From NCBI RefSeq assembly GCF_023734095.1, contig NZ_AP024620.1, forward strand, positions 1,112,501 to 1,176,500: a DNA stretch of 64,000 nucleotides. Reading direction: 5' to 3'. The notes under the pieces were generated by a model. The model searched no databases. It saw only the letters and a list, made by a program, of their open reading frames with translations, and was not told the origin of the DNA. Both the position numbers and the translations under genes were made by a program. Origin of the DNA: Moorella sp. Hama-1 (GTDB taxonomy: Bacteria > Bacillota > DSM-521 > Neomoorellales > Neomoorellaceae). This document shows, piece after piece, positions 1 to 64,000 of this stretch; position 1 is the first letter of the stretch; each line of letters starts with the position of its first letter.

Positions 1-548
1 GTGAGGGCCAGAAGCTGGTGGCCAATTACAGCAAGGGGATGCAGCAGCGCCTGGGCCTGGCCGCCGCCCTGGTGGGCGACCCGCGGGTGGTCTTCCTGGA
101 CGAGCCCACCTCAGCCCTGGACCCCCTGGGTCGGCGCCAGGTAAGGGAGATCCTCCTGGCCCTGAAGGAGGCCGGCAAGACCGTCTTCTTAAACAGCCAC
201 CTCTTGAGCGAGGTCGAGCAGGTCTGCGATCAGGTGGCCGTAATCAACCGGGGCACGGTGGTGGCCGGCGGCAGGCTGGCCGAACTGCTGGCCGGGCCGG
301 CGGAAGTGGTCGTAAGGGTTTCCGGCCTGGGAACAGAAATGGTGGAAGAGCTGCGCCGGTCTTACCCCGCCCTGGACCTGGAAGGGGACAGGCTGGTGGT
401 GGCCGTGGCCGGACAGGAGGAGGTCCCCGATTTGATAGCCAGGCTGGTAGCCGGGGGCTGCCGCATCTACGAAGTGGTCCCCGGCCATAATTCCCTGGAG
501 GACATCTTTGTCCACCTGGTGCGGGAGGGGGAGCAGGCATGTGGTTGA
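1..548 (+). CDS. ABC transporter ATP-binding protein, C-terminal part (cut by window edge)
   Basis: The reading frame is open from base 3, so the gene begins outside the window. What remains is the second half of an ABC ATPase: the signature motif (YSKGMQQRLGLA), Walker B with catalytic Glu (VFLDEPTSALDP), the D-loop and the switch His in NSHLL. A C-terminal extension of about 90 residues follows, as in CcmA/NosF-type exporters. The stop overlaps the start of the permease gene by 10 bases, so the two are translationally coupled and very likely form one transporter. The substrate cannot be told; NosF/NosY-type, lantibiotic-immunity-type and drug exporters all share this architecture. The family call is secure. 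Confidence 0.93.
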   Translation, partial: EGQKLVANYSKGMQQRLGLAAALVGDPRVVFLDEPTSALDPLGRRQVREILLALKEAGKTVFLNSHLLSEVEQVCDQVAVINRGTVVAGGRLAELLAGPAEVVVRVSGLGTEMVEELRRSYPALDLEGDRLVVAVAGQEEVPDLIARLVAGGCRIYEVVPGHNSLEDIFVHLVREGEQACG

Positions 549-1417
549 TGGCCCTCTTTACCTTCCGGGAGGCCTGGCGCAAGAAGGTCGTCCTGGTGGC
601 CGGCGTCCTGACCCTGGCCTTCCTGGTCCTCTACGGCACTGGCCTGCACTTTATCACCAGGGATATGGTGAATACCGCCAATCCCGCCGCCACCGCCACC
701 AGTTACTTTGCCATGATGCAGTCGATCCTGCTCTTTGTCATGGGGATCTACCTGGCCAGCTTCCTGGTGGCCGGCCTGGCCATCCTGGCCGCTGTGGGCA
801 GCATCGCTGGCGAGATCGAGAATGGCAGCCTTTACACCCTGGCCGTCCGGCCCCTCAGCCGCCGCGACCTGCTCCTGGGTAAATTCCTGGGCCTGGCGGC
901 CATGCTGGTGCTCTATGCCGCCATCTTTTTCCTGGCCCTGGCCGGCCTGGTCTACTGGCAAACAGGCCTGGTCATCCCCGGGCTGGGACCGGCCCTGGGC
1001 CTCTTTATCCTGGAGCCCCTGGTCCTCCTGGCCGTGACCATGCTGGGTACCACCAAGCTCAGCACCCTTGGTAACGGCGTCCTGGCCTTCGCCCTCTACG
1101 CCATCGCCGTCGTCGGCGGCATGATGGAGCAGATCGGTGCCCTGATAGAGAATACCACTGCCACGATCTATACCGGCGTAGTCACCAGCCTCATCCTGCC
1201 GGCGGACGCCATCTACCGGCGGCTGGTGGCGACGGTGGTGGACCGGCTCCCCGCCGGCAACGGCCAGGACATTCCCCGTTTTATAAACCCCCAGTCGATG
1301 CTGGGTCCTTTCGGCAGCCAGTCTACACCCAGCGATTGGATGCTCCTCTATACCCTGGTCTATATTGTCATCTTGCTGGCGGCGGCGGTTTACGTCTTTA
1401 ACCGGCGAGATGTTTAG
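539..1417 (+). CDS. ABC-2 type transporter permease (NosY-like)
   Basis: 292 residues with about six hydrophobic segments, the pattern of ABC-2 permeases. An N-terminal amphipathic stretch (FTFREAWRKKVVL) precedes TM1. The motif EIENGSLYTLAVRPLSRRDLLLGK between TM2 and TM3 is typical of the coupling-helix region of the NosY/ABC-2 family (given here only as a landmark, residues about 95-118). A large extracytoplasmic loop lies between the fifth and sixth segments (residues about 210-265). It follows its ATPase with a 10-base overlap. The substrate is unknown. No further gene follows on this strand for 600 bases, so this is probably the end of the operon. Confidence 0.9.
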   Translation: MWLMALFTFREAWRKKVVLVAGVLTLAFLVLYGTGLHFITRDMVNTANPAATATSYFAMMQSILLFVMGIYLASFLVAGLAILAAVGSIAGEIENGSLYTLAVRPLSRRDLLLGKFLGLAAMLVLYAAIFFLALAGLVYWQTGLVIPGLGPALGLFILEPLVLLAVTMLGTTKLSTLGNGVLAFALYAIAVVGGMMEQIGALIENTTATIYTGVVTSLILPADAIYRRLVATVVDRLPAGNGQDIPRFINPQSMLGPFGSQSTPSDWMLLYTLVYIVILLAAAVYVFNRRDV

Positions 1418-1690
1418 GCCAACAGCGGCGCTAAACCCTTTTCGCGCTCTAGACTACAGCAGCGTTAAAATAACAGTGCCTCTGTAAATTAGTTAAACCT
1501 ATGGATAACTACCCCCTAGTTGAAATACCGGCGACTTTTGTTAATGATACGAGTTCTAACTGCACAGCTCGAAAGCGTACCGAAAACCGGTGCGCTCCTT
1601 TTTATTATGAGGGATTTGGACCATTTCTGGAAATATTGAGCTATCTTATCTGGCAGACCCTGACGGTAGTAATGCCGCTTTCCAGCTCCG
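1418..1690. other. Intergenic region, no gene recognised
   Basis: About 270 bases after the permease. An ATG-started reading frame of 112 codons (from 1501) crosses it, but it has no recognisable protein motif. Its second half runs out of frame through the pseudogene at 1690-1950, so it is not called as a gene. No clear terminator or promoter was seen. Confidence 0.4.
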
Positions 1691-1950
1691 GCGAGATCAC
1701 CCAACCCGGCTCTCTCCGGCTTCCGGGTGCGCATCATCGTTTGGAGCAGCGGCTACGCGGAAGAAGCCGGGGTGAAGTTCCCCGACGATGCTTCCTTCCG
1801 GGGCGACGAGATCGTACTTACCCCTGCTGGTCCGGTTAGCGGCAGGAAAAAACCTGGCGAGACACCTACCTGACGGACGCTAAGACCCCGGACGTATTGT
1901 ACACCGTCAGGGTGCGGATCAGGGGTACCCGTGAGAGGAAAAAGGGGTGA
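1690..1950 (+). pseudogene. Remnant of a protein gene with a homopolymer frameshift
   Basis: Two adjacent frames read as one protein-like segment. Frame 2 from about 1690 gives ...GFRVRIIVWSSGYAEEAG... to the run of six A at 1847-1852. Shifting by one base there continues as TWRDTYLTDAKTPDVLY... to a TGA at 1948-1950. Composition and codon use look like real coding DNA on both sides of the A-run. There is no start codon with a ribosome site, so the 5' end is also lost. The family is not recognised. The A6 run is also where a sequencing indel would fall, so the frameshift itself could be an error. Confidence 0.5.
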
Positions 1951-1982
1951 TAGCCGCCCACGCTGGCGTTATCACCCCTTGA
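1941..1982. terminator. Stem-loop, probable terminator
   Basis: Near-perfect inverted repeat: AAGGGGTGATA (1942-1952) pairs with TATCACCCCTT (1970-1980), and inner GCC/GGC pairs extend the stem. It lies just past the 3' end of the minus-strand anti-sigma gene and overlaps the end of the plus-strand remnant. T-runs are short on both sides. Confidence 0.6.
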
Positions 1983-2020
1983 TTCTGCTATAGCTGGGGG
2001 GTTTGCGGCTTTAACTACCT

Positions 2021-2845
2021 TCACTTGATTGATGCGGCAATCCGGAACATCTCGTCCATGGACAATTCACTACTATTATCCCGTAACATGTAAACTATAC
2101 CGTTATCTTCCCATTTGAGCATGTGCCCGGCTTTTACCGCAGGTTCGGCATTGCGGTCACCTACATTAACTACCGGAAACTCGGACCAATACGCCGTTTT
2201 ATTTCCCATCTTGACTTCTTTTATGGCGTCACCACCCTTAAGGAATCTCTGGTCGTCAGTCAGCATCAGGTTTAAGCCAGGGTGTTGTTGATCCGGGGTC
2301 CGGTAAAGGACCTGCACAATGCCCTTACCGTTGTCCCACTTGTCGGCACTGATGCCAACTTGCTCATAGCCGTCCGGCAGGTAAGCAGGCAGCGAGACAG
2401 GAAATCCGGCGGCGGCTTCGGCTTCCATGGGTGTCAAGTTATTGTCCACGGGTTTAGCTGCTTTCACCTCCTGTTTTTCTATAGCTGTTATTCTCATTGA
2501 TGCGACTTCTTCTTTGATAACCGCATATCCCGCGTCTGTCCTTATAATTTTATAGGCGGCAATGGCCTGGATTTTTTCAGCGGCCCAGGCCCGGGCTTGA
2601 GGCGAAACGCCGAAGGTTAAGCCACCTGCGAGAAGTAATCCACACAGGGCTACCGCGGCAACCTTTTTCCAGGCTGGCTGCCAGGGGAGCAAGTAACCTC
2701 CCGGCTCCTTGCCCAACATGATTATTCGGCGCTCCTGTCCCGGGGCGGTAATTCCAGTCTTAACCCGCTCCCACATGTCCGGTGCGGGTTCGATTTCTGC
2801 GGCTTTGCTGGCCAAAGCCGCACGCAGCCATTGTTCAAGTTGCAT
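2021..2845 (-). CDS. Anti-sigma factor, DUF4367-type
   Basis: 274 residues. The N-terminal cytoplasmic part (MQLEQWLRAALASKAAEIEP...) is followed by one membrane segment at about residues 60-82 and an extracytoplasmic C-terminal domain. That domain has the FPVSLPAYLPDGYE stretch typical of DUF4367/DUF4179 anti-sigma regulators. The gene lies 22 bases downstream of an ECF sigma factor in the same direction, the usual order. No zinc-binding HxxxCxxC anti-sigma motif is visible at the N-terminus, so binding to the sigma factor would be of the non-zinc type. A ribosome site (AGGAG...GAGG) precedes the ATG. The role as anti-sigma factor is inferred from domain and neighbour. Confidence 0.8.
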   Translation of the reverse strand: MQLEQWLRAALASKAAEIEPAPDMWERVKTGITAPGQERRIIMLGKEPGGYLLPWQPAWKKVAAVALCGLLLAGGLTFGVSPQARAWAAEKIQAIAAYKIIRTDAGYAVIKEEVASMRITAIEKQEVKAAKPVDNNLTPMEAEAAAGFPVSLPAYLPDGYEQVGISADKWDNGKGIVQVLYRTPDQQHPGLNLMLTDDQRFLKGGDAIKEVKMGNKTAYWSEFPVVNVGDRNAEPAVKAGHMLKWEDNGIVYMLRDNSSELSMDEMFRIAASIK

Positions 2846-2867
2846 TTACCTCACACTCCTTTTTTGG

Positions 2868-3461
2868 TTATTGAACTACATCTTCTTGGCCGAGGTATGC
2901 TCTCTCATCCCGGGAAGAAGGCTCCAGGCCATATTGCTTGAGTTCACGGGCCAACTGTTTCCTGGCGTTGTGCAGGCGTGATTTGACTGTGCCTTCCCGG
3001 CATCCGAGTACATGAGCTATTTCCTTGATCGAGAGTTCGTTGAAATAGTAGAGGACAATGGTGGTCCGCAGGGGGGTGTTAAGTCGGCCGACAGCCTTCT
3101 GTACTATATCCTTCTTCAGTTTGGCTTCCACGGCTTCCGCAAGGTTCGTGTCATTAACCAGGAATTTGTTGTCGCTGTCAGCAAGAGATTCAAGAGAAAC
3201 CTTGCCCTTTTCTTTGGCCGTATGACGCCAACTTAACCGGCTCAGGACCCGATAGAACCAGGCCTGGAACATTTCTGGTTTTCGCAACCGTTTGATATCC
3301 CGATAGCACTGGATAAAGGTTTCTTGAGCGATGTCTTCAGCCATATCCCTGCGGCCTGTTATCAGATAGGCTGTGCGAACTGCTTTGGCGCCGTTACGTT
3401 CTACCAAAATGCTGAAGGCTTCTACGTCGCCCTGCTGGCAGCGCTGGATCAAATCATCCAC
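2868..3461 (-). CDS. ECF-type RNA polymerase sigma factor
   Basis: 197 residues. Region 2 is at about residues 20-90: RNGAKAVRTAYLITGRRDMAEDIAQETFIQCYRDI, then the RKPEMFQAWFYRVLSRLSW core. Region 4 is at about 125-180, with the helix-turn-helix ELSIKEIAHVLGCREGTVKSRLHNARKQL. Length and layout fit SigW/SigV-like ECF factors. It is co-transcribed with the anti-sigma gene behind it. A strong GGAGG lies seven bases before the ATG. On the minus strand a TATAAT is present at 3496-3501; no convincing ECF-type -35/-10 pair was seen, so autoregulation is not demonstrated from sequence. Confidence 0.93.
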   Translation of the reverse strand: MDDLIQRCQQGDVEAFSILVERNGAKAVRTAYLITGRRDMAEDIAQETFIQCYRDIKRLRKPEMFQAWFYRVLSRLSWRHTAKEKGKVSLESLADSDNKFLVNDTNLAEAVEAKLKKDIVQKAVGRLNTPLRTTIVLYYFNELSIKEIAHVLGCREGTVKSRLHNARKQLARELKQYGLEPSSRDERAYLGQEDVVQ

Positions 3462-3608
3462 ATCTGCCCCTCCTTTGGTTTTGGGAGCTCCCTCTATTAT
3501 AAAAGGGGCGGCGGCGCCTCGAAAGGTTCACTTTGGGTAGCAAGTTTTTTCGAGCACCTTTATCCAGTAACGTGTTGGTGAATAGTTGGTTATGTAAGTA
3601 CCTAAGGA

Positions 3609-3824
3609 ATGTATGCAGGGCAAAGTAAGGCGGGACGTTACGTGGTTATCGAAGGGGGTGGCTTTGAAACCCGCTGCGGTAACTTGAGCGCCATCGGTGC
3701 GCGGCAGGGAGAGAGAGTAGAGGCGGGCCAGGGTATCGGCCCGGTGGGGAACACCGGTCTTTCCACCGGGCCGCACCTGGGCTTCCGGGTGCCCTTTGGC
3801 GGCCGGTGGCAGAAACCGTTGTAG
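3609..3824 (+). pseudogene. M23 peptidase (LytM/lysostaphin) C-terminal remnant
   Basis: A 71-codon frame matches the end of an M23 metallopeptidase: GRYVVIEGGGFETR, then GARQGERVEAGQGIGPVGNTG and TGPHLGFRV...WQKPL. The zinc-binding HxxxD half and all N-terminal parts are missing. The invariant HLHF is changed to HLGF, and the usual Tyr/His before GNL is Cys. The fragment is therefore not an active enzyme. It has no plausible promoter or ribosome site and lies among other remnants (1690-1950, 4575-4718). Confidence 0.75.
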
Positions 3825-3863
3825 TATTGCTAAAGACGGGGAAGGCAGCCCATGGGGGTGTGG

Positions 3864-3869
3864 TATAAT
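3864..3869 (+). promoter_or_regulatory. TATAAT -10 box before a small ORF
   Basis: TATAAT in the context GGTATAATAAGG, 57 bases before the ATG at 3926. No good -35 at 16-18 bases was found, so the promoter is tentative. Confidence 0.4.
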
Positions 3870-3925
3870 AAGGGCAAATAGCGTACACGAAAATGAGTTA
3901 CAAGTCATAAGGGGGACCTTGAGTA

Positions 3926-4039
3926 ATGGGTATGAACAGCAACATGGAACGGTTGAAGGCGGAAGTGGCCTCCCTGTCCAGGGAAGAGGCGGCGGAGTTA
4001 CTGGCCTATATTCAAAGCAAGTTTGACTTGGAAGGTTAG
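3926..4039 (+). CDS. Small hypothetical protein (37 aa)
   Basis: ATG at 3926 behind GGGGGACC. The product is a charged, helical peptide (MERLKAEVASLSREEAAELL, then AYIQSKFDLEG). Codon use is like the neighbouring genes, unlike the flanking debris. The internal ATG at 3944 could be the true start. The family is not recognised. It may be a functional small protein or the surviving tail of a larger one; the ribosome site and the -10 box upstream favour a real gene. Confidence 0.45.
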   Translation: MGMNSNMERLKAEVASLSREEAAELLAYIQSKFDLEG

Positions 4040-4183
4040 CCACCGGGAGACGCTTTATTGAACAAAATAAGGGTGCCCTGAAGGATCTGGCCGAATGAAG
4101 TATCCCAGCCTGGAGGTCGTGCAACGTTGAAGCCAAAGAAAAGGCGCAACATGTTTAGGATGTGCAAACAGGAGGGAGGCTGT

Positions 4184-4480
4184 ATGGCTTCTGGTTGTAT
4201 TATAGGAAATTGTTGGGTTTGTAATGAGTTTATCTGGGAAGATGAACCTTGGGAAATCATTGGAGGCGAAATGGTACATCGAAACTGTGTTACTAAAATA
4301 ACTGGAGTATATCGAGAGTTAAATGCAATTAAAGATAGAGCGAAGAGATTGGAGACTATATTAACTTCACATTCCAAAGATGATGCACACCACATGTTTA
4401 AAATGCGAAAGGGTTCTAACCGCCCTATGGAGGCGGTAACGTTGACATGGGTTTGGACTATTTTTATCTCACAAGCATAG
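4184..4480 (+). CDS. Small Cys-rich hypothetical protein
   Basis: ATG at 4184 follows AGGAGGGAGG; an upstream ATG at 4127 lacks such a site. About 98 residues. The N-terminal part has a possible metal-binding pattern, GNCWVCNEF then HRNC (Cys-x2-Cys...His-x2-Cys), as in treble-clef or LIM-like knuckles. A helical stretch rich in Lys and Arg follows. The base composition is clearly AT-richer than the surrounding genes, which suggests acquired DNA. The function is not known. The last 25 residues look unrelated to the rest, so the true C-terminus may have been altered by decay. Confidence 0.5.
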   Translation: MASGCIIGNCWVCNEFIWEDEPWEIIGGEMVHRNCVTKITGVYRELNAIKDRAKRLETILTSHSKDDAHHMFKMRKGSNRPMEAVTLTWVWTIFISQA

Positions 4481-4574
4481 TTCTGAAAGGTCCCCAATAT
4501 GTTTGTAAGGTTGAGGCGAAACATAACGCAGTTATTGAAGGGGCGGCTTAGGCCTTGGAACTCGCTATGGTCAG

Positions 4575-4718
4575 TCATCTCCCCGGTATTACGGTAGCCC
4601 TCAACGCATCCCACATCTCACCGGTCACCAGACCCAACCGCCAGATGGCGATACCATCAAGGCCGTACCGCTGGGCAATGCCCACTTTGGGCTGCCTGTC
4701 TCTTTGACCGGATAACAT
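4575..4718 (-). pseudogene. C-terminal remnant of a GH18-like glycoside hydrolase
   Basis: On the minus strand the frame ending at a TGA (4575-4577) reads VGIAQRYGLDGIAIWRLGL, then VTGEMWDAL. This is the closing strand and helix of spore-type GH18 hydrolases (G-I-A-x-W-R-L-G). An in-frame TAA just upstream, beyond the ATG at 4718, shows that the rest of the gene is gone. The fragment is too short to be functional. Identification rests on the motif alone. Confidence 0.6.
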
Positions 4719-4811
4719 TTAAACCCCACCACTGCCCCGGAGTAAAAGGGCCAATTGGAAGAGGACATCCTGGCTTAAGGGGAAGCAGGGTTGTTAACAA
4801 TAAACCTTGGA

Positions 4812-4854
4812 CAAAAGGCCTCGCCTCTGGTAAATTAGAGGGGAGGCTTTTTGG
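4812..4854 (+). terminator. Stem-loop with T-run before ftsY
   Basis: AAAAGGCCTCGCCTCT pairs imperfectly with AGAGGGGAGGCTTTTT (4813-4852), loop GGTAAATT. It has terminator form and ends 23 bases before the ftsY start. It may separate ftsY from the decayed region or act as a leader attenuator. Confidence 0.6.
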
Positions 4855-4875
4855 TTTAGCTTGGAGGGAACAGAG

Positions 4876-5811
4876 TTGAATTTTTTCGGCAGACTTAAAG
4901 AGGGTTTAAATAAGACGCGGGAGAACCTCACCCGGCGGGTGGGGGCTTTGCTGGCCGGCAGCAGCCTCCTGGATGACGATTTCTTTGACGAACTGGAGGA
5001 GATCCTGGTGACGGCCGATGTCGGCGCCAGGACCAGCATGGAACTGGTGGAGCGGATACGGCAGGAGGTAAAGGAACGGCGGATAACTGAACCGCCTGCG
5101 GTCGGAGAACTGCTCCGGGAAGAAGTTACCAGAATCCTGGGAGAGGAAGTGGCGCGCCTGAGCTGGTCACCCACGCCGCCGACAGTAATCCTGGTGGTGG
5201 GAGTCAACGGCGCCGGCAAAACGACGACCATCGGCAAGCTGGCCTACCGCTTTCAACAGGAGGGCAAGAAGGTCATCCTGGCGGCGGCCGACACCTTCCG
5301 CGCCGCGGCCGGCGAGCAGCTGGCCGTGTGGGCCGAGCGGGCCGGGGCCGGGCTGATCCGCCACCAGGCCGGCGCCGACCCGGCGGCGGTGGTCTACGAC
5401 GCCATCCAGTCGGCCCGCAACCGCCACGCCGACGTCGTCCTGGTGGATACCGCCGGCCGCCTGCAGACGAAAACGAACCTGATGGAAGAACTGAAGAAAA
5501 TCCGCCGGGTGGTGGAAAGGGAACTGCCGGGGGCGCCCCATGAGGTCCTCCTGGTCCTGGACGCCACCACCGGCCAGAACGCCCTCTCCCAGGCTAAGCT
5601 CTTCCATGAGGCCACCGGGGTCACCGGGATTGCCTTGACCAAACTTGACGGTACGGCCAAAGGCGGGGTGGTCCTGGCCATTGCTGCTGAAATAGGTATC
5701 CCCGTTAAACTGGTGGGCCTGGGAGAAGGCCTGGACGACCTGAAGGAGTTCCAACCCCGGGATTTTGCCGCCGCCCTGTTCAGCAGCCTGGCCGGGGAGA
5801 AGGGGGAATAA
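4876..5811 (+). CDS. ftsY: Signal recognition particle receptor FtsY
   Basis: SRP receptor GTPase that docks Ffh-ribosome complexes at the membrane. The start is TTG at 4876, seven bases after GGAGGG (4863-4868); the in-frame TTG at 4861 lies before that site. The product has about 311 residues and no long acidic A domain, as in Gram-positive FtsY. The N domain is at about 1-95. The G domain has the P-loop [10 protein letters not shown] at about 109-118, DTAGR at about 190 and [10 protein letters not shown] at about 254. Ffh lies 3 kb downstream, separated by mtaD, an aldo/keto reductase and ylxM. Confidence 0.97.
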
Positions 5812-5813
5812 CC

Positions 5814-7100
5814 ATGGGTAAAATCTTAATTAAAGGCTGCACCATCATCCCCATCGCCGGCGCGGTGGTAGTTGACGGCGCCATCGCCATTGATAGCGAC
5901 CGCCTCCAATATGTCGGCCCGGCGCAGGGGGTGCCGGCAGAATGGCAGGCTGATACCGTCATCGCGGCGGAGGGGATGGCCGCCTTGCCGGGACTGGTCA
6001 ATGCCCACACCCACGCCGCCATGACGCTGTTGCGCAGCTACGCCGACGATCTGCCCTTGAAGCAATGGCTGGAAGAAAAGATCTGGCCCCGGGAAGGAGA
6101 GCTCGACCGGGAGGATATCTACTGGAGCACCCAGCTCGCTCTGCTGGAGATGATCCGCTCCGGGACCACCACCTTTGCCGATATGTATTTCCATATGGAT
6201 GCAGTGGCGGAAGCGGTGGTGGCTGCCGGTCTGCGGGGCTGCCTCAGCCAGGGGTTGATTGGCTTTCAGGATACCAGCCACAAGCGCTTGGCCACCGGCA
6301 TCAGCCTGGTTAAAGAGTGGCAGGGCGCCGGCGCGGGTCGGGTGACCACCATGCTCGGCCCCCACGCCCCCTATACCTGCCCGCCGGCATACCTGACCAG
6401 GGTGGCGGAAACAGCAGCCCGGCTGGGGGTGGGCCTACATATCCACCTGGCGGAAACCCGGGGAGAGGTTGACGAAATCAAGGCCCGTTACGGGACTACC
6501 CCGGTAGCCCTGGTCAATAAGCTGGGTCTCCTGGACCTGCCCGTCCTGGCCGCCCATTGCGTCCACCTAACCACCGAGGAAATCGCCATCCTGGCCGCGA
6601 AAAAGGCCGGCGTGGCCCACTGCCCGGAGAGCAACCTGAAGCTGGCCAGCGGCGTGGCCCCGGTGAAAGAGATGCTGGCCGCCGGCGTCAATGTAGCCCT
6701 CGGCACCGACAGCGCCGCCAGCAACAATAACCTGGACATGGTGGCTGAGACCCGGACGGCGGCCCTGCTGGCTAAAGGCATTAGCGGGGATCCGACGGCC
6801 GTTCCCGCCCACCAGGCCCTGACCATGGCCACTTTGAACGGGGCCAGAGCCCTGGGCCTGGAAAAGGAGATCGGCACCTTGGAAGCGGGTAAAAAGGCCG
6901 ACCTGATCCTGGTGGACATGCGCCAGGCCCACCTCATGCCCCCCAACGACGTGGAGGCCCACCTGGTCTATGCTGCCCGGGGGAGCGACGTGGATACCGT
7001 TATTGTCCAGGGCCGGATCCTTATGGCCGGTGGCGAAGTCAAGACCCTGGATGCTGAAAAGATTTACGCCCAGGTGACGAAGAGGATGCAAAAAGGGTAA
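5814..7100 (+). CDS. mtaD: 5-methylthioadenosine/S-adenosylhomocysteine deaminase
   Basis: 428-residue amidohydrolase of the MtaD/SsnA group, which deaminates MTA and SAH to their inosyl forms for salvage of the methylation by-products. Metal site: NAHTHAAM at about 62-69, a further His in HIHLAETRGEVDE (about 209), AHCVH (about 246), and the Asp of GTDSAASNNNLDM (about 296). The DLPLKQWLEEKIWP loop is characteristic of this family. The gene starts two bases after the ftsY stop, so it is probably co-transcribed. Related guanine or chlorohydrolase activities cannot be fully excluded, but the motif set fits MtaD best. Confidence 0.9.
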   Translation: MGKILIKGCTIIPIAGAVVVDGAIAIDSDRLQYVGPAQGVPAEWQADTVIAAEGMAALPGLVNAHTHAAMTLLRSYADDLPLKQWLEEKIWPREGELDREDIYWSTQLALLEMIRSGTTTFADMYFHMDAVAEAVVAAGLRGCLSQGLIGFQDTSHKRLATGISLVKEWQGAGAGRVTTMLGPHAPYTCPPAYLTRVAETAARLGVGLHIHLAETRGEVDEIKARYGTTPVALVNKLGLLDLPVLAAHCVHLTTEEIAILAAKKAGVAHCPESNLKLASGVAPVKEMLAAGVNVALGTDSAASNNNLDMVAETRTAALLAKGISGDPTAVPAHQALTMATLNGARALGLEKEIGTLEAGKKADLILVDMRQAHLMPPNDVEAHLVYAARGSDVDTVIVQGRILMAGGEVKTLDAEKIYAQVTKRMQKG

Positions 7101-7447
7101 AAAAAGTCCACCTCCTTCCACGCCTGCGAGGTTAGCTGCCGGGTGCGGACCAAGGATGGCCCTACCCCGCGCCCCTTTTCCCGCTACCAGGAAAACGGGC
7201 GCAGGGATTAACCCCACTACCTGGTTCCCCCGCTTCCCACCGAGGAAATTCGGCGATCAGGTGGAAGAAGTGGAATTGATGGCGTCCTTATTGTAGCACG
7301 GAGGGGCAATTTTGTTAACATAAAACTTAATGGTAAAGGTGGCGGGTTTATTCCAGCCGGTTAGCAGGGACGGCGGCCGGCATCTGCCGGGCTAACGCCC
7401 CGGTTTTCTCCCGCCTGCAAAAAAAATTTCATCCGGAGGGGATGCTA
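7101..7447. other. Intergenic region with possible coding debris
   Basis: About 340 bases. The mtaD frame stays open for 36 codons past its stop, reading CRVRTKDGPTPRPFSRY... to a TAA at 7209. This may be debris of another gene or chance. TTGTTAACATAAAAC near 7313 is AT-rich and could be part of a promoter for the next gene, but no good pair was found. Confidence 0.3.
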
Positions 7448-8386
7448 GTGGAGTATCGCCGGCTTGGACGGACGGGCTTCAAGGTTTCCGAGCTATGTTT
7501 TGGCGCCCTGCCCATGGGGCCGCGCCAGAAAAACCTCGATGTTGACACCTGCACCAGGATTATCAAAAGGGCCCTGGAGGGCGGGGTTAATTTTGTTGAT
7601 ACAGCGCAAATATACGAGACCTATGAACCAATCCGGAGGGCTATTCACGCCTATGACGGCGAAGTAATTATCGCCACCAAGGCCGCTGCCGCCAGCTATG
7701 GGGATATGGAGCGGGCGATCCAGGAGGCCCGGGAGAAGCTCGAGTTGGATTATATCCATATTTTTCACCTGCATGCTGCCCGGGCAACGGAGCGAATTTT
7801 TGAGGAACGGGCAGGCGCCCTCCGCTGTCTCCTCGATGCCCGGGAGAAAGGGTTTATCGGGGCTGTGGGTATTTCCACCCACGGTGTGGCAGCCGTACGG
7901 AAGGCGGCCGCAGAAAAAGAAATAGACGTTGTCTTTCCGTTGGTGAATATCAGGGGGGCGGGCATCATCGACGGCAGCCGCGAAGACATGATGGCCGCCA
8001 TTGCGGAAGCTGTGGCTGCCGGCAAGGGGGTTTACCTGATGAAGGTCCTGGCCGGGGGCAACCTGCTGGACAACTACCAGGAGGCCATGGCCTTTGCCCG
8101 CCGGGTACCGGGTATTGCCGCCATAGCCGTAGGCATGGTCAGCGAGGCGGAGGTGGATTACAACCTGCGCTACTTTAACGGCGAAGACCCGGGAAAAATA
8201 GAGATTGCCGCCAAGGAGTTTGCCGTGGTGGAGACTGTCTGTGTCGGTGACGGCGCCTGCCTAAAGGCCTGCACCAACGACGCCATAACTATGGTTAACG
8301 GCAAGGCCAGGATCGACCGCGCCAAATGCCTCCTCTGCGGCTACTGCACCGAGGTGTGCCCGCATTTTGCCATAAGGATGATCTAG
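7448..8386 (+). CDS. Aldo/keto reductase fused to a 2x[4Fe-4S] ferredoxin domain
   Basis: 312 residues from the GTG at 7448, seven bases after GGAGGGG (the ATG at 7442 abuts that site). The AKR barrel is at residues 1-255: GRTGFKVSELCFGA, the catalytic Asp and Tyr in FVDTAQIYETYE (about 48-59), Lys in IIATKAAA and His in IFHLHA. The C-terminal ferredoxin domain, about 265-312, has CVGDGACLKAC and CLLCGYCTEVCP. This AKR-ferredoxin fusion is common in anaerobes. It suggests electron input from reduced ferredoxin or internal electron transfer rather than NADPH alone. The substrate is unknown. Confidence 0.88.
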   Translation: MEYRRLGRTGFKVSELCFGALPMGPRQKNLDVDTCTRIIKRALEGGVNFVDTAQIYETYEPIRRAIHAYDGEVIIATKAAAASYGDMERAIQEAREKLELDYIHIFHLHAARATERIFEERAGALRCLLDAREKGFIGAVGISTHGVAAVRKAAAEKEIDVVFPLVNIRGAGIIDGSREDMMAAIAEAVAAGKGVYLMKVLAGGNLLDNYQEAMAFARRVPGIAAIAVGMVSEAEVDYNLRYFNGEDPGKIEIAAKEFAVVETVCVGDGACLKACTNDAITMVNGKARIDRAKCLLCGYCTEVCPHFAIRMI

Positions 8387-8402
8387 TGTCAAAGCCCTGC
8401 CC

Positions 8403-8431
8403 TTGACACCTCCGTGAAAGTCCCCTATAAT
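8403..8431 (+). promoter_or_regulatory. Full-consensus sigma-A promoter of ylxM
   Basis: TTGACA (8403-8408), 17-base spacer, TATAAT (8426-8431). The predicted transcription start, about 8437-8438, lies only about 11 bases before the ATG at 8449, leaving almost no leader. Confidence 0.85.
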
Positions 8432-8448
8432 CTTTTACGGTGGTGCCC

Positions 8449-8838
8449 ATGCTTGACCAGCTGGCCCGGGTGGCGCGCCTTTATGACTTTTACGGCCCTC
8501 TCCTTACCACCAAACAGCGGCATTGGTTGGAACTCCACTATCACCAGGACCTTTCCCTGGGGGAGATCGCCGAAGAGGAGGGCGTTAGCCGCCAGGCCGT
8601 TTACGATGGCCTGCAACGGGCTATCAAAGCCCTGGAGGACTACGAAACGCGCCTGGGATACCTGCAACGGGATCTATCCTTGCGGCAGCGATTAACGGAA
8701 GCTATCAATCATCTGAAGAATTACCGCCGCGACGGTTGCCAGGGGGAACTGGTGCAGGTTGGCCGGATCCTGCAAGAACTCCTGGATTTACCGGAAGGTA
8801 GTACAGGGAAAACGGAAACCCGCTCCAATTCCCACTAA
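8449..8838 (+). CDS. ylxM: YlxM/p13-like SRP-associated DNA-binding protein
   Basis: 130 residues from the ATG (MLDQLARVARLYDFYG), where family members usually start; GTG codons at 8440 and 8443 are alternatives. The HTH is in the N-terminal half: LSLGEIAEEEGVSRQAVYDG. UPF0122 proteins of this type accompany ffh/ftsY and stimulate the SRP GTPases in some species. A full-consensus promoter ends 18 bases before the ATG, so the mRNA would be nearly leaderless, with only GGTGG as a weak ribosome site. ffh follows after 226 bases. The C-terminal 20 residues are polar and variable. Confidence 0.9.
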   Translation: MLDQLARVARLYDFYGPLLTTKQRHWLELHYHQDLSLGEIAEEEGVSRQAVYDGLQRAIKALEDYETRLGYLQRDLSLRQRLTEAINHLKNYRRDGCQGELVQVGRILQELLDLPEGSTGKTETRSNSH

Positions 8839-9064
8839 CTTGAAGCCGTTTTCATCCCCTGCTAGTGCCTGGCATAAGCCCAGATATGGTTTACTTGGGT
8901 GGCATGTTAAGCAACAAGGGGTTTAATGTTATTTTACTTAACTATCGTCCATAAAGCGGAGAGGGAGCGGAGCAGGTAGGGGGAAGGTCCGCGGTTAATA
9001 GTTAAGCAGGATTTAACCCGGATAACCAGACAGATTTTCAATCACCAACCGAGGGGGTGGAACA

Positions 9065-10408
<1,344 letters not shown>

Positions 10409-10431
10409 ATTCTATAGAGGAGGTGAGATAG

Positions 10432-10704
10432 ATGGCGACAAAAATCCGCCTAAAGAGAATGGGAGCCAAGAAAGCACCCTTTTACCGCCTGGTAGTGGCC
10501 GATTCCCGTTCACCTCGGGACGGTCGAGTAGTAGAAGAGATCGGTTACTACAACCCCGTCAAGCAGCCGGTCGAAATAAAGGTGGACGAGGAAAAGGCCC
10601 TGCGCTGGTTAAACACCGGCGCCCAACCATCGGAAACCGTCCGGGCCCTATTTAAAAAAGCCGGGGTATGGCAGAAGTATATGGCTGCCCGGGAAGCTAA
10701 ATAG
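10432..10704 (+). CDS. rpsP: 30S ribosomal protein S16
   Basis: 90 residues: [19 protein letters not shown], then [16 protein letters not shown], the S16 signature. It binds 16S rRNA early in 30S assembly. A good AGGAGGTGA ribosome site precedes the ATG. It is part of the ffh-rpsP-khpA-rimM-trmD operon, with gaps of 23 and 12 bases on its two sides. Confidence 0.98.
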
Positions 10705-10716
10705 GGGGAAAGTGAC

Positions 10717-10947
10717 ATGAAAGAATTGCTAATAACCCTAGCCCAGGCCCTGGTAGATCACCCCGACCAGGTCAGTGTCAACGAGATCGTCGGCGAGAAA
10801 TCAGTTATCCTCGAGCTCCGGGTAGCCCAGGAGGATATGGGTAAAGTAATTGGTAAACAAGGGCGTATAGCCCGGGCCATCCGTACCCTGGTCAAGGCTG
10901 CTGCCGCCCATGAAGGCAAACGGGTGGTGGTGGAGATTATCCACTAG
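10717..10947 (+). CDS. khpA: KhpA, KH-domain RNA-binding protein
   Basis: 76 residues. A single KH domain with the [18 protein letters not shown] motif (GxxG loop GKQG). KhpA (YlqC) works with KhpB/Jag in RNA binding and cell-wall-linked post-transcriptional control. Its place between rpsP and rimM is conserved in Firmicutes. It is the usual length for the family. Confidence 0.95.
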
Positions 10948-10949
10948 CC

Positions 10950-11480
10950 ATGGTCCAGGAACTGGTCAGTGTCGGCAAAATTACCGGTACCCACGGCTTT
11001 CAGGGCGAGGTAAAGATCCTCCCGCTGACGGATTTCCCGGAGCGTTTCCGGCCTGGAACCAGGTTAATCCTGGTCCCGGAGGGCGGGGAGGGCCGGGCCT
11101 TCCCGGTGACCGTCACCAGGTCTCGCCCCGGCAAGGGGGGCCTGATCCTGAAGCTGGCAGAGATTAATGACCGCGATCAGGCCGCAGCCGTCCGGGGGGC
11201 AATTTTAAAAGTGGAGCCCTGGGCTGTAGAACCCCTGCCGGAAGGGCACTACTATATTTACCAGCTGGTTGGTTGCCGGGTCTACAACCTTGCCGGGGAT
11301 TACCTGGGAACCCTGACCGACATCCTGACCACCGGAGCCAATGACGTCTATGTAGTTCGGGATCATGACGCCGACAACGTCCGGGAGGTTTTAATCCCGG
11401 CCCTGAAAGAGGTAGTGCGCCAAATAGACCTGAACACCAAAGAGATACGCGTCGAACTACCGCCAGGCTTGTTGGATTAG
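10950..11480 (+). CDS. rimM: Ribosome maturation factor RimM
   Basis: 176 residues. N-terminal RimM barrel ([16 protein letters not shown]) and C-terminal PRC barrel ([13 protein letters not shown], then [18 protein letters not shown] and LIPALKEVV). It assists 30S head maturation by binding S19. It starts two bases after khpA and is followed 10 bases later by trmD, as usual. Confidence 0.96.
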
Positions 11481-11490
11481 GGGGTCTCCA

Positions 11491-12249
11491 TTGTTGCGGG
11501 TCGATGTCCTGACCATTTTTCCCGAGATGTTTGCCGGGTTTCTGGACACCAGTATCCTCAAAAGAGCCCGGGAACGGGGCCACCTGGAGGTAAACCTGGT
11601 TGATATTCGGGCCTATGCCCGGAATAAACATCGCAATGTTGATGATTATCCCTTTGGTGGTGGGCCGGGGATGGTTATGCAGGCCGAGCCCCTCTTCCTG
11701 GCGGTGGAAGCCCTGCTCCCTGCTGGTGAGTCAAGCAGGCCTCCCATTATCTTGATGTCACCCCAGGGGGAGGTCTTTAACCAGGCGCTGGCCGGACAGT
11801 TGGCCCGGCAGGAGCACCTTATCTTGATCTGCGGCCATTATGAAGGTATTGATGAGCGGGTCAGGATTGGCCTGGTAGACCGGGAGCTTTCCATTGGCGA
11901 TTATATCCTTACAGGCGGCGAGTTGCCGGCCATGGTCGTTATCGACGCCGTGACCAGGTTGTTGCCCGGGGTCCTGGGTGCCCCGGAAGGAGCCCGGGAG
12001 GATTCCTTTGCTATGGGCCTGCTGGAATACCCCCAGTACACCCGCCCCCGTTCCTTCCGGGGCCTGGAAGTCCCGGAGGTCCTGCTCTCCGGCAATCATG
12101 AGGAGATTCGGCGCTGGCGGCGGCGGCAGGCCCTGGAACGAACCTGGCTGCGCCGCCCGGACTTGCTGGCCGGGGCGGAATTAAGTCCGGAAGACCGGCG
12201 CTGCCTGGAGGAAATTAGCCGCCAGGAACGGGAGAAAGACCAGGCCTGA
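11491..12249 (+). CDS. trmD: tRNA (guanine-37-N1)-methyltransferase
   Basis: 252 residues. It methylates G37 of tRNAs using SAM, which prevents frameshifting. SPOUT knot motifs: LTIFPEMF at the start, [39 protein letters not shown] and EYPQYTRP. It starts with TTG at 11491 or 11494 (adjacent codons) behind GGGGG. The stop is followed by a 130-base spacer before rplS. Confidence 0.97.
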
Positions 12250-12280
12250 GAAACAAAACCGGGGAGCCGTTGGCGGGGTA

Positions 12281-12296
12281 ACCAGCTTCGGCTGGA
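12281..12296 (+). other. UUCG-capped hairpin between trmD and rplS
   Basis: CCAGC (12282-12286), TTCG loop, GCTGG (12291-12295), a hyperstable tetraloop hairpin. There is no following T-run, so it is not a plain terminator. It could be a processing signal or part of an L19 leader structure, but it lies upstream of the predicted rplS promoter. Confidence 0.5.
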
Positions 12297-12312
12297 AGGG
12301 AAATCCTTAATG

Positions 12313-12341
12313 TTGTTCCGAAGGAAATATTTTGGTATAAT
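12313..12341 (+). promoter_or_regulatory. Probable rplS promoter
   Basis: TTGTTC (12313-12318), 17 bases, TATAAT (12336-12341), 38 bases before the rplS start. The -10 is perfect and the -35 half-conserved. Confidence 0.6.
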
Positions 12342-12379
12342 AAGCGCTGGTTTAGCGGTCAGGAAAGGAGGGGGTCAAG

Positions 12380-12721
12380 GTGAATGTCATGGAAACCCTG
12401 GAACAGGAACAAATACGTACCGATATCCCGGATTTTAAACCTGGTGATACGGTGCGGGTGCATGTTAAAGTAGTCGAGGGCAATCGAGAACGAATCCAGG
12501 TTTTTGAAGGAGTAGTAATCGGCCGCCGGGGGCGGGGCATAAATGAGACCTTTACCGTCCGGCGGGTATCCTATGGCGTAGCTGTAGAGAGGATCTTCCC
12601 TCTGCACTCGCCACGCCTGGAACGGATTGAGGTAGTGCGCCGGGGCCGGGTCCGGCGGGCCAAACTTTACTACCTGCGGGGCCTGGTCGGCAAAGCAGCC
12701 CGCATTAAAGAGGTACGCTAA
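12380..12721 (+). CDS. rplS: 50S ribosomal protein L19
   Basis: 113 residues. Motifs: [54 protein letters not shown], and a basic C-terminus. It lies at the 30S-50S interface. AGGAGGGGG lies upstream of a GTG/ATG region: the frame begins at GTG (12380), with ATG at 12389. It has its own promoter upstream, so it may be expressed apart from trmD. Confidence 0.97.
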
Positions 12722-12808
12722 ATCACCCGGTATTGAAAGCCAGAAGAAGTTGAACAGCGGGACTGGTGCGCCATCAGTCCCGTGTTTGACTAATGGGGGG
12801 CGCAGCTC

Positions 12809-13363
12809 TTGCAGTCTTTGGCGGAAAGTGGAGAGGGCAGGGAGAGCAGGGAGACTAACTGGTGGTGGGATTTACTCCAATCCCTGGTTGTAGCCGCCGT
12901 TCTGGCCCTGATTATCCGTGCCTTTCTTTTTACACCCTTTTGGATTCCTTCCCCTTCCATGGAACCGACCCTTTACCCCGGGGATCGCATTATTGTTAAT
13001 CGCCTGGCTTACCGTCTGGGCGACCCCCGGCGGGGTGACGTGGTGGTTTTCCATTACCCCCTGGATCCCAGCCGGGATTATATCAAAAGGGTAATAGCAG
13101 TGGGCGGCGACACGGTGGAGGCCCGGAATAACGTTCTCTATGTCAACGGGCAACCGCAACCGCCGGCCAGCTATCTGCCCCCCGGGGTGGTTTACAGTGA
13201 TTTCGGCCCGGTAAAGGTACCAGCCAACAGCTACTTTATGATGGGCGACAACCGCAATAACAGCGCCGATAGCCGGGTGTGGGGAACATTGGATCGCCGC
13301 CTGGTCATTGGCAAGGCTATGTTGATCTTCTGGCCGTTAAATCGCCTGGGCCTGATCAGGTAG
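12809..13363 (+). CDS. lepB: Signal peptidase I
   Basis: 184 residues. TTG start behind GGGGGG. One N-terminal membrane anchor at about 24-42. The catalytic Ser is in SPSMEPTL (about residue 50) and the Lys in YIKRVIAVGGD (about 92); box E is MGDNRNNSADSRVWG. It cleaves signal peptides of secreted proteins on the outer face of the membrane. It belongs to the short Gram-positive type. The stop abuts the rbgA start. Confidence 0.96.
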   Translation: MQSLAESGEGRESRETNWWWDLLQSLVVAAVLALIIRAFLFTPFWIPSPSMEPTLYPGDRIIVNRLAYRLGDPRRGDVVVFHYPLDPSRDYIKRVIAVGGDTVEARNNVLYVNGQPQPPASYLPPGVVYSDFGPVKVPANSYFMMGDNRNNSADSRVWGTLDRRLVIGKAMLIFWPLNRLGLIR

Positions 13364-14185
13364 GTGTCAAGGGTGACCATGGCCCTGAAATCCCTGCGCC
13401 CGTATTTAAAAGTAGTTGATGTAATCCTGGAAGTGGCCGATGCCCGGCTGCCGGCCTCCAGCCGTTACCCGGAGCTAGAGAAGGTCACAGGTTCCCGGAA
13501 CCGGGTGCTGGTCCTGACCAGGGCGGACCTGGCCGACCCCGGCGCCACCGCCCGCTGGTTGGCAAGCCTGCAAGCCGGGGGCCTGCCGGCCGTTGCCTTG
13601 AACGCCCGGACGGGCGAAGGCAGCCGTTTTTTGTACCAGCAACTGAACCTTTTGGCCAGGGGGAAAAGGGTGGCCCGGGCCCGGCGGGGTTTGGGTGCGG
13701 CCCCTTTACGGGTTATGGCTCTGGGTATCCCCAATGTCGGGAAGTCGTCTCTCCTGAACCGCCTGGCAGGAAGGAGCGTAGTTCGTACCGGCAACCGCCC
13801 CGGGATTACCCGCGGCCCCCAGTGGATCCGGATTAAAGATAACCTGGAATTACTGGATACTCCGGGGGTCATCTGGCCCCACTGGCGGGAGCCCGTCACG
13901 GCCCTGTGGCTCGGCGCTATTGGCTGTGCCCCGGAAGACGCCATACCGGTGCGGGAGATAGCCCTTCTGATTGGGGATTTTTTGTTGCGTGAGGCCCCCG
14001 GGAACATGGCGGCCAGGTACGGGATTCAGGAACAGGGGCCGGTGGAGGCCATCCTGGACGCTATCGGCCGCGCCCGCGGCTTTCTCCTTCCCGGAGGGCT
14101 AGTCGACCCGGAGAAGACGGCCAGGGTCCTGGTTAATGATTTCCGTGAGGGTTACCTGGGACGTTTTACCCTGGAGATGCCTTAA
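13364..14185 (+). CDS. rbgA: Ribosome biogenesis GTPase, RbgA/YlqF family (divergent)
   Basis: 273 residues. Circularly permuted GTPase: G4 comes first, then G1 GIPNVGKSSLLN (about 121), G2 RPGITRG and G3 DTPGVIWP. The DVILEVADARLPASSRYPE stretch is typical of RbgA. Two oddities: the family's N-terminal W-F-P-G-H-M segment is absent, and G4 reads LTRAD instead of NKxD, which should weaken guanine specificity. The GTG at 13364 overlaps nothing but abuts the lepB stop; GTG 13373 is an alternative. The position between lepB and rnhB matches rbgA. The C-terminal domain is shorter than in B. subtilis. Confidence 0.87.
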   Translation: MSRVTMALKSLRPYLKVVDVILEVADARLPASSRYPELEKVTGSRNRVLVLTRADLADPGATARWLASLQAGGLPAVALNARTGEGSRFLYQQLNLLARGKRVARARRGLGAAPLRVMALGIPNVGKSSLLNRLAGRSVVRTGNRPGITRGPQWIRIKDNLELLDTPGVIWPHWREPVTALWLGAIGCAPEDAIPVREIALLIGDFLLREAPGNMAARYGIQEQGPVEAILDAIGRARGFLLPGGLVDPEKTARVLVNDFREGYLGRFTLEMP

Positions 14186-14206
14186 AGGACGAAGGGGGGA
14201 TGTTCC

Positions 14207-15367
14207 CTGCCGGGGAAAGGAACAACTACTGCTACCCTGGAGCAAATAGTAAAAGAAACGGTCAAGACTCTGGAACAGAGCCGGGAGGCAATTTATAATA
14301 TTGCCGAAACGGCCCGCCAGGAAGAAACCAGGCTACGCCAGGAGCTGGACGAGGTACGCCGGGAATTCAGCGAAGCCGCGGCCCGGGTGGACAGGCTGGA
14401 AGCAGAAGAAAAGAGGGCCAGAACCCACCTGATGGAAGTCAGCCGTGACTTTATGCGCCATGGCGAAAAAGAGATGCAAACCGCCTATGAACGGGCCCGG
14501 GAGTGCCAGGTCCAGCTGGGGCTGTGGCGGGAACGGGAGACCCAGCTGCGCCAGCGCCGGGATCGCCTGGAAAGCAACCTGAAGAGCCAGCAGGAGATGG
14601 TCCGGCGGGCCGAGGAACTGGTAACCAATGTGGGAGCCGCCCTGGCCCTGCTGACGGGAGAGCTAGCCCGGGTCGGTAGTCACCTGGAAGAGCTGGAACA
14701 GCGCCATGTGGTGGTCTTAAAAATTCTCCAGGCCCAGGAGGAAGAGCGCCAACGCCTGGCCCGGGAGATTCATGACGGCCCGGCCCAGAACATGGCCGGC
14801 ATCGCCTTTAAAGCGGAATTATGCACCCGGCTGGTAGATATTAAACCGGGGGAATTAAAGAATGAACTCCTGGCCTTGAGTAATCTTGCCCGGGATACTC
14901 TGGCGGAAATACGCAAGATTATCTTTTCCCTGCGCCCGATGATGCTTGACGACCTGGGACTGGTCCCGGCCCTGTATCGTTTTACCGGTGAATACCTGGA
15001 AAGGTATGGCCTGGAGGTCGAGCTGGCCATCATCGGCAATGAAGAACGGCTGGACAAGGCCGTCGAAATAGGGATCTTTCGCCTGATTCAAGAGGCCTTA
15101 AACAACGTCTGGAAACATGCCGGGGTCAACGGGGCCCGGGTTAAACTGGAGTTCCGGCCGGAAAAGATTAACCTGAATATCAAGGATAAAGGCTGCGGCT
15201 TTGACCTGGAAACGGCCCGGGGAGCCGGTTACGGCCTGGCGGGTATGCAGGAACGGATTAAACTTTTAGGAGGTAAGTTGACGATTAATACGGCCCCCGG
15301 GCGGGGTACGGAACTGGAAATGGTGATTCCGCGGCAGCAAGGATGGAGTGGGAATTTTGCCGGATGA
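14207..15367 (+). CDS. degS: DegS-type sensor histidine kinase (probable CTG start)
   Basis: Cytoplasmic sensor kinase, about 386 residues. The frame is open to the rbgA stop and reads LEQIVKETVKTLEQSREAIY, then NIAETARQEE and on into the coiled coil. This is the expected DegS N-terminus. The first ATG/GTG/TTG in frame is a GTG at 14387, which would drop 60 conserved residues. A CTG at 14207 lies seven bases after GAAGGGGGGA. Coiled coil at about 20-170, phospho-acceptor His in RLAREIHDGPAQN (about 188), HATPase with NNVWKHA, DKGCGFD and GYGLAGMQERI. It overlaps the response regulator gene by 20 bases. Confidence 0.88.
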   Translation: MPGKGTTTATLEQIVKETVKTLEQSREAIYNIAETARQEETRLRQELDEVRREFSEAAARVDRLEAEEKRARTHLMEVSRDFMRHGEKEMQTAYERARECQVQLGLWRERETQLRQRRDRLESNLKSQQEMVRRAEELVTNVGAALALLTGELARVGSHLEELEQRHVVVLKILQAQEEERQRLAREIHDGPAQNMAGIAFKAELCTRLVDIKPGELKNELLALSNLARDTLAEIRKIIFSLRPMMLDDLGLVPALYRFTGEYLERYGLEVELAIIGNEERLDKAVEIGIFRLIQEALNNVWKHAGVNGARVKLEFRPEKINLNIKDKGCGFDLETARGAGYGLAGMQERIKLLGGKLTINTAPGRGTELEMVIPRQQGWSGNFAG

Positions 15368-16025
15368 AGGAAAAATTACGGTCTTAATTGCCGATGACCA
15401 CCCCCTGGTGCGAGAGGGTATACGTAAAATCCTGGAACTGGAGGCTGGCCTGCAGGTGGTGGGGGAGGCCGCCAACGGCCAGGAGGTCATTGCCATGACC
15501 AGGCGCTGCCATCCCCAGGTAATTATTATGGATATTAACATGCCTGGCCTCAATGGTATTGAGGCCACCAAGGTAATCAGAAAGGAATGGCCCCAGATTG
15601 CCATCCTGGCCCTGACCATCCATGATGATGAAGAGTATATAATTAAACTTTTACGGTCCGGGGTTTCCGGCTATGTCCTCAAAGACATCGGCGCCGCAGA
15701 ACTGGTGCAGGCAGTTTACCAGGTAGCCCGGGGCGTCCGGGTGATTCACCCCGGGGTGGCCCAAAAGGTAATTGGCTGCCTGCAGAAGCAGGAACCCTTC
15801 ACACCGGCCCCGGTATCCATACCCTTGACGGAAAGGGAACAGGAGATTCTTATCCAGGTAAGCCGGGGCAAGTCGAACCGGGAAATCGCCCGGGAGTTGT
15901 TTATCAGTGAAAAAACGGTAAAAAACCATCTCACGCATATCTTTCATAAAATTGGTGTGGCCGATCGTACCCAGGCGGCCCTTTATGCCTTGAAACATGG
16001 CCTTACTAATGGTAAGCTAGAGTAG
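15348..16025 (+). CDS. degU: DegU/NarL-family response regulator
   Basis: 225 residues. Receiver domain at 1-120: IADDHPLVREGI, phospho-acceptor Asp in IIMDINMPGLNG (about 61), and Lys in YVLKDIGAAEL. The LuxR-type HTH, about 160-222, has LTEREQEILIQVSRGKSN and REIARELFISEKTVKNHL. The start is GTG 15348 or TTG 15357, both inside the kinase gene. It pairs with the kinase upstream. Targets are unknown. Confidence 0.93.
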   Translation: MGILPDEGKITVLIADDHPLVREGIRKILELEAGLQVVGEAANGQEVIAMTRRCHPQVIIMDINMPGLNGIEATKVIRKEWPQIAILALTIHDDEEYIIKLLRSGVSGYVLKDIGAAELVQAVYQVARGVRVIHPGVAQKVIGCLQKQEPFTPAPVSIPLTEREQEILIQVSRGKSNREIARELFISEKTVKNHLTHIFHKIGVADRTQAALYALKHGLTNGKLE

Positions 16026-16655
16026 GTGGTCCAAGTGCAGGCTCCCGCGGGTGAAAGGGAGCGAGTAACGGCCCTTTACATCTGGGAACGGCGCTTGCAG
16101 CGCCAGGGTGTGGCCCGGATCGCCGGCGTTGACGAAGCGGGGCGCGGTCCCCTGGCTGGTCCGGTAACTGCTGCTGCCGTCATTCTCCCGCCGGGGTTGT
16201 TTATCGCCGGCCTTAATGATTCGAAGAAAGTTTCCCCGGCCAGGCGCCGGGAACTGGCCACCATAATTAAAAACGAAAGCTTGGCCTGGGGTATTGGTTG
16301 GGTTTCTGTCAAAGAAATTGATAACCTGAATATCCTGGCGGCCTCCCGCTGGGCCATGTGGCGGGCCCTAACGGCCCTGGCCATCCGGCCTGATCACGTT
16401 CTCATCGATGGCCTGTATCTCCCGGGTTTAGGCATACCCCAGACCCCCCTGGTCGGGGGCGATGCCCTGAGCGCTTCCATTGCGGCGGCTTCGATACTGG
16501 CTAAAGTAGCCCGGGATGAACTGATGGTGGCCTATGACGCGGTTTTCCCGGGTTATGATCTGGCCGGGAATAAGGGTTATCCGACCAGGAGCCATCGGGA
16601 GGCAATACGGCGCCTGGGACCATGTAACCTGCACCGGCGCACTTTTAAGCACTAA
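16026..16655 (+). CDS. rnhB: Ribonuclease HII
   Basis: 209 residues. It removes RNA from RNA-DNA hybrids. Catalytic acids are in IAGVDEAGRGPLAGPV, DHVLIDG and the YDAVFPGYDLAGNKGYPT region. GTG start directly after the degU stop (TAGGTG); a second GTG at 16035 is possible. In B. subtilis the gene is followed by ylqG-ylqH; here those homologues lie 27 kb downstream, with complex I and other genes in between. Confidence 0.96.
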   Translation: MVQVQAPAGERERVTALYIWERRLQRQGVARIAGVDEAGRGPLAGPVTAAAVILPPGLFIAGLNDSKKVSPARRRELATIIKNESLAWGIGWVSVKEIDNLNILAASRWAMWRALTALAIRPDHVLIDGLYLPGLGIPQTPLVGGDALSASIAAASILAKVARDELMVAYDAVFPGYDLAGNKGYPTRSHREAIRRLGPCNLHRRTFKH

Positions 16656-16790
16656 TTAAACACTGATAAAATATTAAAAGATAAAAGGATAACTTTTTAA
16701 GTACCGGTAAGAAGGAATTTCCATCATGAAGGCGAATATGTACTAGAGTATTTTTAAAACCGCGGGGAATTTTTGACTGAAAGGGGGTTC

Positions 16791-17153
16791 ATGGTGTTGT
16801 CGCAATATGGAATTATAGCCGTATTCCTCCTTGGTGGGGCAGCCACGGCCATTGCCGCCCTGGTCGCCAACTGGCTGATTCGCCCTAAAAAACCTCCTGA
16901 GGGTGATAAGCTGGCTACCTATGAATGCGGCCTGGAGACCCAGGGGCCGACCTGGATCCAGTTTAAGGTCAGCTACTTTCTTTATGCCCTGGTCTTTCTC
17001 TTATTCGATGTAGAAACGGTGTTTCTTTATCCCTGGGCCGTTCGTTTTCAAGCCCTGGGGCTCTTTGCCTTTGCCGAGATGATTATTTTTATCGGCATCC
17101 TGGTGCTTGGTCTCTGGTATGCCTGGAGGGAGGGTGCGTTGAAGTGGCTATAG
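16791..17153 (+). CDS. nuoA: Complex I subunit A
   Basis: About 120 residues and three membrane segments. Conserved [14 protein letters not shown] loop with the redox-switch Cys, and [17 protein letters not shown] at 16783-16787 places the start at ATG 16791 or GTG 16794 rather than the TTG at 16773. It overlaps nuoB by 10 bases. First gene of an 11-gene operon, nuoABCDHIJKLMN. Confidence 0.95.
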
Positions 17154-17644
17154 CTCGACTGAAACCGCCAGAGCCGCAGATACCCGACAATGTAATTCTT
17201 TCTACGGTAGATGCTATGCTCAACTATTGCCGGGCCCACTCCTTCTGGCCGGTGACCTTTGGCCTGGCCTGTTGTGCCATTGAGATGATGGCCGCCGGTG
17301 GCGCCCGCTATGATATTGCTCGCTTTGGTTACGAGGTTTTCCGGCCCTCGCCGCGCCAGGCGGATTTAATGATTGTGGCCGGCACGGTTACCAGGAAGAT
17401 GGCTCCCCTGTTACGGCGCATTTATGATCAAATGCCGGCGCCGAAATGGGTGGTAGCTATGGGCAGCTGCGCTATCAGTGGCGGCCCCTTCGTTGACTCT
17501 TATAATGTTGTACCGGGCGTAGACACCATTGTGCCGGTTGATGTCTATGTCCCCGGTTGTGCCCCGCGGCCGGAGGCGCTGATCAATGGCCTGCTGGAGC
17601 TGAAGAAAAAGGTTATTAACCCTAAAGTAGCGTTGGTGAAGTAG
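17144..17644 (+). CDS. nuoB: Complex I subunit B (N2 cluster subunit)
   Basis: 166 residues. It carries the terminal N2 [4Fe-4S] cluster: tandem Cys in [10 protein letters not shown] (about 42-43), Cys in MGSCAISGG (about 107) and Cys in [12 protein letters not shown] (about 138). Tandem Cys is the complex I pattern. Peripheral arm subunit next to the quinone site. Confidence 0.96.
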
Positions 17645-17646
17645 AA

Positions 17647-18099
17647 ATGAAAACGGACAGTTTTATCCAGGAAATACAGCGCCTTTTCCCGGACCTGGAG
17701 GTCAGGGAAGGGGTGGACATGCCGGCCCTGGTTGTACCGGCTGACCAGCTGGCGGCGGTAATGACGACCCTTAAGGAGCAACAGGGTTTTAACTTCCTGG
17801 CGGATCTAACAGCTGTTGATTTCCCGGACGACGCAAGGATAGAAATGGTATACCATTTAATGTCTGTACCGGGGATGGCTGAGCTCCGGGTGAAGGTAAA
17901 CCTGGACCGCCGGCAACCGGAGGTGCCTTCCCTTACGACCCTCTGGCCGGCAGCCGGTGTCCAGGAACGGGAAGCCTTTGATCTCATGGGGGTAAAGTTT
18001 ACAGGTCACCCCCACCTGAAACGCATCCTGTGTCCCGATGACTTTGAGGGTCACCCTTTGCGGAAAGACTTTCAGTTTAAAACGGAAGGAGGGGAGTAG
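17647..18099 (+). CDS. nuoC: Complex I subunit C (30 kDa)
   Basis: 150 residues. Conserved YHLMSVPG and the signature ERE-AFDLMGVKFTGHPHLKRIL, then DDFEGHPLRKDF. It is separate from nuoD, unlike the enterobacterial fusion. Starts two bases after nuoB. Confidence 0.95.
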   Translation: MKTDSFIQEIQRLFPDLEVREGVDMPALVVPADQLAAVMTTLKEQQGFNFLADLTAVDFPDDARIEMVYHLMSVPGMAELRVKVNLDRRQPEVPSLTTLWPAAGVQEREAFDLMGVKFTGHPHLKRILCPDDFEGHPLRKDFQFKTEGGE

Positions 18100-18102
18100 A
18101 GC

Positions 18103-19218
18103 ATGGCTGTCCCCGAGGAGAATTTGCGGACGGAAGAGATTCAACTCAACATGGGTCCCCAGCATCCCAGCACCCATGGGGTCTACCGCGCCCTGTTAGC
18201 CCTCGATGGGGAAAAGGTCGTGGGGGTGGAGAATATTATTGGCTATCTCCACCGGGGTATCGAAAAGCTGGCCGAGGCCCGCACCTATACCCAGGTTATT
18301 CCTTACACGGATCGCCTGGATTACCTGGCCGGGATGCTGAATAATCTGGGCTATGTCCAGACGGTGGAAAAGCTCATGGGCGTCGAAGTCCCGGAGCGGG
18401 CCGAGTACCTGCGGGTAATCATGGCCGAGCTTTCGCGACTGGCCAGCCATATGATCATGGTGGCCTCCATGGCCCTGGATCTCTCCGGTTGGACGGCATG
18501 GTTCCCGCCTTTTCGGGAGAGGGAACGAATCCTGGATCTCTTTGAGATGACCTGCGGTTCGCGTCTGACGGTGAGCTATATGCGTATCGGCGGCGTAGCT
18601 GCCGATATACCGCCGGAGTTCCTGCCGGCCCTGGAGAGCTTTTTAAACGACCTGCCCCAGATGATTGCCGAAATGAACGGGCTGATTACCGGGAATGAGA
18701 TCTTCAAGGCCCGTTGCCAGGGGGTGGGCAAAATGGACCTGGAAACGGCTCTGGCTTATGGGGTTACCGGTCCCAACCTGCGGGCCTGCGGCCTGCCCTT
18801 TGACCTGCGCAAAGCGAAGCCCTATGGGATTTATAACCGGTTTGATTTCGACATTCCGACTTTAAATAACGGTGATAGCTACGACCGGTTCGTTATTCGC
18901 CTGCTGGAGATGGAGCAGAGTGCCCGGATTATCCGTCAGGCGATGGAGCAACTCCCCGAGGGTCCGGTGCAGGCCAAGGTACCGCGGGTGATTAAACCTC
19001 CCCGGGGCGAGGTCTACCACCAGATCGAGGGGGCCAAGGGCATCCTGGGATTCTATCTGGTCAGCGATGGCGGCAGCAGGCCTTACCGCCTGCATATCCA
19101 CAGCCCATCCTTTGTTAATTTGGGCGCCCTGCCGCAGATTGCTGCTGGTGGTATTATCCAGGATTTTGTTGTGGATATCGCCTCGATTGATATTGTCCTG
19201 GGTGAAGTTGATCGGTGA
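18103..19218 (+). CDS. nuoD: Complex I subunit D (49 kDa)
   Basis: 371 residues. The quinone-site residues are present: His in [11 protein letters not shown] and Tyr in PYTDRLDYL. The CxxC pairs that bind nickel in the related hydrogenase large subunits are absent at both ends, so this is a quinone-type subunit and not a hydrogenase. The next gene is nuoH, 29 bases downstream, where nuoEFG stand in many other genomes. Confidence 0.96.
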
Positions 19219-19247
19219 GGATGTAATTACGGGGGAGAGGATAGATA

Positions 19248-20288
19248 GTGGAAGGTATCTTTACCGGCATTGCCGCTTTCCTGCGGGGCTTCCTTGCCGG
19301 AGCGCCTCCCTGGGCGACGACCCTGGCCATGGGGGTTTTGTACCTGATCGGCGTCCTGGCCTTTATCTTCTTGAATGTCCTTTATTTAGTCTACCTGGAA
19401 CGCAAGGTAAGCGCTTATATGCAGCAGCGTATTGGCCCCAACCGCTTGGGTCCCCATGGACTTCTGCAGTCGGTGGCCGATGCGGTCAAACTCCTGGGTA
19501 AAGAGGATATCATACCCCGGGGAGCCGACCGGTGGGTCTTTATCATAGCCCCCATATTAATCTTTACCCCGGCGACGATGGTTTATGCTGTCATTCCCTT
19601 CGGCAAAGGAATGGTTCCCGCTGATTTAAATATTGGCGTCTTTTACTTCCTGGCGGTGGCCTCAACCTCAACCATAGCCATCCTGATGGGTGGCTGGGGG
19701 GCTAACAACAAGTATGCCCTGCTGGGCAGCATGCGGACGGTAGCCCAGATGGTCAGCTATGAAATCCCCTTGACCTTTTCCATCCTGGGGGTAGTCATGC
19801 TGGCCGGGTCGTTACAGACCTCGCAGATCGTGGCGGCCCAGGAGCACACCTGGTATATTCTGCTGCAGCCCCTGGCCTTTATCATTTACTTCATTGCGGC
19901 CACGGCGGAGGTCAACCGGGCTCCCTTTGACCTGGTCGAAGGGGAACAGGAGCTGGTGGCCGGTCCCTATACCGAGTATACCGGTATGCGCTATGCCCTT
20001 TTTTACCTTTCCGAGTATGCCAACCTGGTCAGTGTTTCCGCCCTGGCGGTGACCCTGTTCCTGGGCGGCTGGCAGGGACCCTGGTTGCCGTCCTGGTTGT
20101 GGTTTTTGATCAAGGTCTATATTATGATCTTTGTTTTCATGTGGGTCCGCTGGACCTTTCCCCGGATCCGTATTGACCATTTGTTGAGTTTTAACTGGAA
20201 GGTGCTTCTACCACTATCCCTGGCCAATATCGTGGTTACCGGGGTGGGTATCAAGATCTACCAGTTAATCAGCCTGGGGAGGTGGTAG
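19248..20288 (+). CDS. nuoH: Complex I subunit H
   Basis: 346 residues, about eight membrane segments. [18 protein letters not shown] (loop 1, quinone channel), [18 protein letters not shown] (acidic loop) and [12 protein letters not shown]-type end are all seen. It links the peripheral arm to the proton-pumping modules. Confidence 0.96.
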
Positions 20289-20289
20289 G

Positions 20290-20694
20290 ATGTTCGGGCA
20301 GGGTTTGTTAAAAGGCTTGAGTATCACCTGGCATTTTTGCTTTGGCAAAGCGGTAACGGAACAATACCCGGAGCGGCGGCCCCACCTGCCACCGGCTTCC
20401 CACGGTTCCCTGGTTGTGGACCGGGAGAAGTGTAGCGCTTGTGGCATCTGTGCCAATGCCTGCCCCAACCATGTCCTTACCGTCGAGAGCGAACGCGACG
20501 AGCAGAAGAAGCGCCACCTGACGGGATACAGGGCTAAAATGGGCCAGTGCCTCTTCTGCGGCCTCTGCGTGGAGAGCTGCCCCCAGGAGGCCTTGCACTG
20601 GGATGCTAATTTTGAGCTGGCCTGTTACCGTCATGAAGACACGGAGCAGGATTTACTGGCCGGCCCGGCGGTGGAGGTGAAGAAAGGTGCCTGA
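20290..20694 (+). CDS. nuoI: Complex I subunit I (2x[4Fe-4S])
   Basis: 134 residues. Two cluster motifs: CSACGICANACPNH (about 47-60) and CLFCGLCVESCPQEAL (about 87-102), for N6a and N6b. In the absence of nuoEFG this subunit would be the outermost electron entry known from this operon and could meet ferredoxin or another donor directly. The C-terminal part is short. It overlaps nuoJ by eight bases. Confidence 0.94.
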   Translation: MFGQGLLKGLSITWHFCFGKAVTEQYPERRPHLPPASHGSLVVDREKCSACGICANACPNHVLTVESERDEQKKRHLTGYRAKMGQCLFCGLCVESCPQEALHWDANFELACYRHEDTEQDLLAGPAVEVKKGA

Positions 20695-21193
20695 TATCAG
20701 TGCCCTTTTATTCTGGTTACTGGCCGCCATTACCATTGCTGCCGCCCTGGCGGTAGTCCTGTTAAAAAATATTGTTCACAGTGCCCTGTACCTGGTCCTG
20801 ACCTTTGCCGGGGTTGCCGGGCTTTATATCCTCCTCCAGGCCGAGTTCCTGGCGGCGGTGCAGATCCTGGTCTACGCCGGGGCGGTGGCAATTCTAATTG
20901 TCTTTGCGGTGATGCTTACCCGGCGGGGCGATATCCAGGCCAGCAACCTGTTTAATATTAACTACCTGGCAGCCGGTGTTGTCTCCCTGGCCCTGTTCAT
21001 TGTCATCCTCCTGGCTACCGGGCGCATGACCTGGACAGGTACCCCCGGAGCGGCGCCCGCCAGTAATGTGGGGGCCATTGCCGACGCTTTTCTGGGACGT
21101 TTTGCCATCCCCTTGGAAGTGGCGGCAGTTTTACTCCTGGTAGCTATGGTTGGCGCCATCCTGCTGGCGAGGGGAGGGAAACCGGAACGGTGA
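20687..21193 (+). CDS. nuoJ: Complex I subunit J
   Basis: 168 residues, five membrane segments, [18 protein letters not shown] motif including the pi-bulge helix TM3. GTG start inside the end of nuoI; the stop overlaps nuoK. Confidence 0.94.
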
Positions 21194-21498
21194 TTACCCT
21201 GAATCATTACCTGGCCCTGGGCGGCCTCCTCTTTTGCATCGGCCTCTTCGGTGCCCTGGCCAAGAGAAACGCCATCGCCGTTTTGATGGGAATCGAACTC
21301 ATGCTCAATGCTGTCAATATTAATCTAGTGGCCTTTAATCACTTCCTGGAACCAGCTCAGGTTACGGGCCAGATCTTCGCCATTTTTGTTATCGTCGTCG
21401 CTGCGGCGGAAGTAGCCGTCGGCCTGGCCCTGGTCCTGAATATCTATCGCCAGCGCCTGGACAGCAACGTTGATGACCTGGACTGGCTCAAGTGGTAA
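21190..21498 (+). CDS. nuoK: Complex I subunit K
   Basis: 102 residues, three membrane segments, with the conserved Glu in [12 protein letters not shown] and in [15 protein letters not shown] start overlapping the nuoJ stop. MrpC-like antiporter-related subunit. Confidence 0.95.
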
Positions 21499-21529
21499 TA
21501 TCGTTTAAAAGGCAGGTGACAACTACACC

Positions 21530-23404
21530 ATGATCAATCATGCCTGGTTGATACCGGTTTTTCCGGCCCTGGCTTTTCCCATAATCATTTTCTTGACCCG
21601 TAGAGTGCGGCCCTTAAGCGCCCTGGTGGGCATCGCCGCCATCGGCGCCAGCTTTGTCATGGCTGTGGGGGTATTAAGGGAAGTCCTGCTTAACGGGATA
21701 ACCATGGCCCGGCCGGTGGAGTATGCCGCCACCTGGCTGGGGATCCCCGGCCTTTTGAAGATTGAAGCGGGCGTGCTGATTGATCCCCTGGCAGCAGTCA
21801 TGCTCCTGGTGGTCACCCTGGTGGCCCTGCTGGTGGAAATCTATTCAGTGGGGTATATGCACGGCGATCCCGGCTTTTCCACTTTCTTTGGCTACCTATC
21901 CCTGTTCAGCGCTTCAATGCTGGGACTGGTCCTGGCCAATAACTACTTTATGATCTTTTTCTTCTGGGAGTTGGTGGGACTTTGCTCCTACCTGTTGATT
22001 GGCTTCTATTACCATAAACAGTCGGCGGCCCGGGCCGGGCTTAAGGCCTTTGTCACCAACAGAGTGGCTGACTTCGGTTTCATGCTGGGTTTCTTTTTCC
22101 TCTTTGCTGCCTTTGGGACCTTTAATTTCCGGGAGCTGGCGGCAGCCATTCCCAGTTACCAGAACACCGGCTTCCTCGCCCTGGCGGCGGCCCTGGTATT
22201 CATCGGCCCCATCGGCAAGTCGGCCCAGTTCCCCCTCCACGTCTGGTTGCCGGATGCCATGGAGGGGCCTACCCCGGTGAGCGCCCTGATCCACGCCGCC
22301 ACCATGGTGGCGGCCGGTGTCTATTTACTGGCGCGGGCTTATGTCCTCTTTGCCAGCCTGCCGGGGATTATGCTCGTAGTCGCCTATGTAGGCGGTTTTA
22401 CGGCCCTCTTTGCGGCCACCATAGCCCTTACCCAGCGGGACATCAAGCGCATCCTGGCCTATTCCACCATCAGCCAGCTGGGGTATATGGTCATGGCTAT
22501 GGGGATCGGCAGTATGACGGCCGGGATGTTCCACCTCATGACCCATGCCTTCTTCAAGGCCCTCCTCTTCCTGGGAGCGGGGAGCGTTATCCATGCCCTG
22601 GAAGAACAGGACATCTTCCGCATGGGCGGTTTATATAAAGATATGCGGGTTACCGTAAGTACCTTTGTTATTGGCGCCCTGGCCCTGGCCGGGGTGCCGC
22701 CCCTGGCCGGTTTCTGGAGTAAAGACGAGATCCTGGCCGGCGCCTTCGGCCATGGCTTTACCGGTCTCTATATCCTGGGTACCCTGGTGGCTTTCCTGAC
22801 GGCTTTTTATATGTTCCGCTTGATCTTTGTCGCCTTTTTCGGCGACCGCCGTGCCGGGCTCCATGCCCATGAATCGCCGTTAACCATGACGGTGCCCCTG
22901 GTCATCCTGGCGGTACTTTCCGTGGTTTCCGGTTTTGTAGGGGCCCCCTTTGTGAGCCACGGCTTCAGCAGCTTTGTTTATTATGGTGAACCCCATCACG
23001 TAGAACCCAACTATATGGTCATGCTGCTTTCAACCGTCGTCGCCCTGGCGGGCATCGGCCTGGCCTTGCTCCTGTACGGCCGTCCCAACGACGTCCCGGA
23101 GCAGCTGGTGCAACGCTACCGCAGTATCTATACACTCCTGGTCAACAAGTACTATATCGACGAGGTCTATATGTGGCTTTTCCACCGCGTCGCCCTGGGG
23201 CTGGCCCAGGCTTTTAACTGGAATGATCGCCATGTGGTTGACGGTGTCTTTGACGGCATCGGCGATGTAACGCGGTTCTCAGGACGCAAATTACGCTTAA
23301 TCCAGACGGGTAATCTGCAGACCTATGCCCTGGTTATTTTTACGGCTGTAGTGATTATTGCCCTCTGGATGGCAGCACCGGTGTTGGGAGGGGTGATCCA
23401 GTGA
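21530..23404 (+). CDS. nuoL: Complex I subunit L (antiporter-like)
   Basis: 624 residues, about 16 membrane segments. Proton_antipo_M core: FFWELVGLCSYLLIGFYYH (essential Glu), KSAQFPLHVWLPDAMEGP (Lys), HAATMVAAGVYLL, and AYSTISQLGYM. The C-terminal part, about 480-624, fits the lateral helix HL and its anchor. It is followed by a 4-base overlap with nuoM. Confidence 0.96.
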   Translation: MINHAWLIPVFPALAFPIIIFLTRRVRPLSALVGIAAIGASFVMAVGVLREVLLNGITMARPVEYAATWLGIPGLLKIEAGVLIDPLAAVMLLVVTLVALLVEIYSVGYMHGDPGFSTFFGYLSLFSASMLGLVLANNYFMIFFFWELVGLCSYLLIGFYYHKQSAARAGLKAFVTNRVADFGFMLGFFFLFAAFGTFNFRELAAAIPSYQNTGFLALAAALVFIGPIGKSAQFPLHVWLPDAMEGPTPVSALIHAATMVAAGVYLLARAYVLFASLPGIMLVVAYVGGFTALFAATIALTQRDIKRILAYSTISQLGYMVMAMGIGSMTAGMFHLMTHAFFKALLFLGAGSVIHALEEQDIFRMGGLYKDMRVTVSTFVIGALALAGVPPLAGFWSKDEILAGAFGHGFTGLYILGTLVAFLTAFYMFRLIFVAFFGDRRAGLHAHESPLTMTVPLVILAVLSVVSGFVGAPFVSHGFSSFVYYGEPHHVEPNYMVMLLSTVVALAGIGLALLLYGRPNDVPEQLVQRYRSIYTLLVNKYYIDEVYMWLFHRVALGLAQAFNWNDRHVVDGVFDGIGDVTRFSGRKLRLIQTGNLQTYALVIFTAVVIIALWMAAPVLGGVIQ

Positions 23405-24930
23405 ACTTTCCAATCTTAACAGCTATCATGCTGGCCCCGGTAGCCGGGCTGCTGCTGATCCTGGTTATCCCGGAGAGGGAACAGCTGACCATTAAAATTA
23501 CGGCTGCGGCCGCTACCTTTGTGTCCCTGGTGCTGGCAATCATTGCCTATGTCCAGTATGATTATGCCCGGGGCGGCCTGCAGTTCCTCCAGGATATTTC
23601 CTGGGTACCGGGCTTTGGCATCAATTATTCCGTCGGCGTCGACGGCATCAGTATGCCCCTGGTCTTGCTGACGGCCATTGTCATCTTTACCGGGGTCTTC
23701 GCTTCCTGGGATATGACGAAGCGGATCAAGGAATTCTTTATCTTCCTGCTGATGCTGGTGACCGGGGTCTTCGGGGTCTTTATCAGCCGCGACCTCTTTT
23801 TCTTCTACCTCTTCTTTGAGGTAGCCGTGATCCCCATGTACCTCCTCATTGGTATCTGGGGCAGCACCCGTAAGGAGTACGCGGCCATGAAGCTGACCCT
23901 GTACCTCCTGGTGGGCAGTGCCTTCGCCCTGATTGGTATTATCGCCCTGTTCCTTTATGCCTCCCAGCAACTGGGCTATGCTACCTTTGACATCCAGACC
24001 CTGGCTACGGTTAAGTACGACCTCGGGTTCCAGAAGTTTGTCTTCTTCCTGATGCTCATCGGTTTCGGCGTCCTGGTGCCCATCTGGCCCCTGCACCTGT
24101 GGTCGCCGGACGGCCATGTGGCGGCGCCGACGGCCGTAAGCATGCTCCACGCCGGCGTTTTAATGAAGCTGGGTGCCTATGGCCTTATTCGTGCCGGGGT
24201 GTTCCTTTTCCCCGAAGGAGCCAAATTCTGGGCGCCCTTGATTGCCGTCCTGTGTATTGTGAACGTAGTCTACGGCGCCATGATCGCCATGGTGCAGAAG
24301 GATCTTAAGTTCGTTATCGGCTACAGCAGCGTCAGCCACATGGGCTATGTCCTCCTGGGGATCGCCTCCTTGAACATTCTGAGCCTGGATGGGGCTGTTT
24401 CCCAGATGTTCGCCCACGGCATCATGACGGCCCTCTTCTTTGCCCTGGTGGGCAATGTCTATCATAAAGCCCACACCCGGGAGATTGCCCGCTTCGGCGG
24501 CCTGGCCCACCAGATGCCGCGGGTGGCGGCCGGTTTCTTGATTGGTGGCCTGGCTTCCCTGGGCCTGCCCGGGCTGAATAACTTTGTCGCCGAGTTCCTC
24601 ATTTTTATGGGCTCCTTTACCCGCGACCAGGCCCTATTCGGGGGTATCCTGCCCTTCCGGGTCCTCTCGATCCTGGCCATCTCCGGTATTGTCATTACCG
24701 CCACCTATATTCTCCGGGTGGTCATGCATACCTTCTTTGGCCCCCGGAAGCCGGAATGGGATCACCTGGAGGATGCCCATGGGGTGGAAATGGTGCCTGT
24801 TGTCGTCTTGATTGCAACTTTGCTGCTCTTTGGCCTCTTGCCCTCCCTGCAGATTGACATGATCAATAGCGGCATAACCCCGCTGGTAGCCAAAGTTCAA
24901 GCGGCGAAGGCGATTGGGGGTATCTTTTAA
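23401..24930 (+). CDS. nuoM: Complex I subunit M (antiporter-like)
   Basis: 509 residues, 14 membrane segments. FFEVAVIPMYLLIG (Glu), FGVLVPIWPLHLWSPDGH, SMLHAGVLMKLGAYGLIR, GYSSVSHMGYV. GTG start overlapping the nuoL stop. It shares one base with nuoN (TAATG). Confidence 0.96.
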   Translation: MNFPILTAIMLAPVAGLLLILVIPEREQLTIKITAAAATFVSLVLAIIAYVQYDYARGGLQFLQDISWVPGFGINYSVGVDGISMPLVLLTAIVIFTGVFASWDMTKRIKEFFIFLLMLVTGVFGVFISRDLFFFYLFFEVAVIPMYLLIGIWGSTRKEYAAMKLTLYLLVGSAFALIGIIALFLYASQQLGYATFDIQTLATVKYDLGFQKFVFFLMLIGFGVLVPIWPLHLWSPDGHVAAPTAVSMLHAGVLMKLGAYGLIRAGVFLFPEGAKFWAPLIAVLCIVNVVYGAMIAMVQKDLKFVIGYSSVSHMGYVLLGIASLNILSLDGAVSQMFAHGIMTALFFALVGNVYHKAHTREIARFGGLAHQMPRVAAGFLIGGLASLGLPGLNNFVAEFLIFMGSFTRDQALFGGILPFRVLSILAISGIVITATYILRVVMHTFFGPRKPEWDHLEDAHGVEMVPVVVLIATLLLFGLLPSLQIDMINSGITPLVAKVQAAKAIGGIF

Positions 24931-26360
24931 TGGCGAATTTGCATCTCTTGACGGTGGAAATCCTGACGGCAGCCCTGGGCCTGGGACTCCTGGCCCTGGG
25001 CCTCCTGGTACCCCACAGCGATCGCCGGGGGATAGCCTATGTGGCTACGGCCGGCCTGGCGGGTATTCTCCTAGTAGCCTTCGGGATGCGGGGCACTACC
25101 GGTATGGTCCTGGGGGGTTATGCCATTGATCCCTTTGCGACCTATTTCAAGATCCTTTTCCTGGCAGCGGCCCTGCTGACGACCGTCTGTTCCTATGAAT
25201 ATGTAGAGAAGATGGGATTTAACCAGGCCGAATACTATGCCCTGCTGGTCCTGGCCACCCTGGGGATGATGGTCCTGGCTTCCTCGGGGGAACTTGTTAG
25301 CCTTTACCTGGGCCTGGAACTCATGACCATCACCTTCTGTATCCTGGCGGCCTTTCACCTGGGCGACGCTAAATCGGCCGAAGCAGGCATTAAGTACGTC
25401 CTGCTGGGGGCCATGTCCTCGGCCATCTTCCTGTACGGCTTGAGCCTGATCTATGGCAGTAGCGGGTCCACGGTGATCAGGGAAATCAGTCAGGTGGTTT
25501 CCGCCAGTGGGGCCAGCCCGGCCCTGCTCCTGGGGACCATCTTTATCCTGGCGGGTTTCGCCTTCAAGGTAACGGTCGTGCCCTTTCATATGTGGTCCCC
25601 GGATGTCTACGAGGGCGCCCCGACACCTGTAACGGGCTTTCTTTCGGTAGCCTCCAAGGCGGCCGCCTTCGCGGCCCTGGTGCGGGTCTTCTTCGGCGCC
25701 CTGCCGGACCTCCACAACTTATGGGTCCAGCTCTTTATCGCCCTGGCGGTCCTGACCATCGTCCTGGGCAACCTGGTGGCCATCCCCCAGACCAATATCA
25801 AAAGGTTACTGGCGTACTCCAGCATCTCCCAGGCCGGTTACCTGCTGCTGGGTATTGTTTCCTTCTCCGTCCTGGGGGTAGGGGCGGTGATGTATTACGC
25901 CATGCTCTACGTCTTTGGCAACATGGGCGCCTTTATGGCTGCTACGGCCTTTTATAATAACGACGGCAGCGATGAGATTAAGGATTACGCCGGCCTGGCC
26001 CGGCGTTCACCCCTGGTGGCGGCCGTAATGCTCTTTTCCATGTTGTCCCTGGCCGGCATACCCCCCATGGCCGGCTTTGTCGGTAAGTTCTACCTCTTCA
26101 TGTCTATAATTTCCCGGCAGTATATCTGGCTGGCCATCCTGGGCATTTTGATGAGCATGGTGTCGGTCTACTACTATCTCCTGGTGGCCAAGGCCATGTA
26201 CCTGGGTAACCCGCCGGAGGGGAGCAAGCCCTTGCAGGTAGCCCCCGGCCTCCAGATAGCCATGGTGGTATCCCTGCTGGTCCTATTCTTCCTGGGCATA
26301 TACCCGACACCCCTGACCAACTATGCCATGAATTCGGCTGTAACCTTCTTTATGCCGTGA
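24930..26360 (+). CDS. nuoN: Complex I subunit N (antiporter-like)
   Basis: 476 residues, about 14 membrane segments. YLGLELMTITFCILAAF, AFKVTVVPFHMWSPDVYEG, AYSSISQAGYLLLG, and GIPPMAGFVGKFYLF. Last gene of the nuo operon; 61 bases separate it from yraN. No NADH-binding or other dehydrogenase subunit follows. Confidence 0.95.
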   Translation: MANLHLLTVEILTAALGLGLLALGLLVPHSDRRGIAYVATAGLAGILLVAFGMRGTTGMVLGGYAIDPFATYFKILFLAAALLTTVCSYEYVEKMGFNQAEYYALLVLATLGMMVLASSGELVSLYLGLELMTITFCILAAFHLGDAKSAEAGIKYVLLGAMSSAIFLYGLSLIYGSSGSTVIREISQVVSASGASPALLLGTIFILAGFAFKVTVVPFHMWSPDVYEGAPTPVTGFLSVASKAAAFAALVRVFFGALPDLHNLWVQLFIALAVLTIVLGNLVAIPQTNIKRLLAYSSISQAGYLLLGIVSFSVLGVGAVMYYAMLYVFGNMGAFMAATAFYNNDGSDEIKDYAGLARRSPLVAAVMLFSMLSLAGIPPMAGFVGKFYLFMSIISRQYIWLAILGILMSMVSVYYYLLVAKAMYLGNPPEGSKPLQVAPGLQIAMVVSLLVLFFLGIYPTPLTNYAMNSAVTFFMP

Positions 26361-26421
26361 TGGTCTCCAGCACTTCTGCTTTAGTAATGGAGGCCGACAG
26401 CTAACAGGAGGCTAAGGCATT

Positions 26422-26784
26422 ATGACCACGGCAAGGCGGCGGCGCGGCCTCATCGGCGAGGCCGCCGCCGCTGTTTATTTAGAGCAAAAGGGTTACCGGA
26501 TTGTCGAGCGCAACTACCGCTGTCCCCTGGGGGAGATGGATATAATTGCCCATGACGGTAGGGAGATTGTTTTTCTTGAGGTACGGACGCGCTCTTCAAC
26601 TGCCTTCGGTACCCCCCAGGAATCGGTTGATGCCCGCAAGCAGTTACGCCTGCGCCGCTTGGCCGCCTACTACCTGGCTACCAGGGGGCTGGCCGGGCAA
26701 GCCTGCCGCTTCGATGTGGTGGCGGTAATGCTCGATGGCCGGGAACAGGTGGTGAGCATAGAGTTAATCAAAGGGGCCTTTTAG
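26422..26784 (+). CDS. yraN: UPF0102 family protein YraN
   Basis: 120 residues. Restriction-nuclease-like fold: RRRGLIGEAAAAVYLEQKGY, RNYRCPLGEMDIIAHDG, VFLEVRTRSS (catalytic-type E-x-R/K), and SVDARKQLRLRRLA. In many Firmicutes it lies beside rnhB; here the nuo operon stands between. A clear terminator follows 6 bases after the stop. Its exact function is unknown. Confidence 0.93.
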   Translation: MTTARRRRGLIGEAAAAVYLEQKGYRIVERNYRCPLGEMDIIAHDGREIVFLEVRTRSSTAFGTPQESVDARKQLRLRRLAAYYLATRGLAGQACRFDVVAVMLDGREQVVSIELIKGAF

Positions 26785-26790
26785 GCAAGC

Positions 26791-26830
26791 AAAAGCCAGG
26801 GTTTATTTCATCCCTGGCTTTTTACTTTTT
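26791..26830 (+). terminator. Rho-independent terminator after yraN
   Basis: AAAAGCCAGGG (26791-26801) pairs with CCCTGGCTTTT (26812-26822), followed by TTTACTTTTTT. Confidence 0.92.
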
Positions 26831-27102
26831 TATTAATGACAGATTTAGTCACCATATGATAAAATAAATCCCGGGAATACTGGAAAAGAAATGGGCCCCA
26901 CCTGGCGGGGGATCAGAGTTCCGCACATAACCGACCGCCGTAAATAGTCGGCGACCCTTAAAACTGCAGCAACATTTTTAAGGGACAAAGAATATACCCC
27001 GGTCAGGCGAGGCACAGTGAGCTATTTCAACTTTCAGTATTCCCGTTTCTATATTTATTATCCTGCTCTTACCCTTTATCGTCAAGGGGCTACTGGTAAA
27101 AT
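26831..27102. other. Intergenic region with two stem-loops
   Basis: No ORF is credible. Two inverted repeats stand out: CGCCG...CGGCG around 26937-26954, and CCCTTAAAA pairing with TTTTTAAGGG around 26956-26985. They lie downstream of the minus-strand deacetylase-like gene and may end its transcript or belong to an unrecognised RNA. No tRNA fold was found here. Confidence 0.4.
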
Positions 27103-28419
27103 TTATTTCTTGAGCAGGGTATCCTCCACTCGATCCTGGAGGTAGATGCCGTCCGGATAATCGGTGGTCCGGCTTTTTGCAAAGAGGGCGTGGCCCTCTT
27201 CCTGGCAATGCGGGCAGGCGCCCCGGGGGATCAAAATGGCCAGGATATGGCGTCCCTGGTCAGTACGGGAATCAATCCAGGTCAGCCCGCCGCAATCGTT
27301 GCAGATACGGGTAGTTTCCTCCTGGCTTTCCATCAGCCCTTCGGTGTCGTAGAAGATACGGCGCCGGCGGCTGATTTCTTTTTTACCCCGGATATACTCC
27401 TCCCGCAGGCGGTCGCGTTGCTGCCAGGCCTGGTAGGTCTCATCGCACAGGCGGGCGATATACTCGCTGACCCGGGGCGACTGGGCGACCTTTTCCGGGC
27501 TATAGTCCGGTTCCCGGATGCCGGAGTAATCGAGGCCGGCCAGGGCCAGGATGATGCCTACATTGACGTAGGGCAGGGCGCCCTCGATAGAATAGCCGCC
27601 CTCCAGAACGGCAATATCCGGCTGCAGGCGATCGTTGAGGCGGGCGTATCCCTGGGCGGAAAAGCGCATGTTAGTTATGGGGTCGGTGTAATGGTTATCC
27701 TGGCCGGCAGAGTTGATGACCAGGTCCGGCTGGAAATCGGCCAGTACCGGCAGGATCAAGTGCTCCAGGGCGTAGAGAAAGCCTTCCTCGCCGGTGTCCG
27801 GGGGCAGGGGTAGATTAAGGTTATAACCCAAGGCGTTGGGACCGCCGAACTCGTTCAGGAAACCCGTGCCGGGGAAGAGGGTGCGACCATCCTGGTGCAG
27901 GGAGATATACAGGGTATCCTTATCGTGCCAGTAGATATCCTGGCTGCCGTCGCCATGGTGGCAGTCGGTATCAACGATGGCGATTTTTTTCGGGCCGTAG
28001 TGGCGGCGGATATGCTCCAGCATAATGGCTTCCATGTTGATATTACAGAAACCCCGGGCGCCGTGAACGATGCGGAAGGAGTGGTGGCCCGGCGGCCGGA
28101 TAATAGCGAAGGCTTTATCCACCTCCCCCCGTAAAACGGCGTCGGCGGCCACCATGGCGCCGCCGGCGGCAATCAGGTGGGAATCGGTAGTCCGGGTAGC
28201 CACATCCGGAACACAGATATGTACCCGCTCCACATCGCTGCTGTCGGCCAGGCGGGGGCGGTATTCCCTGATGCCCTCGATATCAAGGATACCTTCCTCA
28301 AAGACCTGGTCTTGGGTATAGAGGAGGCGTTCCTCCCTTTCCGGATGGGTGGGGCTGATGGCCCAGTCAAAAGCCGGAAAGAAAACCAGGCCCAGGCGGC
28401 GTTTGGCTTTATACACCAT
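27103..28419 (-). CDS. Histone deacetylase family protein with C-terminal zinc-ribbon
   Basis: 438 residues; GGAGGG precedes the ATG. Arginase/deacetylase fold: RPPGHHSF, zinc/catalytic site DTDCHHGDGSQDIYW, SAGQDNHYTDP (the usual Phe/Tyr before Asp is Gln) and EGGYSIEGALPYV. Family members include AcuC and polyamine deacetylases. After about residue 300 comes a charged helical linker and a likely zinc ribbon, CNDCGG...CPHCQEE, not found in AcuC. The gene lies 124 bases downstream of a hydantoinase-type gene on the same strand and may be co-transcribed. The substrate is unknown. Confidence 0.88.
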   Translation of the reverse strand: MVYKAKRRLGLVFFPAFDWAISPTHPEREERLLYTQDQVFEEGILDIEGIREYRPRLADSSDVERVHICVPDVATRTTDSHLIAAGGAMVAADAVLRGEVDKAFAIIRPPGHHSFRIVHGARGFCNINMEAIMLEHIRRHYGPKKIAIVDTDCHHGDGSQDIYWHDKDTLYISLHQDGRTLFPGTGFLNEFGGPNALGYNLNLPLPPDTGEEGFLYALEHLILPVLADFQPDLVINSAGQDNHYTDPITNMRFSAQGYARLNDRLQPDIAVLEGGYSIEGALPYVNVGIILALAGLDYSGIREPDYSPEKVAQSPRVSEYIARLCDETYQAWQQRDRLREEYIRGKKEISRRRRIFYDTEGLMESQEETTRICNDCGGLTWIDSRTDQGRHILAILIPRGACPHCQEEGHALFAKSRTTDYPDGIYLQDRVEDTLLKK

Positions 28420-28543
28420 TTATCCCTCCAAAATGAGATGTGCGAGGTGGGAGGTGAGAAGTGAGATACTTGTAAAAAGGCCCGCCTCCCATTTCTCCAG
28501 TTAACTGGTGGTAGCGTGCCCCCATGAGGGGCTCCTCCAGAGA

Positions 28544-30214
28544 TTAGGTCCTATTTCCTGTATCCAGGGCGGTAACTCGTGGTTTAACCTGGACCTTGAC
28601 GCGGATGTTTCTTCCGGTGGTGTAGAAACCGGCAACCATATTAAAGGAATGTTCCTCAACCACTTCCAGCTCGGCGCCGGCGGCCGCCGGCGCCAGGCGT
28701 TGCAGGCGTTCCTGCAGCGCCTTGAGGGCACGCTGGCGGGCCTGATCCAGGTTGAAGCCCCGGGGGACTTTCTCCCTGATGCCTTCTTCGGGGATATTCA
28801 GAACTCCCTGCTCGGTATCGGCCTGGAGGGTGAGTTCAGTGGTAGGCTGGCTGAGGGCGGCGCCAATGGCGTTGGCCACCCCGGCGAGATCGGGCGTTAG
28901 CACCGGCAGGCCGAAGGCGGCTTCCAGGTCGTTTTTGAGGAGGGGCGCCGGGGCGCCGATGACGACGACTTTTACCGGTTGCAGCTTTTTATTTTCCAGG
29001 ACTTCCCGGACGGTATAAACCGGGCGACTGTTAATTCTATCGAGGAGGATCCGTGTTTGGGCGGCAATCTCAGCGGCCATTTGTTTAATAACGGCGGCAG
29101 CCATCTTTTCAGTACTGAGGCCCAATTCATCACCCAAACGGGTTATACCCTGATGCGCGGCTTTCTGGTCCCCCAGGTCCAGGCGGCCCAGGGTAATCAA
29201 AGCATCAGTGGGGGTGGGGGAGGGACCACCCAGGGCCAGGGCCGGTCCTGAACGGTCAGGGCCAATAGTCAGCCTGCCGTCCTGTACCCGCAGGCAGCTG
29301 TCACCGCCCCGGCCCAGGGAGTAGCTGTAAAGGGCGCGGACCAGGGTGGGATAACCGGCCAGGCTGATACCCCGGGGCTCAAAGAGGGGGATGCCGTCGG
29401 CCAGGAAGGCGATATCAGTGGTCGTCCCGCCGATATCAAGGATAATAGTGTCCTGGGAAGCAGGCACCAGGGCCAGGGCGCCCATGATACTGGCCGATGG
29501 ACCGGAAAGGATAGTCTCCACCGGCAGAGAGCGGGAGGCCGCCAGGGAGAGGGTACCGCCGTCGGCCTTTAAAATATCGGGTTGTACCGGCAAGCCCTTC
29601 TTGCTGGCATAAGTATTAATGGCTGTGGCGAAGGCCTCATAAACGGCCGCCACGGCGCTATTGAGGTAGGCGCTAAAGACCCGCCGGGGGTAATTTAAGC
29701 GTCCCGACAGGCGATGGCCCAGGGTGATAAAATCATAGCCAGGGGAGAGGGCTTCCTGGATTTGCAATTCATGCTCCGGGTTGCGGGTAGAGAATTTACC
29801 AACAATGGCCAGGTGCCGCAGGCCACCTTGCTGCAGTTTAGCATCGGCAGTCGCAATCTCGGTGGCCACCAGGGGAGCAGTTGGCCGGCCCCGGTGGTCA
29901 ATGGCACCGGCGAGGATGAAGTTTTGAGCGCCGCAGGTGAGCTCGGCCGGATTTAAACCTGGTCCCGGTTCCAGGAGCAGGCCCACCGGTTTGGTCCGGC
30001 CGGTAACAATGGCATTAGTGCAAACGGTGGTGCTGAGGTTCAGACGCCGGACGCTGTCGGTATCTATACCCTCTAGGACCGCATCCAAGGCCCTGGTAAC
30101 AGTATGGAGGTAATCTTCCGGGTTAGTCGGTGTTTTGCAGTGGCGTTGTATGTGGCCTCCGTCGATGAGAACGGCATCCGTATGGGTGCCACCCATATCC
30201 AGACCTACAAACAT
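28544..30214 (-). CDS. Hydantoinase/oxoprolinase family protein
   Basis: 556 residues. ASKHA-type ATPase fold: VGLDMGGTHTDAVLI at the N-terminus, NLSTTVCTNAIVTGR, then the second phosphate motif IILDIGGTTTDIAFL (about 250) and SLGRGGDSCLRV. It corresponds to the HyuA/OplA N-terminal part, without a HyuB partner. Such single proteins in Clostridia have no proven substrate. GAGGTGAGG precedes the ATG. GCCCCTCATGGGGGC, just past the stop, can form a hairpin on the minus strand. Confidence 0.88.
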   Translation of the reverse strand: MFVGLDMGGTHTDAVLIDGGHIQRHCKTPTNPEDYLHTVTRALDAVLEGIDTDSVRRLNLSTTVCTNAIVTGRTKPVGLLLEPGPGLNPAELTCGAQNFILAGAIDHRGRPTAPLVATEIATADAKLQQGGLRHLAIVGKFSTRNPEHELQIQEALSPGYDFITLGHRLSGRLNYPRRVFSAYLNSAVAAVYEAFATAINTYASKKGLPVQPDILKADGGTLSLAASRSLPVETILSGPSASIMGALALVPASQDTIILDIGGTTTDIAFLADGIPLFEPRGISLAGYPTLVRALYSYSLGRGGDSCLRVQDGRLTIGPDRSGPALALGGPSPTPTDALITLGRLDLGDQKAAHQGITRLGDELGLSTEKMAAAVIKQMAAEIAAQTRILLDRINSRPVYTVREVLENKKLQPVKVVVIGAPAPLLKNDLEAAFGLPVLTPDLAGVANAIGAALSQPTTELTLQADTEQGVLNIPEEGIREKVPRGFNLDQARQRALKALQERLQRLAPAAAGAELEVVEEHSFNMVAGFYTTGRNIRVKVQVKPRVTALDTGNRT

Positions 30215-30428
30215 CTACCTCACCTCACGCTCTATTTTAGACCTGCAGGTAGGGGGTTGCAAGTCTTCCTCTTCCTCTAAGTGGCTAAGGAAAAGAACAG
30301 TTCGATGCCTGAACGAAGGGTTGGGGCACGAATAGAAACCTGTTGCCGGCAACCCGCCATCCTGAAAAGGCAAGACTGAAACCGGGTGGCCGGACTTGCT
30401 GTTTTTTGCTGAATTGGATGGGGTTGGC
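30215..30428. other. Divergent intergenic region
   Basis: Between the minus-strand hydantoinase and the plus-strand amidase. It holds a perfect 12-base palindrome, GTTGCCGGCAAC (30342-30353), a possible operator. No ORF was recognised and no known riboswitch motif matched. Confidence 0.35.
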
Positions 30429-30456
30429 TTGCATCCGGCAAAAAAAGGATTATAAT
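30429..30456 (+). promoter_or_regulatory. Promoter of the amidase operon
   Basis: TTGCAT (30429-30434), 16 bases, TATAAT (30451-30456), 62 bases before the ATG at 30519. Confidence 0.65.
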
Positions 30457-30518
30457 TAGAACGGAAAATCCTGGTGCCGGCATTTTTCCTCCCACATCAG
30501 GCATAAGATTGATAACAG

Positions 30519-31451
30519 ATGGGTAAGGGCATATTTAGCGAGGTGAGGGAGTTGGCCCCCAGGGCCCACTTAACCAACTTATACAGCAAAATAAAGGAAG
30601 ATGGCGGGGAGCAATTTAGTACCGTAACTATCGAGGCCACGGCTCCGGCACCGGTGGAGATCAGTTACCCGGCCCCAACCCTCTGCCAGGTGCAGGTCCG
30701 GGCCGCCCTGACCATGGACCCCGGTCCCTTATATGTTCAGGACGGCATTATCAGGGAGATCACTGTTGAAGCCAGGGATGAGCTGGTAACTTTTAAAATT
30801 GACCTGGACGTGAAGGTCCAGGCTCAGGTAACCTGTACGGAGGGGATGCCCTACCGCATTGGCCTGTGCTTCAGCCGCCGGCCACTGCAAGATTTCTACC
30901 GGGGCCGAATAGTCGTCATCGACCCCGGTCACGGCGGTAGTGATACCGGCCAGCGCGGGCCGGTTAACCTGCTGGAAAGGGATATGGCCTGGAAAACAGC
31001 AGGCTACCTGGCTGGTATCCTGGAGGGGTTACAGGCCCGGGTGGTCATGACCCGCAGCCAGGATGAGAATCCCTCCTGGTCCGAGCGCCTGGCTAAAGTT
31101 CCTGCCGATGCCTTTTGCTTTATCAGCCTGCACGAGTATGGCAGCCGGGATGCGTCTATCCGGGGGACGGCGGTCCGCTATAACCCGGCCAGTCCGGGTA
31201 ATAAGGAGCTGGCCGAGGCCGTGCTGGCAAGAATTGTGGCCAGGGTGAAGACTCCTAGCCGAGGTACCGGACCCGCTGCCGAGCTGGAGCAACTGGGGCC
31301 GCTACCGGCCCTGCAGGTGGAACCCGTAGCCATCACCAACTGGGTCGATGAGGGTCTGCTGCGTAATCCCTACTTTCACCAGAAAACGGCCCTGGCCACG
31401 GTGGTAGCCATTAAACAGTACTTCCGGCAAAGAGGTCAGGAACATGACTAA
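30519..31451 (+). CDS. N-acetylmuramoyl-L-alanine amidase (Amidase_3)
   Basis: 310 residues. No signal peptide is seen. The N-terminal 115 residues form an unrecognised beta-rich domain. The Amidase_3 domain follows: IVVIDPGHGGSDTGQRG (zinc His; about 130), the Glu in NLLERDMAWKTAG, VVMTRSQDENPSW, and the second His in FISLHEYGS (about 205), where family members usually have SIHaN. The catalytic C-terminal Glu region is less clear (QVEPVAITNW). The end of the gene overlaps the next ORF by eight bases. The lack of an export signal is odd for a wall hydrolase. Confidence 0.78.
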   Translation: MGKGIFSEVRELAPRAHLTNLYSKIKEDGGEQFSTVTIEATAPAPVEISYPAPTLCQVQVRAALTMDPGPLYVQDGIIREITVEARDELVTFKIDLDVKVQAQVTCTEGMPYRIGLCFSRRPLQDFYRGRIVVIDPGHGGSDTGQRGPVNLLERDMAWKTAGYLAGILEGLQARVVMTRSQDENPSWSERLAKVPADAFCFISLHEYGSRDASIRGTAVRYNPASPGNKELAEAVLARIVARVKTPSRGTGPAAELEQLGPLPALQVEPVAITNWVDEGLLRNPYFHQKTALATVVAIKQYFRQRGQEHD

Positions 31452-32094
31452 AGGAGAAAAAAAGCTTGCCTTTGCTAAAATACCTGTGCGTACCCACATT
31501 GTCACCGACAAAGACGACGCCGTGGAGCTGGCCCGGAGGTACAGCCGCGGCGTGGCCCGGCCGGGGGATGTCATCTGCCTGGCCGAGAGCGTCGTTGCCA
31601 TTACCCAGCGCCGGGCCATCCTGCCGGAAGAGGTCAAGCCGGGGCGCCTGGCTCGCTTTCTCTGTCGCTTTCCGGGTAAAGACGGCAGCCTGGCCACGCC
31701 GCCGGCCATGCAACTGGCCCTGGAAGAGGTGGGTACAGGGCGCCTCCTGGCCGGTTGTGCAGCCGCCGCCCTGGGGCGTTTAATCAAGAAAAAGGGCCTT
31801 TTCTACATAGTCGCCGGGCGCCAGCTGGCTTTGATTGACGATATCGCCGGCACCATGTACCCCTATGAGCGCCATATTGTCATGGGACCGAAAAACCCGG
31901 GGCAACTGGTGCGGGATATTAAAAAGGCCACCGGTGCCGAAGCGGTCATCGCCGATGTCAACGATAAAAAGTGCGTCGACATCCTGGGTATTACCGACAG
32001 GAGTTACCTGCCAGCTGTGGTCGAGGCTCTGCGGGATAATCCCTTTGGCAACGAGGATGAGCAAACGCCCATCGTTATTCTCAAACGGCAGTAA
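31444..32094 (+). CDS. CofE-like F420-0:gamma-glutamyl ligase family protein
   Basis: 216 residues. Matches the CofE/FbiB ligase fold: PVRTHIVTDKDD at the N-terminus, GDVICLAESVVAITQRRA, a C-terminal PGQLVRDIKKATG, VIADVNDKKCVDILG, and ALRDNPFGNEDEQTP. CofE adds glutamate to coenzyme F420-0. No other F420 gene is in the window, and such homologues are common in Clostridia without F420, where their substrate is unknown. It is translationally coupled to a cell-wall amidase, which suggests a peptide or glutamyl substrate in the envelope (inference). A terminator follows. Confidence 0.8.
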   Translation: MTKGEKKLAFAKIPVRTHIVTDKDDAVELARRYSRGVARPGDVICLAESVVAITQRRAILPEEVKPGRLARFLCRFPGKDGSLATPPAMQLALEEVGTGRLLAGCAAAALGRLIKKKGLFYIVAGRQLALIDDIAGTMYPYERHIVMGPKNPGQLVRDIKKATGAEAVIADVNDKKCVDILGITDRSYLPAVVEALRDNPFGNEDEQTPIVILKRQ

Positions 32095-32109
32095 CTTTAA
32101 GAAAACGTA

Positions 32110-32131
32110 ATCGCCCGCGAGGGCGATTTTT
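32110..32131 (+). terminator. Rho-independent terminator
   Basis: ATCGCCC (32110-32116), GCGA loop, GGGCGAT (32121-32127), TTTTT. It ends the amidase/CofE-like operon. Confidence 0.92.
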
Positions 32132-32181
32132 CCTGGGTTTTCCCCTGCCGGCATAAAAAGTGCGGCCGGGCTATTTTCTAC

Positions 32182-32211
32182 TTGTACGGAGGCTGGAGAA
32201 AACTTTATAAT
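32182..32211 (+). promoter_or_regulatory. Promoter of the dehydrogenase gene
   Basis: TTGTAC (32182-32187), 18 bases, TATAAT (32206-32211), about 30 bases before the TTG start. Confidence 0.65.
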
Positions 32212-32242
32212 AGTGGGGTGACGTATCAACTGGAGGTGGATT

Positions 32243-33253
32243 TTGTTGCAACATGTAGTAACCCTGATCCCCGGGGATGGTACCGGCCCGGAGCTGATAA
32301 CCGCCGCCCGGCGCGTCCTGGAAGCCAGCGGCGCGGAACTGGAATGGGAGGTTATGGCGGCCGGGGAGGGCGCCCTGGAGCAATACGGCAGCGTCTTACC
32401 GGAGGAGACCCTGGCCTCCATCCGTAAAAACGGTGTCGCCCTCAAGGGTCCCATCACCACGCCGGTGGGCACCGGCTTTCGTAGCGTGAATGTCGCCCTG
32501 AGGAAAGAGCTCGATCTTTACGCCAATGTTCGCCCCTTCCGCAACCTGCCCAACGTCCCTTCGCGTTATGAGGGAGTCGACCTGGTTATCTACCGGGAGA
32601 ATACCGAGGACCTCTATGCCGGGGTTGAACATATGGTAGGGGAAGACGCGGCCGAGAGTATTAAGATTATCACCCGTAAGGGTTCGGAACGCATCGCCCG
32701 GGCGGCTTTCGAGTATGCCCGGCGCCAGGGCCGCCAGAGGGTGACTGCCGGCCATAAAGCCAACATTATGAAGTTTAGCGACGGCCTTTTCCTGCGAACT
32801 TTCTACGACGTAGCTAAGGATTACCCGGAAATTACAGCCGACGACCGCATTGTGGACAACTTGAGTATGCAGCTGGTGCAGAAGCCGGAGCAGTATGATG
32901 TCCTGGTGCTACCGAACCTCTATGGTGACATCCTCTCGGACCTGTGTGCCGGTCTGGTAGGCGGCCTGGGGGTGGCCCCGGGGGCTAATATCGGCGCGAA
33001 GGCAGCCGTTTTTGAACCCATCCACGGCAGCGCGCCCAAGTATGCCGGCCAGAATAAAGTCAACCCCCTGGCTACCATCCTCTCCGGGGTCATGATGCTG
33101 GAACACCTGGGCGAAAAGGAGGCGGCCGCCAGAATCCAGAAGGCCATCCTGGCAGTTCTGGCAGAAGGTAAGTACCTGACTTACGACCTGGGTGGCAGCG
33201 CCGGCACCAGCGATATGGCCGATGCCATTGTCCGGCACCTGACAGCAGCATAA
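32243..33253 (+). CDS. Isocitrate/isopropylmalate-type dehydrogenase, NAD-dependent
   Basis: 336 residues. Beta-decarboxylating dehydrogenase: [13 protein letters not shown], substrate loop [80 protein letters not shown] and [13 protein letters not shown]. The NTEDLYAG loop is typical of isocitrate and homoisocitrate enzymes rather than LeuB. The best call is NAD-isocitrate dehydrogenase, which would supply 2-oxoglutarate. Adjacent TTG codons at 32243 and 32246 follow GGAGGTGG; the second has the better spacing. Single-gene unit with its own promoter. Confidence 0.85.
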
Positions 33254-33277
33254 GCGGCGTAGAATCTTATTTGCGAG

Positions 33278-33445
33278 GGAGCCCCTCATGGCGGTAGGGC
33301 CGTCACCAGCGAACCACGAAAATGACGGCTGCTGTGTGAGGGGTGAGACAGGAGCTGGCGGCTACAGGCGGAGGGCGACTCGGTTCGAGGCGGAAAGCAA
33401 ACTCAGCGAAGCCGCTAGCCTCGGCGGCGGTGAACGGGATGGGGA
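33278..33445 (+). repeat. Dispersed structured repeat, copy A
   Basis: About 165 bases. The core (from 33354: GCTGGCGGCTACAGGCGG, then GGTTCGAGGCGGAAAG and CAAACTCAGCGAAGC) is closely matched by copy C at 38185-38340, and in inverted orientation by copy B at 33515-33592. The homology with C extends upstream of the core (CCACGAAA...ATG..GGCTG). No ORF is conserved between copies. It is unlike coding DNA and rich in GC inverted repeats. It is either a small non-autonomous mobile element or a structured RNA/BIME-like repeat. Confidence 0.65.
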
Positions 33446-33514
33446 TCGCAGCGTTACTTCAGTAATGAGAAGTAGCACGCCCCGTCAAGGTTGTTCAAAG
33501 GGATAAAGCCAAGC

Positions 33515-33592
33515 CACCCCCGCCGCTTAAGCAACTGAGCGCTAAGTTTGCTCGCCGCGAACCACTGGAGCCCGGAGCCTGTACCGCCAGCC
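33515..33592 (-). repeat. Dispersed structured repeat, copy B (inverted)
   Basis: On the minus strand, starting at 33592: GCTGGCGGTACAGGC, then GTGGTTCGCGGCGA, GCAAACTTAGCG and AAGCGGCGG. It aligns with the core of copy A, facing it across about 70 bases, so the two could form a large imperfect hairpin. Confidence 0.6.
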
Positions 33593-33656
33593 TTTAGCAA
33601 GGTACTTGCTATTAGTATCTATTTTTGGTAGTACCCTATTTGCGGAGGAAATAGCA

Positions 33657-34337
33657 GTGGCCCTGTTTGTTATCGCCGATCTGCACCTGGGCCGCGATAT
33701 GGCCATGTTCGGGCCAACATGGGAAAACCACCGGGAGAAGCTGGCGGATCACTGGCGGCGGGTAGTTACCCCCGGGGATACTGTCCTGATCCTGGGAGAT
33801 ATCAGCTGGGGGATGCGCCTGGAGGATGCCCTGCCGGATCTGGAGTTCATCAAATCCCTGCCCGGGGTCAAGCGTATCTTGAAGGGGAACCACGACTACT
33901 GGTGGCAGACGGAGCGTAAAATGCAGGTAGCCGTCCTGGATGCCGATTTCGCCCTTTTAAAGCCGGAAATCATCGCCGGGGTAGCCGTTTGCGGTACCCG
34001 GGGATGGCTGGTTCCTCAGCACCCCCTTTATAGTGAAGCAACCGACGGTAAGGTCTACCGGCGCGAGGTTTTGCGTCTGGAGATGGCCCTGGACGGGGTG
34101 ACGAGGCTGCGCCGGGATGAACCCCTGGCGGTAATGATGCACTACCCGCCGGCGGTAGGGGGCGAGATCACGGATTTTATAACTTTGATGCAGGATTACG
34201 GTGTCCAGGATTGTTACTACGGCCACCTCCACGGTGCCGATCAGGAGCGGGCCCTGGTGGGTTCGGAATGGGGTCTCAACTTTCACCTGGTGGCCGCCGA
34301 TTACCTTAATTTTACTCCCCTGCTGGTAGCCTGCTAA
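33657..34337 (+). CDS. Metallophosphoesterase
   Basis: 226 residues from the GTG at 33657, seven bases after GGAGG; the longer frame from 33606 has no ribosome site. Calcineurin-type motifs: IADLHLG (D-x-H), ILGDISWG (GDxxxx), LKGNHDYWW (GNHD), MMHYPPA and YYGHLHG (GHxH). The full metal site is present. The YkuE/YpbG-like group acts on phosphodiesters, but the substrate is unknown here. It ends in a strong terminator shared with the opposing gatD. Confidence 0.92.
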   Translation: MALFVIADLHLGRDMAMFGPTWENHREKLADHWRRVVTPGDTVLILGDISWGMRLEDALPDLEFIKSLPGVKRILKGNHDYWWQTERKMQVAVLDADFALLKPEIIAGVAVCGTRGWLVPQHPLYSEATDGKVYRREVLRLEMALDGVTRLRRDEPLAVMMHYPPAVGGEITDFITLMQDYGVQDCYYGHLHGADQERALVGSEWGLNFHLVAADYLNFTPLLVAC

Positions 34338-34371
34338 AAAGGCCTGTCCGGTACCTTGCGGACAGGCCTTT
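34338..34371. terminator. Bidirectional terminator
   Basis: Perfect 13-base stem AAAGGCCTGTCCG (34338-34350) and CGGACAGGCCTTT (34359-34371) between convergent genes, with A- and T-rich flanks on each side. Confidence 0.9.
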
Positions 34372-34382
34372 ACTATTGCGTT

Positions 34383-35123
34383 TTACCACTTACCTTTCGT
34401 ACTTAAAAAGCGCCGGTAAACAGCGGCATTGGTAGCCAGCTCCAGGGAGTCTTCCAGGGGTGGGAGCTCCACCTCGCCGTAACGGCGTTGCAGGGCCAGG
34501 CCCAGGAGGTAGTCGGCCAGGTGGGGGTTTTTGCTTAATAAGGGGCCGTGGAGGTAGGTGCCGATGGCGTTCTTATACCTGGCCCCTTCGGTGCCGTCAC
34601 TGCCGTTATTACCATCGCCGTAAATGACCCGGCCCAGGGGTTGGGCCCCCTGCAGGAAGGTGCGGCCGCCGTGGTTCTCAAAACCGATTACCGGGTGTTC
34701 TGTCCCCAGCTCCGCCACCTGGATGGCGATATTGCCCTTCAAGCGTTTCTTACCGGCCTCGGTGTAAGCAGCAAAAAGGCCCACCCCGGGGAGGGTTTCC
34801 CCGTTAGCGGTGCGGTAATACTCCCCCAGGAGCTGGTAGCCGCCGCAAATGGCCAGGAGGGCGGTGCCCCCTTCCACCGCCTCCTTCAACGCCGGGCCCT
34901 TGGCGAATAAATCGCTGCTGGCGACCCCCTGCTCCTGGTCGGGCCCGCCGCCCAGGAAAAGGAGATCAAAGGCTCGGGGGTCCAGGGGATCGCCCAGGGA
35001 GATGGTAGTTACCTCGACATCTATGCCCCGCCATTCAGCCCGGCGGCAGAGGATTAAGACATTGCCCCGGTCACCATAAAGATTAAGAAACTCCGGGTAG
35101 AGATGCCCCAGGCGTAACTTCAC
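34383..35123 (-). CDS. gatD: Lipid II isoglutaminyl synthase, glutaminase subunit GatD
   Basis: 246 residues. Class I glutamine amidotransferase of the CobB/CobQ type: LGHLYPEFLNLYGDRGNVL, LFLGGGPDQEQ, nucleophile Cys in LLAICGGYQLLG (about 93), GFENHGGRT, and the catalytic His in GTYLHGPLL. It makes ammonia for MurT to amidate the D-Glu of lipid II. It overlaps murT by 41 bases, consistent with a tight complex. Confidence 0.94.
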   Translation of the reverse strand: MKLRLGHLYPEFLNLYGDRGNVLILCRRAEWRGIDVEVTTISLGDPLDPRAFDLLFLGGGPDQEQGVASSDLFAKGPALKEAVEGGTALLAICGGYQLLGEYYRTANGETLPGVGLFAAYTEAGKKRLKGNIAIQVAELGTEHPVIGFENHGGRTFLQGAQPLGRVIYGDGNNGSDGTEGARYKNAIGTYLHGPLLSKNPHLADYLLGLALQRRYGEVELPPLEDSLELATNAAVYRRFLSTKGKW

Positions 35124-36450
35124 TTTGAGCCCCCCTTTCCAGGAGCAGGCGTCGGTACAGGGCCAGGTTGGTATAAGTGCAAAGAATCAAGGCCTCATTC
35201 ACCGGTTGGGCGAGTAAAGCAGCAATACTGGCCCTGGGATCGGGGATAACCTCCAGGCCGGCCTCGGCCACTCCTTGGTATTTTAAGCAGATGGCCATAT
35301 CCCCGGCCCGGAGGCCGGCGCAGATGATCCGGCTGCGGGGGGCTGTCAGCAGGGGCGAGAGGTCGGCATCCCAGAGCCAGGAGACATCGCGGCCGTCAGC
35401 AGCCAGGTCGTTAATGGCCAGCAGGTAGGCCATTTTTTTCTGCCCGGAGGCCAGGGTCCGCAGGGCCACCCCCAAACCAGTGGGGTTTTTGACCAGCATT
35501 AAGGTGATCTGCCTGTCCCCCAGGTTGAAGGTCTCCGCCCGGCCCTGGCCGGGGAGGAAAGAGGTTACCACCTGGATGATGGTTTCCGGAGCAATGCCCA
35601 GGTAGAGGGCGGCGCTGGCGGCGGCCAGGATATTATAGACGTTATAGAGCCCCGGCATGGGCGTCTCCAGGTCAACCGCGCCGTCCCGGTAAACGAGAGC
35701 GAACCGGGCGCCAGTAGGTTCAAGCTGGAGCTCGCGGCCTTCGTAATCCGCCCGGGGCCGCCGGTAGGAACATCGAGGGCAGAAATAATCCCCCAGGTGA
35801 CTATAGTGGTAAAAATTAAACTGCAGGGGCTGGTGGCAGTGGGGGCAGATGTGCCCCTCCAGGACCTCCCGGGTGGTTGTCTGGCTCCAGGGGGTCCGGG
35901 CCAGGCCAAAGTAACGGACACTATCCCATCCTTCCCCCAGGGAGGTTACCAGGGAATCATCGGCATTGAGGATAAGGGTGGCCACCGGGTGACTGGCCAG
36001 GGCCCGGTTGATAACAGCGGCCAGCTGCTCCAGCTCGTGGTAACGGTCCAGTTGATCCCGGAGGAGATTGGTAATCACCACCACATCGGCTCGCACCTGG
36101 CGGGTAACCAGGGCCAGGGTCCCCTCGTCCACTTCCAGGACAGCGACTTCCCCCCGTTGTTCCAGCAGGGCCGTGGCCACACCGGCGGGCATGTTCGCCC
36201 CCTCGCTGTTGGTGACGACCCTTAACCCCGAGGCCCGCAGGATACCTGCCAGGAGGTTGGTAGTCGTTGTCTTACCGTTGGTACCGGTAACAATAACCAC
36301 CTGCTGGCAGCGGGCGCTTAAGCGCCGCAGCAGCAGGGGGTCCACCTTCAAGGCGACAAAGCCGGGCAGGGACGTGCCCCCCCTTTTCAACCAGCGACAT
36401 AATAAGGTCACCAGGCGGCCGGCCAGGATGGCCAGGATACTCCTTAACAT
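35083..36450 (-). CDS. murT: Lipid II isoglutaminyl synthase, MurT subunit
   Basis: 455 residues. Mur-ligase fold: VTGTNGKTTTTNLLAGIL (ATP site, about 56-73), NSEGANMPAGVATALL, EVDEGTL and NLLRDQLDRYHE. MurT-specific four-Cys zinc insertion CPHC...CPRC at about 205-230. C-terminal DUF1727 region. With GatD it converts lipid II D-glutamate to D-isoglutamine. murJ lies upstream on the same strand, so the cluster is a lipid II module. Confidence 0.94.
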   Translation of the reverse strand: MLRSILAILAGRLVTLLCRWLKRGGTSLPGFVALKVDPLLLRRLSARCQQVVIVTGTNGKTTTTNLLAGILRASGLRVVTNSEGANMPAGVATALLEQRGEVAVLEVDEGTLALVTRQVRADVVVITNLLRDQLDRYHELEQLAAVINRALASHPVATLILNADDSLVTSLGEGWDSVRYFGLARTPWSQTTTREVLEGHICPHCHQPLQFNFYHYSHLGDYFCPRCSYRRPRADYEGRELQLEPTGARFALVYRDGAVDLETPMPGLYNVYNILAAASAALYLGIAPETIIQVVTSFLPGQGRAETFNLGDRQITLMLVKNPTGLGVALRTLASGQKKMAYLLAINDLAADGRDVSWLWDADLSPLLTAPRSRIICAGLRAGDMAICLKYQGVAEAGLEVIPDPRASIAALLAQPVNEALILCTYTNLALYRRLLLERGAQSEVTPGASLPGVS

Positions 36451-36465
36451 TCTTTTACCCCCACT

Positions 36466-38049
36466 TTAACCTGCCGCCGGCCGGGAGCGATGCAGGCGGC
36501 GACCCAGGATGTTTATTAACGCGACCAGTTCCTCCATGCGCAGCAGCCAGGCTAGAAGGCTATAACTGCCGACACCAAGGGCCACCAGCAGGGATAACTC
36601 CACCCCTTCCCTGAACAGGCGGGGCCAGGCCACTGGCAGGACCAGGTATTGGGAGACCAGCACCAGGAGCAATCCCATGAGGGTAGCCGCCAGGATGCTC
36701 TTGCCGGCCGTCTGGGCCAGGCGCCGGGCCTCAAACCGGGTCCGGGCTTTCACCTGCAGGTAGTAGAAGAGCAGGGCGACATTGACAAACCCGGCCAGGG
36801 AGTAAGCCAGGGCCAGGCCGCGGATGCCAAAGGCCGGTCCCAGGGTGAAATTCAAAGCCGTACCCACGGCCAGGGTAGCCAGGCCGATCCACAGGGGCGT
36901 AATGGTATCCTTGATGGCGTAAAAGGCCCGGCTTAAGATTTCATAGGCGCCATAAGCGGTAATTCCCAGGGAATAAAAAACCAGGGCGGCAGTGGTGGCC
37001 AGGGTGTCGGCGCTGGTAAAGTTGCCGTGCTGGAAGAGAATTCTGATCACCGGCTGCCCCAGGACTACCAGACCAACTGTTGCCGGGATGGAAATAAAGA
37101 CAACCGCCCGCAGGGAAGCGGAGAGGTAGTGGGTGAAGGCGGCCTGGTCGTGCTCCAAAAACATGCGGGTTAAGGCCGGCAGCAGGGTAATGCCGATGGA
37201 GGAAGCGAAGAGGATGGGCACCAGCACCACCCGGCTGGAGATGGTCAGGGCGTTGATGGAGCCTTTGGGCAGAAAGGAGGCGATGAAGGTCTGGTTAAAG
37301 AAAAGGTTTAGCTGGGCGATGGAGAGGCCGATGGTCACCGGCAACATCAACTTGAGGATTTTACGGATACCGGGGTTGCGCCAATCCATGGTCCACCGGT
37401 AGCGGGGGCGCAGGCGCCAGATTCCCCAGACCTGGACCAGGAAATTAAGGGCGGCGCCGATGAGGGTAGCTATGGCAAAGGCGGCGATACCGTATCTACC
37501 GGCCAGAGCCAGGCCGAAGACGATGATGGCGGCGTTGTAGACCAGGGGACCGATGGCCGTGCCGATAAAGGATTGGTAAGCATACTCAGTGCCAATCAAA
37601 ACCCCGTTAAGGCAGTGAAAAAGGATGGCTATCAGGACAATTCTGGTCAGATAGGCAGTATAAGCCACCTGGTCCGGGGTGAAACCGGGGGCTACCAGGT
37701 GTACCAGGGCCGGAGCCCAGATCATGCCCAGGATAACAGCCAGCCCTACCACCGCCAGGACCAGGTTAAAGGCAATGCTCACCGTCTGCCAGACGGCGTC
37801 TTCGTCCTGCTCCGCCAGGTAGCTGGATAGTACCGGGATAAAGGCCGAGCTAACCCCACCGCCCACCAGGATTAAGTAAATGGTATCCGGGATCACAAAG
37901 GAGGTATTCAACATGTCTGTCAGCCGGTTCTGGCCGAAGAGGGCCGAGATGGCGGTGTTACGTAAAAAGCCCAGGATGCGGGAGATAGCCGAAGCCAGGC
38001 TTAAAATGGCCGCCGACCGGGCCAGGCCCATGGTCCTTTGTTCTGTCAC
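36466..38049 (-). CDS. murJ: Lipid II flippase MurJ
   Basis: 527 residues, about 14 membrane segments. MviN family: ILSLASAISRILGFLRNTA, FGQNRLTDMLNTSFVIPD, and LNLFFNQTFIASFLPKGSI. The charged residues that line the cavity (Arg in RILGFLR, Asp in LTDML) are seen. It flips lipid II across the membrane. GTG start. It is separated from murT by 15 bases. Confidence 0.95.
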   Translation of the reverse strand: MTEQRTMGLARSAAILSLASAISRILGFLRNTAISALFGQNRLTDMLNTSFVIPDTIYLILVGGGVSSAFIPVLSSYLAEQDEDAVWQTVSIAFNLVLAVVGLAVILGMIWAPALVHLVAPGFTPDQVAYTAYLTRIVLIAILFHCLNGVLIGTEYAYQSFIGTAIGPLVYNAAIIVFGLALAGRYGIAAFAIATLIGAALNFLVQVWGIWRLRPRYRWTMDWRNPGIRKILKLMLPVTIGLSIAQLNLFFNQTFIASFLPKGSINALTISSRVVLVPILFASSIGITLLPALTRMFLEHDQAAFTHYLSASLRAVVFISIPATVGLVVLGQPVIRILFQHGNFTSADTLATTAALVFYSLGITAYGAYEILSRAFYAIKDTITPLWIGLATLAVGTALNFTLGPAFGIRGLALAYSLAGFVNVALLFYYLQVKARTRFEARRLAQTAGKSILAATLMGLLLVLVSQYLVLPVAWPRLFREGVELSLLVALGVGSYSLLAWLLRMEELVALINILGRRLHRSRPAAG

Positions 38050-38184
38050 CCTAACGCTTCCTTAAATTAAATTTTATTTTTACATCGCTAGCATTGTTGA
38101 CACACTATCAGTATTTTAATCGTTCCTACGGTAAAAGGGAAGACCCCCATATCACCACCGGATGCACCATTGTTTCAGATAGCT
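38050..38184. other. Upstream region of murJ
   Basis: AT-rich near 38060-38120. A TTGACA at 38097-38102 on the plus strand has no TATAAT-like partner at the right spacing. No gene seen. Confidence 0.3.
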
Positions 38185-38340
38185 CCTCGTGGGGGCTGCC
38201 GCCCTCGCCACGAAACTAGATAAATGCTGGCTGAGGGAAGGGGCTGGCGAGTACAGGCGGAAGGCAACCTGGTTTGGGGCGTAAGATACTTCCACGAAGC
38301 AGCGGCGGGGCGGTTGTGAACGGAATAGGGAGCGGCAAGT
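38185..38340 (+). repeat. Dispersed structured repeat, copy C
   Basis: Core from 38243: GCTGGCGAGTACAGGCGG, then AAGGCAACCTGGTTTGGGG, CACGAAGCAGCGGCGGGG and TTGTGAACGGAATAGGG. It aligns base by base with copy A (33354-33440) with about three quarters identity by eye. It lies just upstream of the marR promoter. Confidence 0.65.
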
Positions 38341-38373
38341 GTTAAAATTATGGTTCAGGAGGCCGGACGGCTG

Positions 38374-38402
38374 TTGACAAAAGGTGTGGGCAGGGGTATG
38401 CT
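38374..38402 (+). promoter_or_regulatory. marR-MFS promoter
   Basis: TTGACA (38374-38379), 17 bases, TATGCT (38397-38402). About 40 bases before the marR start. It is probably the site of autoregulation, though no clear palindrome was identified. Confidence 0.7.
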
Positions 38403-38441
38403 TTATCTTCGGGTTCCAAAATATACGGGAGGCGAAAGGCG

Positions 38442-38936
38442 TTGGATGGCCCGGTAGAAGCAATCAGGGAGCTAGAGTACTTACTGCGGCAAATAAACCA
38501 CCTGATGAATCATTACACCCGGAGCTACTTAAATGACAGGGGGTTGACCATGGCCCGCTTCTGGGTTTTAAGCAACCTGTCCCGGGGGCAAAAACTCACC
38601 ATGGGGGACTTGCAGCGGCGGCTCCTGCTGGCTCCAGGGACGGTTACCGGCCTGGTGGACGGTCTGGCGGCCGAAGGCCTGGTCCGGCGCTGGCGGGATG
38701 AAAACGACCGCCGCCTGGTTTTCCTCGACCTGACTGCGGCCGGGGAGGAGTTTTTGGAGGGGATTTTAAACTTCCGCTCAGATGTTTTAGCAAAGGCCAT
38801 GAGTGGGCCTGGTGAAACCAACTCCCTGGACACCGGGCAACTGAATGCCGACCTGCGGGTAATCCTCGCCAACCTGAGAAGTCTATGTAAAGGAGAAAGA
38901 GAGAGAGATGCTGGCTCGAACAAAGGAAAATTATAA
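38442..38936 (+). CDS. MarR-family transcriptional regulator
   Basis: 164 residues, TTG start behind GGAGG. The winged helix is at about 35-105: LTMARFWVLSNLSRGQKLTM, LLLAPGTVTGLVDGLAAEGL, and the wing RRWRDENDRRLVFLDLTAAG. It overlaps a DHA2-type efflux gene by 29 bases and is probably its repressor, acting at the promoter upstream. Confidence 0.92.
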   Translation: MDGPVEAIRELEYLLRQINHLMNHYTRSYLNDRGLTMARFWVLSNLSRGQKLTMGDLQRRLLLAPGTVTGLVDGLAAEGLVRRWRDENDRRLVFLDLTAAGEEFLEGILNFRSDVLAKAMSGPGETNSLDTGQLNADLRVILANLRSLCKGERERDAGSNKGKL

Positions 38937-40368
38937 ATGGTACGCTCTTTCCTGTACCACCCTGGGTGCCCTGCTGTCAGTTCTCAATGGTAATACTCTG
39001 CTGATTGCTTTGCCGGTTATTGCCAGGTCGCTGCACGCCTCCATGGAGACTATTATCTGGACCTTGATGATCTATATGCTGGCGGTCACGGTCCTGGTGC
39101 CGGCCATCGGCCGGGTGGCGGATATCATGGGCCGGAAGAAGCTCTACGTCAGCGGCTTTGCCTTGTTTACCTTGTCCTCCCTGCTATGTGGCCTGGTGCA
39201 GACAGGGGGCCAGTTGGTAGCGGCGCGTTTTATCCAATCCATAGGCGGTTCACTGATGCTGGCCAATAGTACGGCCATTGTCACTGATGTCTTCCCCCGG
39301 CAACAGCTGGGACGCGCCCTGGGGATAAATAGTATGGTTATTGGGGCCGGGGCGGTCATCGGTCCGATACTGGGCGGGGTCCTGACGGCCTGGCACTGGC
39401 GCCTGGTCTTCTTCTTTAACGTACCCCTGGGGATTATCGGCACCCTGTGGGCGGCCATCCAGCTGCGGGAGGTAATTGAATTGCCCAAGGGGCAGCGCTT
39501 TGATTGGTGGGGAACGGTAGTCTTTACCACCGGTTTTACCCTGATCCTCCTGGCCCTGACCTTTGGCGATATGGTCGGCTGGCGAACCCCCTGGATAATC
39601 GCCAGCCTGGTGTTCGGCGGTTTACTCCTGGTGTTTTTCATTTATATCGAAAACCGCGTCGACCAACCCATGCTGGACCTGTCCCTTTTCCGGCGGCGCC
39701 TGCTGGCGGCAGCCTATGCCAGCAACCTGTTAAATGGCATTGCCCGGGGGGCAGTCACCTTTTTGCTGATCTTCTTTTTCCAGGGCATCTGGAGTATTGA
39801 CCCCCTGTGGGCCGGCATCTTATTAACCCCCTTTGCCCTGGCGATGATGATCGTAGCGCCGGTGAGTGGTATCCTGTCCGATCGCTATGGCTCCCGGGAA
39901 CTCAGCAGCCTGGGCCTGGCCGTATCAGCCGTAGGTCTTTACGGCCTTACCAGGCTGCAGGTTAACACTTCCATGGCGGTGGTGATTACCTGGATGGTCG
40001 TTATGGGCCTGGGGTCGGGGTTTTTCTTTTCGCCCAACACCAATGCTATTATGGGAGCTGTCTCTGCTGAACGCCGGGGTATAGCCGCCGGCACCAGAAC
40101 CATGATGAATAACGCCGGCATGGTTGTCAGTATTGCCCTGGACCTGGCTATGACTGCTGCCAGTATGACGCCGGAAGCTATGCAGGGGCTCTTTGCCGGT
40201 ACCCAGGTAGGCTCCCAGGGTATTGCCGTCCAGGAGTTTATGAACGGCCTGCACCGGGCCTTCTGGCTATCTTTTGTTATCAGCGTCGTTGCCGCCATTG
40301 TCGCCCTCCTGCGCGGGCCCCACGAGGTTTACTACTCCCAGAATGGCTCTGATGCGGATAAGGCCTAA
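38908..40368 (+). CDS. MFS efflux transporter, DHA2 (EmrB/QacA) family
   Basis: 486 residues, 14 membrane segments. Motif A GRVADIMGRKKLYVSGF, motif C GAGAVIGPILGGVL, and TRTMMNNAGMVVSIALDL. It exports drugs or amphipathic toxins by proton exchange. It is paired with a MarR regulator. A rearranged partial copy of this gene, or a close relative, lies at 53340-53450. Confidence 0.93.
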   Translation: MLARTKENYKWYALSCTTLGALLSVLNGNTLLIALPVIARSLHASMETIIWTLMIYMLAVTVLVPAIGRVADIMGRKKLYVSGFALFTLSSLLCGLVQTGGQLVAARFIQSIGGSLMLANSTAIVTDVFPRQQLGRALGINSMVIGAGAVIGPILGGVLTAWHWRLVFFFNVPLGIIGTLWAAIQLREVIELPKGQRFDWWGTVVFTTGFTLILLALTFGDMVGWRTPWIIASLVFGGLLLVFFIYIENRVDQPMLDLSLFRRRLLAAAYASNLLNGIARGAVTFLLIFFFQGIWSIDPLWAGILLTPFALAMMIVAPVSGILSDRYGSRELSSLGLAVSAVGLYGLTRLQVNTSMAVVITWMVVMGLGSGFFFSPNTNAIMGAVSAERRGIAAGTRTMMNNAGMVVSIALDLAMTAASMTPEAMQGLFAGTQVGSQGIAVQEFMNGLHRAFWLSFVISVVAAIVALLRGPHEVYYSQNGSDADKA

Positions 40369-40436
40369 ATGGACGGGGCGCCAATTTTCCTTAAGGGGGA
40401 AGGCACCTGCCAGTTATCACCATAACCAGGCTGACA

Positions 40437-40480
40437 ATCTTAAGAACTTCTTAACATTTTCTCGATAACATCCTTAAATT
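40437..40480 (+). promoter_or_regulatory. CTTAA direct repeats, candidate OmpR-type operator
   Basis: CTTAAGA (40439-40445) and CTTAACA (40450-40456), 11 bases apart; CTTAAAT at 40473-40479, 23 bases further. They lie just upstream of a TATGCT -10 (40489-40494) without a good -35, the layout of an activator-dependent promoter. The OmpR-family regulator at 41326 is the obvious candidate. Confidence 0.5.
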
Positions 40481-40553
40481 CCCGGGGTATGCTATCCTTG
40501 AACGGAACAACAGGCCTGGTTGCTTCCGCAAACATAGGAAAGGATGAGGGAAA

Positions 40554-41156
40554 ATGACTAAAGGTACCAAGATCCTGGCTGCGGTGGCGGCTCCTCTTAT
40601 ACTGGGGGGATTGCTGGTAGTGAGCCAGCCCGCTTCTTCCCGGGCCGCTGCCGGCGCCCCGGCCCAAGCTGCCCCGGCTGTATCAACCCCGGCTTTTTGT
40701 GGTGCAGGTTTAGGTCCAGGTCAGGGCCTGGGTTTAGGTCGCTCCCTGGGGGGTATGATTGCCACCCTCAGTAATACCCTGGGTATTGATGTGGCGCAAT
40801 TACGGGCGGAGCGCCAGGCAGGTAAATCCCTGGCCGATATTGCCGCCGAGCATGGGGTCGACAAAAGCCAGCTGGTGGATAAGGTAACGGCTGAAAGGAA
40901 GCAACTCTTGGAGGACAGGGTGGCTGCCGGCCAGATAACCCAGGAGCAGGCTAATTACTGCCTGGAGAATATGCAGCAGCGCATGGAACAAAACCTGGAG
41001 CGGACGACGATCGGTCCCAACGGCCAGGGCCGGGGCGGTTGGAGAACCGGCGGTCAGGGTAATGGCGGTCCCCGCCTGGGGATAGCGGCCGGCCCAGGGG
41101 GCCAGGTTGGGCAAGGGGCCGGCTTCAGCCGGGGTCCGGCAGGTGGCCAGCAGTAA
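40554..41156 (+). CDS. Secreted Gly/Gln-rich protein
   Basis: 200 residues. Signal peptide: MTKGTKILAAVAAPLILGG, cleavage near SRAAA (about residue 32). An Ala/Pro linker and a Gly-rich stretch follow (GLGPGQGLGLGRSLGG). The helical domain at about 65-145 contains NTLGIDVAQLRAERQAG, SLADIAAEHGVDKSQLV and ITQEQANYCLENMQQRM, resembling DUF2680-like secreted proteins. The tail is rich in Gly and Gln. It lies before a two-component pair whose sensor has a similar Gly/Gln/Met-rich insert, and CTTAA repeats upstream suggest control by that pair. Function unknown; envelope stress or metal binding are guesses. Confidence 0.75.
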   Translation: MTKGTKILAAVAAPLILGGLLVVSQPASSRAAAGAPAQAAPAVSTPAFCGAGLGPGQGLGLGRSLGGMIATLSNTLGIDVAQLRAERQAGKSLADIAAEHGVDKSQLVDKVTAERKQLLEDRVAAGQITQEQANYCLENMQQRMEQNLERTTIGPNGQGRGGWRTGGQGNGGPRLGIAAGPGGQVGQGAGFSRGPAGGQQ

Positions 41157-41181
41157 CCAGGTAATATAGGGCTTACGCTGG

Positions 41182-41214
41182 GATACCCGGGAGTTTGACT
41201 CCCGGGTATCTTTG
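41182..41214 (+). terminator. Terminator after the secreted-protein gene
   Basis: Perfect 12-base stem GATACCCGGGAG (41182-41193) and CTCCCGGGTATC (41199-41210), then TTTG. The T-run is short, so it may allow some read-through into the regulator genes. Confidence 0.8.
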
Positions 41215-41325
41215 CAACCAGGGTAATAAAGGAAAAATGCTGGTGACGGCGAAAGATTTAACGGGGACACCGTTAGACAGAGGCTGGAGGACACAACTTT
41301 TTACTTATCATTGCGGAGGAAGCCA

Positions 41326-42018
41326 ATGGCGAAAAAAACGATCCTGATCATCGAAGATGAGGATAAAATAGCCCGGATGATCCAGCAGTACTTGACCAGG
41401 GAGCAGTTTACAGCCCTGGTAGCTGCCGACGGAAAGGCAGGCCTGGAAGCAGCGCGGCGGGAAAACCCGGACCTGATAATCCTGGACCTGATGCTGCCTG
41501 GTTTGAGCGGTCTGGATGTCTGCCGGGAAATCCGCAAGGAGAGCCAGGTGCCCATCATTATGCTTACGGCCCGGGCCGAGGAAATCGACAAACTCCTGGG
41601 GCTGGAGCTGGGGGCCGATGATTATATCACCAAACCCTTCAGCCTGGCCGAACTGGTGGCCCGGATCCGGGCTGTCCTGCGCCGTACCGGCGGCCAGGAA
41701 CAGCCGGTGGCCGGGAACGTCCAGACCCGGGGTGACCTGACCATAGATTTTGACGGCCTGCAGGTGCATAAAAAGGGACAACCTGTGAATTTAACCCCCA
41801 CAGAATTCAACCTTTTGGCCGTTTTGTTCCGGCATCCGGGCCGGGTATACAGCCGCCTGCAGCTCCTGGATGCCGCCCTGGGCGAAGCCTACCAGGGATA
41901 TGAACGCTCCATCGACACCCATATCAGCAACCTGCGCCGGAAAATTGAAGACGACCCGGCTGCACCGCGCTATATACTCACAGTTTACGGGGTGGGTTAT
42001 AAGTTTAATGAAGCTTGA
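41326..42018 (+). CDS. OmpR/PhoB-family response regulator
   Basis: 230 residues from the ATG at 41326, behind GGAGGA; the TTG at 41311 lies inside that site. Receiver domain: IIEDEDKIARMIQQYL, phospho-Asp in LIILDLMLPGLSG (about 53), MLTARAEEIDKLLGLELGADDYITKPF. The winged helix at the C-terminus includes LTPTEFNLLAVLFRHPGRV, RSIDTHISNLRRKIEDDP and TVYGVGYKF. It is followed by its kinase after 11 bases. Confidence 0.95.
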   Translation: MAKKTILIIEDEDKIARMIQQYLTREQFTALVAADGKAGLEAARRENPDLIILDLMLPGLSGLDVCREIRKESQVPIIMLTARAEEIDKLLGLELGADDYITKPFSLAELVARIRAVLRRTGGQEQPVAGNVQTRGDLTIDFDGLQVHKKGQPVNLTPTEFNLLAVLFRHPGRVYSRLQLLDAALGEAYQGYERSIDTHISNLRRKIEDDPAAPRYILTVYGVGYKFNEA

Positions 42019-42029
42019 GGGGCGCTGTT

Positions 42030-43457
42030 ATGAAACTCCGGACGCGATTGACCCTGGCCTTTATCCTGGTAACCTTCCTGGCGGTAGTCGCCCTGGCGAT
42101 GGCCGTAGGCTGGTCTACCCGGTCCTTCTTTCACGGGTATGTTAACGATGTTAACTCGCGCCGCCAGCAGGTGTGGGCGGAGTTTTTTACGGCCTATTAT
42201 CGCGACCGGGGCGGCTGGTCCGGGGTGCAGGACCTCCTGGGTACCCCCTGGCACGGTGGCCGGGGGCGGGGTTGGGGGCCGGCCCAGGGTATGGGCCAGG
42301 GCATGGGTCAGGGGCCGGCCCAGGGTATGGGTTCCGGTCGTTTGGCCCAGGAACGGGTAATCCTGGCAGACGGCGAAGGCGTGGTAGTAGCTGATTCCTA
42401 TGGTGCCAGGCTGGGCGAAAGAGTTGCCGAAACGGAATTGGCCGGGGGTACGGCTATTAACGTTAACGGTCGCCGGGTGGGAACTATGTGGCTGGCCACG
42501 ACAGCACCGCCGGGGGTTCTTTCCCAGGAGGATGAATTTACCCGCGCGGTCACTCTGGCCATCATTCTGTCGGGGATAGGGGTATTGCTCCTGGCCGGCC
42601 TGGCCGGGCTTTACCTGGCACGAAGGATCGCCAGGCCATTAAGCAGGCTTACGGCGGCCGTCCAGGGGTTGGCTGCCGGCGGTTATAAGCAACGTCTGGA
42701 CCTGACCGGCGATTATGAAATTGCCCGGCTGGTAGCGGCTTTTAACGAGATGGCGGCACGGCTGGAGAAATATGAGGCCCTGCGCCGCAATATGGTGGCC
42801 GATGTTGCCCATGAACTGCGCACCCCCCTGACGGTGCTGCGGGGACAACTGGAATCCCTCCAGGCAGGGGCCATAGAGGCCAAACCGGAGGTAATCATAT
42901 CCCTCCATGACGAGATCCTGCGCCTGACCCGCCTGGTGCATGATTTACAGGAGCTGAGCCTGGCTGAAGCCCGGCAGCTTACCCTGCACCAGGAGCTTCT
43001 CAACCTGGTCGAAGTGATCCAGCGGGTAATGAATTTCTTTCAAGTAGAGGCGGAGGACAAAAATGTCACCCTGGATCTTGATGCCTCAAGTGAGAGCATA
43101 ATGGTCAGGGGGGATAGGGATCGCCTCGCCCAGGTCCTCATCAACCTCCTGGGCAACGCCCTGCGCTATACCCCGGCCGGGGGAAGGGTGGGGGTAAGTG
43201 CCAGGCAGGAGGGAGGCGACGTCATCGTCGCCGTAACTGATAGCGGGGCGGGCATCGACCCGGCCGACCTGCCCTATGTCTTTGAAAGGTTCTACCGCCC
43301 CGATAAGTCGCGGACCAGGGCCCAGGGGGGAGCGGGGCTGGGCCTGGCTATCGCCAAGGGTTTCGTGGAAGCCCACGGGGGGAGAATCTGGGCTGAGAGC
43401 CACCCCGGCCGGGGTAGCAAGTTTACCTTTACCCTCCCGGCGCCGCCGCCGGCGTAA
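42030..43457 (+). CDS. Sensor histidine kinase with Gly/Met/Gln-rich sensor insert
   Basis: 475 residues from the ATG at 42030 (GAGGGG seven bases before). TM1 at about 8-30. The extracytoplasmic sensor, about 31-172, contains a low-complexity stretch with GMGQGMGQGPAQGMGSG (about 85-105). TM2 at about 175-197; HAMP follows. Phospho-acceptor His in VADVAHELRTPLTVLRGQ (about 260); HATPase with NLLGNALRYTPAG, DSGAGIDPADLPYVFERF and GLGLAIAKGFVEAHGG. Met/Gly-rich inserts can bind copper or other soft metals; this is inference. It pairs with the regulator upstream. Confidence 0.92.
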   Translation: MKLRTRLTLAFILVTFLAVVALAMAVGWSTRSFFHGYVNDVNSRRQQVWAEFFTAYYRDRGGWSGVQDLLGTPWHGGRGRGWGPAQGMGQGMGQGPAQGMGSGRLAQERVILADGEGVVVADSYGARLGERVAETELAGGTAINVNGRRVGTMWLATTAPPGVLSQEDEFTRAVTLAIILSGIGVLLLAGLAGLYLARRIARPLSRLTAAVQGLAAGGYKQRLDLTGDYEIARLVAAFNEMAARLEKYEALRRNMVADVAHELRTPLTVLRGQLESLQAGAIEAKPEVIISLHDEILRLTRLVHDLQELSLAEARQLTLHQELLNLVEVIQRVMNFFQVEAEDKNVTLDLDASSESIMVRGDRDRLAQVLINLLGNALRYTPAGGRVGVSARQEGGDVIVAVTDSGAGIDPADLPYVFERFYRPDKSRTRAQGGAGLGLAIAKGFVEAHGGRIWAESHPGRGSKFTFTLPAPPPA

Positions 43458-43725
43458 GCCTTAAATAACTATTCGGGCTACCGCCGATCTTAGCTGTCGC
43501 TGCGCTGACGCTCTATGCCGCCAGCCGCCTGAAGCCCGGCTGGTTATATTAGTCATATGGGCCGCCTACGCTGTAAGACCGGGCGGCAAGGTAGCCTGAG
43601 TAGCCTTTATTTGCTTAGACGGGCAAGCTCATCATTTTTAACGCTTTTACCAATAAGGGGTAATCTCCAGTACAGCGTATTAAAGCCGATGTTCTTTTTT
43701 TGATAATAATAAAGGGTGCTTGGTG
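43458..43725. other. Intergenic region with stem-loops
   Basis: CCAGCC...GGCTGG (about 43522-43547) and GCCGCC...GGCGGC (about 43562-43588) can form hairpins. It does not match a riboswitch class known to me. An AT-rich stretch before the next gene (43690-43710) may hold its promoter. Confidence 0.35.
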
Positions 43726-45246
43726 ATGAATATAATCCTGAGTGATTTGCCCGGGGGGATCGCTAAAGGCCAGCAAGTTTCGGCCGGTTTAGCCGGGGAC
43801 AGCCGGGGATTGACCTGGGAAGTGGGCAAGATCCTGCAGGGGCGGGTAAGCAGCCAGGTGGCGAATGGTGCTTTTCTCCTGGAGATCCAGGGCCGGGAGA
43901 TCCTGGCCCAGTCCTCCCTGACTTTGGTGCCCGGTCAGGCCGTCAGCCTCCAGGTCCTGGAGCGGCAGGGGAGCCAGTGGCTGGTAAAATTACTCGCTGC
44001 TGACGGTCCAGCTCTAACTGACGACCTGAAGGCCATCCTTACCCGTCTGGGGCTCCGGGATACGCCCCCATACCGCTTCCTGGTGTCAAAATTCCTGGCT
44101 TACCGGCTGCCTTTACAACCGGAGTTGTTAAAGCAGGTAGAGCAGGTTTTAAGCCTTCCCGGTGGCAGGGGTAACGGAAAGATCGAAGCAACCCTGCCGG
44201 AAGGCGCAACGGCCGCTAATTACCAGGGCCTTTTTCCTGGTGAAGAAGAGATAGAGGTAGCCCTGCAGGCCCTGAAGATGGGGATCCCACCGCAAGCTGA
44301 AACCATCAAGTACCTGCGCGCCTTTATACTCCAGGAGCGGGAAAAAGGACAGGAAGGAATAACCAGCCTGGCCCGTTTTCTTTCCTCCCTGGCGGCGCTA
44401 CTGGATGGGCTGGAAGGTGAGAAAGGGGGGGAGGCCAGGACCCTGTACCAGCAGTTAAAAGCCATGGTAGCCTCCCTGGTCCTGCAACCCGGGGTCGGCA
44501 GGGAGAGATTAGCGGGGCAATTACATAACCTGCTGTCTTTCCAGCTGCCCGGGAGGGATGGCGAAAACTTCTCTACTGCTAATAATGGCGGCGTCCTGTC
44601 CTTGCCTCCTTTACCCGAAAGCGCGGCGGGAAAAGAGCTCCAGCAGGGCCCGGCCCGGTATATCCGGCTCTGGCCATTAAACGAGTTAACCGAAAAACTA
44701 GACTCTCTGCTCCAGGCAGTCAAGGAGGCCGTCCGGGAAAACGGCCAGGAGACTGCGGCCAGGGATCTCCTGCATACCGGCGAAAAGATTGCCGGGCAGC
44801 TGACCGGGCAACAGGTATTTCAAACCAGCAGTAGGGATAACGGGCTGCAGCCTTGCCTTTATTTTGCTTTACCCATCCAGCAGGAGGGTGAAGTAACTAC
44901 CTGGGGGCAACTGGTGATCCGGAAAGAGGGTCGGGAAACGAACCAGGTTGATAGCCGGAATTTTAATATGACCATCCTTTTACATACGGAAAACCTGGGG
45001 TCCCTGTTACTGGAGATCAGGGCCGGGCAGGGGGAGGTAAAGGTCCAGGGACAGGTGGAAAAGGAGTGGGTGGGCCAGTTAATTGCTGCCTCCTGGCCGG
45101 AGTTGCAGGGGAGCTTCGCCGGCTTGGGCTACCGTTTACATAGCTATCAATGGCGGACCGGGGCCGTTCCCGGGCAGCTGCTACCGCTGCCGGTTGCCCC
45201 GGGGGAGATCACTATTGGGCCGGGCTTGCTGGATAAAAAAGTGTAG
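43726..45246 (+). CDS. ylqG: YlqG-like protein (FliK-like C-terminal domain)
   Basis: About 506 residues; ATG 43726, GTG 43723 and TTG 43720 are adjacent possible starts behind AAAGGG. N-terminal beta domain (ILQGRVSSQVANGAFLLEIQ, SLTLVPGQAVSLQVLE), a long helical middle, and a C-terminal FliK/YlqG-type domain of about 100 residues (NMTILLHTENLGSLLLEI, then GEVKVQGQVEKEW). The FlhB-C-like gene follows after 69 bases. This pair is ylqG-ylqH of B. subtilis, normally just behind rnhB. No flagellar gene is near. The function outside flagella is unknown. Confidence 0.72.
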   Translation: MNIILSDLPGGIAKGQQVSAGLAGDSRGLTWEVGKILQGRVSSQVANGAFLLEIQGREILAQSSLTLVPGQAVSLQVLERQGSQWLVKLLAADGPALTDDLKAILTRLGLRDTPPYRFLVSKFLAYRLPLQPELLKQVEQVLSLPGGRGNGKIEATLPEGATAANYQGLFPGEEEIEVALQALKMGIPPQAETIKYLRAFILQEREKGQEGITSLARFLSSLAALLDGLEGEKGGEARTLYQQLKAMVASLVLQPGVGRERLAGQLHNLLSFQLPGRDGENFSTANNGGVLSLPPLPESAAGKELQQGPARYIRLWPLNELTEKLDSLLQAVKEAVRENGQETAARDLLHTGEKIAGQLTGQQVFQTSSRDNGLQPCLYFALPIQQEGEVTTWGQLVIRKEGRETNQVDSRNFNMTILLHTENLGSLLLEIRAGQGEVKVQGQVEKEWVGQLIAASWPELQGSFAGLGYRLHSYQWRTGAVPGQLLPLPVAPGEITIGPGLLDKKV

Positions 45247-45315
45247 TTTTAAACTCGCCAGATCGTGCCCGATAAAGGCGTTGCTTTCGCGTGGTAAAGG
45301 AGGGCGGGCTATCTC

Positions 45316-45594
45316 GTGACTCGTAAGGACGAGGTTAAAAAGGCGGTCGCCCTGCGTTATAATGACGACCAGGATCAAGTACCCCGGGTGGTAGCCTCTG
45401 GCAGGGGACAGATAGCAGATAAAATAATCGCTACAGCCACAGCAGCCGGTGTTCCCGTCCACCAGGATGCTGGGCTGACAGAGATGCTGGCACGATTGGA
45501 TATCGGCGCCAGCATTCCGGCTGAACTCTACCAGATGGTGGCCGCGGTTTTAGCCTATATTTATGCTTTAGACAGGAGACAAACCAGGAAATAA
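45316..45594 (+). CDS. ylqH: FlhB C-terminal-domain homologue (YlqH-like)
   Basis: 92 residues. It matches only the cytoplasmic FlhB/EscU domain: KKAVALRYNDDQDQVPRVVA, ADKIIATATAAGVPVHQDAG, LARLDIGASIPAELYQMVAA and VLAYIYALDR. The autocleavage NPTH motif and all membrane segments are missing. GTG start, 11 bases after GGAGGG. It forms an operon with the FliK-like gene, and the two may interact as FliK and FlhB do, although no export gate is present here. Confidence 0.88.
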   Translation: MTRKDEVKKAVALRYNDDQDQVPRVVASGRGQIADKIIATATAAGVPVHQDAGLTEMLARLDIGASIPAELYQMVAAVLAYIYALDRRQTRK

Positions 45595-45728
45595 ATGAAC
45601 AGCTAAGGCAAGGCCTATGACTGTTCCCGGGGTACCATCAGGCAGTCAAGGCATAAGGATGATTTTCTGGCTAGTTATGTAAATTAAATGCAAACCAGTT
45701 AAGGGGTAAAGGAATGTGAATAGTAACG

Positions 45729-46565
45729 ATGGTGAAGAACAATCTAGCGGCCCCGTTGTTAAAATGGGCGGGGGGCAAGCGGCAAATAGTCTACTGGATA
45801 CTAAAATACGTGCCGCAGACCTTTACCACCTATTATGAACCCTTCCTGGGCGGCGGCGCCGTTTTATTTGCCCTGCAGCCGGAAAAGGCTGTGGTCAACG
45901 ACATCAACAGCGAGTTAATCAATGTTTACGAAGTTATCAGGGATAATGTAGAGGAATTGATTGCTGACCTCAGGAAACACAGGAATGAAGAGGCTTATTT
46001 TTACGCCATCCGGAATCTGGATCGGGACAAGGAGAGATATAACCGGCTGACACCCATCCAGCGGGCCTCAAGAATTATTTACTTGAACAAGACCTGCTAC
46101 AATGGTTTATTCCGAGTTAACAGGGCCGGGGAATTCAATGCGCCCTTTGGTAATTATAAGCGCCCGAATATCGTGAACGAACTCACCCTAAGGGCCGTAA
46201 GCGATTATTTTAACCGGGCCCAGATTACATTTACTTGTAGGGACTTTGAGGCGGTTTTAAAGGAGGCGCGCAAAGGAGCCTTTGTTTATCTTGATCCCCC
46301 CTATGACCCGGTTTCCACTACGGCCAGTTTTACCGGTTACAGCCGGGGAGGCTTTGGCAAAGACGAGCAGATAAGGCTTAAAGAGACGTGTGATCAACTA
46401 AACAAGCAGGGGATCAAATTCCTTTTATCGAACTCAGCGACAGATTTTATCAAGGAGCTTTACAAGGACTACCACCTGGAAATAATCCAGGCTAAACGGG
46501 CCATTAACTCCAGAGCCGACAAACGCGGTGAAATTGACGAAGTCCTGGTGATGAATTTTACGTAA
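45729..46565 (+). CDS. dam: DNA adenine methyltransferase, Dam/D12 class
   Basis: 278 residues. N6-adenine methylase of alpha class: LLKWAGGKRQIVYWI and YYEPFLGGGAVLFAL (SAM binding), NDINSELINVYEVI, catalytic DPPY in GAFVYLDPPYDPVS (about 180-193), then LKETCDQLNKQGIKFLLSN. Members recognise GATC. No restriction nuclease gene is adjacent, so it is either orphan or the remains of a DpnII-type system. Base composition is slightly AT-richer than the neighbours, consistent with transfer. Confidence 0.94.
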   Translation: MVKNNLAAPLLKWAGGKRQIVYWILKYVPQTFTTYYEPFLGGGAVLFALQPEKAVVNDINSELINVYEVIRDNVEELIADLRKHRNEEAYFYAIRNLDRDKERYNRLTPIQRASRIIYLNKTCYNGLFRVNRAGEFNAPFGNYKRPNIVNELTLRAVSDYFNRAQITFTCRDFEAVLKEARKGAFVYLDPPYDPVSTTASFTGYSRGGFGKDEQIRLKETCDQLNKQGIKFLLSNSATDFIKELYKDYHLEIIQAKRAINSRADKRGEIDEVLVMNFT

Positions 46566-46581
46566 CTGTGGTTAAGGCCCA

Positions 46582-47673
46582 TCAAGCCGAGGCTACCTGG
46601 CAGGAAGATCCGTCCAGTCTGTAAGGGTAAAGGAGCGCCAGGGCCGGGGCGATTAACTCTTGCAGTTTGCCGTCGGCTACCAGACCATTTTCTAGCAGGG
46701 TCTGGTAGAGAATGAGATTGATAAACTGCTTGTAATTCAGGCCGGTTGCCATGGCCATGGCGGTCAACGAGGCCCTGGGGTTCAGGGAAGGGGTCCCGTT
46801 GACATCGATAATATACAGCTCCCCGTCGCTACCTGTACGCAGGTCGAACCGCAGGGCATCTCTACCGCCAATGGCGGCCAGTACTTTGCCGGCTAGCTCA
46901 GTTAAGAAATTATAACGCCTGTCCACAGAGAAGATATACTCCGCCTCGTGCGATACGCCCTTGACGGTAGTAGTTCTGACTTCCCGGGAAAGGAAGCCCA
47001 GGGCGGGGAGGACATAACAGGGCGAACGGCCAATCAGGCCAACGGTAAATTCCTGTCCCGGCAGGTACTTTTCCACCAGTACCGGGAGTTCGCCCAGAGT
47101 ATCCTGGAGCCTCCTGACCCGGTGTCCCAGCTCGGCCGGGCTATAAACCACGGAATCAGGGCCGATGCCAATGCTATTGCCACCACCATCGGGTTTGACA
47201 AATATAGGGAAGCCGATTGCCTCTATAATACCGTCCAGTTGCTGCGGCAGTAAATCCTGGGATGGCACCAAGAGCCGGTGGGGTGGTACCGGCAGACCGG
47301 CCTGCTGTAAAACCTGATAGGTTAGGTGCTTATGGCGGCAGATCTCCATGGCTGCTGCGGAGGAGTGGCTGGCGGGAATGTCATGACGCTGGAGTAAAAG
47401 CCGCACGGCGGCGGCGCCACTCCCATCGTACAGGGTACGGGGCTCGTCCAGGTAACCTTCGGCCAGGACAAAGGCCAGGTGGGGATGGGGCAGGCGCCTA
47501 AGGGACTTTTCCAGCTGCTGGCGGCTGTGAACATTAACGGGATAAACCTTATTGCCGCTTTCCATTAAGGCCCGGTAAATCTGGTGGACTGTATCCCAGG
47601 GAAGGCAGTCGCTGTAGGGACCCCGGCGCTCTCGAGCGGGAACGGCATTAAAGAGAAAGAGTATATGCAGCAA
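46582..47673 (-). CDS. ATP-grasp ligase related to D-Ala-D-Ala ligase
   Basis: 363 residues. FVLAEGYLDEPRTLYDGSG in place of the Ddl FPxLHGxxGEDG region, PASHSSAAAMEICRHKHLT, the ATP-grasp FPIFVKPDGGGNSIGIG, VLVEKYLPGQEFTVGLIG, and the metal site YIIDVNGTPSLNPRASL. The N-terminal half has only weak similarity to Ddl, and the usual downstream MurF is absent. It probably ligates an amino acid or peptide carboxylate, but the product is unknown. Stand-alone gene, convergent with dam. Confidence 0.82.
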   Translation of the reverse strand: MLHILFLFNAVPARERRGPYSDCLPWDTVHQIYRALMESGNKVYPVNVHSRQQLEKSLRRLPHPHLAFVLAEGYLDEPRTLYDGSGAAAVRLLLQRHDIPASHSSAAAMEICRHKHLTYQVLQQAGLPVPPHRLLVPSQDLLPQQLDGIIEAIGFPIFVKPDGGGNSIGIGPDSVVYSPAELGHRVRRLQDTLGELPVLVEKYLPGQEFTVGLIGRSPCYVLPALGFLSREVRTTTVKGVSHEAEYIFSVDRRYNFLTELAGKVLAAIGGRDALRFDLRTGSDGELYIIDVNGTPSLNPRASLTAMAMATGLNYKQFINLILYQTLLENGLVADGKLQELIAPALALLYPYRLDGSSCQVASA

Positions 47674-47815
47674 AATAATTTCCCCTTATCAGGCAGGTGT
47701 ACCGTATTATACCACACCGGTTGCTTGGTTTTAAGCAGGCTTATAAAATTTTTTCGGGTTATCTACTACAGTTAAGTATAGTTTTGCCTGCTGCTGGTAA
47801 AAAAGGTTACTATCC

Positions 47816-47844
47816 TTGACATCATTCCGCGGGCATAATATAAT
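47816..47844 (+). promoter_or_regulatory. Full-consensus promoter of the plsC locus
   Basis: TTGACA (47816-47821), 17 bases, TATAAT (47839-47844). The start of transcription would be near 47851, giving a leader of about 110 bases that holds G4N5 repeats and a palindrome. Confidence 0.85.
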
Positions 47845-47853
47845 TAAGCAAAC

Positions 47854-47875
47854 GGGGAATTTGGGGAATTTGGGG
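47854..47875 (+). repeat. Tandem GGGGAATTT repeat
   Basis: Three GGGG tracts spaced nine bases apart (47854, 47863, 47872) right after the predicted transcription start. Related to the four-tract run at 51876-51906. Confidence 0.7.
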
Positions 47876-47921
47876 TTGCCTAATCGCCGATCGCCAATTT
47901 TTTATGCCAACTATCTCCCGG

Positions 47922-47950
47922 TAACCTTATTATAACCTTATTATAAGGTA
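47922..47950 (+). promoter_or_regulatory. Direct repeat and palindrome in the plsC leader
   Basis: TAACCTTATTA twice in tandem (47922-47932, 47933-47943), the second extended into the palindrome ACCTTATTATAAGGT (47935-47949). It lies just before the plsC ribosome site, so a protein bound here, or the RNA hairpin, could block expression. The regulator is unknown. Confidence 0.5.
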
Positions 47951-47962
47951 GGAAGTGACCGG

Positions 47963-48562
47963 ATGCTCTATAAATTGAACAAGTTAATTGCTAAGTATTT
48001 TTTGTGGCTTTTGGGGAAACCCGCCATTACCGGGCAAGAAAATATCCCCCGCACAGGCCCGGTGATTGTGGTGGCCAACCACACCAGCCTCCTGGACGGT
48101 TTCCTTTTGGCGGCTTACTTGCCCCGGCGGGTTACCTTCCTGTCAGCAGCCTACCTGTTCAGGTTGCCGGTAGTGGGAGCGTTTTTACGCGCGATGGGTG
48201 CCATTCCGGTGCAAAACGGGGGGAGTGAGCTGGCGGGAATGAAGGCCGCCTTACGGGTATTGCAGAAGGGGGGCACCCTGGCCCTTTTTCCTGAGGGCCA
48301 GGTTGGCGTAGGGAACAAGCTAGGTCCATTCCAAACGGGATGGGCGTATTTATCCCTGAAGGCAGGTGCTTCAGTAGTACCGGTAGCGATTAAGGGAACT
48401 GAAGCAGTACTGCCTCCAGGCGCCGTCTTCCCGCGCCGCAGTATGATTTACATGCAAATCGCTTCCCCGTGGACGCTGGCAAAGGTCCAGCGACCGGGGC
48501 AGGAAACTATGACGGCTTTGAACATGAGACTGGTCAGTCAAATGAAGCAAATGTTGCAATGA
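47963..48562 (+). CDS. plsC: 1-acyl-sn-glycerol-3-phosphate acyltransferase
   Basis: 199 residues. Acyltransferase motifs: VVANHTSLLDGFLL (HX4D), FLRAMGAIPV, ALFPEGQVG (FPEG) and VPVAIKGTE. It makes phosphatidate from lysophosphatidate at the membrane. First gene of a run including a patatin lipase and a radical SAM enzyme, which suggests phospholipid remodelling. It has its own consensus promoter. Confidence 0.92.
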   Translation: MLYKLNKLIAKYFLWLLGKPAITGQENIPRTGPVIVVANHTSLLDGFLLAAYLPRRVTFLSAAYLFRLPVVGAFLRAMGAIPVQNGGSELAGMKAALRVLQKGGTLALFPEGQVGVGNKLGPFQTGWAYLSLKAGASVVPVAIKGTEAVLPPGAVFPRRSMIYMQIASPWTLAKVQRPGQETMTALNMRLVSQMKQMLQ

Positions 48563-48590
48563 AATGTAGACGCCGGAGGTACGTAAAAAA

Positions 48591-49565
48591 GTGAAGGAAA
48601 GGCAAATGGTTAGAAAAAGGCCGCGCATTGGTCTGGCCCTGGGGGGCGGGGGTGCCAGGGGCTATGCCCACCTGGGGGTGCTCAAGGCTTTACGGGAGGC
48701 AAACATCCCTGTTGACGTTATTGCCGGGACCAGTATGGGGGCGGTGGTTGGCGCCGCCTATGCTACCGGGTACCAGATCGAAGAATTGGTTGATATGGCT
48801 TTACAAATGCGATGGCGACACTTGCTTGCCCTGGCAGACCCGACTCTACCCCGCCAAGGCATGATCGCTGGGAACCGGTTGGAAAGATACTTTGAAACCT
48901 TAACCCGGGGGAGGGACTTTAATCAACTCGCAAAAACTTTAGTCGTCGTGGCCACCGACATAACTACAGGAGAAGAAGTGCGCCTTAACTCCGGGTCGGT
49001 GGCCCGGGCTTTACGGGCCAGCACCGCAGTGCCGGGCGTCTTTTGCCCGGTGGAGTCAGGGGATCGCTTGCTGGTTGATGGGTCTATAACCACGCCAGTG
49101 CCTGTGAGAGTAGCTGCGGATGCGGGGGCAGAGGTGGTGGTGGCTGTTGATGTATGCTCGCCGGTGGACCGGACTGATGTCCTGGTGCAGGCATGGAAGT
49201 GGTTAAAGGAGATACCTTTCAGGCAAACTTATTGCCTGGCGGGGGTACCGGGTTTCTTACACTTCCTGAAGCCGGGGTTGCCCGCGAGTATCAACATTGT
49301 TGGCCGTTCACTGGAACTGTACGACCGTTACATGAAGGTTTCCTCGCCAGGGAGTCCTTCCATGCATTACTGGATGTTAAAACCCTCAGTGGAAAATGTA
49401 AGGTGGTACGAGTTTCACCGGGTCAGAGAGTGTATCCAGGCAGGAGAAGCTGTTGGAAGGCAGGTGGTCGATCAGGTCAACACCTTGCTAAAAAAAGGGG
49501 ACTTTGTTGAAGGGACCGGCCACCAAACCGGACGGGCAAGTAAGGTAATGAGATGGGAGCAATGA
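48591..49565 (+). CDS. Patatin-like phospholipase (RssA/YchK type)
   Basis: 324 residues. Oxyanion loop GLALGGGGARGYAHLGVL, nucleophile GTSMG in VIAGTSMGAVVGAAYATG (about 44-52), and catalytic Asp in LLVDGSITTPVPVR. A lipid acyl hydrolase. GTG start at 48591; ATG 48606 is possible. It follows plsC after 28 bases, so acyl addition and removal may be coupled. Confidence 0.92.
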   Translation: MKERQMVRKRPRIGLALGGGGARGYAHLGVLKALREANIPVDVIAGTSMGAVVGAAYATGYQIEELVDMALQMRWRHLLALADPTLPRQGMIAGNRLERYFETLTRGRDFNQLAKTLVVVATDITTGEEVRLNSGSVARALRASTAVPGVFCPVESGDRLLVDGSITTPVPVRVAADAGAEVVVAVDVCSPVDRTDVLVQAWKWLKEIPFRQTYCLAGVPGFLHFLKPGLPASINIVGRSLELYDRYMKVSSPGSPSMHYWMLKPSVENVRWYEFHRVRECIQAGEAVGRQVVDQVNTLLKKGDFVEGTGHQTGRASKVMRWEQ

Positions 49566-49667
49566 GGAAGGGAAAATAGCAGCTGAGGAGGTAGAAGGAG
49601 AATGGTTTGAATGGAATATACATCTGGAAAGTTCGGTATCCACTAATAGAGCGGGAGGATGAACGCC

Positions 49668-51044
49668 ATGATTAACAAGTGGGGCCCCAATCTGGAATTT
49701 GCCAAGCGGTACGTAGGTGAGAAAGTATTAAGGGAGTTGTTAAGCTACCTGAGCAGGGACCCGGTCCATCACCTTGAGCAACTCCTCAGCCTTGGTAAAC
49801 TCTTAGCCCGGCGGGAGGAACATAAGCAAAATGTGGCTGCCTTGGAAAAGGCGATTATTGAAAACCCGGCAGTACGCCAACTGACGGAGGGGATATTGAA
49901 GGATACCCATCCCAACATATTGCAACGGTTACTATATAATTTTTTCATCAATTCAGTGCTCATGGGCGTACCCAGGCAATTACATTTATCACAGACCAGG
50001 GGCTTCAACGTGCCCCATACTATCCTGGTAGATCCCACCAGCGCCTGCAACCTGCGGTGCGAGGGGTGCTGGGCCGGGGCCTACGCCCAGCATGACGAGC
50101 TTGATTACGAGCGCCTGGACCGCCTCTGCAGCGAGGCCAAGGAACTGGGGATCTACTGGATGATAATGTCTGGCGGGGAACCATTCATGTACCCGCGCCT
50201 GTTCGACCTGGCCGCCAGGCACAGCGATATGGCCTTCATGTTATATACCAACGGTACCAGGATCGATGACCGGGTAGCGGACCAGATCGTGGCGGTGGGT
50301 AACCTGTCACCGGCTTTCAGCCTGGAAGGCTGGGAGGAAAGGACCGACCGCCGGCGGGGGCCGGGGGTGTTCAAAAGGGTAACCGCCGCCATGGACCGGC
50401 TGCGGGAGCGGGGAGCGGTCTTCGGCGTGTCCCTCACCGCCACCCGGGAGAACATGGAGGAAATAACCTCCGATGCATTTGTGGACTTCCTGGTGGAGAG
50501 AGGAGCCAGATACGGCTGGATCTTCCACTACATCCCCATCGGCCGCAATCCTAACCCGGACCTGATGCTGACACCGGAGCAGCGCGCCTACATGGCCACG
50601 CGCGTGCCCGCCATCCGTATGAACAAGCCCATCGTGCTGGCCGACTTCTGGAACGATGGGGAACTGACCCAGGGGTGTATTGCCGGCGGGCGGCGGTACT
50701 TCCATGTGACCGCCAGCGGCGCGGTGGAGCCGTGTGCCTTTGTCCACTTCTCTACCCACAACATTAAAGATCATAGCATGGAAGAGATTTTACGTTCGCC
50801 ACTGTTTACCGCCTTCCAAAAAAGGCAGCCTTTCTGCGGCAACCACCTGCGACCCTGCCCCATTATCGATGTACCCTCCGCCCTCCGGGACATTGTGGCG
50901 GAAAGTGGGGCCAGGCCCACCCACGCCGGCGCCGATGACGTGCTGAAAGGGGAAGTAGGCGAATTCTTGGACCGGCGGGCGGCGGCCTGGGCGGAAGCAG
51001 CCGCGGAGGTACGGTCCCGGCAAGCATCGAAGGCCGTATCCTGA
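49668..51044 (+). CDS. Radical SAM/SPASM-domain protein
   Basis: 458 residues from the ATG at 49668, nine bases after GGGAGG; the ATG at 49659 abuts that site. The N-terminal helical domain of about 115 residues resembles no family I recognise. The core has DPTSACNLRCEGCWAGAY (C-x3-C-x2-C, about 126), MIMSGGEPFMYPRL and FMLYTNGT. SPASM-type Cys residues follow in QGCIAGGRRYF, VEPCAFVHFS and CGNHLRPCP, binding one or two further clusters. The substrate is unknown. Neighbours make lipid chemistry plausible. Confidence 0.85.
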   Translation: MINKWGPNLEFAKRYVGEKVLRELLSYLSRDPVHHLEQLLSLGKLLARREEHKQNVAALEKAIIENPAVRQLTEGILKDTHPNILQRLLYNFFINSVLMGVPRQLHLSQTRGFNVPHTILVDPTSACNLRCEGCWAGAYAQHDELDYERLDRLCSEAKELGIYWMIMSGGEPFMYPRLFDLAARHSDMAFMLYTNGTRIDDRVADQIVAVGNLSPAFSLEGWEERTDRRRGPGVFKRVTAAMDRLRERGAVFGVSLTATRENMEEITSDAFVDFLVERGARYGWIFHYIPIGRNPNPDLMLTPEQRAYMATRVPAIRMNKPIVLADFWNDGELTQGCIAGGRRYFHVTASGAVEPCAFVHFSTHNIKDHSMEEILRSPLFTAFQKRQPFCGNHLRPCPIIDVPSALRDIVAESGARPTHAGADDVLKGEVGEFLDRRAAAWAEAAAEVRSRQASKAVS

Positions 51045-51157
51045 CCTGTAAGCAATCTATGTTTCGTTTAAATGATACCGCCCTTGACGGGGCCGGCACA
51101 GGGGGGTGATAATATTAATTGAGAGCACTAACTAACCTGGGGGAGGAAAATATAATA

Positions 51158-51856
51158 ATGCGCATCACCCGGCGGCGCCTGGACTTCCTGCAAAAGATTA
51201 AACAGCTTTACGAAGCTACCAACCTGCCGGTACACTACGCGCGGGTGGCCGAGCTGCTGGGAGTCAGCAAATGGAGCGCTTACGAGATGTTAAAAACGCT
51301 GGAAAAAGAAGGCTTTTTGGCCAGCCAGTACGAAGTAAACCAGGGGGAAAAGTTTCCCGGCCGGGCGATGGTGCTCTTCGCACCTACCCGCCTGGCTGAG
51401 GCAGTGCTGTCAGGGAAAACCCTGGAGGAGAAGGTTCCTATCAAGGAATGGCAGAAGGTCAATGAAAGGTTATTGTCTTTGTATGGAGAACTGAAAAAGG
51501 CCAATCCCAAGGAACTAGTCGAACAACTGCTGGCTGAGTTACCCGGCCTGGAAAGCCCTTTGATTTTCAGTGCGTATATGATTACTCTCTTGAGCGTACT
51601 ATTGCAAACCCTGAGTGAAAAAAGCATCTCGCTTATCAAAAACGTAGTGATGAATGCGGTCAAGGAGGAAATAGGACTGGCCATATTTGCCGGCGCCGTC
51701 TTGGGCAGTATGATGAAAACAGCCACCCAATTTCCGCTGCTATCCCAGATTATCAGCTATATGGGCAGATTTCAGAGCAACCTGTCTGAACTCAATAAAT
51801 CTGAACAAGCACTCCTGATGGATTTCCTGGAGGAGGCGTTGGAAAAAGCAACGTAA
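51158..51856 (+). CDS. Winged-helix transcriptional regulator with helical C-domain
   Basis: 232 residues from the ATG at 51158; the TTG at 51119, behind GGGGGGTGA, is an alternative. N-terminal HTH: LPVHYARVAELLGVSKWSA, YEMLKTLEKEGFLAS, like the DtxR/MarR-type winged helix. The C-terminal 150 residues are helical, with two hydrophobic stretches (SAYMITLLSVLLQTL and IGLAIFAGAVLGSMM) that could bind a lipid or the membrane. It lies within the plsC-UbiA run and may be its regulator. Family not named. Confidence 0.7.
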   Translation: MRITRRRLDFLQKIKQLYEATNLPVHYARVAELLGVSKWSAYEMLKTLEKEGFLASQYEVNQGEKFPGRAMVLFAPTRLAEAVLSGKTLEEKVPIKEWQKVNERLLSLYGELKKANPKELVEQLLAELPGLESPLIFSAYMITLLSVLLQTLSEKSISLIKNVVMNAVKEEIGLAIFAGAVLGSMMKTATQFPLLSQIISYMGRFQSNLSELNKSEQALLMDFLEEALEKAT

Positions 51857-51875
51857 TTCTCTTGGCAAGATATTT

Positions 51876-51906
51876 GGGGATAAAGGGGATATTGGGGATA
51901 CGGGGG
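51876..51906 (+). repeat. Four-tract G-quadruplex motif
   Basis: GGGG at 51876, 51885 and 51894 and GGGGG at 51902, loops of 5, 5 and 4 bases: a classic G4 pattern on the coding strand, 59 bases before the phasin-like gene. Confidence 0.8.
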
Positions 51907-51964
51907 TTTACTAATAAAGGGTTTTACAGATATTGCCATTACAAAAATTAAGGAGGAGTAACAC

Positions 51965-52282
51965 ATGAAAGAATTGGTACGCAAGGCCTTTGCCCTGGGG
52001 TGGGGAGCGCTAGCCTTAACCAGGGAAGCGGTGGAAAAATTGGCGGATGAACTGGTGAAGAAAGGGGAAATGGGCCAGGGAGAGGCCAGGGAACTGGTAA
52101 ATGACCTGCTGGAACGGGGTAAAAAAGAGCGGGAAGAGGCACAAAAAGTTATCCGCCAGGAAATGGAGCGGGTGCTGGGTGAATTAAACCTGCCCTCCCG
52201 GGACGACCTGTTGCGGCTGGAAGAAAAGGTAGATCGGCTGCTACAGCGGGGTGCGGAGAAGCAGATGAGCCGCCATAGTTAG
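51965..52282 (+). CDS. Phasin-like coiled-coil protein
   Basis: 105 residues, all helical. MKELVRKAFALGWGALALTR (amphipathic, membrane- or granule-binding), KLADELVKKGEMGQGEAREL, and a heptad-rich C-terminal part (DDLLRLEEKVDRLL). This is the layout of the PhaF/PhaI-type poly(3-hydroxyalkanoate)-granule family, often found in Clostridia without PHA. GGAGGAG precedes the ATG. It starts the second half of the lipid-type locus. Confidence 0.75.
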   Translation: MKELVRKAFALGWGALALTREAVEKLADELVKKGEMGQGEARELVNDLLERGKKEREEAQKVIRQEMERVLGELNLPSRDDLLRLEEKVDRLLQRGAEKQMSRHS

Positions 52283-52298
52283 GAGGGATTAGCAAAAT

Positions 52299-53213
52299 TT
52301 GCACCAGGATAAATTGAAAAGTCTCGCTTTATACTTCTTGTTGCCCCGTCCGGGAGCTATTACAGGCGGCGCGATCTACTTCTGGGGTGGCATTGCCTAT
52401 GGGGTAGCCCTGAGCCACCACTTTTCGGTAGTCGATATCGCCGTTGCCTGGTTGGGAACCGAGTTTCTGATCAATCAGGCCAAATACTGGCTTAACGACT
52501 ATAAAGATGCCGCAAGCGATCGGCTTCACCCACGGAAAAGGGAGCGAGCTGCGGCGGGCGGGGATTTGCCGGTAAAGTGGTTGCCCGCCCTGGCTGCTCT
52601 ACGTATGATAACCGGGATCATTTTTTTGCTTCGGTACCAGCCTAAGATACTGCCCCTAGCGCTGCTTTTGCCGGCAATCCAGCTTTGGTACGATACCGTC
52701 AAAAGGCTGCCGCTGCTTAACGCCGGGGTGGCAGCCAGCGGTTCCGTGGTCAGGTTTGCGGCCGGGTTATGCGCCATAACGGGAGTGTGGCCGCTGTTTT
52801 TCCCCTGTCTGCTTGTCTACTGCCAGCGCCTGGCAATATACGTTGCCTCTTACAGCGCGGAGGGGCGTTACCTCTTGCGTTACGGTAAAACGCCCGGTAA
52901 AGAATATACCCTCTTCTACGCGCAACACCCTTACCTGGAAAAACTGGCGGTGGCGTTATTCTTAGGGCTGCTCGTCTTTGCTCTAGGGCGGTCTATTCCC
53001 GGTGGGATTATTATTACCGGTATCGTGGTGGCCTTTTTAGGCGTACTTTACTACCGGATTAACGGGCCGGGGGACAGGGTCTACTGGCAGGGCTGGAAAC
53101 TCCTGTGGGCTACTTGCGTCTTCGTATCCAGACATCTTTCGGAGCAATTCAGGTTAAAGTACTGGCAAAGATTTCCTTCCCCAAGAAGGCTCCTGTGCCT
53201 CAGAGATGGTTGA
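52299..53213 (+). CDS. UbiA-family prenyltransferase (DPPR-synthase-like motif)
   Basis: 304 residues, about eight membrane segments. First Asp motif LNDYKDAASDRLHPRKRERA: the D-x3-D-x2-HP-x-K pattern is that of decaprenyl-phosphate phosphoribosyltransferases. The second Asp-rich motif is weak (LWYDTVKRLP), and the C-terminal part is shortened. TTG start after AGGAGGG. It would attach a prenyl chain to a small polar group at the membrane, but neither substrate is known. The downstream boundary is debris. Confidence 0.78.
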   Translation: MHQDKLKSLALYFLLPRPGAITGGAIYFWGGIAYGVALSHHFSVVDIAVAWLGTEFLINQAKYWLNDYKDAASDRLHPRKRERAAAGGDLPVKWLPALAALRMITGIIFLLRYQPKILPLALLLPAIQLWYDTVKRLPLLNAGVAASGSVVRFAAGLCAITGVWPLFFPCLLVYCQRLAIYVASYSAEGRYLLRYGKTPGKEYTLFYAQHPYLEKLAVALFLGLLVFALGRSIPGGIIITGIVVAFLGVLYYRINGPGDRVYWQGWKLLWATCVFVSRHLSEQFRLKYWQRFPSPRRLLCLRDG

Positions 53214-53450
53214 TTCCGGTTTGTAGTTGAAGTTTTTGGTAGAACTGCCTGAGCGATGTGCCGTCCTGAGTGACGACAATCGCTCTACTTTTGCCCTTGC
53301 CCGGTGGCAGCGGTATAGCCGAGATGGTCTGCATACCAACCTGCAGCTGTGGGCGGCCATCCAGCTCCGCCGGCGCTATTATGGGTGCCGTTGCCCCTGA
53401 ACGTCGCGGTATAGCAGCCGGCACCCGGACCATGATGAATAAACCTGGAG
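53214..53450. pseudogene. Chimeric debris: unknown minus-strand fragment and MFS remnant
   Basis: Plus strand 53340-53450 holds two joined pieces of a DHA2 transporter gene. LWAAIQLR (matching the gene at 38908, near 39446) runs almost directly into AIMGAVAPERRGIAAGTRT (matching near 40050), so some 600 bases have been deleted between them. The minus strand from about 53345 to 53200 reads a protein-like segment, ISAIPLPPGKGKSRAIVVTQ then LRQFYQKLQLQTG, whose family I do not recognise. Neither piece has a start. Confidence 0.7.
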
Positions 53451-53469
53451 GAACATTTCCCCGGCTTTC

Positions 53470-54243
53470 CTACCGGAGCGCCAGCAGGGCCGCTCCCAGG
53501 GCCCCGATTATTTGCGGGTCCGGGGGTACGCGGATGCTGGTGTCCAGGTTTTCTTCCAGGCTTTTTACTACTCCTGAGTTTTTGGCCACCCCGCCTGTCA
53601 TGGCCACCGGCTCTTCCCAGCCCAACCGCTGGGCCATGGCCACTACCCGCTGGGCGACGGCATTATGCAGGCCCCTGATTATCTCGGCCACCGGCCGGCC
53701 TTCGGCCACCAGGGAAACCACTTCGGATTCGGCAAAGACGGTGCACATGCTGGTAATATTGGCGCCCTGGCCTGCCTGCCGGGAGAGGGTCCCCATTTCT
53801 TCCAGCGGGACTTCCAGGGCTCCGGCCATGATTTCCAGGAAACGGCCGGTACCGGCGGCACACTTCTCGTTCATGACAAAATCCCGCACCTTACCCCCGG
53901 CATCCAGGAGGATGACCTTGCTATCCTGGCCGCCAATATCGATGACCGTGCGTACTTCCGGCCAGAGATAGTAAATTCCCCGGGCATGACAGGTGATTTC
54001 GGTGACCCGTCTCCCGGCGAAGGGGACCCGGATACGGCCGTAGCCCGTGGCGACAATGCCGTCCAGGGACTCTAATCCGGCTCCGGCCTGTTCCAGGGCT
54101 GCCTGTAAGGCCTTTTCTGCAATCTCTGCACTGTTTACACCACTCTTCAGAACGACGGCTCCTGCCATCCGGCCGTCCCGGACTACAACAGCTTTAGTTG
54201 TCAGGGAGCCGACATCTACTCCCGCAGTCAAGCTCAAGGGCAT
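53470..54243 (-). CDS. 2-hydroxyacyl-CoA dehydratase activase (BadF/HgdC type)
   Basis: 257 residues from the ATG at 54243, behind GGGAGGCT; a longer frame has no ribosome site. ASKHA ATPase: AGVDVGSLTTKAVVV, VIDIGGQDSKVI, the [4Fe-4S] ligand Cys in FVMNEKCAAGTGRFLE and in NITSMCTVFAESEV, and GGVAKNSGVVKSLE. It uses ATP to push an electron onto its partner dehydratase or reductase. The two partner subunits lie directly upstream. Confidence 0.94.
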   Translation of the reverse strand: MPLSLTAGVDVGSLTTKAVVVRDGRMAGAVVLKSGVNSAEIAEKALQAALEQAGAGLESLDGIVATGYGRIRVPFAGRRVTEITCHARGIYYLWPEVRTVIDIGGQDSKVILLDAGGKVRDFVMNEKCAAGTGRFLEIMAGALEVPLEEMGTLSRQAGQGANITSMCTVFAESEVVSLVAEGRPVAEIIRGLHNAVAQRVVAMAQRLGWEEPVAMTGGVAKNSGVVKSLEENLDTSIRVPPDPQIIGALGAALLALR

Positions 54244-54265
54244 AGCCTCCCGTATTCTTTTATAT

Positions 54266-55531
54266 TTATAATAGCGTTTCCAGAAAACCCTCCAGGCGTG
54301 TTCTGGTAGCGCCGGGGGCATACTTGCTTTGATCGACACAATCGCCCTCCAGGTTGAGAAAGGGTATTTCCCTTTCGCGCAGGGCATCCTGCAACAAGCG
54401 CAAACCGGCGGTGCTCTGGCGGCAACCCCAGTGGGCGAAATGGATAACCCCGCCGGCCTTGTAGGCGTCGACCATACTCAGGATGGCCGCTATTCTCCTG
54501 GACATGGGACCCAGGCCATGGTGGCTTAAAACCTTACGGGCCAGGCTATAAAAGGGCCTTTCCGGGTCCAAGGGTTGCCAATAAACATGACTCATTTCTT
54601 CAAAGACAACTACCGCCCCGGCCTCCTGTTCGAGCAGGTGAAAAATGGTGTTGGGGTAATAGGGCCGCAGGTGCAACCATAGCAAGCGGGCCTTTTCTTC
54701 CGGTACGGCCCGGCGCTGTTCCCGGTAACGCCGGCCCAGTTCGGCCGCCAGTTGGCCGTAGACCTCCACCGAAGTTGCCGCGCCAAACCCCGCCAGCATG
54801 GGGTAAATGAAACTGTGGGCTTCTTCCCCACGGATGCAGGCCGGGTGCTGCTGGCGCAGGCGGTTGACGGCCAGCAGGCGTTCCCGGGCTGCGTTAGAAT
54901 GAACTATGGCCTCCTGAAAACGTTCCCCTTCCCACTCCAGGCTTAGGGATGCTACCAGGGAAAAGGTTATGGACTTAAGCTGGCGGGCAACGTAGTTCAG
55001 GGCTGCGGCATCCTGCCGGTGGGGCACGTCTAAAAGGTAAAAGGGCACTTCGTGGTAGGCTGCCACCGTTGCCAGGGACTGAGGGGCCGTATCACACAGG
55101 TGGGAGCTGCAGACTACCGCCCCCGGTGGCGGGAAGTAACCTTCCCGGTCGCAACCGTGGGCCAGGCGGTGGAAGGAGCAGGCCTCGCTGCTGACCCAGT
55201 CACTTTCAGCCCGCCGTAAAGCTTCCCCTCCTATCCCCAAACCGGTAGCAACTACAGCGGCTGCTTCGGGGGCGAAGGGAATTGCTCCCAGACCGTAGAG
55301 GATCTCGACGGGGAAGAAAACGTTGTGCCAGACCACCGGCCCCTTTTGGAGAAAGGCGGCTGCTGTCTGGTCAATGGTATTGAGCAGCAACCGGTGGGCC
55401 GCCTGCCAGGGATAATGCTTCTTTTGGGCCGCTACGGCCTGCCTCAATATTCGATATGTCCAGGGAGATTTAAAGGCACGCCGGCGGAGAGCGTTTCCCA
55501 GGTGGGAGTGTAAGAGCTGGTAGATATCCAT
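54266..55531 (-). CDS. 2-hydroxyacyl-CoA dehydratase family subunit (HgdB-like)
   Basis: 421 residues from the ATG at 55531 (TAATG overlap with the gene upstream). Family features: VEILYGLGAIPFAPEAA, Cys in SSEACSFHR, VVCSSHLCDTAPQ, VPFYLLDVPH, and Cys in FAHWGCRQSTAGL and NLEGDCVD, providing cluster ligands. It belongs to the HgdB/BcrBC/FldBC/double-cubane family, which uses [4Fe-4S] or [8Fe-9S] centres for difficult reductions. The substrate cannot be assigned: no CoA-transferase, ligase or acyl-CoA dehydrogenase is near. Confidence 0.88.
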   Translation of the reverse strand: MDIYQLLHSHLGNALRRRAFKSPWTYRILRQAVAAQKKHYPWQAAHRLLLNTIDQTAAAFLQKGPVVWHNVFFPVEILYGLGAIPFAPEAAAVVATGLGIGGEALRRAESDWVSSEACSFHRLAHGCDREGYFPPPGAVVCSSHLCDTAPQSLATVAAYHEVPFYLLDVPHRQDAAALNYVARQLKSITFSLVASLSLEWEGERFQEAIVHSNAARERLLAVNRLRQQHPACIRGEEAHSFIYPMLAGFGAATSVEVYGQLAAELGRRYREQRRAVPEEKARLLWLHLRPYYPNTIFHLLEQEAGAVVVFEEMSHVYWQPLDPERPFYSLARKVLSHHGLGPMSRRIAAILSMVDAYKAGGVIHFAHWGCRQSTAGLRLLQDALREREIPFLNLEGDCVDQSKYAPGATRTRLEGFLETLL

Positions 55532-56586
55532 TACCGCACCTCTAGCATCTCTAAAAAGGCCTCCAGCCGCGTCTGCCACTGGCCGCGATTACCGCCGCTG
55601 AAATCCCCGTCCAGACGGAGGAGGGGTAGCTCTCTTTTTTCACAAAAAACCTTCAGGTCGAGAAAGTCGTACAAAGCGGCATCGCAGAACTTCATGACAT
55701 GGTAAATAATACCCTGAATGGGAAACTGGTCTACAATAGCGGCCCAGTACCGGCGGCGTTTCTCGCGGTCGCTTACCATCCGGGGACAGGGGGGGCTTTC
55801 CAGGTAAAGCCTGGCCAGGTAGAGGTACGGGTCACCTTCCCCTACGGCGGTGGTAGTTGGGTTCAGTAAAAGCCGCCGTCCATTGCAGCTATCCTCGAAA
55901 ACAGATAAACCCCCGCACTCTTCCACCATGGTAATCAATTCCCACGGCAGGATGCTACCGACCAGCAGCAGGCGCGGCTGCGAGGGGGCCTTCCCCCGGA
56001 GAAGGTGGGCAGGCCTGGTAATTACCTCCTCCAGCTTATCTGCCTCCCGGAGATTAGGGGAAGTTTGCCACCTGGATAGCCCCTCTATGATTTCTTTTCC
56101 TGCGGGCGGTTCTTCTCCCGCAGCCCGGCGGGTTAAAAGCCGGCGCCAGGTCGTCCTTTGTTCTTCCCACCAGGTAATGGCTGCCCATAAACGTTTTTCA
56201 TCTAATCGTTGCTGCCCGGCGAGAGCGGCCTCGACTGCCAACTGGCGTAGATTCTGGCTGAAATAAAAAATCGCGTCTTCATTTAGCCGGCGGGGTACAT
56301 CGAGGACTATGGTCTTGCCCCCTGCACCATAATGGGGCCAGACGTTAGCCAGGTGGATCATAGCGTTGCAGGAGCGGGCGATTACAACACCATCCAGGGG
56401 CGGCAACTCCTGCCTGATGGCTGCCTCAAGGCAACTCTGGACATAGGGGCAGAGGTTACCTAGCAGGTATGTAGTGGCACGCGGGTTATTGCCCTCTCGA
56501 CCTAGCAGCCGGTAAGGGGTATACCCCAGGGCCGTTAAAATTTCCACCGGTGTATAGTGGCACAACCAACCCATTAAATGGCTCAT
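55531..56586 (-). CDS. 2-hydroxyacyl-CoA dehydratase family subunit (second, shorter)
   Basis: 351 residues. Motifs: HYTPVEILTALGYTPYRLLG, the Cys pair in LLGNLCPYVQSCLE, VIARSCNAMIHLANV, IVLDVPRRLN, FEDSCNGRR, and the Cys in VMKFCDAALYDF. It resembles the other subunit in fold but keeps a different Cys set, so the two probably form a heterodimer. The stop overlaps the next ATG. A minus-strand TATAAT at 56632-56637 may be the operon -10. Confidence 0.87.
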   Translation of the reverse strand: MSHLMGWLCHYTPVEILTALGYTPYRLLGREGNNPRATTYLLGNLCPYVQSCLEAAIRQELPPLDGVVIARSCNAMIHLANVWPHYGAGGKTIVLDVPRRLNEDAIFYFSQNLRQLAVEAALAGQQRLDEKRLWAAITWWEEQRTTWRRLLTRRAAGEEPPAGKEIIEGLSRWQTSPNLREADKLEEVITRPAHLLRGKAPSQPRLLLVGSILPWELITMVEECGGLSVFEDSCNGRRLLLNPTTTAVGEGDPYLYLARLYLESPPCPRMVSDREKRRRYWAAIVDQFPIQGIIYHVMKFCDAALYDFLDLKVFCEKRELPLLRLDGDFSGGNRGQWQTRLEAFLEMLEVR

Positions 56587-56905
56587 ATCTTGCTCCTGTC
56601 AATCCAGGCCTGCCGGGCCCCGTAGTATCATATTATAACTCTCTTCTGCAACCTCGTTTTTCAAACACTGGCCCACTTCAGGCAGCCTGATGAGAAAGGG
56701 TTTCAGCCTTTCCCGTTGGTCCGGTTTCCCGCCTGTCGCTGACCGGCCAGTACCTGATACTCGATTATACTTTCCGGCACATGGCCATAAAATCCAGGGA
56801 TTCCATTTTACCATCACCCCCTGGATTATTCCCATCCTCCTCAGCTATAACTATACCCCGAATTCACGATAACAACAAGACATTTCCCTGGAACCGCAGA
56901 ACCGC
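56587..56905. other. Upstream region of the dehydratase operon
   Basis: About 320 bases without a convincing gene. A minus-strand frame (56835-56599) has no family match and no ribosome site. On the minus strand TATAAT (56632-56637) lies about 45 bases before the operon ATG; the -35 is unclear. Confidence 0.4.
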
Positions 56906-57034
56906 ATGCTAGCCATTGGCAATTCCGTCGTCCTCGTAGGCCTGGAGGGGCAGAGCCTACGGGTAGAAGTGGATATTAGCAATGGTTTGCCTGTTTGTGA
57001 GAGTGCCGGTCAAATTGTACAGATGAAAAGCTAA
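56906..57034 (+). pseudogene. N-terminal fragment of comM/yifB (Mg-chelatase-like ATPase)
   Basis: ATG at 56906 reads MLAIGNSVVLVGLEGQSLRV, then EVDISNGLPVCES and stops at 57032-57034. This is the conserved start of the ComM/YifB family, whose members continue IVGLPD and then for 450 further residues. After Cys-Glu the sequence departs from the family. It is a truncated, non-functional copy. Confidence 0.75.
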
Positions 57035-57454
57035 ATATAGAAGCGGAAAAATCTGCAGTTTTATCTTTTAATATTCATTGGAGGAACAATAACTCAAAGG
57101 AGGAATCCGTCAATGTATGTCGAAGTTTATCTATATTAGTAATTTATGGTTGGGGGGACCAGCAAATGTCGATTAAACCAAAGGTAAAAAATAACCATAT
57201 TAACCAATTAATCCCAGGGGGGGGGGGGGGGGGGGTATTTTATGTATTAGCTGTAAATATTTAGAAATAGCTTATCTTCAACTACTAAAACCTTCTTTAA
57301 ACACTAATCCTCTCTTAACAACCTGTCCAAAAATTCCACCCCTTACAGAAACCCTTCTAGCTTTTTTCCCCTTAACCAGGCGGAAAAATTGGCCAAAATT
57401 AATTCCCCGCCCACCTGAAATCAACTACAATTAGCGAACCAACATCAGGCTTTA
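57035..57454. other. AT-rich region with a 19-G run in a short ORF
   Basis: Two strong ribosome sites occur: AGGAGG before ATG 57114 (eight-codon ORF) and GGGGGG before ATG 57166. The second ORF reads MSIKPKVKNNHINQLIP, enters 19 consecutive G (57217-57235), and ends at a TAG ten codons later. With 17 or 20 G the frame would run on for about 65 codons. The composition differs from the rest of the window. Function unknown; it may be foreign or decayed DNA. Confidence 0.45.
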
Positions 57455-57540
57455 GTGAAAAAGGCAAACCACCTGAAAGGGTGGGACGCAAAGCCATGGG
57501 TCTATAGCCGTACCGGTATGACCGCCAGGCTGCCGCTAGA
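57455..57540 (+). promoter_or_regulatory. Cyclic di-GMP-I (GEMM-I) riboswitch
   Basis: Class I c-di-GMP aptamer. Conserved parts in order: AGGCAAACC (57461-57469), GAAA tetraloop (57474-57477), GTGGGACGCAAAGCC (57480-57494) and CGCCAGGCTGCCG at the 3' side (57523-57535). P1 pairs GGCA (57462-57465) with TGCC (57531-57534). A terminator follows at once, then an HD-GYP-type gene, which fits feedback on c-di-GMP turnover. A possible -10 (TACAAT) lies at 57426-57431. Confidence 0.93.
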
Positions 57541-57562
57541 TAAAGCTGTGGTTTTGTTTTTT

Positions 57563-57608
57563 AAAGGCAGCCAGGTTATGTTAACTTGGTTGCCTTTATT
57601 TATTTTTA
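57563..57608 (+). terminator. Riboswitch terminator (expression platform)
   Basis: AAAGGCAGCCAGGTTA pairs with TAACTTGGTTGCCTTT, followed by ATTTATTTTT. Its 5' arm GGCAGCC (57566-57572) is complementary to GGCTGCC in the 3' strand of the aptamer, so the two structures compete. The expected effect is terminator formation when c-di-GMP holds the aptamer closed, i.e. an OFF switch (inference). Confidence 0.88.
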
Positions 57609-57631
57609 CTAAGGATACGGGGGCGGGATAA

Positions 57632-58378
57632 ATGGAGAGCAATACGGTTGCAGAAATATTGGATGAGATCCAGAAGTTCTGGCCGGAGCTATACTTCCAT
57701 TCAATATCGGTTGCCAATTTAGCGTTAAGGATGGCCGTTGACCTAAGTGTTGAGGAAGTCCATTATAAGGATATTTTAGTTGGGGCTCTCTTACACGATG
57801 CTGGCAAGACAAAAATTAAGCGAGAAATATTGCAGAAACCGGGACCTCTAACCTCGACCGAATGGAAAGAGATAAAAAGACATCCCCGGTATGGAGCCGA
57901 GTGGATCGAGAATAGGGGTGGCAACTCCGAAGTAGCGGCGATCATCCGTTACCACCATGAAAAGTGGAATGGGGAAGGATATGTCGGGCTTAAACGCCAC
58001 CAAATCCCTTTTTTCGCCAGGATAGTGGCCATTGCCGACGCCCTCGATGCCATGACCGCGCCCCGGCCATACCGTCAAGCTGTTGAATTCAGCAGGGCCC
58101 TGGCAGAAATACATATACAGGCCGGCTTACAATTTGATGCCTCGGTATTGTCCCGGCTAAGGCAAAAAGATACCTATCGCCCGGAAACCTACAGCCATCC
58201 CCGCACCATTGAAAAGCAAAAGCAAGTAGAGAAGAACTGGCTGCAAAGGCTTATTGAGATTTATGGCGATTCATCTCACCCTTTAATAATTGCCCAAAGC
58301 CACTGGGTGGATAAGCTAGTAGCGGCCAGTTACCAGTTATCGTCAGACCCGAGGGGTGATTCTGCTGTGCAAGTTTAG
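57632..58378 (+). CDS. HD-GYP-like domain protein (degenerate GYP)
   Basis: 248 residues. HD-GYP core at about 15-165: FHSISVANLALRMA, HD in VGALLHDAGKTKI (about 55), HPRYGAEWI, and YHHEKWNGEGYVGLKRHQIP followed by ARIVAIADALDAMTAPRPYR. Metal ligands appear complete, but the name-giving GYP is GYV. HD-GYP proteins hydrolyse c-di-GMP; activity here is likely but unproven. The C-terminal 80 residues are unrecognised. It lies 24 bases behind the riboswitch terminator and is therefore the first controlled gene of the operon. Confidence 0.88.
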   Translation: MESNTVAEILDEIQKFWPELYFHSISVANLALRMAVDLSVEEVHYKDILVGALLHDAGKTKIKREILQKPGPLTSTEWKEIKRHPRYGAEWIENRGGNSEVAAIIRYHHEKWNGEGYVGLKRHQIPFFARIVAIADALDAMTAPRPYRQAVEFSRALAEIHIQAGLQFDASVLSRLRQKDTYRPETYSHPRTIEKQKQVEKNWLQRLIEIYGDSSHPLIIAQSHWVDKLVAASYQLSSDPRGDSAVQV

Positions 58379-58419
58379 GGCTCTTGGACCAAACACCGGC
58401 TTCAAAGGGGTGTTCAGGT

Positions 58420-59667
58420 ATGCAACAATGCAGCCAGTGTAACCAGAAGACCCCGGACCGTTCTTGCCTCGATTGCGATTACTTCATGAGCCCTGGCTCT
58501 TTGCGCCGGAAGCCTCCAGCGCCCATAAGAATAAGTCTGGTTACATCTGACGGGAGGCGCTATGGTGGCCGTATCCTGGTCTTAAATACTATGGAGTTGG
58601 GTTTAGAAACAAATGCTCCCGTTCCCGGTAAATATCGTATTTACCTCCAGCAGAACCTGAGCCTGGATGTAGCCGGGGTGCCCACCAGGGGCAAGAGCAA
58701 TATGCGCCTCTTTGATATCCTGGCTGTTTACCGGGACCAGGAAACAGCTACCCGCCTTGGCAGTGAAGAGTACGCTTTATTAACGGGAAGTACGGGGGAC
58801 TTTATTGAACAAGTATCCCAACTGGTCCCCGCCCACCTGCAGGATTTGGTAAAAGAGCGGCTACTTGCCGAGATCCAGAACTCTGAGATTTTGAATGCTA
58901 TGCAAGTCGGCAGGGTGCTGCGCTACGAAAAAGGACGACTTCGCCATTTGGGTGGCCAGGCTGATCTGGAATTGCCCCCAGCGGAAATAGAAAAACTGGT
59001 ACGCAAGGCGATTCGCCAGGGGGCCCACTGCCGGGAACTCATTGTGAGTAGCGATGGGCAAAGGGTTTTTGACCTCCATGGTATCCCCCTGGATCCTTAC
59101 TCCGGGGGCTTACTGGCCTTCGATATTACGGAGATTATCAATAAAGAAAGGCAGATGCGCCGGCAGGAGATGCTTGCTTACCAGGAAGCCATTGCTGCTG
59201 TTACCAATGGCCGGTTGCGGCTCTGGACTTTGGAAGAAATGGCGCCCCTGCTTTCCCAGGGACATGAGCTGGCCAGGGGTGAAGTTCAGAAAGCTGCCGA
59301 TGTTGCCCTGGCGCGGAGCAAGTTGCGCAGTTTATTACCGGCCATTTTTCATGACCGCCAGCACGGTATTTACCTGTGCCTGACCGAAGCCTTAACCAAT
59401 GCCTTAAAACACGCTGGCGGGGGCGAATGGGTAGCCAGGCATAAGGATGAAACCCTGCGCATAATTGTCCAGGACCACGGTCAGGGAATCAAGCTCAAGG
59501 ATCTGCCCAAGGCAACTCTGTTGCAACATTACTCCACAAAGGAATCCCTGGGTTGCGGGTTTACTTTAATGCTTTATTATACCGATAAACTCTACCTTGC
59601 TACGGGAAATGCTGGGACGACCCTCGTCCTCAATTTTTGTCAAGTAGCGGGGCAAAAAGCCTGTTAA
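58420..59667 (+). CDS. Zn-ribbon/PilZ-like/HATPase partner-switching kinase
   Basis: About 415 residues from the ATG at 58420 (AAAGGGG upstream); TTG 58384 is possible. In order: a Cys-x2-Cys...Cys-x2-Cys ribbon (CSQCNQ...CLDCDYF, about 4-20); a beta-rich domain of PilZ type with NTMELGLET where PilZ has D/NxSxxG; a PAS-like middle (about 190-275); and an ATPase of the SpoIIAB/RsbW kind with LTEALTNALKHAGGG, QDHGQGIKL and LGCGFTLML. There is no phospho-acceptor His. It would phosphorylate the STAS proteins downstream. The PilZ call is tentative. Confidence 0.72.
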   Translation: MQQCSQCNQKTPDRSCLDCDYFMSPGSLRRKPPAPIRISLVTSDGRRYGGRILVLNTMELGLETNAPVPGKYRIYLQQNLSLDVAGVPTRGKSNMRLFDILAVYRDQETATRLGSEEYALLTGSTGDFIEQVSQLVPAHLQDLVKERLLAEIQNSEILNAMQVGRVLRYEKGRLRHLGGQADLELPPAEIEKLVRKAIRQGAHCRELIVSSDGQRVFDLHGIPLDPYSGGLLAFDITEIINKERQMRRQEMLAYQEAIAAVTNGRLRLWTLEEMAPLLSQGHELARGEVQKAADVALARSKLRSLLPAIFHDRQHGIYLCLTEALTNALKHAGGGEWVARHKDETLRIIVQDHGQGIKLKDLPKATLLQHYSTKESLGCGFTLMLYYTDKLYLATGNAGTTLVLNFCQVAGQKAC

Positions 59668-59691
59668 ATAAAGCGAAGGGGAGGAGAGATT

Positions 59692-60021
59692 ATGCTAGTA
59701 GTTAAGGTAACCAAGGTTAATGATAGCCGCTGTTTAAACCTTGAAGGGGAGTTAGACATGGAAACCCTGGCTATGGTGGAACAGGCGACGGAAGCCCGGG
59801 ATGGAGAGTGCCAGCTCATTATCAACCTGGCGGGGGTTTCGTTTATCGATTCGACAGGTCTTAGGGGGTTGCTAACTATCCAGCGCCGGTGGTTGGCACA
59901 AGGAGGGACGGTGTACCTTATTAACCCCTCCCTGGAGGTCGCTGAGGTTTTCCACCTCGTAGGACTGGAAGAACTTTTACAGGTAACTACAGCAGAGATG
60001 GTGAAGGCAGGTGAAGATTAG
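59692..60021 (+). CDS. STAS-domain anti-anti-sigma factor (first)
   Basis: 109 residues. SpoIIAA/RsbV fold: CLNLEGELDMETLAMVEQA, and the phosphorylation loop VSFIDSTGLRGLLTI with the target Ser. The Ser would be phosphorylated by the HATPase protein and freed by the PP2C protein, whose gene starts at the next base. Confidence 0.93.
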   Translation: MLVVKVTKVNDSRCLNLEGELDMETLAMVEQATEARDGECQLIINLAGVSFIDSTGLRGLLTIQRRWLAQGGTVYLINPSLEVAEVFHLVGLEELLQVTTAEMVKAGED

Positions 60022-60723
60022 ATGACCCTGGGTACCGGTAGAATAGAAAAGCAAATAATACATGCCGGTATACAGGGAGCCGGTTGTAGTATTCCAGCGG
60101 ATGTGGAGGGGGGTGACTTTTTTGACTTTATTCCCCTGGGCGGGGAACGGCTTATTGCAGCAATAGGTGATGTAATGGGCAAAGGCAGTACGGCTGCCAG
60201 GCAAATGAAGGACCTTAGGGTAACATTGCGTGCCTGTGCCGGAAATAACATGCCACTCCTGGCGATAATGGAACAAATAAATGAAATGGGCGGGAGACGA
60301 CTTCGGCTCGCCGGGTCCTTTGCAACCTTGTGCCTTATATCTTACGAGACGCGTAATGCCTGCTTAACATCCCTTTGTGCGGGGCACCCGGCGCCTCTGG
60401 TGTTTAATGGTAGTAAGGTACATGTTCTCAAGGTGAGGGGTGTTGCCCTGGGGCTCCTGGAAGGATACCAGGGAACTGGGCCAGATGCGGTTTGTCTAGC
60501 TCCCGGGGATATAATCCTCCTGTATACAGATGGCCTGGTGGAAGCCCGCAATGGGCAGGGACAAACCTATGGTTTAAGGCGCCTGGAGGAAATAACTTCA
60601 GCAAATTCCTGCCACAATGCAACCGAACTGCGGGAAATTATCTTGAACGATTTATTTACCTTTACTGGCTGTAGGCAGCAAAGGGATGATGTCACCCTGG
60701 TAGTGCTGAAGACGGGCAGGTGA
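60022..60723 (+). CDS. PP2C/SpoIIE-type serine phosphatase
   Basis: 233 residues without sensor domain or membrane segments. Metal-binding Asp in VEGGDFFDFIPL, IGDVMGKGSTAARQMK, AGHPAPLVFNG, LYTDGLVEARN and QRDDVTLVVLK: all PPM catalytic motifs are kept. It dephosphorylates the STAS proteins on both sides of it. The start directly follows the stop of the first STAS gene. Confidence 0.93.
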   Translation: MTLGTGRIEKQIIHAGIQGAGCSIPADVEGGDFFDFIPLGGERLIAAIGDVMGKGSTAARQMKDLRVTLRACAGNNMPLLAIMEQINEMGGRRLRLAGSFATLCLISYETRNACLTSLCAGHPAPLVFNGSKVHVLKVRGVALGLLEGYQGTGPDAVCLAPGDIILLYTDGLVEARNGQGQTYGLRRLEEITSANSCHNATELREIILNDLFTFTGCRQQRDDVTLVVLKTGR

Positions 60724-60729
60724 AAGCAG

Positions 60730-61059
60730 GTGAATGGTTTGGAAGTAAGAGTATATACAGAAAAGGACAAGACTGTCCTGCAGGTAGCGGGAGAGCTTGA
60801 TTTTAGCAATATCAACTTGTTACAGCAAGAGATTGAACGCCAGGAAACAAGAACGGTAGAAATAGATTGCGGCGATTTGCAGTTTATGGATTCCTCCGGG
60901 GCAGGTATGCTCCTTTCCATGGCCAGGATCCTGGACCTGCAAAACCGCACACTTAAGGTTACCCATATACCTGAGCCTATTCGCCATGACCTAGAAATAA
61001 TCGGCTTTTTCCGCGTTTTAGAAACCCTTAAGGCATCCCGCTGGACCGGAGGGAATTAA
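60730..61059 (+). CDS. STAS-domain anti-anti-sigma factor (second)
   Basis: 109 residues: LQVAGELDFSNINLLQQEIE, and LQFMDSSGAGMLLSMARIL with a Ser at the phospho-site. It differs markedly from the first STAS protein, so the two may have separate partners. The TAATGG junction gives a one-base overlap with the FapA gene. Confidence 0.92.
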   Translation: MNGLEVRVYTEKDKTVLQVAGELDFSNINLLQQEIERQETRTVEIDCGDLQFMDSSGAGMLLSMARILDLQNRTLKVTHIPEPIRHDLEIIGFFRVLETLKASRWTGGN

Positions 61060-62912
61060 TGGTGGGGGGAAGTCATACGCAAGATAGCATTGCAACGAGG
61101 GCTCTGAACCTGGCTCCGGATAGTACCGGCGCTAACAACTTGTCAGCTACGGTAGCGATTATTGACGGGTACCCGGTTATAAAGCACCCGCCGGGAGGAC
61201 CCTACCCGGTGATAGTACCCTGCCAGGGATTGCGCTTGGTGGTAAACGGCAGGGAACGAAAGGAACCAACGCCTGTAACTGTAGAAGACAAAGTGGAAAT
61301 ACTTCCCGTTGATGAAAGGCAGGAGGGATACTGGCGCGTAAAGGTTAGTGGGAATAAGCTCGAAGTTTTACTGCAAATGCAACCCGGCGTAATACGGCGC
61401 CGGCGCCTTAAAGATTTGCCGCCAGCCCAGGTTTTGCAACTTGAAACCATGGAGCAAGAGAGTTTCTATACACCCTTCACCCTGGAGGATCTGGTCCGGG
61501 AGCTTAAAAGCCAGGGTATCCAGTACGGTATCGACTGGCAGGCGTGTGCCCGTCTGGCCGAAGCACCGGCAGAAGGGACCTGGACCATTGCCCGTGGCCA
61601 ACCGGCTTTGCCAGGTAAGGATGCCACTGTTGTATTATTATTTACCACCCAGGACAAGGTGCCTGTAACCATCAAAGAGGAAGAGCAGAACGTTAACTTT
61701 CGTGAGCGCTTTCAATTTACCTCGGTTGAACCCGGCACGGTCCTGGCCAGGAAACATCCTGTTACCAAAGGCCAGCCAGGGAGGGCCGTAACGGGAGAAA
61801 TAATCCTGCCACCGGAGCCCCGGGAAATTGGACTGGTTGCCCTACAGGGTGCCATTCTAAGCGAGAATGGTTTAGAAGTGGTAGCCGCCAGGGCGGGACG
61901 GCCTGTAGCCAGGAAAACAAAAGATCGGGTAATTATCGAGGTAATCCCGGCCCTGTGCCACGGTGGCAATGTTGATCTTACTTCGGGTAATATCACCTTC
62001 AGCGGCGATGTAATTATAGCAGGGCAGGTTGAAGAAGGGATGGCTATTGAGGCGGGAGGGAATGTGTATGTGGGGGATACCATATCCAGGGCTATGGTCC
62101 GGGCAGGAGGTTCCATTGAGGTGGCCGGCAATGTCTTTGTCTCGGTACTGGCTGCCGGGGGTACTACCGCCTTCCAGCAGAGGTTGAGCCCGCTCCTGGC
62201 AAGGATTGCTGATGACCTGGAACGATTGATTGCCGCTATTAAGCAGCTACTAAGACACCCTTCCCTTAAGAAAGATGACCTTAAGGGCGGGATTGGCCCC
62301 TTGGTACTTTTACTTATGGAAAAGAAGTTTCAAGACCTTGCTTCTACCGTAGAATTGTTGCAGAAAGAGGCGCAAAGACTGCCTTCAATACCCTTGGGTG
62401 CGCCGGAAGGACTCATAAACGATTTAGAATATCTGGCCCGTTCGCCTTTGGCCATTAAGAGGATGGGATACCTGGAAGCGATGCTCAAAAAGGTTACAAC
62501 CTGGCGGGAGGATATTGGTGCAACTCCCCAGGTCGAGGCCGATGTTACCATTAATTACGCAGTTAATTCTACCATTGTGGCTACCGGCAATATAAAGGTA
62601 GTGGGAGATGGCTGTTACCACTCCCGACTGCAAGCCGGGAAGTCAGTAACCATAAACGGTGTTTTTCGCGGCGGCGAGCTCCAGGCCCAGGGTGATATTT
62701 ATATCAGGGAACTTGGTTCCCGCAGCGGCACAGAAACTAGGGTTGTCACCCGGGCCGGAGCCAGGGTGACGGCAGGTCATGTTTTCGAAAATACATCCAT
62801 TCAAATAGGGCCGCGCCTGCATTCTTTTAACCAGGAGGAACGGGGAGTCAGCTTATGGCTTGACAGGGAAGGGGAGATTATTAAACATTATTTCACAACG
62901 CCCGTGTTGTAG
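61059..62912 (+). CDS. fapA: FapA-domain (DUF342) protein
   Basis: 617 residues. After an N-terminal region of about 130 residues comes the DUF342/FapA domain. Markers: FTLEDLVRELKSQGIQYGID, ARKHPVTKGQPGRAVTGEI, and a right-handed beta-helix at about 290-365 (NVDLTSGNITFSGDVIIAGQ, EAGGNVYVGDTISRAMVRAG). A helical hairpin is inserted at about 370-480, and the beta-helix resumes (VATGNIKVVGDGCYHS). Such proteins form scaffolds at the cell pole or membrane and act with phosphatase/STAS modules. Last gene of the riboswitch operon. Confidence 0.88.
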   Translation: MVGGSHTQDSIATRALNLAPDSTGANNLSATVAIIDGYPVIKHPPGGPYPVIVPCQGLRLVVNGRERKEPTPVTVEDKVEILPVDERQEGYWRVKVSGNKLEVLLQMQPGVIRRRRLKDLPPAQVLQLETMEQESFYTPFTLEDLVRELKSQGIQYGIDWQACARLAEAPAEGTWTIARGQPALPGKDATVVLLFTTQDKVPVTIKEEEQNVNFRERFQFTSVEPGTVLARKHPVTKGQPGRAVTGEIILPPEPREIGLVALQGAILSENGLEVVAARAGRPVARKTKDRVIIEVIPALCHGGNVDLTSGNITFSGDVIIAGQVEEGMAIEAGGNVYVGDTISRAMVRAGGSIEVAGNVFVSVLAAGGTTAFQQRLSPLLARIADDLERLIAAIKQLLRHPSLKKDDLKGGIGPLVLLLMEKKFQDLASTVELLQKEAQRLPSIPLGAPEGLINDLEYLARSPLAIKRMGYLEAMLKKVTTWREDIGATPQVEADVTINYAVNSTIVATGNIKVVGDGCYHSRLQAGKSVTINGVFRGGELQAQGDIYIRELGSRSGTETRVVTRAGARVTAGHVFENTSIQIGPRLHSFNQEERGVSLWLDREGEIIKHYFTTPVL

Positions 62913-62942
62913 ATCATCTGGCAGCTGGGTTAATGTCTGAAC

Positions 62943-62959
62943 CGGAACTGGACGTTCCG
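62943..62959 (+). promoter_or_regulatory. Inverted repeat upstream of norC
   Basis: CGGAAC-N5-GTTCCG, a perfect six-base dyad between the FapA gene and norC. Possible operator for a regulator of nitric oxide reduction. Confidence 0.45.
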
Positions 62960-63017
62960 ATCTCCATAGCATTTATAAAGGCTGGATGGAAATAATAGAA
63001 TACCGGGGCGATGTCCA

Positions 63018-63440
63018 TTGCGGGCAACCTGGCTCTACCTGGTGGGGTTAATGGTATCCCTGGTAATTTTCGCTATGGCTATCTTTATTTCTATCCGGCC
63101 AGTAGCCCGGGAACCCTGGCCACCGGCAGCCGCAGCCGGGAAAAGGGTCTGGCAGGCCAGGGGCTGCGTTGAATGCCATACCCTCCTGGGTAACGGGGGT
63201 TATGCGGCCGGTGATCTCACCAGGGTCACGACTACAACCAGCCGGCAGGAACTCTTAACCTTTTTGACCCAGCCGCCGGTCATGCGGCCGTCCCGGCGCC
63301 AGCTCCACCCGGCCCTGACCATGGAAGAGGCGGAAAGGCTTTTAGATTTCCTGGAACAGGTGGCCAGGATAAATACCGGTAGCTGGCCGCCGCCACCGCT
63401 CCGGCCCGCCGCACCTACAGGGGGTAAGGGAACGCCTTGA
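63018..63440 (+). CDS. norC: Nitric oxide reductase cytochrome c subunit-like protein
   Basis: 140 residues, TTG start. One membrane anchor at about 5-27 (YLVGLMVSLVIFAMAIF), then a c-type haem site C-x2-C-H in QARGCVECHTLLGNGGYAAG (about 51-55), and AGDLTRVT. The distal ligand Met is probably in PPVMRPSRRQLHP. This is the NorC pattern. The stop overlaps the start of a NorB-like gene. Haem attachment would occur outside the membrane. Nitrate and NO use are known in acetogens of this group (inference). Confidence 0.87.
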   Translation: MRATWLYLVGLMVSLVIFAMAIFISIRPVAREPWPPAAAAGKRVWQARGCVECHTLLGNGGYAAGDLTRVTTTTSRQELLTFLTQPPVMRPSRRQLHPALTMEEAERLLDFLEQVARINTGSWPPPPLRPAAPTGGKGTP

Positions 63441-64000
63441 TTGCTTTCTTAATCGCCAGGATACTTTTTCCCCGCCGGCGGCAGAAGAAGGGGGAGCAGG
63501 GGGACACTCCATCCCAGCAGGCGGTTTACCCCTATGCCCTGGCTGTCTTTCTTTTCCTGGGGTTCCAGGGCATCCTGGCCACTGGTGGCTCCCTGCACCT
63601 GGTCTTTCCCGATCTCCCCACGCCCATCACCTTTGCCAGCGGCCGGGCCATGCACCTGAACCTGAGTATCCTGTGGCCCCTCCTGGGTACCCTGGGCAGT
63701 GTCTATTATTTTCTGGTCGAACTTACCGGCCGAGAATTGTATAGCCCGCCTCTAGCCAGGTGGGGTTTCTGGTATCTCCTGGGGGTGGCCTTGGTTATCC
63801 TGGGGTATCTCGCCTCCGGCCGGACCGACGGCCGGGAATACCTGGAGGCCCCATTGATGCTTAAGATAGCCCTGCTTACGGGCCTTTTGCTCTTTGCCTT
63901 CAACCTGCTGGCTACTGCTATTAAAACCCGGGCCCTCTGGCGACCGGAGGTTGTCATTATTTTAAGCGGGGCCTTTTTATCGCCTTTACTCTACCTGCCG
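63437..64000 (+). CDS. norB: Nitric oxide reductase large subunit NorB-like, N-terminal part (cut by window edge)
   Basis: 188 codons from a TTG at 63437, behind GGTAAGGGA, open to the window end. The TM segments and motifs match the haem-copper NO reductase N-terminus: YPYALAVFLFLGFQGILATG, SGRAMHLNLSILWPLLG (His ligand of the low-spin haem), GSVYYFLVELTGREL, and GRTDGREYLEAP. The ARTLHTNL-type His motif fits NorB rather than cytochrome oxidase. It overlaps norC by four bases. Confidence 0.85.
   Translation, partial: MIAFLIARILFPRRRQKKGEQGDTPSQQAVYPYALAVFLFLGFQGILATGGSLHLVFPDLPTPITFASGRAMHLNLSILWPLLGTLGSVYYFLVELTGRELYSPPLARWGFWYLLGVALVILGYLASGRTDGREYLEAPLMLKIALLTGLLLFAFNLLATAIKTRALWRPEVVIILSGAFLSPLLYLP

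Follow-up and report, generated by a model that had tools for sequence, protein, structure and literature searches.

Class I c-di-GMP riboswitches are known in front of motility and adhesion genes and rarely in front of c-di-GMP enzymes; all seven functional ones of C. difficile are OFF switches, but ON-acting members of the class exist (Bc2 of B. thuringiensis and one of two in V. cholerae) (PMC6366702). Cd1, which governs the C. difficile flgB operon, acts by transcription termination (PMC6366702). Partner switches of the SpoIIAB/SpoIIAA/SpoIIE and RsbW/V/U types combine a HATPase_c_2 kinase, STAS substrates with a DS(S/T)G motif and a PP2C phosphatase. In P. aeruginosa, the HsbR-HsbA-HsbD/FlgM system ties such a switch to c-di-GMP and flagellar motility, as HsbA binds either FlgM or the diguanylate cyclase HsbD depending on its phospho-state (PMC6482189). 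In Vibrio, FapA is bound by the PTS protein EIIA-Glc only when the latter is dephosphorylated (PMC6877527).

The window analyzed here, a stretch of 64,000 nucleotides from Moorella sp. Hama-1, contains a locus that can be compared with each of these systems. It resembles Cd1 in its aptamer class, in its ligand bases, in its use of transcription termination, in its predicted OFF direction and in its motility context; its client differs, being an operon of FapA and partner-switch genes that includes HD-GYP. It shares with the Spo and Rsb switches the presence of kinase, STAS substrates and PP2C within one operon, but it has no recognized sigma factor, encodes two STAS proteins and a kinase to which a Cys4 N-domain and a PAS-like domain are added, has FapA as a constant partner, and is preceded by a riboswitch. 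Like the Hsb system, it would link a partner switch to c-di-GMP and flagellar motility; there, however, the switch acts on a cyclase and c-di-GMP lies downstream, whereas here c-di-GMP would stand upstream and act by way of RNA, with an HD-GYP-like protein as the linked enzyme. With the Vibrio pair it has in common the FapA family and, as proposed below, the binding of a partner in one phospho-state only, this partner being a STAS protein instead of a PTS protein. Each part is of a known kind; no description of the combination, or of partner switching, STAS and PP2C together with c-di-GMP, was found in the mostly open-access literature searched.

The predicted anatomy of the RNA and of the operon, with an aptamer, a mutually exclusive terminator and tightly packed genes, is well supported (table 1). 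The terminator is followed by six genes, in the order HD-GYP-like protein, HATPase kinase, STAS, PP2C, STAS and FapA, with successive gaps of 41, 24, 0, 6, and −1 nt, and no further terminator of comparable strength was detected in the intergenic spaces. The original prediction had named a GEMM-I aptamer at this position, a terminator behind it and these six genes in this order: a covariance-model scan confirmed the class and the position of the aptamer, the terminator was recovered as a hairpin followed by a U-tract, and Pfam domain assignments agreed with the gene list. Its idea that c-di-GMP would gate both a possible hydrolase of the messenger and a full partner switch is likewise upheld, whereas other points of its interpretation are amended below. 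A cytochrome-c-like gene begins 105 nt past FapA.

Table 1. Features of the riboswitch-headed operon (positions in the window).
Feature	Position	Strand	Evidence
c-di-GMP-I (GEMM-I) riboswitch aptamer	57454..57538	+	RF01051 79.2 bits, RF03167 70.3 bits
Aptamer 3' strand GGCUGCC (P3 base and ligand-pocket C)	57528..57534	+	Complementary to terminator 5' arm
Intrinsic terminator with U-rich tail	57562..57606	+	Hairpin 57562-57598, dG −23.2; 5' arm with GGCAGCC
HD-GYP-like protein, 248 aa	57632..58378	+	HD_5 2e-29
Kinase-type ATPase, 415 aa	58420..59667	+	HATPase_c_2; N, G1, G2 boxes intact
STAS protein 1, DSTG motif	59692..60021	+	STAS 5.8e-15
SpoIIE/RsbU-type PP2C phosphatase, catalytic domain only, 233 aa	60022..60723	+	PF07228 7.4e-39
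STAS protein 2, DSSG motif	60730..61059	+	STAS 2.7e-16
FapA (DUF342-type), 617 aa, riboswitch-linked clade	61059..62912	+	FapA_N 1.5e-41, FapA 7.4e-34

Two Rfam models matched the aptamer at the same site, RF01051 (gathering cut-off 35) and RF03167, the c-di-GMP-I-GGC model (cut-off 59); cmscan listed the latter first because of its lower E-value, although the bit score of RF01051 is higher. At the base by which these models differ, the window agrees with canonical c-di-GMP-I, reading CGCAAAG where the GGC consensus is CGCGAA, and CGCAAA is kept in all 24 aptamer-bearing loci examined. This base, along with the RF01051 score, led us to reject a GGC variant or an orphan-ligand identity. The canonical ligand-pocket segments AAAGGC, CGCAAAG, and CUGCC are all present, the ligand bases themselves being G20, A47, and C92 in Vc2 numbering, and the aptamer would be expected to bind c-di-GMP in vivo. 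No consensus sigma-70 promoter was found upstream of the aptamer, where promoter-like sites did not exceed those of shuffled sequences.

The direction of the switch is suggested by the pairing of the aptamer 3' strand with the 5' arm of the terminator. GGCUGCC and GGCAGCC are exact complements, and their duplex (−19.9 kcal/mol) was equaled in 0.7% of shuffles. When the transcript is folded to the end of the terminator 5' arm, an anti-terminator hairpin forms that disrupts the P3 base and the ligand pocket; the window leader can form either the terminator (−23.2) or the anti-terminator (−19.9 kcal/mol), but not both. Because the arm is complementary to the aptamer 3' strand, ligand should favor termination, so that ample c-di-GMP should keep the operon silent; we infer an OFF switch acting through transcription termination. 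This pairing beats at least 97% of shuffles at 17 of the 24 tested loci. The same terminator/anti-terminator design recurs, each time with loop and spacer sequences of its own, at further Moorella loci and among distant families (L086, L120, L124, L125, L127, and L136). The pairing is weak or invisible in L087, L121, L122, L128, L129, L130, and L137.

Kinase, STAS and PP2C genes with intact active-site motifs lie in a single operon, as in modules of the SpoIIAA/SpoIIAB/SpoIIE type. The phosphatase retains its GGD, DVMGKG, YTDGL, and DDVTL motifs, and both STAS proteins have kept the DS(S/T)G motif, which is invariant in relatives; phospho-cycling of STAS by the ATPase and the PP2C may be expected from these residues. 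The start of the ATPase is best placed at a conserved ATG (58420), the mechanically called reading frame opening at an upstream TTG. The protein consists of a Cys4 motif and an N-domain of no recognized family, a PAS-like middle domain and, on the C-terminal side, the HATPase_c_2 domain. As the PP2C of the window operon has no sensor domain, signal input probably occurs through the Cys4 N-domain and the PAS-like domain of the ATPase. A PilZ domain at the ATPase N-terminus, suggested by RR and NxxExG motifs, was unsupported: Pfam gave no match in 10 members, and hhalign returned a probability of 0.2% against a PilZ alignment narrow enough for a very distant fold to escape. An AlphaFold2 model of the ATPase, built from two sequences, was set aside (pLDDT 39.6). 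Among the operon genes recognized in the window and in the relatives examined, none encodes a sigma or anti-sigma factor; the label SpoIIAA/SpoIIAB/SpoIIE-like, given in the original prediction, therefore describes the domains, and any sigma output is hypothetical.

By searching with the ATPase, we found the operon in eleven family-group genomes, with an aptamer upstream in every case (11/11). The closest named locus is that of Moorella thermoacetica DSM 21394, whose ATPase is 86% identical, and a profile of the ATPase N-domain had matches in 30 of the 398 genomes of a phylum sample. Taken together with 18 further neighborhoods and three from the same order, these yielded a main branch of 27 loci in ten family groups. 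A search of related genomes for the same gene order, proposed with the original prediction, found it across many families. The module is headed by an aptamer at 24 of the 27 homologous main-branch loci (eight family groups). Given the nine RF01051 matches above cut-off in the whole genome (3.32 Mb), simple arithmetic puts the chance of finding one within 500 nt upstream of a given operon, on the correct strand, at about 0.07%. In L119, L123, and L126, a search for a hidden aptamer gave nothing even at an E-value of 0.1, and the contig that carries L130 runs out past the aptamer and the N-domain of the ATPase. The ATPase tree separates the main branch from a divergent one (L131-L135; support 100/99), in which ATPase, STAS, PP2C, and FapA are still together in other gene orders. 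Only one of these five loci, L135, has an aptamer, some 440 nt ahead of the first gene of its module, which encodes a 686-aa protein carrying a PP2C domain. Because L119, L123, L126 and four of the five divergent loci have no aptamer, the module can function without it. Locus L046 (genome G015), from a member of the family, clusters with other families in the ATPase tree, which suggests that it was acquired by horizontal transfer.

The HD-GYP-like gene is a less regular component of the operon. Its metal ligands (H23, H55, D56, H84, H108, H109, and D136) are invariant in five aligned sequences and align with those of the solved protein PmGH (4mcw). Its GYP motif is non-canonical, reading HHEKWNGEGYV in the window and HHERWDGxGYx in most relatives, versus the signature HHExxDGxGYP. 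The gene occurs in the window and in L039-L041, L043, L086, L087, L119, L122-L124, L126, L127, L129, and L136; it is decayed in L042 (two in-frame stops), L088 (a break) and L044 (a start remnant alone); and absent from L037, L038, L045, L046, L120, L121, L125, and L128. Judged by gene content, it is dispensable and not part of the operon core, and the idea that the riboswitch belongs to the HD-GYP gene was ruled out because many loci retain the aptamer without an intact HD-GYP gene. In L136, a single membrane protein of TM-HD-PAS-like-HATPase architecture replaces the ATPase, and HD and kinase functions therefore appear tied. Where present, the protein may lower c-di-GMP as a putative phosphodiesterase; with an OFF switch, this hydrolase would be made when c-di-GMP is low, which amounts to a positive, not a homeostatic, feedback.

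FapA, by comparison, lies behind the riboswitch even at loci from which the rest of the module is missing. The Pfam name FapA here stands for flagellar assembly protein A, a family unrelated to the amyloid FapA of Pseudomonas; the protein of the window matches FapA_N with 142.1 bits and the beta-solenoid with 118 bits (PF20250/PF03961), both above cut-off. In genomes G016 (L137) and G003 (L138), the aptamer is immediately followed by FapA, no kinase, STAS or PP2C gene lying between them; the G003 FapA frame is broken near 1693. Both FapAs belong to the module FapA clade (22 rows, support 99/95), whereas the sampled non-module paralogs L141-L143 lie outside it and have no aptamer; the source genome encodes one FapA of each kind, its non-module paralog bearing a Jag_N domain. 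Genome G020 (L088) has kept the riboswitch, the broken HD-GYP gene, one STAS gene and FapA, while the kinase catalytic domain and the PP2C are gone. Since the aptamer directly precedes a FapA of the same clade in G016 and G003, FapA is an invariant client, and on these gene contents the riboswitch has FapA, rather than HD-GYP or the partner switch, as its constant client. That G016 and G003 lost the partner switch is the simpler reading, but the supports of the inner forks (90/92 and 91/88) fall short of proof, and the switch may originally have been absent from these loci. Its loss beside a retained FapA could mean that the two act independently. Gene linkage and the analogy with Vibrio make FapA the candidate target of the partner switch, with a plausible, putative output at the pole or surface.

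These observations are compatible with an operon of the low-c-di-GMP (planktonic or motile) state. Bound c-di-GMP would lock the aptamer 3' strand, allowing the terminator to form and transcription to stop; at low c-di-GMP, the strand would instead base-pair with the 5' arm of the terminator, letting transcription run on through the six genes. The sequence strongly supports this first step. At least one of the two STAS proteins would be phosphorylated by the ATPase and dephosphorylated by the PP2C, in the manner of SpoIIAB and SpoIIE with SpoIIAA, a step supported by the intact active sites. The STAS output may then act on the FapA paralog encoded last, for which Vibrio FapA and EIIA-Glc provide a precedent, and FapA would in this way be controlled twice, in its transcription by c-di-GMP and post-translationally by the partner switch. 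Where an HD-GYP protein is present, it might lower c-di-GMP and so reinforce its own expression, leading to a self-sustaining low-c-di-GMP state. We consider the chances of this reading as a whole to be about even. The stricter version, in which a non-sigma partner switch controls a polar or flagellar FapA, everything is gated by the OFF riboswitch, HD-GYP produces a self-reinforcing and possibly bistable state, and the ATPase N-domain is a new input domain, is tentative, and we would sooner expect one of its elements to fail than all to hold jointly.

The main competitor places the target elsewhere: the STAS/ATPase/PP2C cassette would control an unlinked sigma factor (e.g., SigD/FliA through an anti-sigma factor, much as HsbA works through FlgM), FapA being merely a co-expressed effector. 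The closest solved relatives of the ATPase, chains of the anti-sigma F factor SpoIIAB, and the choice of HsbA between FlgM and HsbD (PMC6482189) speak for it, but the constant presence of FapA in the operons examined, which have no recognized sigma or anti-sigma gene, and the two additional domains that set the 415-aa ATPase apart from a bare anti-sigma factor make it unlikely, though one to be taken seriously. That the riboswitch serves FapA alone, the partner switch being an independent module co-transcribed for convenience, would account for G016 and G003; it seems improbable given that the order ATPase-STAS-PP2C-STAS-FapA is maintained across many family groups and that FapA still lies beside kinase and STAS genes in the divergent, mostly riboswitch-free branch. 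Least probable, to the point that we give it little credence, is a homeostatic circuit in which high c-di-GMP turns the operon ON and HD-GYP then brings the level down: HD-GYP is the first operon gene in the window and some class I switches do act ON (PMC6366702), but the terminator/anti-terminator geometry suits an OFF switch and many loci have kept the riboswitch without HD-GYP.

The genomic context of the preferred reading, an operon of the low-c-di-GMP state, is compatible with motility. Flagellin is encoded in all 31 module genomes compared with 321 of 396 (81%) in the phylum sample, a comparison uncorrected for relatedness, and the other GEMM-I aptamers of the source genome precede MCP, T2SS-F, HD, and flagellar genes; both observations are consistent with a motility output. 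The locus joins, within one operon, c-di-GMP sensing at the RNA level to a protein phosphorylation switch, and in several bacterial families the c-di-GMP riboswitch has been retained alongside FapA and this kinase-phosphatase switch. With its short OFF leaders, and with Moorella thermoacetica as a close relative, the system is amenable to testing. For FapA, a widespread protein, the operon supplies a candidate function and a candidate partner.

Besides the aptamer of the window, the genome of Moorella sp. Hama-1 carries another GEMM-I aptamer ahead of an HD-GYP-like gene, whose product is 45% identical to the HD-GYP-like protein of the window. Three half-GEMM elements of this genome retain GGCAAACC-GAAA-GGGACGCAAAGC, or a near match, with a different sequence at the P3 position; at least two of the three lie upstream of agr-like genes, which encode a GHKL kinase, a regulator and an AgrB-like protein.

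Within the window, the intergenic stretch that holds the G run spans about 1 kb. The c-di-AMP riboswitch faces the 3' end of a convergent amidohydrolase gene (5814-7100, forward strand), and no sense gene was recognisable directly downstream of it, so that it may possibly act in antisense.

Coordinates of the additional features
Feature	Sequence	Positions	Strand	Remark
c-di-AMP riboswitch	window	7107-7265	-	strong match, 82 bits
19 consecutive G residues	window	57217-57235		~220 nt upstream of c-di-GMP-I aptamer
Stand-alone HD-GYP-like gene, GEMM-I aptamer ahead	L050, own genome	5596-6162	-	
Half-GEMM elements (3)	L054 (one), L055 (two), own genome	near 2245690, 2259698, 2266492		
Membrane protein	L136	7468-9588		MASE9-like region, HD-GYP-like and PAS-like parts, HATPase
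Membrane protein	L121	27-1832		MASE9-like region, HD-GYP-like and PAS-like parts
ATPase gene interruption	L038, one Moorella genome	4905-6283		~1.4-kb insertion
RsbR/S/T/X-like set, then GGDEF and GGDEF-EAL genes	L137, G016	4041-8930		upstream of riboswitch-FapA pair

The match for the MASE9-like region of the two membrane proteins was obtained in L121, whose protein appears to be broken ahead of the HATPase. Both of these module loci also contain a DUF5317-type gene with an adjoining extra STAS gene. In the Moorella locus L038, the ATPase gene is interrupted at about codon 380, by what is likely a mobile element.

In G016, where the aptamer directly precedes FapA, the c-di-GMP riboswitch thus stands in line with stressosome-like genes and with genes for c-di-GMP enzymes, both upstream of the riboswitch-FapA pair.
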